This document shows, one piece after another, positions 1-30,773 of a DNA stretch of 30,773 nucleotides. How positions within the stretch are numbered: the first letter of the stretch is position 1; every line of letters begins with the position of its first letter. The notes beneath the pieces are model-generated. The model did not search any database and was not told the DNA's origin. It saw only the letters and a list, made by a program, of their open reading frames with translations. The position numbers and the translations under genes are program-made. Origin of the DNA: a virus; the IMG/VR virus record IMGVR_UViG_3300021091_000275, positions 1 to 30,773 of that record; one strand, given 5' to 3'.

Positions 1-1
1 A

Positions 2-2026
2 ACTGGAGCTACAGGAGTTCAAGGCGCATCTGGAGTAAATGGAGCTACTGGTATTCAAGGCCCAACAGGTGGTGCATCTGGACCTCAAGGTGCATCAGGT
101 GCATCAGGTGCAAGCGGTGCCACAGGTGCTACAGGATTTACAGGTGCTACTGGTGCCACAGGTTCTACTGGTCCTCAAGGTATTCAAGGTGCATCAGGTG
201 CATCAGGCGCTACAGGATTTACAGGTGCTACTGGAGCAACAGGTGCTACTGGTCCTCAAGGTATTCAAGGTGCATCAGGTGTATCAGGTGCATCAGGTGC
301 TACTGGATCACAAGGTATTCAAGGTGCTATTGGTCCACAAGGTATTCAAGGTGCATCAGGTGCATCAGGTGCTACAGGAAGTTTAGTACCGTGGACTAAT
401 GTTACTGGTGCAACTGGAATACTCAACGGTCAGCAGATGTTAGTTAATACTAATGCAGGATCATTCTCAATCTCATTACCTGCTTCTCCGTCATTAGGAA
501 ATATGGTAGTATTTCAAGATGCAGGTAATTGGTATACTAATAATTTAACCATATTAAGAAATGGTTCAACGATTGAAGGAGTAGCTGATAACTTAGTATT
601 AGATGTTACTAATGTACTAGTATATTTAATTTATGATGGTACTACTTGGCAAGTTTCTTCTACTGTTGGTCCAATGGGTGCATCCGGTATTACTGGTGCA
701 TCAGGAGCTACAGGATTTACAGGTGCTACTGGAGAAACAGGTTCTACGGGACCTACTGGTGCCACAGGTGCTACTGGTCCTCAAGGGCTGGTCGGCGCAT
801 CTGGCATATCAACTATTGTAATAATTACTTCAGTTTCTCCATCATCTTTTAATGGTACAGCTGGATCATCTTTTACGATAAATGGTGCTAATTTTGTTTC
901 TGGTGCAGTTGCTTCTTTTGTTGGAAATGATAATACAGTTTATAACTCTTCTACAACTACATTTGTAAATAGTTCTCAATTAACTGCAGTTAATGCAACA
1001 ATTTTACCGGCAAATAATGCTCCATATACTGTAAGAGTAACGTTGCCTTCTGGCGCAATTGCAAATTATTATAGTATTAATGCAGGATCTGGTCCTTCTT
1101 GGACCACAGCTTCTGGATCTTTAGGTAATGCTTATGAAAATGGTAGTGCTTCTTTTACTGTGGTAGCTACAGATCCTGATACTGGAGAAATAACATATTC
1201 ATTACAAAGTGGGTCTTTTCCTGAAGGATTAACATTAAACAGTTCTACTGGAGTTATTTCAGGTACAACTCCATTAGTATCATCAGACACTGCTTTTTCT
1301 TTTACAATAAGAGCTACAGATGCTGCATTAAACACTGCTGACAGAGCTTTTAGTATTAATATATTAGATGAAACTACACCCATTATATCTAGCTTAAGTG
1401 CAGATGCGGGTAATGCTGGTGATACAATAACAGTAACTGGTAGCGCACTTATTTCAACCACAACAGTAAGTGTAGGTGGAGTTGCACAAACTACAACATT
1501 CGTAAATAACACTACATTAACATTCGTTGTAAATGCATCAACATCAACTACGACTCAAAACGTTGTAGTTCAAAATCCATCTGGATTAAATTCAACGTTA
1601 TCAAATGCATTTAGAAAATACTCTACCGCTGCACAAGTTAAGGCTGCGGCAACATTCTACACAACAAGTTCTAACTATGATAACTATACTAGATCAACTC
1701 TGACTGGATTTGGTAATATTGGCGGAGGTTCTGGTGTTATAGCAACATTTAATAACACAAGTAGTGGTAATGTCACATACACAGTACAAATCGGATGGCA
1801 AACATTTACAGATGATGGTGCAACTTATGCCATCTATGTTAATGGTTCTTCTGATACAGTATTTGCAAGTGTTGGCGGTAACTCAAGCGGTGGCGGAACA
1901 TATACCTATACTAAAGCATTTGCTCCAGGATCTTATACAATTGCTGTATTTAATAGGGTTAATGGATCATGCTGTGGTACAGATTATGTTCGTGTAAACT
2001 CAGTGCAAAATCATAACATTACATAA
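2..2026 (+). CDS. Collagen-like tail fibre / adhesin, 5' truncated by the window
   Basis: The frame is open from base 2, so the methionine at 437 is internal and the real start lies upstream of the window. What is visible (674 residues): Gly-X-Y repeats to about base 390, a compact beta domain (about 390-665), a second Gly-X-Y block (about 670-810), then Ig-like domains. The first and last of these look like IPT/TIG folds (motifs [17 protein letters not shown] and [17 protein letters not shown]) and the middle one like a cadherin/He_PIG fold ([16 protein letters not shown]). The C-terminal domain of about 130 residues is Gly/Ser/Thr-rich and has a Cys-Cys pair. A trimeric, collagen-stalked fibre ending in Ig-like and tip domains fits this order. 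The Y position of the triplets is mostly Thr or Ser, not Pro. It is followed 11 bases later by a small ORF with a good Shine-Dalgarno (SD) site. The fibre assignment is firm; the receptor is unknown. Confidence 0.85.
143..193 (+). repeat. Collagen-coding tract, copy A (matches 2308-2358)
   Basis: These 51 bases match 2308-2358 with only two mismatches (gcc/gtc and cct/cca). Both stretches code for collagen-type triplets in different genes. Near-identity at the DNA level suggests recent copying or recombination between fibre genes. Confidence 0.75.
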
Positions 2027-2037
2027 TAGGATAAACT

Positions 2038-2235
2038 ATGTCAATTAACACTACTATTGCTGCACAAGCTATATTCAATATGTATAGTTTTGATCCAAAT
2101 ACAGAACCAGCACCTCAATTTTGTATTGGTGGAGAATGTACTTATGACGATTTAATTTGGCATGACTTAAATTTTGATAAACCAACACGCGAAGAGTATG
2201 ATAATGCAATTGCAGAAATTATTAAAAACACCTAA
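2038..2235 (+). CDS. Small fibre-associated protein, unknown
   Basis: Codes for 65 residues, acidic, with two cysteines (CIGGEC, about residues 29-34) and a C-terminal stretch LNFDKPTREEYDNAIAEI. That tail recalls the short 'W..D....PT..E...A' ending of small phage proteins often found beside fibre genes; the resemblance is weak and no function follows from it. The start is supported by AGGATAA about six bases before ATG. It lies between two collagen-like ORFs, which suggests an accessory or chaperone role for the fibre. No signal peptide or membrane segment is seen. Confidence 0.7.
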   Translation: MSINTTIAAQAIFNMYSFDPNTEPAPQFCIGGECTYDDLIWHDLNFDKPTREEYDNAIAEIIKNT

Positions 2236-2247
2236 TAAAGGTAAGAT

Positions 2248-2487
2248 ATGCCAATCAATCTAAGTACATTATCAGGTAGTTCATTAGCTGGTCAAATAGG
2301 TGCTACTGGTGCTACTGGTGTCACAGGTTCTACTGGTCCACAAGGTATTCAAGGTGCAAGCGGTGCCACAGGTTCTACCGGACCAATTGGTGCGACAGGT
2401 CTTGGTGCTACAGGTTTAACTGGTGCAACTGGAGTTGCTGGTATGCAATTTACTGTATCAGGCAGCAGTTTGTACATTACTACATAA
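2248..2487 (+). CDS. Short collagen-like protein
   Basis: Codes for 79 residues: a 16-residue leader ([16 protein letters not shown]), about 16 Gly-X-Y triplets with one register break at GATGLGATG, and a short hydrophobic tail ending in SGSSLYITT. It is far too short to be a whole fibre; it could be a fibre tip, a trimerisation piece, or the remnant of a longer fibre gene. Its collagen DNA is nearly identical to part of the upstream fibre gene. AAAGGTAAG sits a few bases before ATG, so it is probably translated. Confidence 0.75.
2308..2358 (+). repeat. Collagen-coding tract, copy B (matches 143-193)
   Basis: Second copy of the 51-base collagen-coding tract, two mismatches from copy A. Confidence 0.75.
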
Positions 2488-2495
2488 AGCAATAT

Positions 2496-2987
2496 ATGCC
2501 TACTCAGCAAATAGATTTTAGTACAATCCAAAATATATATCTAAATGGTAATGAAATTTTTGAATTACAATTAGATAATCAAGTATTATGGAAAAAGTAT
2601 CTATTTAATGGTACGACAACTTTTACCACTTCATATAATACATCAGTATCAAATACGACTAGTGCTATAACAAATTATGCTACAAATTATACAACATCAG
2701 TTACAACTTCTAATCTGACAGCTTATTCACAAACTACGTCTAATACTACATCGATCGCTACTATTGTTGGGCAGGACAAAAAACTCGGACCAATATATGC
2801 AAATACTGCTTATTTGACGTATTTTATTACTTCATACAATGAAACTACTTCATATACTACTTCATGGTCTACAAGTAACACAACTAGTAACACGACTTCA
2901 TATTTGACAAATTATCTAGCTTCTACTTCTAACCCAACAAGTTTAAATTATAGTACGTATTTGATAACATATATTGGTAAAGTTTAA
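2496..2987 (+). CDS. Thr/Ser/Asn/Tyr-rich repetitive virion-type protein
   Basis: Codes for 163 residues. The first about 37 (IDFSTIQNIYLNGNEIFELQ, then a Val-Leu-Trp) resemble short N-terminal domains of phage fibre proteins, where a strand 'YLNG..I..L.L....LW' is common. The rest is a low-complexity array of TTS, NTTS, TSYNT and TNY units, broken near residues 86-108 by a more ordinary segment (IVGQDKKLGPIYANTAYL). Apart from that segment there is almost no charge, and no cysteine. Such composition suits an extended, surface-exposed beta structure or a heavily modified stalk. Its stop overlaps the start of the next gene (TAATG), so the two are probably translationally coupled. That neighbour looks like a glycosyltransferase, making this protein a possible substrate; this is inference. 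Confidence 0.75.
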   Translation: MPTQQIDFSTIQNIYLNGNEIFELQLDNQVLWKKYLFNGTTTFTTSYNTSVSNTTSAITNYATNYTTSVTTSNLTAYSQTTSNTTSIATIVGQDKKLGPIYANTAYLTYFITSYNETTSYTTSWSTSNTTSNTTSYLTNYLASTSNPTSLNYSTYLITYIGKV

Positions 2988-3871
2988 TGGATACAATTAA
3001 CAGTAGATGGGAAGATGAATCACGGATAGGTAATAATGTACCGCTTTATGATAAAGAAATCTTTTTAGAGATTGAAAAATATATTATAAAAACATGTGCT
3101 AAGTACGACTTAACCTGTAAGTATAATGTTGGCCCATTAATAGGAGGGGTTCCTCCTATCGAAGATAATACAATCATAGTTAATCCGTTAGTTAATGCTA
3201 TAGCATATCATGATGTTATGGGTGGTATCCTGATAAGTACTAGAAACGCTGAACTAAACTGCAGAAATGTTGACACAATATTAGCTAATCATATGACAGA
3301 TGATATATCTGAAATTGTTATTTCTAAATTAAAAGACAAGTATGTATTAAATAGTAGTGATAAACTATATGATAAAGTTGCATTTATGCCGGGATCTAAC
3401 TTATTTCATACAGTTAATTGGGAAAAACTAAATGAAGCTATGATTGATAATCCATCTGCTATGATTAAACTACACCCAGTTATAACTGAAAAGTCTGCTA
3501 AGTCAATTAAGAATAAGTGGCCTGAAAGAGTTATAGATGAAAAAACTAGTGGACTACAGCTACTTAATGCTTCATCTTTAATTTGGACTTCTTATAATAG
3601 TGAATTTGGTTTAATAGCTAGTTTAAAGAAAATACCATTTTCAAATTTAAGTAAATGGAATGATGTATTTTCAATGGTATATGCACCAATATATAGAAAT
3701 TTAAAATATAAAGATTTAGAGCATAATAAAGATGTAGTTTCAAAAGTAATTTCAAGTAAGAGAAGTGGATACATATTTCCTTGGCAAGATGATTGGAAAC
3801 AGCGAGTTGAAATATATTTTGAATCTATACATAAGTTTAATACTGGAATGGAATATCCATATGCCGAGTAA
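2987..3871 (+). CDS. Candidate GT-B-like glycosyltransferase (capsule-type)
   Basis: Codes for 294 residues. Residues about 158-165 (SAMIKLHPV) and 192-218 (LLNASSLIWTSYNSEFGLIA, then LKKIPF) recall the C-terminal half of GT-B enzymes of the capsule/Kdo transfer type: a 'K.HP' motif, then a hydrophobic strand and a Ser/Glu-containing loop before a conserved Gly or Ala and 'K.P'. The N-terminal half has no motif I recognise. There is no membrane segment, so a cytoplasmic enzyme is likely. It starts on the stop of the Thr/Ser-rich gene and ends overlapping the next gene by 11 bases. Base composition is clearly AT-richer than the baseplate genes. The family call is from pattern only; a catalytically inactive relative or another polysaccharide enzyme is possible. 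Confidence 0.5.
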   Translation: MDTINSRWEDESRIGNNVPLYDKEIFLEIEKYIIKTCAKYDLTCKYNVGPLIGGVPPIEDNTIIVNPLVNAIAYHDVMGGILISTRNAELNCRNVDTILANHMTDDISEIVISKLKDKYVLNSSDKLYDKVAFMPGSNLFHTVNWEKLNEAMIDNPSAMIKLHPVITEKSAKSIKNKWPERVIDEKTSGLQLLNASSLIWTSYNSEFGLIASLKKIPFSNLSKWNDVFSMVYAPIYRNLKYKDLEHNKDVVSKVISSKRSGYIFPWQDDWKQRVEIYFESIHKFNTGMEYPYAE

Positions 3872-4670
3872 AGTAATATCACAACAATTAAAAATATATT
3901 CTGAAAATATAGATCATCATTTAGCCATCAATAGTATACCAAATTGTGGGCTTGTTACTTTATTAGATGATGCTGATATTATCTTAGATTCAACAAATAA
4001 ATTAGAATTTAAAAATATAGATATAAATGCATATTTTTCTAATAAAAGGACTAATATTAAAAGCATGCCGGCTTATGTAAAATATATTGATCAACAAAGT
4101 ATGTTATATCATATTAATAATAAGCAAGTATTGTATTCAAAGATCTCCGTGGTTCCATTCCATGAATTTATTAATAATACTTCATTTAAGTATTTTGTTG
4201 ATATGTATAAAGATCAAACATTTGACTTAGTTAAGCTTGATAAAGATGATGAAACTGTTTTAACAACTGATACGCTAGAAAATATATTAATCATTCATGA
4301 TAATTTATTAGAAACAACATTGATAGAAGATGTAATGTTTAGTTCAAACTCAAAATATATGGTCAGAAAAATAAAAAATCCTCAAACAAAATATGTTTAT
4401 GGAGCTATTTCTTTTGATGGTACATCACTCCATATTGCTACTAATGTTAGGATGCCTAATCAAATTTTATCATTGGTTAAATTATTATTTGCGGCTTGTG
4501 CCGGGTTTTTTCAAATAGAATACTTTGATAATGTTAATAAGTATGAAATTTATAGTTTTAAATTTTCAATGGATCTAGATATTTTATCAGATAATATAAT
4601 TAATATACCTCAAGTGCAAAAAGCTTTTGAAGAAATTTCAAATCAATATGAATTTGGAATGGATGTATGA
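3861..4670 (+). CDS. Unknown protein in the modification cassette
   Basis: Codes for 269 residues from the ATG at 3861. The frame runs open further upstream, to an ATG at 3765, but that stretch lies entirely inside the preceding gene, and GGAATGGA stands eight bases before 3861. Mixed alpha/beta-looking, acidic, no signal peptide; residues about 215-226 (ILSLVKLLFAAC) are hydrophobic but probably a core helix. I recognise no family. It is coupled to both neighbours: it overlaps the candidate glycosyltransferase by 11 bases and the PP-loop ATPase by four (ATGA). A function linked to those enzymes is therefore likely, but nothing in the protein itself shows which. Confidence 0.75.
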   Translation: MPSKVISQQLKIYSENIDHHLAINSIPNCGLVTLLDDADIILDSTNKLEFKNIDINAYFSNKRTNIKSMPAYVKYIDQQSMLYHINNKQVLYSKISVVPFHEFINNTSFKYFVDMYKDQTFDLVKLDKDDETVLTTDTLENILIIHDNLLETTLIEDVMFSSNSKYMVRKIKNPQTKYVYGAISFDGTSLHIATNVRMPNQILSLVKLLFAACAGFFQIEYFDNVNKYEIYSFKFSMDLDILSDNIINIPQVQKAFEEISNQYEFGMDV

Positions 4671-5323
4671 GTAAATTTCTATTGTCTCTTTCAGGTGGAA
4701 AAGATAGTTTAGCTGCTTATCTTAAATTAAAAGAAACTTTTGGTTCTAGTTGTATTAAAACGTTTACCATTAAATCAAACAATGATGTGGTCTGGAATAC
4801 AGATCTAGATTTAATAGATGAAATGTATGAAAATAATATAATACTAGATTCTGGCGATAAAGTCTATTATGATGCATTTGGCCAAATGCTAAATGATCAT
4901 GATATTAATCCTAATGAATATTATTTTTCATCAGGAGAATTAGATTCTATAAATGAAACAGTAGACTATTATCCTATAATAAGTAAGTTTGGGTTTAAAG
5001 GATTTGTTACTCCATTCTATGGTAAACCTAAACAACTTGTATTTGATATCTTGCAAAAATATAACTGCGAGTTTATTATAACTCAAGCCTTTGTAACACC
5101 TACAGCTAATATTGATGAAGTTTATTCTAATATTGGTCGTATAGTAACAGCCGAGCAGCTTAAAAACATGTATCTGGATAAGAATTTTAATTATTTTTTT
5201 GCATATCAGACTTTTGCTATTAAATGTGATTCAATAATAACATTAAGCCAAAACAAAATAACAGGTTTATATGAATCTATTAATATGTCTAAAGATAAAA
5301 ATACATCAATATTTATTATGTAA
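4667..5323 (+). CDS. PP-loop ATP-pyrophosphatase, Dph6-like
   Basis: Codes for 218 residues. The N-terminus carries the PP-loop SGGKDS at residues 9-14, which binds the ATP phosphates in adenine-nucleotide alpha hydrolases (they adenylate a substrate and release pyrophosphate). The order of motifs fits the diphthine-ammonia ligase (Dph6/ATP_bind_4) branch: after the P-loop comes FSSGELDSINET near residue 88, then FVTPFYGKPKQLVFDILQ, then a 'C.FIITQAFVTP' strand. Known relatives amidate or activate carboxylates, or modify tRNA and nucleotides; the substrate here is unknown. The last about 40 residues are less conserved-looking. Translation is coupled to the upstream gene through ATGA, with GGAATGGA before the start. 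No late promoter is seen inside the cassette. Family call is fairly sure, function is not. Confidence 0.75.
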   Translation: MSKFLLSLSGGKDSLAAYLKLKETFGSSCIKTFTIKSNNDVVWNTDLDLIDEMYENNIILDSGDKVYYDAFGQMLNDHDINPNEYYFSSGELDSINETVDYYPIISKFGFKGFVTPFYGKPKQLVFDILQKYNCEFIITQAFVTPTANIDEVYSNIGRIVTAEQLKNMYLDKNFNYFFAYQTFAIKCDSIITLSQNKITGLYESINMSKDKNTSIFIM

Positions 5324-5325
5324 TT

Positions 5326-5333
5326 AATAAATA
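5326..5333 (+). promoter_or_regulatory. Near-match to a T4-type late promoter
   Basis: AATAAATA, one mismatch from TATAAATA, 21 bases before the small membrane protein start and just after the PP-loop stop. The spacing leaves room for a short leader with the SD AAGGAT. A weak match in AT-rich DNA. Confidence 0.35.
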
Positions 5334-5354
5334 GTTTATCTATAAGGATATAAA

Positions 5355-5462
5355 ATGCTTGAATATATTTTGTGCTATGCCTGGTCTTTTACTTTAGGTA
5401 CCATTTTTGGCGCAGCCTTAACATGGTACCTATTTTATTTACAATCTAAAGATAGAATATAA
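5355..5462 (+). CDS. Small single-span membrane protein
   Basis: Codes for 35 residues (begins MLEYILCYAWSFTLGTIFGA, ends YLQSKDRI). Residues about 5-29 form one hydrophobic span followed by a polar, charged tail, so an inner-membrane microprotein with a short cytoplasmic tail is likely. AAGGAT lies just upstream of ATG and the stop is only three bases before the PAAR gene, so it appears to be a real gene in the same transcript. Tiny membrane proteins near lysis or tail genes can affect lysis, superinfection or DNA entry; nothing here picks one. Confidence 0.6.
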   Translation: MLEYILCYAWSFTLGTIFGAALTWYLFYLQSKDRI

Positions 5463-5465
5463 GAT

Positions 5466-5750
5466 ATGTCAGCAGCTACTAGATTAGGAGATATTTGCAC
5501 AGGACATGGATGCTTTCCTCCCAGAGTGAATGATGAAGCATCTGACAATGTATTCATCAATGGCATAGGAGCTCATAGGTTAGGAGACCATTGGGTAACC
5601 CATTGTTGTACTATTATATGTCATGATGGAGTAGCAGCAGAAGGTTCATCTACTGTCTTTATTAATGGTAAAGCTGCAGTAAGGATAGGCGACATGATCT
5701 CATGTGGGTCAGCTTCTGCAGAGGGTTCACCTAATGTGTTCTTTGGATAA
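5466..5750 (+). CDS. PAAR-domain baseplate spike tip (T4 gp5.4-like)
   Basis: Codes for 94 residues, the usual length for a lone PAAR protein. It begins with the family signature ATRLGDICTGHG and repeats the strand pattern 'VFINGxxAxRxGD' twice (near residues 29-40 and 66-77). His14, Cys11, Cys16, the His/Cys-rich HWVTHCCTIICH stretch and a Cys in ISCGSA are candidates for the metal site that rigidifies the point. PAAR proteins cap the central spike of contractile tails and pierce the outer membrane. It lies three bases after the microprotein and directly before gp25, consistent with a baseplate operon. Confidence 0.92.
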   Translation: MSAATRLGDICTGHGCFPPRVNDEASDNVFINGIGAHRLGDHWVTHCCTIICHDGVAAEGSSTVFINGKAAVRIGDMISCGSASAEGSPNVFFG

Positions 5751-5755
5751 AGTCA

Positions 5756-5763
5756 TATAAATA
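5756..5763 (+). promoter_or_regulatory. Exact late-promoter box TATAAATA before gp25
   Basis: Exact match to the T4 late -10 type sequence. It ends only four bases before the gp25 ATG, so a transcript starting at the usual distance would be leaderless or begin inside the start codon. Confidence 0.5.
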
Positions 5764-5767
5764 AGAC

Positions 5768-6160
5768 ATGGCGCGAAATACCAGAACATTTTCTGATCTA
5801 GACCTTAACTTCACTAAACACCCGGTGACTAAGGATGTCGTACGTAAGTTCGACGAAGAGGCTATCAAGGCAGCTGTCAAGAACTTAGTCTTAACACAAA
5901 ACTACGAGAGACCATTCCATTCAGAGATTGGGTCTCAGATACGAGGCCTGCTGTTTGAGCCAGCGACGCCTATGTTAAACATAATGCTCAAGAGAGCTAT
6001 CGCTGATACCATCATTAACTTTGAACCAAGGGTTAAGCTTGATGAAGTATTGGTGACTTTCTCACCAGACAATAATGAAGTCTATGTATCGATATACTTC
6101 ACCATAGTCAACACAGTTCGACCATTACAGGTTGATCTTATTTTAACGAGAACAAGATAA
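5768..6160 (+). CDS. gp25: Baseplate wedge protein gp25
   Basis: Codes for 130 residues, close to T4 gp25 (132). The gp25/TssE core loop is present as NYERPFHSEIGSQ at residues 45-57, with the conserved Glu-Arg-Pro at 47-49, followed by the helix and strand pattern of the family. gp25 joins gp6 and gp53 in the inner wedge and helps start sheath polymerisation. It stops one base before the gp6 start. No SD is obvious close to its ATG; TATAAATA occupies that place instead. Codon use from here on contains more C and G at third positions than the preceding cassette. Confidence 0.95.
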   Translation: MARNTRTFSDLDLNFTKHPVTKDVVRKFDEEAIKAAVKNLVLTQNYERPFHSEIGSQIRGLLFEPATPMLNIMLKRAIADTIINFEPRVKLDEVLVTFSPDNNEVYVSIYFTIVNTVRPLQVDLILTRTR

Positions 6161-6161
6161 T

Positions 6162-8000
6162 ATGGAAAATAAAAACATAACCACTGCTGAGTTAGACTTT
6201 GATGCGATTAAATCCAACTTAAAAACATTCTTACAAGGCCAAGCAGCTTTTGCTGACTATGACTTTGAGGGTGCCGGCCTTTCCGTACTGATGGATATAC
6301 TCGCATACAATACCCATTACAACGCTCTATATACAAACTTAGCTGTCAATGAATCTTTCTTGGATTCTGCTAGCAAACGATCAAGCGTCGTTTCAAGAGC
6401 TAAAGAAATTGGGTACGTGCCTCATTCAGCCACTGGTGCTGTAGCTACGGTCAACATAACTGTCACAGGGACGACTTCATCACCTGCTACCTTGACACTA
6501 CCAGCATACAGCTCGTTCTCTACCACCGTGGATGGAGTCCAATATACATTTTATAACACCGAAGCCGTATCTACAAATAGAGTAGGCTCATCATATACAT
6601 TTACAGGCATAGACATCAAAGAAGGTACACCATTAACGTTCAAGTATACGGTGGCTTCTGGAACCAGGTACATACTACCAAACTCTGGAGTAGACTTATC
6701 TACCTTAAGCGTACGTGTCCAAGATAACTCAACGTCTTCAGTTTTCAACTCGTTCGTCAACCAAGAGCAGATCTTAAACCTAGACGAAGAGTCAAAAGTA
6801 TTCTTTATAAAAGAGATCGAAGGTGAACTCTATGAGCTAGAGTTTGGTAATGACACCATAGGTAAAGCGTTGGTGACAGGTAACGTGGTCAACATATCAT
6901 ACATGGTCACAAACACGATCGAAGCCAACGGAGCTAGACTATTTAACTATACAGGATCAAGCTTATTAGGAGGCACAGTAGCAGTGACTACCACGACTCC
7001 TGCGGTAGGTGGTGCTGACATCGAGTCCATAGAGTCTATCAGGTACAACGCTCCTCGTTCATACTCATCACAAAACCGTGCAGTCACAGTAGAAGACTAT
7101 AAGGCATTGATATTTAGGTTATACCCAGAAGCAGAGACAGTCAATGCATGGGGCGGAGAAGACAACGTGCCACCAGTCTATGGTAAAGTATTCTTGTCTA
7201 TCAAGCCTACTAACACGACTGTACTGACTGCGGCTCAAAAGAACTTCATCATCAACGAGATCTTAAAACAAAAGAACGTTGTATCGATCACACCTGAGAT
7301 TGTTGACCCAGAATACATCCAGCTAGATATCAACACCACCGTATACTATAACCCTAGGTTAACATCTAAGTCTGAGAGCGAGATAAAGACTTTGGTCGTT
7401 GATACTATCAAAGCTTACAACACAGAAAACCTTGAGTCCTTCACAGGCATCTTTAGGTTCTCTAACATAACAGCTGACATAGACAACACTGAAGACTCGA
7501 TCATAAGTAACATCACGACCATAAAACTACACCGAGAAGTCGAGATCCAGTATAATACCAACGCAAACTATAGCATATATCTAGGCAACCCGATATACAA
7601 CTCAACTGTACCAGAACAATCATTGACATCTACAGGCTTCTATATCGCAGGTAACGAGAACCTCATGTACCTTGAAGACTTACCATCAAATTCTAGGTAC
7701 GGTGTGTTGAAGATGTACTACTTCAACGTAGACGTCAAGACATACTTCAGGACGTTTGGTACGATAGATTACCAAACAGGTACTGTCAACATGCCAGAGC
7801 TAGAGATCACAGGCATCGACCAAGCTACAGGCACCCTCGAGTTGATCGTTAAACCCCAATCAAACGACGTAGTATCTATTCGTAACCAACTGGTCACCAT
7901 ACCTGACGAGCAGATCAACGTCGAAGTCATACTAGATAAGGTAGCAGTGGGTGACCCTGCTGGTGGATCTAATTACCAATTCACGTCAAGTCGTAACTAA
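6162..8000 (+). CDS. gp6: Baseplate wedge protein gp6 (baseplate J-like)
   Basis: Codes for 612 residues against 660 in T4. The N-terminus holds the baseplate-J pattern: helices with MDILAYNTHYNALYTNLAVN (about residues 45-64), then 'SFLDSA..RSSVVSRAKEIGYVP', a Thr/Ser-rich beta region, and 'NRAVTVEDYKALIFRLYPEA' near residue 305. gp6 dimers form the inner ring that ties the wedges together and drives the hexagon-to-star change. It begins one base after gp25 and its stop overlaps the next start (TAATG). The C-terminal 200 residues are beta-rich and less conserved-looking. Identification is strong from motifs, length and gene order. Confidence 0.92.
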   Translation: MENKNITTAELDFDAIKSNLKTFLQGQAAFADYDFEGAGLSVLMDILAYNTHYNALYTNLAVNESFLDSASKRSSVVSRAKEIGYVPHSATGAVATVNITVTGTTSSPATLTLPAYSSFSTTVDGVQYTFYNTEAVSTNRVGSSYTFTGIDIKEGTPLTFKYTVASGTRYILPNSGVDLSTLSVRVQDNSTSSVFNSFVNQEQILNLDEESKVFFIKEIEGELYELEFGNDTIGKALVTGNVVNISYMVTNTIEANGARLFNYTGSSLLGGTVAVTTTTPAVGGADIESIESIRYNAPRSYSSQNRAVTVEDYKALIFRLYPEAETVNAWGGEDNVPPVYGKVFLSIKPTNTTVLTAAQKNFIINEILKQKNVVSITPEIVDPEYIQLDINTTVYYNPRLTSKSESEIKTLVVDTIKAYNTENLESFTGIFRFSNITADIDNTEDSIISNITTIKLHREVEIQYNTNANYSIYLGNPIYNSTVPEQSLTSTGFYIAGNENLMYLEDLPSNSRYGVLKMYYFNVDVKTYFRTFGTIDYQTGTVNMPELEITGIDQATGTLELIVKPQSNDVVSIRNQLVTIPDEQINVEVILDKVAVGDPAGGSNYQFTSSRN

Positions 8001-9526
8001 TGAGCATTGATCTAAAGACGGTAGTCTCGAAACAAATCCCAGAGTTTATACGGGAAGACAACCCAACGTTCGTAGCTTTCGTTGAAGCATACTATCAGTA
8101 CTTAGATCAGTATGAGAAGCGAGACTTATACGAGATCAGGGATATCGACCAGACGGTAAACTCATACATCCAGTTTTTTAAGAACGAACTAGATATATTT
8201 GGTGAGAAGTATGACTACATAGACCAAAGGTTGTTTTTAAGGAAAGTTAAAGAGCTATTCGTAGCAAAAGGCGTTGAGGCTTCCTATAAGTTCTTACTCA
8301 AGCTACTGTTTAATAAGACTGCCGAGATATCGTATCCATGGGACTCAGTATTAAAGGCTTCTGACGGTAAATGGCAACAAGAGATGTCAGTCTTTGTTGA
8401 GTTTACTTCTGGAGATGCTAACTTGCTACCAGGAAATAGGATCAACATAACAGCCACGAACATCATCATCAAGGTATTCGTAGATCGAGTCAAACATATA
8501 AGAGGTAACATCTATGAAGTATTCATAGATAAAAACTATTATGGTGACATACAAGTAGATTACACACTATCATACGATGGTATAGTCGGGACTATCATCC
8601 CTACAACAGTGTCATACAGCGTCACCCAGCCAGGATCAGGATACAAGATCGGAGACCTAATCACTGGTACGACTATATCTGGTGGAGAGACTATCACCCA
8701 GCTTTTAAAGGTCACAAAGGTGGATTCTAACGGCGGGGTAGTTAACATAACCACCCTTAGGTTTGGTGCTGGTTATACTGCTGGATTTTACTTATTAAAG
8801 TCAAACGAAGCCATCACTACGTCTTCTACGATATCTATTGAAAAAGAATCAACGCCACAATATACTATACCGACAGAATCTACAGTAGATCAATATGAGG
8901 ACTATGGATATGTAGTAAACCCAAACTACTGCGATGTGACCTACGATGACCCATCGTACAAGGGTACACTACTACAACAGTTCTATGATGAGTCTTTATC
9001 AGGTCAAGGTACAAACCCTGACTACCTATTGATTAGATTTGATATAGGAGCTGTAGCAAAGTATCAAGGCCATTGGACATCAAACGACGGGTTCTTAGAT
9101 GACATCATCTATATACAAGACAGTTACAGATGGCAAAAGTATTCTTACTTGATCACGATCGACGAGAACCTTGAAAATTACAAGTCATTGATCAAGTCAT
9201 ACTTACACCCTGCAGGCACAGCATTGTTTGGCGAGTACAGGATACAAAACATATTTAACGTTGATGCCACCGCTGTACAAGAATTAACACAATGGAGATC
9301 TAAAGCTACATTCCTCACTATAAATAAAGACATGGGTACTGAATACGTGTATCCTTCAGATCAAGGTGGACACATCTCTATCGAACCATATAGCTCTGAA
9401 GATTACTTTGTACCAGAAGAATTTTATAATCCACCAGTAGTTATCCCATTCTTCGGTGATGGTAGAAACAACTTGCAATCTAGTATAACAATAACAGATG
9501 CTTCACCCAGCATCGTAGAATCTTAA
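8000..9526 (+). CDS. Virion protein, baseplate wedge-associated
   Basis: Codes for 508 residues. The N-terminal about 125 residues (PEFIREDNPTFVAFVEAYYQ, then a helix-rich segment to SDGKW near residue 120) form a domain I recognise from structural proteins placed after gp6 in T4-like marine phages. The middle has two 'G.GY' strand motifs (PGSGYKIGD near 211 and GAGYTAGF near 255), the same type of module that is expanded in the gp8-like protein. The C-terminal part is beta-rich and ends in an acidic, low-complexity tail. Order suggests a wedge component, perhaps doing the work of T4 gp7 or gp53, but I cannot show homology to either. An exact TATAAATA lies inside the gene at 9319-9326. Confidence 0.75.
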   Translation: MSIDLKTVVSKQIPEFIREDNPTFVAFVEAYYQYLDQYEKRDLYEIRDIDQTVNSYIQFFKNELDIFGEKYDYIDQRLFLRKVKELFVAKGVEASYKFLLKLLFNKTAEISYPWDSVLKASDGKWQQEMSVFVEFTSGDANLLPGNRINITATNIIIKVFVDRVKHIRGNIYEVFIDKNYYGDIQVDYTLSYDGIVGTIIPTTVSYSVTQPGSGYKIGDLITGTTISGGETITQLLKVTKVDSNGGVVNITTLRFGAGYTAGFYLLKSNEAITTSSTISIEKESTPQYTIPTESTVDQYEDYGYVVNPNYCDVTYDDPSYKGTLLQQFYDESLSGQGTNPDYLLIRFDIGAVAKYQGHWTSNDGFLDDIIYIQDSYRWQKYSYLITIDENLENYKSLIKSYLHPAGTALFGEYRIQNIFNVDATAVQELTQWRSKATFLTINKDMGTEYVYPSDQGGHISIEPYSSEDYFVPEEFYNPPVVIPFFGDGRNNLQSSITITDASPSIVES

Positions 9527-9537
9527 TAGGAGTAAAC

Positions 9538-10245
9538 ATGTTTAAAGACGGCATTAAATTAACAGGACGTTTGTTAATACAAAAATTTAACGTCAATAAG
9601 GAGCTGGTGTATTCTACAGAAGTACCTAACTTGATAGTTACTGCTGGAAAAGAATTCGTTGCTTCTAGGATAGTTGGATCAACATTAGATGTTATGGGTT
9701 ACATGGCTATCGGTGACGACGCATCGACTAGTGCTTTAGCACAAACAACATTGGTCAACGAGTTAGCTAGAGTTGCTATTACTTCCGCGACAGCTTCAGG
9801 TGTAAACGCGACGTTCACTGGTACTTTTGGTGCTGGCGTTGGTACAGGTTCTATAGTAGAAGCTGGTATATTCAATGCTGACGACTCTTCAGTGCTCGTG
9901 TTTGACGGCGATAACGACGTAGATGATGCATCAGACGAGATCACCTACAACTCTCATGGTCTAGTGACAGGGGACAAAGTAACTTATACAGATGGCGGCG
10001 GTACAGCTATCACAGGTTTAACAGATGGTGGTACTTATTACATCATCCGTGTAGACGCAAATACAGTGCAGTTGGCGTCCTCATATGCAAATGCTGTAGC
10101 TGGTACAGAACTAGGTTTAACATCAGGTTCAGGTCTTAATCATAAGTTGACTTATGGTACTATGCTTTGCAGGACAACATTCCCAGTCATTACTAAATCA
10201 AGTTCAGAAACTATTGCTATATCTTGGGTTGTTTCTGTAGGATAA
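9538..10245 (+). CDS. Small structural protein with an inserted beta module
   Basis: Codes for 235 residues. Residues 1-120 and 205-235 look like one continuous domain (starting DGIKLTGRLLIQKFNVNKEL, ending SSSETIAISWVVSVG) of a type seen in phage tail proteins, with 'GYMAIGDDASTSALAQTTL' typical of it. Residues about 121-205 (from FDGDNDVDDASDEITYNSHG to SGLNHKLTYG) are a separate module that is also present in the next gene. Removing it would leave a normal-sized small tail protein, so insertion is likely. AGGAG stands seven bases before ATG, a strong SD. Likely part of the baseplate or fibre attachment; exact role unknown. Confidence 0.75.
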   Translation: MFKDGIKLTGRLLIQKFNVNKELVYSTEVPNLIVTAGKEFVASRIVGSTLDVMGYMAIGDDASTSALAQTTLVNELARVAITSATASGVNATFTGTFGAGVGTGSIVEAGIFNADDSSVLVFDGDNDVDDASDEITYNSHGLVTGDKVTYTDGGGTAITGLTDGGTYYIIRVDANTVQLASSYANAVAGTELGLTSGSGLNHKLTYGTMLCRTTFPVITKSSSETIAISWVVSVG

Positions 10246-10249
10246 TAAA

Positions 10250-13015
10250 ATGACATCATCATATTCAATATTTAAACAGAAGTTCAAGAAGACGATAGCT
10301 GATGCTATCTATCAAGAAGTTACTTCTAATACTGCGACTTACTATCATTGGTTTGGTAAAGAAAATAGTTGGACAGACTTCTTAAGCCCGTTCATACCAT
10401 CTTCAACCACTGATATACCAGGAGCACCTTCAGAAAACTTCAGGTATGAACTTCATGTTCGTCGAGACCTACTAACCGCAAAGAAGATTAAACCTTCAGA
10501 CGTATCTTATGTGGTCAGACGTATCGACTGGACATCAAATACTGTTTATGATATATACGATGACGCCATCGAGACTACTACAGGATACGGATACGGCCCA
10601 GCATATTCTGGAGCTACACGTTTAGAAGATGCAGACTTTTATGTATTGACTACAGACTATAACGTCTATAAGTGCATAGATAACAACGAAGATTCACCTT
10701 CACTATACATGCCTACTGGTACGACGACAGACGTGTTCTCTACATCTGACGGTTACAGATGGAAGTTTATGTACTCTATCCCGGTATCATTAAGAAATAG
10801 GTTCTTGTCTTCTGAACATATGCCAGTCTCTACAGCTTTAAAAGCACAGTTCTATTCGAGCGGTACTATTAACTTTATAGCTATAGAAAATGGTGGTGGA
10901 GGATATAATCCTGCCACGACCACTGCAGTCATCACCGGTGACGGGTACAAAGAATCAAACCCATACTTAATTAGTTCTTTAACATTAGAAGAAGCTGGAG
11001 ATGGTTACTCTACTGTTAGTGCTAGCATATCATCACCGTTCTCTTCATTTCTTGTATGGTCTTCAGAGCTTAACGTATCTGTTGGCACTTATATTAAGCA
11101 CACAAATCCTGCAACTTTAGATGATAACTTTTACTACGTAGTCACTGGCACTAAGTTAGGCACTAGTGGACCAATCCATACTTCAGGAACAATCAATAAT
11201 GGGTCAGCACAGTTAAAATATGTAGGTACTACAGCAACGATATCTGTTACATTATCAGGATCTGAAGTTGACTCAGTGACTTTAGTTGATGGCGGCTTTG
11301 GTTATCAAGATACTCCTACTATCACTGTTTCAGAACCGGTCACAAAAGATGATAATTGGGAACCATTAGTCACAGCTACACTTGGAGATATACTCTATCA
11401 TTCAGGTAGATACTACGAGGTCACTACTGGTGGTAGCACAGGAACAACTGGTCCGACACATACTTCGGGTGCTGTAGCAAACGGCGCTGCAGTATTAACA
11501 TACGTAGCTACACTAGCAGAGATCACTGCTGTCATCGTGAAGACAGAAGCTGAGATAGACCTCACCATATCTCCTGGGATTGATAGTGTGTATACTCTAT
11601 TACTAGGTTCACAAGGCACAAAATACGTAGAGGTGCCTAACGTCACGATAGCAGCTCCAGGAACTGGCACTACAGCGACGGCGACAGCAGCCATAGATGC
11701 AGGTAAAGTAATAACACTGTCAGTGTCAGATGCAGGAAACGGATACACATCAGCTCCTGCAGTTACTATATCTTATCCAAAATTGACATTTAATGGTGCT
11801 ACTGCTGTAAACGATGTGGCCGAGACGATCACATATACTGGACATAGACTAGTCACAGGAGATGCTGTTGTATACAATAACGGTGGAGGTACATCTATTG
11901 GTGGACTAACATCAACTAATACCTACTATGTTATCAAAGTAAATGATAACATTATTCAACTTGCAGGTTCATCTGGCGACGCATCGTCTGGTACATACAT
12001 AAACTTAACAGACGGAGTCGGATCAGCTCATACATTGACATTGACTACAGGTCAAGCTACAGCTACTGCAGTATTAGGTACTGGTGGTGAGATAGTTGGG
12101 TATACGATCGTGGACGGAGGAGTTGGTTATACTAATGCTAACATCGAGGTAGTTGACTCATCATCTTCCGGAAGTGGTGCAGTATTGGCAGCAGACTTTT
12201 CTATAGGAGCGATCGATACGCTTCAAGCAAACGTTGAGTTGCTAGCTGTACCAGGTTCAGTAGAAACCATAAAGATGGTAGAAAATGGTACAGGTTATGG
12301 TGCTGCGACCGTCAACATCCTTGGTGATGGTACAGGAGCCACAGCAACAGCTACATGTTCTGGTGGTCAGGTAACTAAGATAGAAATAACTAATGCTGGT
12401 TCTGGATATACATGGACTGAGATCGAGATCACTGGTAATTCTGGATCATCTGGTGCTGTAGCAAGAGCTATCATGTCACCATTAGGTGGTCATGGATCAA
12501 ACGCTATCGACGAGTTAAACGCTAACTCTATAATCTTCTATACATCTATCTCAAGAGATAAGAACCAAGGTATTGAGATCAACAACGACTATCGTAAGGT
12601 TGGTCTTGTACGTAACTTAAAACAGTTTGGTTCTAACAGAAGGTTTACAGAAGACATTGGTTCTGGATGTGTGCTGGTTACTGGCATTTTTAACCCTACA
12701 CAACTACAGTATGATATGTTACTATTAAAAGATGGGTATAAAAAGTATCGTATAGTAGACTTTAATGATACACAGATCCTAGTATCAGTGTTTAATAACT
12801 TTACTATCGGTATAGGAGATGTTTTGGTCACAGACCCTACAAATGAAGGAGCTGTATCTGCACCTACGGTAGTAGCACAAAACATCATAGCAACAGCGGT
12901 TTCTGAAAGGACTATAGATCAGTTCTCTGGAGACTTCTTGATGTTCTCTGTGAGAGAAGCTTACGCACCGACGTCTGAGCAAATTATCACGGTAAGAACC
13001 ACATTAACCATATAA
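10250..13015 (+). CDS. gp8: Enlarged gp8-like baseplate wedge protein
   Basis: Codes for 921 residues against 334 in T4 gp8. The ends carry the gp8 pattern: SDVSYVVRRIDW (about residues 80-91), DYNVYKCID (near 137), SDGYRWKFMYSIP (about 166-178), and a C-terminus SVREAYAPTSEQIITVRTT comparable to gp8's last strand. Between about 200 and 770 lie inserted modules: at least six 'GG.GY'-type units, two copies of a 'G..Y.VT.G...GT.GP.HTSG' unit (about 266-335 and 369-425) and one 'HxLVTGD...GGGT' module (about 514-602). gp8 joins the wedge arms and connects to gp10 and gp6 in T4. Inserts presumably decorate the outside of the baseplate. Family call is good at the ends; function of the inserts is inference. 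Confidence 0.78.
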   Translation: MTSSYSIFKQKFKKTIADAIYQEVTSNTATYYHWFGKENSWTDFLSPFIPSSTTDIPGAPSENFRYELHVRRDLLTAKKIKPSDVSYVVRRIDWTSNTVYDIYDDAIETTTGYGYGPAYSGATRLEDADFYVLTTDYNVYKCIDNNEDSPSLYMPTGTTTDVFSTSDGYRWKFMYSIPVSLRNRFLSSEHMPVSTALKAQFYSSGTINFIAIENGGGGYNPATTTAVITGDGYKESNPYLISSLTLEEAGDGYSTVSASISSPFSSFLVWSSELNVSVGTYIKHTNPATLDDNFYYVVTGTKLGTSGPIHTSGTINNGSAQLKYVGTTATISVTLSGSEVDSVTLVDGGFGYQDTPTITVSEPVTKDDNWEPLVTATLGDILYHSGRYYEVTTGGSTGTTGPTHTSGAVANGAAVLTYVATLAEITAVIVKTEAEIDLTISPGIDSVYTLLLGSQGTKYVEVPNVTIAAPGTGTTATATAAIDAGKVITLSVSDAGNGYTSAPAVTISYPKLTFNGATAVNDVAETITYTGHRLVTGDAVVYNNGGGTSIGGLTSTNTYYVIKVNDNIIQLAGSSGDASSGTYINLTDGVGSAHTLTLTTGQATATAVLGTGGEIVGYTIVDGGVGYTNANIEVVDSSSSGSGAVLAADFSIGAIDTLQANVELLAVPGSVETIKMVENGTGYGAATVNILGDGTGATATATCSGGQVTKIEITNAGSGYTWTEIEITGNSGSSGAVARAIMSPLGGHGSNAIDELNANSIIFYTSISRDKNQGIEINNDYRKVGLVRNLKQFGSNRRFTEDIGSGCVLVTGIFNPTQLQYDMLLLKDGYKKYRIVDFNDTQILVSVFNNFTIGIGDVLVTDPTNEGAVSAPTVVAQNIIATAVSERTIDQFSGDFLMFSVREAYAPTSEQIITVRTTLTI

Positions 13016-13018
13016 ATA
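13011..13018 (+). promoter_or_regulatory. Late promoter box TATAAATA before the DUF4815 gene
   Basis: Exact TATAAATA, overlapping the stop codon of the gp8-like gene and ending 25 bases before the next ATG. That spacing gives a short leader containing the SD GGAAGAG, as expected for a working late promoter. Confidence 0.7.
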
Positions 13019-13043
13019 TATAAAACTATTGGAAGAGTAAAAC

Positions 13044-16000
13044 ATGGCAATTAATTTTAATATAGAACCGTACTATGACGACTTTGATGATACCAAAAAT
13101 TATCATAGGATCTTATTCCGTCCAGGCTATGCAGTTCAAGCTAGAGAGTTAACTCAGCTTCAGACTCAACTACAAGACCAAATCAAGAAGTTTGGTAACC
13201 ATATCTTTATAAATGGTGCTGTAGTTATAGGTGGTGGTAGATCTTTTGAGAATGACTTGCTATCAATCAAGTTAAACTCTTCATTCTCTGGTGCTACTGT
13301 AAACATCAATAACTTTGATGGTAAGATCATTACAGGATCTACTTCTGGCACAAAAGCTGTAGTTAAGTCTATCGCAGACATCACTACTACAGACCCTAAA
13401 ACATTACTAGTCAAGATAATTTCAGGATCTGCATTCACTGCAGGTGAAAACATCGTGACTTCTCCAGGCACTGCATATACTGCTACCATACAATCAACTA
13501 GCCCGTTCAATACAGGCATGAGCTTTGCGATAGATTCTGGAGTGTACTACATTGATGGTAAGTTCATATTCGTAGAAGCGCAAAGCCTGCCTGTTTCAAA
13601 GTACTCAAACACATCTTCGCATAACATTGGGTTTGTGGTAGAAGAAGAGACCATCACGACAGATGAAGATTCATCTATCTTAGATCGTGCACAGGGTACA
13701 CCAAACTTTGCAGCTCCTGGTGCAGATCGTTATAAAGCATCGTTGACGTTAACAGTTAAATCTTTAGGTTCAGCTCTAGATGACTTCGTTGAGATAGCTC
13801 GAGTAGTAGATGGTGAACTAGTAGTTAATCAATACAAGACAATTTATTCTGAGATAGGTAAAGAGCTAGCACGTCGTACGTTTGACGAGTCTGGTGATTA
13901 CACTGTTAAGAAATGGCCTATACAGATATTAGATCATCAAGCCACGACTCCAGACGCTACTAAGTTTACGGTAGCTCTAGATCCAGGTAAAGCATATGTC
14001 AAAGGCTTTGAGTTTGAAACCATTAACCAAGAGTTCCTGACTTTAGACAGAGCTAGAGACACAGAACAAGCAGATAACTTAGATGTCAACATCACATACG
14101 GTAACTATGTCATAGTGACAAGCTTATATGGTCAGTTCACTACTAACGCTGCATCAAGTCCATATTCATCAGTTGAGATCCATGATGTCGTAAGAGCTTC
14201 AGTATCTGGAGCTACATCAAAGATCGGTTCAGCAAAAGTACGATTCTTAACAATAAACTCAGGAACACCAGGAACATCTGCGACTTATAAGATGTACTTG
14301 TTTGACATCGTCATAGATTCGGGTAAGTTCTTTAAGAACGCAGAGTCTATCGTCATTCGATCAGGAGCATCAGTATTATCTGGGGCTGACGTAGACTTAT
14401 TATCTAAAGATGGTGGTTCATCTGGCGGAGACGCTTTCTTATCAGGACAAGACTCACCAGGACTTGTGTTCCCGTTATTAAACCAATATGTCAAGACAGT
14501 AAGAGATTCATCAAACGCTACACAGTCTGACTACACTATACAAAGGACTTTCTCAGGAGTTTCATTCTCGGCAGGTACTGCTTCCATCTCTACTGCAAAC
14601 GGGTTAGAAAGGTTTGTTGGTACATCTGGAGCTTTATCAGACACTGTTAAAGATGCTAGCTATCATGCTGTGATCACTGCAATCACGAACGCTGGTTCTA
14701 CAGGTTTGAGCGTAGGTAGTATCATTAGATTTAATACAGCAGCATCTAGATCAATTACACTTTCAACTCCATCTGTAGGTGTTGCACATCAAGCAACGTT
14801 TAACATCAACGATGGGTCGTTCGCTGCTACGGTAACAATCATAGCTGGGATAAATGCTAATACACAAACAGAAAGACTTAAAACTCTATCTAATTATACG
14901 ATCAAGATCTTAGGTACCGGTTCTGGTGGTGGATTAAACACTACTTTAGGTGGTAAAGACTCATTAAGTCTTTCAGACATCTATGAAGTTGAAGGTGTCT
15001 ATAACACAGGCGCTACAAACCCAACGACAGTAACTGTTAACGGCACTACAGGTGCATTAACATGGGGTGCTGTATCATATACAGATGTGACTGATGACTA
15101 CATAGTCGATGATGGTCAACGTGCAGAATACTATGATCATGGCAACTTAGTGTTATCTGGTACTGCTCCAACATCATCACACTACTTACTAGTCGTGTAT
15201 AGAAACTTCTCACATTCAGGTAACGGCTTCTTATCAGTCGACTCATATGGTATCGACTACACAGATATCCCACAATTTACTGATCCAGCTTCTGGTACAG
15301 TATACGAACTAAGGGACTGTATCGATTTTAGACCAAGACGTACTGACGGAGCTTCAACACTATCAGGCGGACAAGTTCCTGATCCAGACGGTACATTTAA
15401 CTGTGACTATCAATACTACCTTGGTAGGTTCGATAAGATCATTGCAACATCTGATAAACAGTTTGTTGTTAAACAAGGTGTCCCAGCTGTATATCCAGTT
15501 GTGCCTGTAGACGAATCGAATGGCATGACGATCTACATCGTTGCTATACCTCCATATACATCATATGTGTCTGACGTACAGATCAAGTATATCGATAACA
15601 AACGTTATACAATGAGAGATATTGGCCGTCTAGAAAAACGTATATCAAACCTAGAATACTATACACAGCTTTCTCTATTAGAAAAACAAGCTAAGGATAC
15701 ATCTATCCCTGACTCTTCTAACTTTGAGAAGTTTAAGAACGGGTTTGCTGTAGACCCATTCACATCACAAGACATATTCTATAGCTCTGCTGCAGCATGG
15801 TCAGAGAGACGTTGGGGTTGGTGGAATGCATGGTTCAACGGATCAAATACCTGGAGTCAAGCAGCAACTAACTATAATGAAAATTCAATAGCAAACCCAG
15901 CTGATCCTGGTTTTAATGCTGCTATCGATCCATTAAACCAAGAACTTAGAGCTCCGTTTACAGTACAGTTTCATCAGTTCAACGTTAGTACATTAACAGA

Positions 16001-18221
16001 TACAGAAAGAAACGGTGATCTTGTAACACTATCTTACACAGAAGAAGACGCTATAACACAAAACGTAGCTACTACATTTGTTAACGTTAACCCATTTAAC
16101 GTTGTTCGATTCTTAGGTTCTATAGTCTTAGAGCCATCATTCGATCAATGGGTAGACACAGAGTTCTTACCTGCGGTAAACAGAGTCGTTGATGTACAAG
16201 TACCTGATGCTGCAGACTTGGTCATTCAAAACTTTAGCGGTGGTGGTAATCGTGTCAACATCACAAGTAGAACTACATCAGTAGTATCTAACGTCATAGG
16301 GTCTACAACGTCATCATTGGGCACAAGTGTGGTCGATGTTCAATACATCCCGTTCATCAGAGCTAATACTATACTTGGTGTAGGTAAAACATTTAAACCT
16401 AATGCTGAACTATATCCATTCATTGAAAACACCGACATCAGTTCATATGTTAGACCACTCACATTAGTTGAAGTTCAAAACTTTACTGGTACTTTATTGA
16501 ACACCAACCAAGGAGCTTATGAATCATTATCATTTAGGACTGGTTCTGCAAGTGGTGTAGAGACTGGTACAGCTAAAGCAGCTATCTTTACACAAGCGAC
16601 AACTGCTGATGCTACAAAACGACTATTAACGATCTACGATAATGCTGGCACCATAGCAGTAGGTAAGTATGTAGTTGGATTAGACGGCGGTGGTTCTGGC
16701 TTAGTCACAGATGTTACTACTTACAGCTTAGGTGACTCATTAGTCCCTGATGAATATGGTCATATTGGCTTTGAGTTCCAGATCCCAGCTAATACGTTTA
16801 AGACTGGCGAGAGGACTATTCGTCTAATCGATAATACATTAAACGATACAGAAGCTCAAGAGTCTATCGGCGAAGCTAAGTATACAGCTATCGGCACATT
16901 ACAAACTAAACAAGAAACACTATTAACTACAAGAGCTATCCAAAATCAAAGAGTTACTGTAGAGACTGGAAATAGATTCTGGGTTGACCCGACAGCTCAA
17001 ACATTCCTTGTTGATCCAAATGCATACCCACAAGGGTTCTACTTATCATCTGTGGACGTATTCTTTAGGACTAAATCATCTACTATCCCAGTAACGATGG
17101 AGATAAGAAGGACCGCTAACGGTTATCCTGAAGCTAACAGGACAATCCCATTTGCCGAAGTCATACTAGAGCCTGAAAAAGTTAATACATCTACGACAAG
17201 TAATACTGCAACGACGTTTAACTTTGCAAACCCAATACACCTATCTCCTGGCGAGTACGCTATCGTGTTACTAACTAATTCAGATGATTATCAAGTATAT
17301 GTCTCTGAGATTGGTCAAACAGTCATAGGTGGTACTGCTAAGGTAAATAAACAACCATACTTAGGTTCATTGTTTAAATCACAAAACTCTACTACATGGG
17401 AAGCAGATCAAAACAAAGACCTTAAGTTTACTATCCGTAGAGCAGAGTTTGCTGCATCAGGTACTGCTGAGTTTGATATCATCGACCCTACGTCGACTAA
17501 AGACTATCAAACATTGTTTACTAACTCTTCAACGATCTTACCTACTGGCACAACGATCGTATGGGAAGCAAAAGCATACAATGCAGACACTACGTTTGAT
17601 GCTGATTGGACACCTATCAACATCAATCAAGACATCAACTACTCGTTCTTACGTAGGTTAGCACAAGAGTCTATCGCTGGTGATGTTAGCTTGAAACTAA
17701 GAGCATCATTAGCAACTACAAACACTGCTGTATCTCCAGCGGTAGACGCTTCAGCATTGTCTGTAGTTACAGCGTTGAATACTATCAACAATGATTCTAC
17801 TGATGAGTCTGGATTAAACGTTAATGGTAATGCGTTAGCAAGATACATCACTAACCCAATCAACTTAGCTGACGGCTTTGATGCATCTAACTTATGTGTT
17901 ACTGTAGACATCAACAGACCAGCTGGTACAGACGTTAAAGTTTACTACAAGACTCTACCGACTGAGAAGACAACACCTATATCTGATGAGTTATGGTACG
18001 AGATGACACTAGAGTCTGCTGTTGCATCTTCAATCAATAACTTTGACTTTAGAGAACATAGGTTCTTCCCGTCTGATGCATTTGATTCTTATGGTGTACC
18101 ACAAGACTCTCCGATCACGACAAGGTTCAATACGTTCCAGATCAAGATAGTGTTGTTGTCTTCATCAGAAGCAAGCACTCCTAGATTAAGAGACTTAAGA
18201 ATCATTGCGTTGGATAGCTAA
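13044..18221 (+). CDS. Large DUF4815-type virion structural protein
   Basis: Codes for 1725 residues, the longest gene here. The N-terminus (PYYDDFDDTKNYHRILFRPG at residues 8-27, then YAVQARELTQLQTQLQDQI) is the hallmark of DUF4815 proteins of T4-like marine phages. A second block has RDCIDFRPRRTD near 757 and a coiled-coil-prone MRDIGRLEKRISNLEYYTQL near 857. The C-terminus ends in beta-rich domains (ATTFNFANPIHLSPGEYAIV near 1400; 'LRDLRIIAL' at the end). It occupies the place where T4 has gp9-gp10, and may tie fibres to the baseplate rim; this is inference from order. Many Ser/Thr-rich segments between the blocks look like inserted beta domains. It overlaps the next gene by one base. Confidence 0.85.
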   Translation: MAINFNIEPYYDDFDDTKNYHRILFRPGYAVQARELTQLQTQLQDQIKKFGNHIFINGAVVIGGGRSFENDLLSIKLNSSFSGATVNINNFDGKIITGSTSGTKAVVKSIADITTTDPKTLLVKIISGSAFTAGENIVTSPGTAYTATIQSTSPFNTGMSFAIDSGVYYIDGKFIFVEAQSLPVSKYSNTSSHNIGFVVEEETITTDEDSSILDRAQGTPNFAAPGADRYKASLTLTVKSLGSALDDFVEIARVVDGELVVNQYKTIYSEIGKELARRTFDESGDYTVKKWPIQILDHQATTPDATKFTVALDPGKAYVKGFEFETINQEFLTLDRARDTEQADNLDVNITYGNYVIVTSLYGQFTTNAASSPYSSVEIHDVVRASVSGATSKIGSAKVRFLTINSGTPGTSATYKMYLFDIVIDSGKFFKNAESIVIRSGASVLSGADVDLLSKDGGSSGGDAFLSGQDSPGLVFPLLNQYVKTVRDSSNATQSDYTIQRTFSGVSFSAGTASISTANGLERFVGTSGALSDTVKDASYHAVITAITNAGSTGLSVGSIIRFNTAASRSITLSTPSVGVAHQATFNINDGSFAATVTIIAGINANTQTERLKTLSNYTIKILGTGSGGGLNTTLGGKDSLSLSDIYEVEGVYNTGATNPTTVTVNGTTGALTWGAVSYTDVTDDYIVDDGQRAEYYDHGNLVLSGTAPTSSHYLLVVYRNFSHSGNGFLSVDSYGIDYTDIPQFTDPASGTVYELRDCIDFRPRRTDGASTLSGGQVPDPDGTFNCDYQYYLGRFDKIIATSDKQFVVKQGVPAVYPVVPVDESNGMTIYIVAIPPYTSYVSDVQIKYIDNKRYTMRDIGRLEKRISNLEYYTQLSLLEKQAKDTSIPDSSNFEKFKNGFAVDPFTSQDIFYSSAAAWSERRWGWWNAWFNGSNTWSQAATNYNENSIANPADPGFNAAIDPLNQELRAPFTVQFHQFNVSTLTDTERNGDLVTLSYTEEDAITQNVATTFVNVNPFNVVRFLGSIVLEPSFDQWVDTEFLPAVNRVVDVQVPDAADLVIQNFSGGGNRVNITSRTTSVVSNVIGSTTSSLGTSVVDVQYIPFIRANTILGVGKTFKPNAELYPFIENTDISSYVRPLTLVEVQNFTGTLLNTNQGAYESLSFRTGSASGVETGTAKAAIFTQATTADATKRLLTIYDNAGTIAVGKYVVGLDGGGSGLVTDVTTYSLGDSLVPDEYGHIGFEFQIPANTFKTGERTIRLIDNTLNDTEAQESIGEAKYTAIGTLQTKQETLLTTRAIQNQRVTVETGNRFWVDPTAQTFLVDPNAYPQGFYLSSVDVFFRTKSSTIPVTMEIRRTANGYPEANRTIPFAEVILEPEKVNTSTTSNTATTFNFANPIHLSPGEYAIVLLTNSDDYQVYVSEIGQTVIGGTAKVNKQPYLGSLFKSQNSTTWEADQNKDLKFTIRRAEFAASGTAEFDIIDPTSTKDYQTLFTNSSTILPTGTTIVWEAKAYNADTTFDADWTPININQDINYSFLRRLAQESIAGDVSLKLRASLATTNTAVSPAVDASALSVVTALNTINNDSTDESGLNVNGNALARYITNPINLADGFDASNLCVTVDINRPAGTDVKVYYKTLPTEKTTPISDELWYEMTLESAVASSINNFDFREHRFFPSDAFDSYGVPQDSPITTRFNTFQIKIVLLSSSEASTPRLRDLRIIALDS

Positions 18222-18427
18222 TGAAGATCAAAGTAGAAAATGAAAGTTTAGTCAGAGACACGAACTCTAACGCTATATTAGAGACTGATACAAGAAAGCT
18301 CCATAAACACAGAGCGATCAAGCAAGCTCTTAAAGATAAAGAAGATAAACTTGATTCATTAATGGAAAAAATAAATAAGTTAGAAACAATTATCGACAGG
18401 ATGACACATGGCAACATTAACACTTAG
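18221..18427 (+). CDS. Small coiled-coil protein
   Basis: Codes for 68 residues, very charged, with a C-terminal heptad-like stretch (KDKEDKLDSLMEKINKLETI, about residues 39-58) predicted as a coiled coil. The N-terminal strand KVENESLVRDTNSNAILETD looks like a short anchoring motif. ATG overlaps the stop of the DUF4815 gene (TAATG) and its 3' end overlaps the next gene by 20 bases, so it is embedded in the same operon. Such small proteins are common at this place in T4-like marine phages and probably are virion parts. Confidence 0.8.
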   Translation: MKIKVENESLVRDTNSNAILETDTRKLHKHRAIKQALKDKEDKLDSLMEKINKLETIIDRMTHGNINT

Positions 18428-19613
18428 ATCAGTTAAGGGTGCACCCCTTACTAACAATGAGATAGATACCAATTTTAGTAATCTTAATACCGATATAGGT
18501 ACTAGATTACTTTCATCTGACTATACGGCTTCTGACGTCTTAACAAAGATCAAGACTGTTGATGGAACAGATTCTGGGCTCGATGCAGATACACTTGATG
18601 GTCTAAACACATCAAGCTCAGATACATCAGGTAATAGTGTTGTGACTCGTTCATCTGGTAACTTTTCAGCTGGCACCATCACAGCTACACAGTTAAACGG
18701 TCCATTATACTTAAACACTTCACAAACCATAGTGTTTGAGGGTACAGATGACACGAATGAAACTACTCTGACAGTAGCTGACCCTACATCTGATAGGACC
18801 ATCACGCTACCTAACGTGACAGGTACTGTAGTGACTACAGGTGACACAGGCTCTGTGACTAACACCATGCTTGCAGGATCTATAGCTAATGCTAAGTTAG
18901 CTAATGACTCAATCACAGTTGATGGTACTACCATAGCTTTAGGAGCTTCTGGTTCTATTACAGGTGCAGATCTAACATGGTCAGGTACACAAACATTCGT
19001 TGATAATAAACTATTGGTCGTAGATAATGTAGATACTTCTAAGAAGCTTGCATTACAGATATCAAACATCTCACCATCAACAACAAGAACTCTAACTGCA
19101 CCAGATGCAGATGGTACAATTGCAACTAGAGAATACGTAGCTGGTGGAGCAGGAGCCGGATCATTCACCACTTTATCTGCTAGCTCAACCACATCATTGA
19201 CTGGTGATTTATCCATCAGTAACTTAATAACTGCTGGTGAAAAGACTACCGTATCAAATACTGCTGCTGCAAGTACAATACAATATGATATGTTAACTCA
19301 AAGTATCTTGTATTATACTGCTAACGCTACAGGTAATTGGACATTAAACCTAAGAGGTAATAGTTCAACTACATTAAATAGTGTGATGGCGATAGGTGAG
19401 ACTAGGACTATCACGTTCTTAGTTACTCAAGGTGGAACAGCTTATTATCAATCAGGTTTAACTGTAGATGGTACTTCTGTTACTCCTAAATGGCAAAATG
19501 GTGTAACTCTGACTTCTGGTAATACTAATGGTATAGACGTATATGTCTTAGCTATAGTCAAGACTGCTAACGCTACGTTCACTGTCTTAGAGTCAACTAC
19601 CAAGTTTGCTTAA
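18408..19613 (+). CDS. Modular tail fibre, copy 1
   Basis: Codes for 401 residues. Residues 1-65 (MATLTLRSVKGAPLTNNEID, then NFSNLNTDIGTRLLSS and DADTLDGLNTS) are a fibre-attachment module shared with the gene at 20763. The middle (VVTTGDTGSVTNTMLAGSIA, then 'LTWSGTQTFVDNK' and 'PDADGTIATREYV') also matches that gene. Residues about 270-401 are different: a terminal beta domain with TANATGNWTLNLRG, GETRTITFLVTQG and a 'WQNGVTLTSGNTNGIDVY' end, a frequent cap of marine phage fibres. The two genes are thus paralogues with swapped tips. SD AGGATGAC precedes ATG. Long antisense ORFs here are shadows of Ser/Thr/Val-rich coding. Confidence 0.85.
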   Translation: MATLTLRSVKGAPLTNNEIDTNFSNLNTDIGTRLLSSDYTASDVLTKIKTVDGTDSGLDADTLDGLNTSSSDTSGNSVVTRSSGNFSAGTITATQLNGPLYLNTSQTIVFEGTDDTNETTLTVADPTSDRTITLPNVTGTVVTTGDTGSVTNTMLAGSIANAKLANDSITVDGTTIALGASGSITGADLTWSGTQTFVDNKLLVVDNVDTSKKLALQISNISPSTTRTLTAPDADGTIATREYVAGGAGAGSFTTLSASSTTSLTGDLSISNLITAGEKTTVSNTAAASTIQYDMLTQSILYYTANATGNWTLNLRGNSSTTLNSVMAIGETRTITFLVTQGGTAYYQSGLTVDGTSVTPKWQNGVTLTSGNTNGIDVYVLAIVKTANATFTVLESTTKFA

Positions 19614-19621
19614 GGGTTAAG

Positions 19622-20233
19622 ATGCCATTAATAAACACAGGCTCATTATCTGCTAGAGCATTTGGGTTTGCTGGTAGAGGTATAGTAACATTAACTACCG
19701 GTTCAGTACAAGAGATATTTGCTACAAGCTTGGGTAGTAGGTCTGCAACCATAACATTAGCAGACGGCAATATAGTGACTGGATCTTATATCCATTCAAA
19801 TAGTAATCAAGGCCTTCGTTACAGGTCAATAACGGCTGATAATTCTACTTTAGTATATGGATCACAGCAAATATTCTCAAGAGGTACTTGCGGTGGAGAA
19901 ACCATAGCAATAAGCTTAGCAGCAGGTAACGTCGTGAATGGTAGACAGATGGCACATGCCGAAGATAATACCAACACCTACACCGGTAGCATAAACTTAT
20001 ACTATAAGACTCTTACGTTATCGTACTCTAATACTTTAGTATGGGGTAATGCTACACAATCAACAACAGTTCAATCTGGTTCTTGGGTAGATGTGCCTGG
20101 TACATTAGCAACAAAAGGATCTACTGTGAACATGATGACTGGACAAAGCTATTTTGTTGGTGGCGGCCGCTGCGGACGCTTGTGGAATCCTTTTAACCAT
20201 TTTGTATGGTATAGGTCATTAACGGTATCGTAA
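19622..20233 (+). CDS. Fibre-associated protein, possible tip or lectin-like domain
   Basis: Codes for 203 residues, rich in Gly, Ser and Thr, with short beta strands and two Cys-containing loops (RGTCGGE, GRCGRLWNPF). The C-terminus NHFVWYRSLTV and the internal LRYRSITADNSTLVYGS share a 'YRS(I/L)T' strand. No family is recognised. Directly behind a fibre gene, with a good SD (AAGGGTTAAG), it could be a fibre tip or an adhesin-like cap. It contains the most GC-rich short run in the window around 20163-20176. Confidence 0.65.
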   Translation: MPLINTGSLSARAFGFAGRGIVTLTTGSVQEIFATSLGSRSATITLADGNIVTGSYIHSNSNQGLRYRSITADNSTLVYGSQQIFSRGTCGGETIAISLAAGNVVNGRQMAHAEDNTNTYTGSINLYYKTLTLSYSNTLVWGNATQSTTVQSGSWVDVPGTLATKGSTVNMMTGQSYFVGGGRCGRLWNPFNHFVWYRSLTVS

Positions 20234-20234
20234 T

Positions 20235-20498
20235 ATGTTTGCATTATATGATAAGAATACAGGATTTGTAAGGGTTACATGCACTGAAAACCCAGTAATG
20301 AGCTGTAAGTTTGTTCCAGATTGGCATGACAACTATGTTTTAGAAGAGTTTCCATATACTGATATTATAAATTTACAAGAATATTTTGCTAAAGTTGAAA
20401 ATAATAAACTAAAGGTCATAGGAAAAATAGATGATCTGCGAATTAGAGGGTTACAACATCGTTATGATGGTTTTAGCCCATTGTTTGAAGGAGAATAA
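20235..20498 (+). CDS. Small protein, tandem paralogue 1
   Basis: Codes for 87 residues beginning MFALYDKNTGFVRVTCTENP. The start, the 'VxxTCTExP' strand and the later 'LKVIGKIDDLR' part align with the following gene (MFVIACRETGCVKLTCTEDP and LKVIDGSLVDLG). The family is not known to me. The start is one base behind the upstream stop, with only a weak SD. Probably a small fibre accessory protein. Confidence 0.65.
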   Translation: MFALYDKNTGFVRVTCTENPVMSCKFVPDWHDNYVLEEFPYTDIINLQEYFAKVENNKLKVIGKIDDLRIRGLQHRYDGFSPLFEGE

Positions 20499-20500
20499 AT

Positions 20501-20749
20501 ATGTTTGTCATAGCGTGTAGAGAGACTGGATGTGTAAAGCTAACTTGTACTGAAGATCCAAGAAATGTCATGGCTCTAAATCCAAACTTAGACGAACACT
20601 TTGATGTGTTAGAGTTTGATGATAACAATGATTATACAGATAAGCACTTAAAGGTAATAGACGGGTCTCTAGTAGACTTAGGGTATATAAGAGATATGGA
20701 AAGCACAGTAGCAGAAGACTGCAATAACTGTCCACCATTAACAGAATAA
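20501..20749 (+). CDS. Small protein, tandem paralogue 2
   Basis: Codes for 82 residues, acidic, with a Cys-containing tail (EDCNNCPPLTE). It is homologous to the preceding gene in its first 20 residues and in the 'LKVI..L.DL' segment; the ends differ. AAGGAG about nine bases before ATG gives a stronger start than that of copy 1. A local duplication followed by divergence is the simplest reading. Confidence 0.7.
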   Translation: MFVIACRETGCVKLTCTEDPRNVMALNPNLDEHFDVLEFDDNNDYTDKHLKVIDGSLVDLGYIRDMESTVAEDCNNCPPLTE

Positions 20750-20762
20750 ACTAGGATTAAAA

Positions 20763-21599
20763 ATGGCAACGTTAACACTCAGAAGCATTAAAGGAACACC
20801 ATTAACCATCGCAGAGATGGATGATAACTTTTCTAACTTAAACACAGATGTCGGGACTAGATTACTATCATCAAACTATACAGCGGCTGACGTATTAACA
20901 AAGGTTAAGACTGTCGACGGTTCTGGATCTGGTTTAGATGCTGACTTACTAGACGGATTAAACTCTTCTACATCAAACACCATATCAACCATAGTCGCTC
21001 GTGATAGTTCTGGTAACTTTGCAGCAGGACAAATCACGGCTACTACTTTCGTAGGCTCTGTGTCAGTTCCAGTAAGTGGCACCATAACATTAACTGGATC
21101 AACATCAGGTAATCTTACATTACAAGCTCCAGCTGCAGCAGGTACAAATACCATTACTTTCCCAGCTTCTACAGGTAACGTGGTCACTACAGGTGATACA
21201 GGTACAGTCACAAACGCTATGCTTGCTGGTTCAATAGCAAACTCTAAGTTAGTTAATAGTTCTATCACGATCGACGGAGCTTCAGTGTCTCTTGGAGGTT
21301 CTGTAAACATCTCGACAGGTGACATCACATGGACAGGCGCACAAACATTTAGAGATAATAAGTTCACGATGACTGATAATTCTGATACTACAAAAGCATT
21401 TACATTTGAAGCATCAGGTATCACTGCTGGTGCGACAAGGACTTTCACGATGCCTGACGTTAGTGGTACAATGGCTCTTCAAAGCTACGTGACTTCATAC
21501 GTACAAACAGTAGGTCAAAACTCTCAAGGAACAAAGACAGTTTCAACAGCTAGCCCAACTGGTGGTAGCGACGGAGATATCTGGTACAAATACATATAA
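20763..21599 (+). CDS. Modular tail fibre, copy 2
   Basis: Codes for 278 residues. It is paralogous to the gene at 18408 over most of its length: the attachment module (MATLTLRSIKGTPLTIAEMD, NFSNLNTDVGTRLLSS), VVTTGDTGTVTNAMLAGSIA, 'ITWTGAQTFRDNK' and 'MPDVSGTMALQSYV'. It lacks the 130-residue cap and instead ends with a short linker and SPTGGSDGDIWYKYI, a 'GDIWY' motif typical of phage fibre C-termini. The two could be alternative fibres or parts of one heteromeric fibre. AGGATTAA stands before ATG. Confidence 0.85.
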   Translation: MATLTLRSIKGTPLTIAEMDDNFSNLNTDVGTRLLSSNYTAADVLTKVKTVDGSGSGLDADLLDGLNSSTSNTISTIVARDSSGNFAAGQITATTFVGSVSVPVSGTITLTGSTSGNLTLQAPAAAGTNTITFPASTGNVVTTGDTGTVTNAMLAGSIANSKLVNSSITIDGASVSLGGSVNISTGDITWTGAQTFRDNKFTMTDNSDTTKAFTFEASGITAGATRTFTMPDVSGTMALQSYVTSYVQTVGQNSQGTKTVSTASPTGGSDGDIWYKYI

Positions 21600-21615
21600 C
21601 CTCGTGAGTGTTAAT

Positions 21616-22266
21616 ATGCTTGTTATATCCCCAAGTGAGATCAAAGTTAAACATAATGGTGTAGTGTATGACCTGATAGGCACGCCTTCTCTAGAGTTTA
21701 GTTTCGTTTACTTGTACTATGAACCTGAATCTAATAATCTAAAGAAAGTAATCCCGCTAGTAGACCAGTTAATATATCAAGACTTAACTCGCAGTGAAGT
21801 CTTATTGATCCAAGAGTTCTTATCAAAGTTAGACGACGAAGAATACCTAGAAGCTTTTTTAAAGCAATATCGTAAAGTACACGATGTGTTTAAACACGAA
21901 GAGCTAAAGCTTGTAGTACAGAAAACATTAGTGCATGCCATCAATGATAAAGGTCATTATATTGGCATGTACGAAGACTTACCTGAGGGCACCACAGAAG
22001 TATCAAGTCAACCGCCAAAAGATATGTACTTAGAATCTTTTGGGATTAACTACATGTGGGATCAAATAAATAGGCAATGGCAGGTAAGAGGTGGTTATAA
22101 AGAACGAAGGAAGCTTGAGTATTTAAAACAGATTGACATAGGTGAACAGCTTGGTGCTTTGTTCGATGCGATAGAAGCATTAGCTAATGATGACCAATTA
22201 CCAGATGATTTTAAAAACATATCATCAAAGATTAAACTAATTAAGAGTAGTATCCCAAAGGAATAA
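21616..22266 (+). CDS. Fibre-associated protein, tail assembly-like C-terminus
   Basis: Codes for 216 residues from ATG 21616; GTG 21604 and ATG 21562 are in the same frame but the latter lies inside the fibre gene, and none has a clear SD, so the start is uncertain. The C-terminal part has 'RRKLEYLKQIDIGEQLGALF' (about residues 171-190), like the 'E.P.I.EQLDAL' tail of small phage proteins that often act beside fibres. The N-terminal half is acidic and helical-looking (LTRSEVLLIQEFLSKLDDEE). No enzyme motif is visible. It leads directly into the Gly-rich gene. Confidence 0.65.
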   Translation: MLVISPSEIKVKHNGVVYDLIGTPSLEFSFVYLYYEPESNNLKKVIPLVDQLIYQDLTRSEVLLIQEFLSKLDDEEYLEAFLKQYRKVHDVFKHEELKLVVQKTLVHAINDKGHYIGMYEDLPEGTTEVSSQPPKDMYLESFGINYMWDQINRQWQVRGGYKERRKLEYLKQIDIGEQLGALFDAIEALANDDQLPDDFKNISSKIKLIKSSIPKE

Positions 22267-22267
22267 T

Positions 22268-22996
22268 ATGACACTACATATCAAAGATTCAGGAGTCTGG
22301 AGACTTATATCAAATGCCTTTGTAAAAGTATCAGGTGTTTGGAAGGACTCAGATCGAATATACGTTAAAGACGCTGGAGTATGGAGAGAAGTGCACGCTG
22401 CTTATCCAGGTGCTGGATCACAGACGTTTAATACTTCTGGAACTTTTACTGTGCCAGCTGGTGTTAACACTATCAGCGGGACAGTTTATGGTGGAGGCGG
22501 AGGCGGTGGAGGGTCTGGTTCAAGAAACAGCTTCGATAACAATGCTGGCTATGCAGCGGGTGGAGGAGGTGGTGGATCAGGTACACAAAACTTTACAGCT
22601 TCAGTAACTGGTGGATCAACACACTACGTTCAAGTATCTCAAGGTGGTGGCGGCAGCAACATGGGTGTTGGAGGTGGTGGAGCTGGTACGACTTATGTTG
22701 GCAGTCTATTAGTCATACCTGCGGCATCTTCTGGTCAACCACCAAGTGTTATCGGTATAGGCAAAGGGTCAAGTCATCCTGGCGGAGCAGGAGGAGCAGG
22801 TGTTATTGGCGGCAATGCAGGAAACCAAGGAGCTGCAAACGTAAATAGTGGTAACTTTGGAAACTCTGGTCCAGGAGGATCAGGCGGTAATGGTGGTGTA
22901 GGTAATGGTGGTGCAGGTGGACCAAACGTTGGGTTTAATGGTGCTGGTTCAGCTGGATCTGCAGGTAATGCAGGAAGAGTAGTGATTAACTGGTAA
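22268..22996 (+). CDS. Glycine-rich fibre tip or adhesin-like protein
   Basis: Codes for 242 residues. The first 42 hold three related 14-residue units ('IKDSGVWRL', 'VKVSGVWKD', 'VKDAGVWRE'), an anchor-like repeat common at the start of phage fibre proteins. A beta stretch (QTFNTSGTFTVPAGVNTISG) follows, then about 160 residues of glycine-rich sequence with runs of up to eight Gly, ending in AGNAGRVVINW. Gly-rich domains of this type fold either as beta or as polyglycine-II bundles; the latter forms the receptor-binding tip of gp38-type adhesins of T4-like phages. Homology to gp38 itself is not claimed. AAAGGAAT before ATG is a strong SD. It overlaps the next start by one base. Confidence 0.78.
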   Translation: MTLHIKDSGVWRLISNAFVKVSGVWKDSDRIYVKDAGVWREVHAAYPGAGSQTFNTSGTFTVPAGVNTISGTVYGGGGGGGGSGSRNSFDNNAGYAAGGGGGGSGTQNFTASVTGGSTHYVQVSQGGGGSNMGVGGGGAGTTYVGSLLVIPAASSGQPPSVIGIGKGSSHPGGAGGAGVIGGNAGNQGAANVNSGNFGNSGPGGSGGNGGVGNGGAGGPNVGFNGAGSAGSAGNAGRVVINW

Positions 22997-23577
22997 TGCG
23001 TATAGAATATTTGAAGAAACCTTTTTATCATACTATCATCTATGATTTTTTTAATCAAGATGAAATGGATACTATTAAAAAAGAAATTGATGAATTAAAA
23101 AATATTAATGCTGATATAAAAGATGAGCATCATAAACAAATATTAGAAAATGGTAATATTGAAAGTTATTTGTTAGATGTTATCTACAATGATAGAAGAC
23201 GTGATAGTAATATACTTAGTTTAATTACTAAAATATATAATATGTATTGGGATGATAAATTTGATTTATCTAAAAACCCATTTTTAAATTATATAGGTTT
23301 ATCAAATTCTGATAATACAGTAGTACATGCATATAAGAATCATTCTAGTTATTTTGAGCATCATGATCAAAGTGTAGTATCATTCTTATATCCATTTTTT
23401 GATAAACAATTTGATGGTGGAGAATTAGCATTTGGTGATTATATACCAAAGTTAGAATCAAATTGCTGTATAATATTTCCGTCATATGAAAAGCATAAAG
23501 TATTACCGATAAAAACCAAAGAATCTGGTATAGTTCGTTGGTCTATAAATCAAAGGATCTTTATTAGGAATGGATGA
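22996..23577 (+). CDS. 2OG-Fe(II) oxygenase, AT-rich
   Basis: Codes for 193 residues. The iron ligands are in order: His122-x-Asp124 (YFEHHDQS), distal His167 (SYEKHKV), then Arg181 for 2-oxoglutarate (GIVRWSINQR). Between them is the core strand pattern 'SFLYPFF' and 'FDGGELAFGD'. Prolyl-4-hydroxylase-like members hydroxylate protein side chains; other phage members act on nucleic acid or small molecules. The substrate here is unknown. The gene is much AT-richer than both neighbours (many ATA, TTA, AAT codons), which suggests separate acquisition. It is the first of three oxygenases, and its stop overlaps the following start. Confidence 0.82.
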   Translation: MRIEYLKKPFYHTIIYDFFNQDEMDTIKKEIDELKNINADIKDEHHKQILENGNIESYLLDVIYNDRRRDSNILSLITKIYNMYWDDKFDLSKNPFLNYIGLSNSDNTVVHAYKNHSSYFEHHDQSVVSFLYPFFDKQFDGGELAFGDYIPKLESNCCIIFPSYEKHKVLPIKTKESGIVRWSINQRIFIRNG

Positions 23578-24050
23578 TGAGAACTTGGGCTGAGATATCA
23601 TATGGCATAGTTAGGTATATGTTCGAAGCACCAGAAGTCCCGTTAGGACAGCCTGGTGTATACTATCATGATGTGACCGATTATGATCCTAAACCAGAAG
23701 TATTATACGAATACAATGCATCTACTAAACAGTTTACTAAACCTGAGTTTAGTGATCTAAACCATCCAAAGAATATAAGCATTGCATGGAATGGTGTGAG
23801 GAACATACGAAACACTGCATTAAACCTTTCTGATTATACTCAGACTAAAGATTTTCCGGACAAGGTGATGCAAAAGAGATTTAAGAAGTACAGACAGGTG
23901 CTAAGAGATTTACCAGAGAAATACTCTAGTCCCTATGATGTGAAGTTTCCTCTGGATCCGTATAAAACTGAAATTAAATTAACTTTTTGGGAAAGACTTC
24001 AATATGTTTGGTCGTACATTAAAAACGGAAAAAATATACGTAGTAGATAA
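23577..24050 (+). CDS. Tail assembly chaperone-like protein (Phage_tail_APC type)
   Basis: Codes for 157 residues from ATG 23577 (158 from ATG 23574); AGGA at 23566-23569 fits the downstream start better. The signature 'RNTALNLSDYTQTKD' followed by 'KYRQVLRDLPEKY' (about residues 78-116) is that of small phage tail assembly chaperones ('R...L..SDWTQ..D......YRQ.LRDLP'), which help fold or trimerise fibres. It sits between two oxygenases and overlaps both, the second by 47 bases. That could link folding and modification of fibres, but this is inference. Confidence 0.75.
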   Translation: MRTWAEISYGIVRYMFEAPEVPLGQPGVYYHDVTDYDPKPEVLYEYNASTKQFTKPEFSDLNHPKNISIAWNGVRNIRNTALNLSDYTQTKDFPDKVMQKRFKKYRQVLRDLPEKYSSPYDVKFPLDPYKTEIKLTFWERLQYVWSYIKNGKNIRSR

Positions 24051-24549
24051 TGTCATTGATTATAGTAATCAAGAAGCTTTATTTGGATTTTGTAAGAACA
24101 GTATCTTTAGCTTTGGTCATGCCGCAACTTCAGTTAGTCCATATGAACTATCAAGATTCGTATCAAACCTAACAAACGAAGAGCTTGCTAGGACTAACTT
24201 AGATAACCTATTTACCTCGTTGGTCAAGAAACATTATGGCAAAGGTCTTAAGATAGATCGATCATATATCAACGTTTATTTTCCATATACACCAACTGCA
24301 GTACACACTGATGATTGTTCACATGATGCAGTATCATTCTTGATGTATGCTAATCCTTATTGGCAAATAGATTGGGCTGGAGAGACTCAGTTCTTTACAG
24401 ATAACTTACAAGAAGTAAGACAATCGGTCATACCAAAGGGTGGTAGAGCTATAGTGTTTAACTCTAATATACCTCATTCGGCAAGAACGCCTTCTGTCAT
24501 ATGTCCAGTGCCTCGATTTACTTTGACTATTAAAGGATACTTAATATGA
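24004..24549 (+). CDS. 2OG-Fe(II) oxygenase, second
   Basis: Codes for 181 residues. Iron ligands His101-Thr-Asp103 (AVHTDDCSHD) and His158 (IPHSAR), with Arg171 (VPRFTLTIKG) as the likely 2-oxoglutarate partner; AGETQFFTD near 125-133 is the usual 'GGE..F' strand. It is of different sequence from the other two. It overlaps the chaperone-like gene by 47 bases; no other in-frame ATG lies near, and the N-terminal TEKIYVVDNVID is what such enzymes normally begin with, so the overlap is probably genuine. The stop overlaps the next start (ATGA). Substrate unknown. Confidence 0.82.
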   Translation: MFGRTLKTEKIYVVDNVIDYSNQEALFGFCKNSIFSFGHAATSVSPYELSRFVSNLTNEELARTNLDNLFTSLVKKHYGKGLKIDRSYINVYFPYTPTAVHTDDCSHDAVSFLMYANPYWQIDWAGETQFFTDNLQEVRQSVIPKGGRAIVFNSNIPHSARTPSVICPVPRFTLTIKGYLI

Positions 24550-25145
24550 CACCACAATTTTTAGATTTTATTGGGATGATACCTCAAGGTTTTCCTAAGA
24601 AGACTTGTAAGAAGATCATCGATGCATATCATGAACTAGATAAACTAAAGCACACCGTACCAGGTAGGATCGGCGGTGTTAGTAGACCAGCTGAAGTCAT
24701 GAAGGCCGCAAAGAACAGCAGAGACGTAGAGCTTGGTGTGTTTCATAGTTACAGAGACCTTTTGTTTGAAGTCAATGGTTACCTTCAAACGTGTTATAAC
24801 CAATACATGGACAAGTACTGGCAGATAGGACAGTACTTAAGCAGACATGATGTGACTGCATGGCAGATACAAAAGTATGATGCTAAAGACAATGGTGGTT
24901 ACCATCATTTTCATATAGAGAACAGTGGTGTAAGTAACATGCGAAGGGTCATGGCTTACATAGTTTATCTAAACGATATCGATGAGGGTGGAGAGACAGA
25001 GTTCCTACATCAAAATATCAGGGTTAAACCTGAAGCTGGTAAAGTAGTCATATTCCCTGCATACTTTACACACGTCCACAGAGGAAACCCTGTCCTCAGC
25101 GGACAAGATAAATATATCTTAACAGGATGGTTGGAATACGTATGA
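24546..25145 (+). CDS. 2OG-Fe(II) oxygenase, prolyl-4-hydroxylase-like with HxE
   Basis: Codes for 199 residues. The closest of the three to prolyl-4-hydroxylase: 'YHHFHIE' (His123-Ile-Glu125), 'YLNDIDEGGETEF' (141-153), 'GKVVIFPAYFTHVHRGNPV' (165-183, distal His176 or His178) and 'KYILTGW' (189-195, Lys189 for 2-oxoglutarate). The second metal ligand is Glu rather than Asp, an uncommon but known variation. Members of this branch occur in many T4-like marine phages. AAAGGATAC precedes ATG. The obvious candidate substrates are the collagen-like fibres, but their triplets carry Pro at X, not Y, so classical 4-hydroxylation is not what they offer. Confidence 0.88.
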   Translation: MTPQFLDFIGMIPQGFPKKTCKKIIDAYHELDKLKHTVPGRIGGVSRPAEVMKAAKNSRDVELGVFHSYRDLLFEVNGYLQTCYNQYMDKYWQIGQYLSRHDVTAWQIQKYDAKDNGGYHHFHIENSGVSNMRRVMAYIVYLNDIDEGGETEFLHQNIRVKPEAGKVVIFPAYFTHVHRGNPVLSGQDKYILTGWLEYV

Positions 25146-25855
25146 TGAGTAAAGTGACGGTAGGTTGGGCACCATATTTAGAATCTGATTATCAAAAAGG
25201 CCTAGCTTTCTTAGCTAGTAAACCTATAAGCGTATATGAAACGCATATGAAAGCAGGCAATCATAGGTATAAACTATGTCCTGCGACTCGAGACCTTGCG
25301 CTTAATACGTTTATAGTTAGGTCACCTTTTGATGCACACTTTATAGTAGACGCTGATAAGAAGACTATACAGTTTATAGAACCATACGTTCAGCCGTTTG
25401 AGTTTTATCATATGAGGAAGGGCGAGTACTCTGACACTGACCAGCCTATCATGTCGATAAACTATCATCAAGTGTTTGTCACTGAAGATAAGAACGTGGA
25501 GATGACTGTGACTGCTCCATGGTTTGAAGAGACACAACAAGATTTTAGGGTCGTGCCAGGTAGATTTAAGATAAGTGACTGGTGGAGACCATTAGACTTT
25601 GCTATACAATTAAAGGAACGAAGACAAGAAGTAAGGATTAAGAAGGACGATCCATTATTCTACTTGACTTTTATTACTGGAGACCCCTCTGATGTGGTTG
25701 TCATCAAAGATGTCGACTTAAATGATGATTTAAAGAGTATCTTGGCTTCGGCTACAGACGCTAAACACTATCAACCAAGGTGTCCTATGAAGACGCTTTA
25801 TGGGATATTTAATCGCTACAAACGTAAGCCTTCATTACGATTTTTAGATAAATAG
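25142..25855 (+). CDS. Unknown conserved-looking protein after the oxygenases
   Basis: Codes for 237 residues from ATG 25142 (ATG 25145 possible; 25127 lies inside the previous gene and lacks support). Trp- and Pro-rich segments such as VGWAPY, PWFEETQQDF, 'GRFKISDWWRPLDFAIQ' and 'DDPLFYLTFITGD' suggest a folded beta domain. I recognise no family with certainty. The gene is coupled to the HxE oxygenase (ATGA-type overlap) and ends the cluster, so a role in the same modification is plausible. After it come AT-rich bases with promoter-like boxes. Confidence 0.7.
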   Translation: MMSKVTVGWAPYLESDYQKGLAFLASKPISVYETHMKAGNHRYKLCPATRDLALNTFIVRSPFDAHFIVDADKKTIQFIEPYVQPFEFYHMRKGEYSDTDQPIMSINYHQVFVTEDKNVEMTVTAPWFEETQQDFRVVPGRFKISDWWRPLDFAIQLKERRQEVRIKKDDPLFYLTFITGDPSDVVVIKDVDLNDDLKSILASATDAKHYQPRCPMKTLYGIFNRYKRKPSLRFLDK

Positions 25856-25879
25856 TATATATAACCACGTCATAACTAC

Positions 25880-25887
25880 AATAAATA
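25880..25887 (+). promoter_or_regulatory. Near-match to a late promoter
   Basis: AATAAATA, one mismatch from TATAAATA, four bases before the ATG of the truncated copy. It sits in the same place as the exact box before the intact copy, so it was probably duplicated with it. Confidence 0.3.
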
Positions 25888-25891
25888 ATAC

Positions 25892-26044
25892 ATGGCAGCT
25901 ATAACCAATTTTTACATAGATACTGGATCCACTTTTGGAGCAGTCATCACCGTCAAAGGCTCGGATGGCTGCCCTGGATATACAATAACATCATACATTA
26001 CAAAGTCTTATGCGTCAAGGACAAGTATTAATTATTATAAATAA
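25892..26044 (+). pseudogene. Truncated copy of the downstream beta-domain gene
   Basis: Codes for 50 residues (begins MAAITNFYIDTGSTFGAVIT). It aligns with the first about 52 residues of the next gene (MAAIANLYIDAGSTFSAIIS), sharing 'KGSDG', 'GYT' and 'KSYAS', with a short internal deletion where the intact copy reads LPLDLT, and stops at Tyr-Tyr-Lys where that gene continues for about 60 more residues. The second half of the domain is missing, so it is probably a degenerate duplicate. No clear SD precedes it. It could still be expressed as a short peptide. Confidence 0.6.
26036..26043 (+). promoter_or_regulatory. Exact TATAAATA box before the intact copy
   Basis: Exact late-promoter -10 type sequence overlapping the last codons and stop of the truncated copy and ending four bases before the next ATG. 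The distance equals that seen before gp25. Confidence 0.5.
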
Positions 26045-26047
26045 TAA

Positions 26048-26383
26048 ATGGCCGCGATAGCAAATTTATATATAGACGCTGGATCAACATTTAGCGCGAT
26101 TATTTCATGTAAAGGTTCAGATGGATTGCCATTAGACCTTACAGGATATACAGTTGCCGCGCAGATTAGAAAATCTTATGCGTCGGCAACAGCTTATAGT
26201 TTGAATCCGACCATATATTCAGCTACAGCAGGCAAAATAAGAATAGCACTTTCACATACCCAATCATCAGCTATAAAAGCTGGAAGATATATGTATGACA
26301 TTGAGATCACTTCTGGCTCAGGAGAGAGAAAAAGGGTGTCTGAGGGGATAGTAATAGTAACACCAGAGATTACGAAGGTTTAA
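26048..26383 (+). CDS. BppU N-terminal-like small structural protein
   Basis: Codes for 111 residues: 'LYIDAGSTFSAIISCKGSDG', 'PLDLTGYTVAAQIRKS', 'GKIRIALS', 'AGRYMYDIEI' and 'EGIVIVTPEIT'. This order ('G.t....I...dG.p.DLtGYtv...IR' then 'G.y.YDvei' and 'G.v.V.PevT') is a beta-sandwich common at fibre anchors and baseplates, of BppU N-terminal type. It lies behind a truncated copy of itself and one base before the next ORF. No separate SD is visible apart from the AT-rich box. Probably fixes a fibre to the tail. Confidence 0.75.
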   Translation: MAAIANLYIDAGSTFSAIISCKGSDGLPLDLTGYTVAAQIRKSYASATAYSLNPTIYSATAGKIRIALSHTQSSAIKAGRYMYDIEITSGSGERKRVSEGIVIVTPEITKV

Positions 26384-26384
26384 T

Positions 26385-26609
26385 ATGGCAGATGATATTT
26401 ACGTAACCGTCGAAACTGAGCAATTAGCAGAAGTCACTGCAGTTGGCATTCAAGGCCTTTCTGCGACTTCAAACAATTTAGGCGACATTAATGATGTCGA
26501 TTTATCTACATTAGTCAACGGTTCTTTATTAATTTATGACACTACAAGTTTAAAGTGGAGATCATCAATATTTTTAGAACAGCAAGATATAACCGGGGGA
26601 CAGTATTAA
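26385..26609 (+). CDS. Small fibre connector protein
   Basis: Codes for 74 residues, acidic, with 'LGDINDVDLSTLVNGSLLIY' (about residues 32-51), a segment that recurs in phage fibres just before fibre domains ('L.DV.DV....L.dG..L.Y....W'). Here it stands alone between the beta-domain gene and the 793-residue fibre, one base after the former and directly abutting the latter. It may be a short adapter or a split-off N-terminus of the fibre. AAGG lies before ATG. Confidence 0.72.
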   Translation: MADDIYVTVETEQLAEVTAVGIQGLSATSNNLGDINDVDLSTLVNGSLLIYDTTSLKWRSSIFLEQQDITGGQY

Positions 26610-28991
26610 ATGGCATCAATAATTAGGATTAAACGTTCTGGAACATCAGGCAACCCATCAGTATTGGGTGCAGGTGAACTAGCCTATTCTGCACAGGCAG
26701 GAAATCAAGCTAACGGTGGCGATCGGTTATATGTAGGTTTCGGTACAGAAACTGCAGGCGATGCTGCTAACCATTATGTAATTGGTGGTAAGTATTTCAC
26801 AGACATGATGGATCATGTGCATGGCACACTAACTGCATCTTCAGCACTTATTGTCGACGCTGACAGCAAATTAGATAACCTCAAAGTAGACAACTTAGAT
26901 TTAAATGGCAACACAATCTCTTCCACAGATACTAATGGTAATATTGTACTAGATCCGGATGGCACTGGTTATGTTTCTATCACTGGAACAAATGGTGTAG
27001 TAATTCCAGTTGGTACTACTGCTCAGCGTGGACCAACAGTACAAGGTACTATTCGCTATAATACTGATAACTCTGCATTTGAAGGATACTCTGGCACAAC
27101 TTGGGGATCTCTTGGTGGTGTCAAATCTGTTGATGGTTTAACATACATTTCTGCAGAATTAAATCCCGGCGACTCTGACGATACAATTCGTGCATATACA
27201 AACGGAACACTAGCATTTCAGTTTGATACTGACTCTGCTCAATTCGAATCAAAACTAGCGACTGTTACAATTGCAGCAAATACTGCATCTTCAAGCACAA
27301 CTACTGGTGCATTGGTTGTTACAGGTGGTGTTGGTATTGGTGGTGCGTTAAATGTTACAGGTAATATCAGTGCAGCAAATATTACTGGCTCTGGTACAAT
27401 TTCTCTTGGTAATATTTCTATCTCTGGAAATACTATTGCTTCTTCAAATAGCAATGGTGACATTAATATCACTCCAAATGGTACTGGTAAAGTTGTTCTA
27501 ACAAATCCATATGTTGGTGCAGATACCCTTGCTGAGTATATCTACGATACAGTTGGTGGTGCAATCACTGCTGGAACTGGTATCACTGTTACAAATAATG
27601 ATGGTAGCAATACATCAACAGTTGCCATAGACAATACTGTTGTTACTTTAACTGGCACACAAACTCTTACAAATAAAACAATCAGTTTTACAAGCAATAC
27701 AATTACTGCTACATCTGCTGAATTAGCTACAGCAATTTCAGATGAAACTGGTTCTGGTTCTCTAGTTTTCGCTAATAGCCCATCACTAACTACACCAACT
27801 ATTGGTGCAGCAACTGCTACTAGTATTACAGGTGCTTCTGGTAATCTATCAATTACTGCTGCTTCTGGTGATAATAACATCAATCTAGTTCCAACAGGTA
27901 CTGGTACTGTTGATGTCGCAAATAAGAGAATCACTTCTGTTGCCGAACCAACTCAAGCGACTGATGCTGCAACTAAAAACTATGTTGACGCTGTTAAGAC
28001 TGGTCTAGATCCAAAAGACTCTGTTCGTGTAGCTACTACAGCTAATTTAACTGCGACATATTCTAATGGGACTTCTGGTGTAGGTGCAACTCTCACTAAC
28101 TCTGGAACACAAGCTGCATTAACAATTGATAGTATTGTTCTATCTGTTAATGATCGTATTCTTGTTAAAAATCAATCCACTGCTTCTATAAATGGTATCT
28201 ATACTGTTACTGATATTGGTTCTGTTTCTACAAACTGGGTTCTTACTCGTGCAACTGATTCTGATACTGGAACAGAACTTACTGCTGGTGCATTTACTTT
28301 TGTTGAAGAAGGCACTCTTAACGGAGACAATGGTTATGTTGTAACAACCAATGGTGCTATTACTATTGGAACTACTGACATCGATTGGGTACAGTTCTCT
28401 GGTGCTGGTCAGGTAATTGCAGGTAATGGTTTAACTAAGACTGGTAATCAGATCGATGTAGTTGGAACTGCTGATAGAATTACCGCAAATGCTGATAGTA
28501 TAGATATCGCAGCAACATATGTTGGTCAATCTTCTATCACAACTCTTGGTACTATTACTACTGGTGTTTGGCAGGGAACTATTGTTGATCCTACATATGG
28601 TGGTACTGGTGTTAACAATGGCAATAAGACCATTACTCTTGGTGGTAATTTTACTCATACTGGTGCACATACATTAGGATTAACAACTACTGCAAATACT
28701 AGTGTCACACTACCAATATCTGGTACTCTAGCAACTTTAGCTGGAACAGAAACATTTACAAATAAAACATTAACATCACCAACAATCAACAGTGGTGCTC
28801 TTTCTGGAACATTCTCTGGTGGTGCAACTCTTTCTGGTGCAATTGTTTTCTCCAATAGCACTGCTTCTTCTAGTTCTATAACTGGTGCTGTAGTTGTAAC
28901 AGGTGGTGTTGGTATTGGCGGAAATCTTTACGGTGCAGGTGCAGGAACTTCTACACTTGACGGATTTAACATTGATGGTGGTACTTACTAA
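26610..28991 (+). CDS. Long modular tail fibre
   Basis: Codes for 793 residues. The N-terminus (IIRIKRSGTSGNPSVLGAGE, then RLYVGFG and HYVIGGKYFTDMMDHVHG) is the attachment domain of marine T4-like fibres, related to the N-terminal domain of Mtd-type proteins. Inside are repeats: 'N.NI.L.P.GTG.V' three times (near residues 109-121, 286-297, 426-440), 'GALVVTGGVGIGGALNV' and near the end 'GAVVVTGGVGIGGNLYG', and 'TQTLTNKT' against 'TETFTNKT'. It ends DGFNIDGGTY without a collagen part or recognisable tip. SD GGGGGAC before ATG. Long antisense ORFs here are coding shadows. Confidence 0.88.
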   Translation: MASIIRIKRSGTSGNPSVLGAGELAYSAQAGNQANGGDRLYVGFGTETAGDAANHYVIGGKYFTDMMDHVHGTLTASSALIVDADSKLDNLKVDNLDLNGNTISSTDTNGNIVLDPDGTGYVSITGTNGVVIPVGTTAQRGPTVQGTIRYNTDNSAFEGYSGTTWGSLGGVKSVDGLTYISAELNPGDSDDTIRAYTNGTLAFQFDTDSAQFESKLATVTIAANTASSSTTTGALVVTGGVGIGGALNVTGNISAANITGSGTISLGNISISGNTIASSNSNGDINITPNGTGKVVLTNPYVGADTLAEYIYDTVGGAITAGTGITVTNNDGSNTSTVAIDNTVVTLTGTQTLTNKTISFTSNTITATSAELATAISDETGSGSLVFANSPSLTTPTIGAATATSITGASGNLSITAASGDNNINLVPTGTGTVDVANKRITSVAEPTQATDAATKNYVDAVKTGLDPKDSVRVATTANLTATYSNGTSGVGATLTNSGTQAALTIDSIVLSVNDRILVKNQSTASINGIYTVTDIGSVSTNWVLTRATDSDTGTELTAGAFTFVEEGTLNGDNGYVVTTNGAITIGTTDIDWVQFSGAGQVIAGNGLTKTGNQIDVVGTADRITANADSIDIAATYVGQSSITTLGTITTGVWQGTIVDPTYGGTGVNNGNKTITLGGNFTHTGAHTLGLTTTANTSVTLPISGTLATLAGTETFTNKTLTSPTINSGALSGTFSGGATLSGAIVFSNSTASSSSITGAVVVTGGVGIGGNLYGAGAGTSTLDGFNIDGGTY

Positions 28992-29005
28992 ATAATTTTG
29001 GTATG

Positions 29006-29034
29006 GGTAGTCTATACTACCTAATTCCTTTTTT
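29006..29034 (+). terminator. Weak hairpin with T-run after the long fibre
   Basis: GGTAGT-ctat-ACTACC forms a perfect six-pair stem with a four-base loop (29006-29021); a run of six T follows at 29029-29034 after a seven-base gap. The gap and short stem make it a weak intrinsic terminator or a partial attenuator between two fibre genes. Confidence 0.4.
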
Positions 29035-29045
29035 AAGGGTTTGTA

Positions 29046-30332
29046 ATGGCAAATAAAGTCTTACTCAAAAAATCTTCGGTAACGGGCAAGATACCGTTAA
29101 CGACTGACCTCGAATACGGGGAAGTCGCGCTTAACTACACAGACGGTAAGCTATTTTTCAAGGATTCATCTAATAGTATCAAAGCCTTTTTACAGGCTCC
29201 CACCCTTGATGATGTAACTGATAACGGTTCATCCACAACAAATTCAATCACTGTCGGCCAACTATCTATTGGCTCGGCATTTACTCTTCCAACCACAGAT
29301 GGTAATTCTGGTCAAGTACTTGTTACTAATGGGGCCGGAGTTGTAACCTGGTCATCAGCGATTGGACCTCAAGGAGCAACTGGACCAACTGGAGCTACAG
29401 GTTTAACTGGTGCAACAGGTGCTGCTGGTTCAAATGGTGCTACTGGCCCTCAAGGCGTACAAGGTGCAACAGGCGCTGGTGCTGCTGGTGCTACTGGCCC
29501 TCAAGGCGTACAAGGTGCATCAGGTGTAGGCGGTGGTGGCGGAGGCGGAGATGGTGCAACAGGTGCAACAGGTCCTGTAGGTGCAACAGGTGCTGCTGGT
29601 TCAAATGGTGCAACAGGTGCTGCTGGTGCTACTGGCCCTCAAGGCGTACAAGGTGCATCAGGTGTAGGCGGTGGTGGCGGAGGTGCTGATGGAGCAACTG
29701 GACCAACAGGTGCAACAGGACCAGCTGGTGCAACTGGTCCTATAGATCCAGACGGTTGGCAAAAAAATTCAACAGATCTTATAACAACTACTGCGAATCA
29801 GGTTGTTGATACATTTACAGCTGAAACATATACTACAGCAAAATATATATGTCAGATGACAACAGACACTGGTGATATATCTGCCACTGAGATCTTATTG
29901 ATACATGATGGAGTTGATGTATGGACAACTCAATATGCTACTTTAAATTCTAGCGGATCAGCTCTAGGAACTTTTGATGCGGACATATCTGGAACAGACG
30001 TCAGATTATTATTCTCTCCAGTTAGTGCTAACACAACTGTAAAAGTTAAACGTGTCATGTTAGAAGCTGACACTGTAACAGAATTTGATTACCAAGGAGA
30101 TCTACAAGCATTGACTGGATCAGTAGATCTAAACACTGAAACTGGATCAGTAGATCTAAATCTTGATGCTGGATCAATCGACCTAAATACAGCAAGTGGT
30201 TCAGAGGATCTAAATACAGCCACAGGTACAGAAGATTTGAATGATATTTCAGGATTACCGGGAGATTTATTTTCATTAACTGGATCAGAAGATTTGAATT
30301 CTGGAAACGGTTCAATGGATCTATTAATTTAA
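29046..30332 (+). CDS. Collagen-like fibre with nine-residue C-terminal repeats
   Basis: Codes for 428 residues. N-terminal anchor ([20 protein letters not shown] then [17 protein letters not shown]), a linker, collagen triplets from about residue 107 to 235 interrupted twice by Gly hinges ([20 protein letters not shown]), then a beta domain (about 236-342, with [19 protein letters not shown] and '[16 protein letters not shown]') that is frequent in phage virion proteins. The last 72 residues are about eight degenerate nine-residue units of type 'xGSxDLNxx'. AAGGGT precedes ATG; a weak terminator and AT-rich bases lie upstream. Thr and Ser dominate the Y position of its collagen part. Confidence 0.88.
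29481..29545 (+). repeat. 65-base perfect direct repeat, copy 1
   Basis: Identical to 29619-29683, 138 bases apart start to start. It covers a collagen block and the Gly hinge, so the fibre contains a duplicated arm segment. Confidence 0.85.
29619..29683 (+). repeat. 65-base perfect direct repeat, copy 2
   Basis: Identical to 29481-29545. The offset is a multiple of three, so unequal crossing over would keep the frame. Confidence 0.85.
30114..30329 (+). repeat. Degenerate 27-base repeats coding for nine-residue units
   Basis: Units read [45 protein letters not shown], an irregular unit, TGSEDLNSG and NGSMDLLI. The first two share the DNA run ACTGGATCAGTAGATCTAAA; later units diverge at the DNA level but keep Gly, Asp and Leu. 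Confidence 0.8.
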
Positions 30333-30346
30333 AAATTAGCTTATAG

Positions 30347-30354
30347 TATAAATA
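30347..30354 (+). promoter_or_regulatory. Late promoter box TATAAATA, first of two
   Basis: Exact match, 69 bases before the start of the last fibre gene. It overlaps the left arm of an inverted repeat. Confidence 0.6.
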
Positions 30355-30369
30355 TTGAGTAACAATATT
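30351..30369 (+). repeat. Inverted repeat between two late promoter boxes
   Basis: AATATTG-agtaa-CAATATT, seven perfect pairs with a five-base loop. Lies exactly between the two TATAAATA boxes. Confidence 0.6.
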
Positions 30370-30370
30370 G

Positions 30371-30378
30371 TATAAATA
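30371..30378 (+). promoter_or_regulatory. Late promoter box TATAAATA, second of two
   Basis: Exact match, 45 bases before ATG 30424, leaving a leader with a 12-base palindrome and the SD AAAGGA. Confidence 0.65.
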
Positions 30379-30388
30379 ATAAGAGAAC

Positions 30389-30400
30389 AGCACTAGTGCT
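30389..30400. other. 12-base perfect palindrome in the leader
   Basis: AGCACTAGTGCT, its own reverse complement, between the second late box and the start codon. It may be an operator-like site or chance; there is no T-run, so it is not a terminator. Confidence 0.3.
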
Positions 30401-30423
30401 TCTATAACAAAGGACAAAGTAAA

Positions 30424-30773
30424 ATGCCAAAGACCCTACAACATAGACGAGATACCACATCTAACCTAGCTTCCGAGACCGGGAGTATAGGTGAGATTTT
30501 TATGGATACGACGAAGAACACACTCGTCGTCATGGATGGAAGTACTGCTGGTGGCCACCCATTAGCATTAGAAGGCGCTGGCGGAGCTGGTGCAACTGGT
30601 GCAACTGGTGCCGCTGGTGCAACTGGTGCCGCTGGATCTAATGGAGCTGCTGGTGCAACTGGTGCCGCTGGATCTAATGGAGCTGCTGGTGCAACTGGTG
30701 CCGCTGGATCTAATGGAGCTGCTGGTGCAACTGGTGCCGCTGGATCTAATGGAGCTGCTGGTGCAACTGGTGC
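30424..30773 (+). CDS. Collagen-like tail fibre, 3' truncated by the window
   Basis: Open to the end of the window (116 full codons). The first about 50 residues (LQHRRDTTSNLASETGSIGE, then IFMDTTKNTLVVMDGS) form the same kind of anchor as in the two preceding fibres: a basic strand, then 'GEI..DT..N.L.V.DG'. After GGHPLALEGAGG only Gly-X-Y triplets follow, made of Ala, Thr, Ser and Asn, with no proline in the visible part. The triplets are encoded by a perfect 36-base tandem repeat. It has its own two late promoter boxes and the SD AAAGGA about nine bases before ATG. Confidence 0.85.
   Translation, partial: MPKTLQHRRDTTSNLASETGSIGEIFMDTTKNTLVVMDGSTAGGHPLALEGAGGAGATGATGAAGATGAAGSNGAAGATGAAGSNGAAGATGAAGSNGAAGATGAAGSNGAAGATG
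30616..30773 (+). repeat. Perfect 36-base tandem repeat in collagen coding
   Basis: Four identical copies (30616, 30652, 30688, 30724) and 14 bases of a fifth, each coding for [12 protein letters not shown]. Identical third positions mean recent expansion or ongoing homogenisation. The array continues beyond the window. Confidence 0.92.

Follow-up and report, generated by a model that had tools for sequence, protein, structure and literature searches.

The window analysed here, all 30,773 nucleotides of the viral DNA shown above, contains a block of four genes that sits inside a T4-like baseplate and fibre region (Table 1). Consecutive genes overlap or abut, as an earlier note on this DNA had described: a TAATG joins genes 1 and 2 (2985-2989), genes 2 and 3 share 11 bases (3861-3871), and an ATGA joins genes 3 and 4 (4667-4670). 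The block was also said to be richer in AT than the baseplate genes, and it is, with a GC content of 27.2% versus 41.1% over positions 5466-13015 (genes 1 to 4: 28.9, 29.4, 24.7 and 26.5%; window: 38.7%). The set had been put forward as one worth seeking in other genomes. All four genes recur in identical order on three further viral contigs (L004, L005/L013 and L011), and the block is thus more than a chance arrangement. Single-sequence scans of viral contigs re-found the same contig in most cases. In the close pair L004/L005, pN/pS is 0.40, 0.07, 0.13 and 0.02 for genes 1, 2, 3 and 4, respectively; all four are under purifying selection in this pair.

Table 1. Positions and predicted identities of the four genes and of neighbouring features.
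Feature	Position	Strand	Description
Small collagen-like (GAT/GXY) fibre gene, immediately before the block	2248-2487	+	Pfam Collagen, E 2e-7
Gene 1	2496-2987	+	163 aa; short fibre/adhesin-like protein, proposed glycosylation acceptor
Gene 2	2987-3871	+	294 aa; predicted GT-B glycosyltransferase of CMP-sugar type, proposed fibre O-glycosyltransferase
KLHPV (KxHP) codons of gene 2	3467-3481	+	Predicted CMP-binding site
Gene 3	3861-4670	+	269 aa, ATG at 3861; no family match
Gene 4	4667-5323	+	218 aa; PP-loop (N-type ATP pyrophosphatase) protein, nearest Dph6/QueC; proposed amide-forming tailoring enzyme adenylating a sugar or peptide carboxylate
PAAR-repeat tail-spike tip gene, start of baseplate operon	5466-5750	+	Pfam PAAR, E 9e-14
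gp25-like gene, baseplate operon	5768-6160		Pfam GPW_gp25, E 1e-11
gp6-like gene, baseplate operon	6162-8000		Pfam Gp6-like, E 1e-23

Gene 1 fits its earlier description as a low-complexity Thr/Ser/Asn/Tyr protein: Thr makes up 24% of its residues, Ser 13%, Asn 11% and Tyr 10%. About 35 non-repetitive N-terminal residues are followed by a C-terminal repeat region rich in these four amino acids. Thr recurs with a period of four (autocorrelation 0.46 at lag 4), and bulky residues recur at even spacings of 4, 6, 8 and 10. Its Thr residues are spelled by four different codons, which means that the gene is not a simple DNA repeat. Orthologues occupy the matching position in L011, L004 and L005; a tblastn search with gene 1 against 50,697 phage records returned nothing.

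The GT-B fold suspected for gene 2 is confidently predicted. The AlphaFold2 model (pLDDT 89, pTM 0.88) has two Rossmann-like domains and matches solved GT-B enzymes. Its best PDB match in Foldseek is the beta-Kdo transferase WbbB (E 3.7e-4, probability 1.00, with a modest TM-score of 0.42-0.45), and the leading hits consist almost entirely of GT-B enzymes together with the related UDP-GlcNAc 2-epimerases. In profile comparisons, gene 2 matches KpsC (E 6e-4) and PHROG 26179 (E 1.3e-38). The KLHPV to which the earlier note drew attention is present at residues 161-165; its K, H and P are invariant in all 77 full-length homologues, 74 of which also carry a downstream [STNA][ST]E. In sialyl- and Kdo-transferases KxHP serves to bind CMP (PMC12887879), and the family carries the (K/R)xHP motif of CMP-sugar transferases. 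Conservation of G[ST]N was excluded as evidence because the search pattern had selected for it. Our best reading of the motifs and the model is that gene 2 belongs to the CMP-sugar (sialyl-/Kdo-transferase-like) branch, which sharpens the earlier GT-B assignment.

Retaining Kdo transferases share a conserved nucleophile (Asp) motif, QxxxD. No conserved QxxxD was found in the gene-2 family: 22 of the 77 homologues have one within 60 residues before KxHP, at scattered positions, and the window's gene 2 has none in that interval. Assignment as a retaining Kdo transferase (GT99/GT107/GT140) was therefore rejected, and the donor sugar becomes a guess. One homologue matches Pfam GT52 (E 5e-4; 19.8 bits, below the cut-off of 26.1) and one matches Capsule_synth (E 6e-3, under the gathering cut-off). 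No family member exceeds the curated GT52 cut-off, and most have no Pfam match of any kind.

When a gene 2 profile was used as the query, 74 viral contigs proved to carry relatives, as did phages of Caulobacter, Vibrio and Stenotrophomonas. We counted an upstream Thr-rich gene where one ended within 1 kb of the gene-2 homologue, taking the other genes of the same loci as background. Such a gene, with Thr at 30% or more of a 60-residue stretch, precedes gene 2 at 57 of 68 loci, compared with 2 of 695 other genes; at a 25% threshold the counts are 61 of 68 loci (9 of 12 sequence clusters) and 19 of 695. Fifty of the 68 loci form one sequence cluster, so that independent support comes from about 6-9 of the 12. 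The gene upstream in clusters L071 and L083 encodes a large fibre of just 12-15% Thr, and L073 lacks one nearby.

The association was also approached from the fibre side, starting from the DNA pattern for TTS[FY]TTS[FY] and keeping sense-strand Thr-rich fibres with sequence beyond them. A gene-2 homologue is present on all 15 testable contigs with TTS-repeat fibres and on none of 20 control records. Three apparent Thr-rich open reading frames without gene 2 (L134, L150 and L155) were rejected, the real genes being on the opposite strand. The pairing holds in the T4-like phages Cr30 and KVP40 and in the T7-like Caulobacter phages Quill_5.2 and Lullwater. The Thr-rich gene is at 6473-6823 in Cr30 (L007) and is gp041 in Quill_5.2, where gp042 is the gene-2 homologue. 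Conserved synteny, the lack of which the earlier note would have counted against its proposal, thus reaches well past close relatives, whether the search starts from the enzyme or from the fibre. Genes 1 and 2 are the real unit, a much wider module than the four-gene set.

We propose, with a probability of about 0.7, that gene 2 encodes a fibre-specific CMP-sugar O-glycosyltransferase, with the gene 1 product as its Thr-rich acceptor and genes 3 and 4 as an optional tailoring pair. The gene 1 product would be a short virion fibre whose Thr/Ser-rich repeats form a dense array of O-glycosylation sites. The gene 2 product would be a soluble, cytoplasmic GT-B enzyme drawing on a CMP-activated acidic host sugar, Kdo or a nonulosonic acid being the likeliest, and transfer onto the fibre would precede or accompany virion assembly. 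Gene 4 may adenylate a carboxylate, on the sugar acid itself or on a small acid attached to it, to give an amide or similar group, with gene 3 as its partner. That a glycosyltransferase modifies the adjoining Thr/Ser-rich fibre was already the core of the earlier proposal; the predicted fold and two-way synteny support this core, which now narrows to the CMP-sugar branch and to genes 1 and 2. Among 25 records, KdsB was found in one and NeuB not at all, which suggests that the donor is normally supplied by the host. One jumbo phage with a gene-2 homologue also encodes both KdsB and KpsF. GT29 sialyltransferase-like genes likewise speak for a CMP-sugar context, a single family of them having 14 members across the 31 loci sampled.

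Phage glycosyltransferases can cause seroconversion, and gene 2 might instead modify the host surface (the Kdo region of the LPS core, O-antigen or capsule) and so exclude superinfection, with the fibre gene adjoining it through receptor-fibre co-evolution. Seroconversion of this kind is established (mentioned in PMC12619734), and LPS and capsule are the substrates of WbbB and KpsC, the functionally characterised enzymes closest to gene 2. We nevertheless regard this account as unlikely: it leaves unexplained both the Thr-rich neighbour (57/68 versus 2/695) and the presence of gene 2 at every testable TTS-repeat fibre, and in both T7-like and T4-like phages gene 2 belongs to late structural operons, a setting in which altering the surface of a dying cell would bring little gain. 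Its place directly 3' of the fibre gene resembles that of tail-fibre assembly chaperones, and at many loci a small coiled-coil gene stands between the two. Gene 2 could accordingly be a former glycosyltransferase that now serves as a chaperone (a tail-fibre assembly protein) for the repetitive fibre. This is less probable still, as the KxHP found in 77/77 homologues, the [STNA][ST]E in 74/77 and the pN/pS of 0.07 look like a retained active site, and separate GT29- and GT8-like sugar-enzyme genes cluster with gene 2 homologues.

Alternatively, the Thr-rich region could be an unmodified beta-structured shaft, in which Thr favours beta-strand packing, and gene 2 could target another virion protein such as a collagen-like fibre. 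The even spacing of bulky residues would suit the face of a beta-strand, and collagen-like genes adjoin the block. However, many loci, including those of T7-like phages, pair the enzyme with a Thr-rich gene whatever other fibres exist, and this makes the unmodified shaft an improbable explanation.

For the tailoring part of our proposal, the evidence concerns fewer genomes. Gene 4 had been described as a PP-loop ATPase with a Dph6-like layout. The P-loop stands: SGGKDS is present at residues 9-14, and LSGGKDSLA, which contains the SGGxDS P-loop of PP-loop ATPases, is invariant in all aligned members. The Dph6 likeness is weak, with relatives matching Diphthami_syn_2 below the cut-off over only their first ~95 residues (E 0.0018 for L004, 0.0087 for L011) and the window's gene 4 giving no match to it. 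Relatives also match QueC and ATP_bind_3 under cut-off, and PHROG 1550, 'QueC-like' (E 6e-5). Searches of Pfam, NCBIfam, PHROG and PDB gave no useful match for gene 3, and its AlphaFold2 model, built from four sequences, has a pLDDT of 45, too low for use. With either gene, PDB profile searches yielded chance matches only and tblastn against 50,697 phage records yielded nothing; the L011 copies gave chance-level matches. Genome-contig scans returned no cellular or prophage relative of gene 2 or gene 4.

Among the contigs found, orthologues of genes 3 and 4 occur on L004, L005, L011 and the window only, always with gene 2. Between the window and L011, identity is 71% for gene 2 but 30% for gene 3 and 34% for gene 4, which points to a separate history for the latter two. 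They could belong to another pathway, one that makes a modified nucleotide or tRNA base or modifies a different structural protein, and their place in the operon would then be accidental. QueC-type PP-loop enzymes make modified bases, and the PP-loop gene at the matching place in KVP40 is QueC by Pfam (E 3e-9). As hhalign of genes 3 and 4 against the KVP40 genes at matching places gave no significant match, KVP40 shares the layout without proven orthology. We give a separate pathway a real, if less than even, chance; against it, genes 3 and 4 are seen only beside genes 1 and 2, with order and overlaps kept on four contigs. In our preferred reading they form a less common accessory pair that may amidate the sugar or tailor it in some other way.

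Virion glycosylation in the mycobacteriophages Che8, Corndog and Myrna (Freeman et al. 2023, cited in PMC12619734 and PMC12363180) is similar in that, as described there, a phage-encoded glycosyltransferase acts on the phage's own virion proteins. By that description its targets are capsid and tail-tube proteins rather than an adjoining, dedicated Thr-rich fibre. The retaining beta-Kdo transferases WbbB (GT99) and KpsC (GT107) are closest to gene 2 in fold, sequence profile and (K/R)xHP, but they differ in their conserved QxxxD, the TM-score is about 0.45, and they transfer to glycans rather than to protein. Bacterial GT-B sialyltransferases (GT52, GT80 and relatives) share with gene 2 the KxHP and a downstream Ser-containing motif, although all gene-2 members fall below the GT52 cut-off. 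Streptococcal serine-rich-repeat adhesins are Ser/Thr-rich and, like gene 1, are encoded beside candidate or known modifying enzymes, in their case the Gtf/Asp proteins that glycosylate them. That system is cellular, with UDP-sugar enzymes and dedicated secretion; family and PDB searches found no sequence relation between its enzymes and gene 2, and Asp1 stands low in the Foldseek list for gene 2 (ranks 18 and 35). Gene 4 shares the PP-loop motif with Dph6 diphthine-ammonia ligase and QueC, whose profiles its relatives match below threshold, yet every gene 4 member tested falls under the curated cut-offs.

To our knowledge, virion glycosylation has been demonstrated in few phages so far. Our search of the open-licence literature found no description of a Thr-rich phage protein paired with a glycosyltransferase, and the pairing, present in many unrelated phages including that of the window, seems to be undescribed. 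Its enzyme probably coats the fibre with an acidic sugar, and the pairing could influence host recognition by phages or their escape from being recognised. A sugar on the Thr-rich fibre is a specific, testable prediction in cultured phages of Caulobacter crescentus, a laboratory host that is harmless. More speculatively, mucin-like Thr-rich fibres bearing O-Thr-linked Kdo or a Kdo-like ulosonic acid might be widespread, with a PP-loop ligase amidating the carboxylate and masking its charge in some lineages, the window's included, and the enzyme family lying outside the curated glycosyltransferase families; the odds are against this fuller version, which we hold tentatively. An O-linkage of Kdo, or of some other acidic sugar, to a phage fibre would come as a surprise among protein modifications and would bear on adsorption, on escape from antibodies and receptor mimics, and on how stable virions are in water. 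PHROG 26179 and PHROG 30602, two families with no assigned function, prove to be a single enzyme family linked to an acceptor that can be recognised, and this family spans T4-like, T7-like and jumbo phages.

The linkage of gene 2 (2987-3871), encoding a predicted GT-B enzyme, to a gene for a Thr-rich fibre is well supported. By tblastn, gene 2 has relatives, carrying no annotation beyond hypothetical protein, in Caulobacter phages (the T7-like Quill_5.2, Lullwater and others, and the T4-like Cr30), Vibrio KVP40-like phages and Stenotrophomonas DLP_6. A Thr/Ser/Tyr-rich repeat protein is encoded immediately 5' of the relative in Cr30 and Quill_5.2, and by the second gene 5' of it in KVP40. With a profile built from seven sequences, we found 74 loci on viral contigs (L-numbers); most of those that extend 5' of the gene-2 homologue have, adjoining it on that side, an ORF very rich in Thr (reaching 70% over 60 residues, and as long as 1,483 aa). 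With the threshold set at 30% Thr per 60 residues, a Thr-rich gene ends at most 1 kb upstream of the gene-2 homologue in 57 of 68 loci, whereas among the 695 other genes there 2 are Thr-rich; a 25% threshold gives 61/68 and 19/695. One sequence cluster supplies 50 of these 68 loci, and counted by cluster the linkage is 6/12 and 9/12 at the respective thresholds.

The reverse search, for viral-contig DNA encoding TTS[FY]TTS[FY], makes no use of gene 2 itself. Counting matches inside truly Thr-rich sense ORFs (at least 35% Thr) with sequence past the fibre gene, all 15 testable contigs carry a gene-2 homologue, including L114, which is truncated where its contig stops and came up in one of the two checks, and L097 and L004, which had already come up in the gene-2 search. 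L113 and L130, where the contigs stop right behind the fibre gene, were left out. None of 20 control records, in which the pattern falls elsewhere than in a Thr-rich ORF, has a gene-2 homologue. Three apparent Thr-rich fibres lacking gene 2 (L134, L150, L155) were antisense artefacts.

A coiled-coil gene of 50-70 residues, possibly an assembly factor, often lies between fibre and transferase genes; it is absent from the window. At L180 (4282-8175), a SAM-methyltransferase-like gene lies between two fibre genes with 39% and 46% Thr, and a gene-2 homologue is adjacent to them.

The AlphaFold2 model of gene 2, built with 32 homologues (pLDDT 89, pTM 0.88), best matches the WbbB beta-Kdo transferase in the PDB by Foldseek (8csd; E 3.7e-4, probability 1.00); other matches are mostly GT-B enzymes, and the TM-score to 5fa1 is 0.45. 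In the region around KxHP, a sequence profile matches KpsC (E 6e-4; a broader profile only at E 0.17), and Pfam GT52 and Capsule_synth give sub-threshold matches to single family members. (K/R)xHP, the CMP-binding motif of sialyltransferases and retaining Kdo transferases (PMC12887879; PMC9587256), is present in 77/77 full-length homologues and is followed by [STNA][ST]E in 74/77. The QxxxD nucleophile motif of retaining Kdo transferases is not conserved among these 77, and gene 2 is therefore not assigned to GT99/107. Asp60, in the N-terminal domain, is invariant in the alignment and could act as the base if the enzyme inverts in the manner of sialyltransferases. Phage enzymes that glycosylate their own virions are already known from mycobacteriophages, as cited in PMC12619734 and PMC12363180; gene 2, as a putative glycosyltransferase of the Thr-rich fibre, would be a variant of this. 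No open-licence paper that we found describes this enzyme family together with a Thr-rich fibre.

Nearly all Gram-negative hosts contain CMP-Kdo, and most phages carrying a gene-2 homologue would have to draw on a host CMP-sugar. G012, a 206-kb jumbo phage record, encodes, some 17 kb away from its gene-2 homologue, both KdsB (TIGR00466; 210 bits, exceeding the cut-off) and an isomerase of the KpsF/KdsD type (TIGR00393; 338 bits). GT29-like genes (PF00777, E 8e-8) occur near the pair in the main cluster, one family having 14 members in 31 loci sampled. NeuB was not found in the 25 records searched. Given the G012 enzymes, the GT29-like neighbours and host CMP-Kdo, our best guess for the donor is Kdo or a nonulosonic acid.

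Locations of loci and features discussed in the text
Feature	Locus or record	Positions	Remark
Genes 1-4	L004, IMGVR 3300008450_005336		window order, similar overlaps
Genes 1-4	L005/L013, IMGVR 3300042295_001187		window order, similar overlaps
Genes 1-4	L011, IMGVR 3300012664_000274		window order, similar overlaps
Reverse-search fibre contigs	L094, L095, L097, L105, L111, L112, L114, L117, L121, L136, L140, L152, L154, L156, L004		the 15 testable contigs
Intervening coiled-coil gene	L066	7574-7783	
Intervening coiled-coil gene	L071	7697-7867	
Intervening coiled-coil gene	L009	4538-4756	
KdsB (CMP-Kdo synthetase) and KpsF/KdsD (arabinose-5-phosphate isomerase)	L168 (record G012)	8036-9804	
GT29 (animal-type) sialyltransferase-like gene	L066	9593-10222 (-)	environmental phage; close to fibre-transferase pair
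GT29 (animal-type) sialyltransferase-like gene	L040	5589-6266 (-)	environmental phage; close to fibre-transferase pair
2OG-Fe(II) oxygenase genes, three different	window	22996-23577, 24004-24549, 24546-25145	

The window spans a whole IMG/VR record (30,773 bases), a linear fragment of a T4-like phage. Rechecking gene calls and junctions bore out the four coupled genes described in the earlier note. Collagen-like fibre genes lie 5' of gene 1, and PAAR tip, gp25-like and gp6-like baseplate genes 3' of the block, which is markedly AT-richer than its surroundings (27.2% GC versus 41.1% for 5466-13015). Genes 3 and 4, used as queries, hit four contigs only, the window and the three tabulated. In those three, identity to the window copy is 62-71% for gene 2 but only 30-37% for genes 3 and 4, so the window's genes 1 and 2 seem to have a history partly separate from that of its genes 3 and 4. 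In the close pair L004/L005, pN/pS values in gene order of 0.40, 0.07, 0.13 and 0.02 (the last from a partial gene 4) indicate purifying selection on all four.

Gene 4 has a clear PP-loop, and profiles of Dph6 and QueC pick up its relatives with scores short of the cut-off; we propose that it might amidate a sugar carboxylate. In KVP40, the gene-2 homologue is followed 3' by a gene without known function, next a QueC-type PP-loop gene, and NAPRTase-like and radical SAM genes; profile comparison did not prove the first two orthologous to genes 3 and 4. Radical SAM, JmjC, GT8-like and methyltransferase-like proteins are also encoded near the pair. The arrangement fits a core fibre-transferase pair with variable tailoring enzymes. 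At L005 (2582-9426), 5' of the four-gene set, 2OG-Fe(II) oxygenase-like genes and four genes resembling radical SAM enzymes, one of which has a B12-binding domain, suggest that other modifying reactions are encoded close to the Thr-rich fibre. In the window, three 2OG-Fe(II) oxygenase genes (22996-25145) surround a tail-fibre assembly chaperone gene (23574-24050), and these oxygenases might hydroxylate its several collagen-like fibres. The cluster ends with a protein of unknown function (25127-25855) matching PHROG 17480 (E 1e-20).
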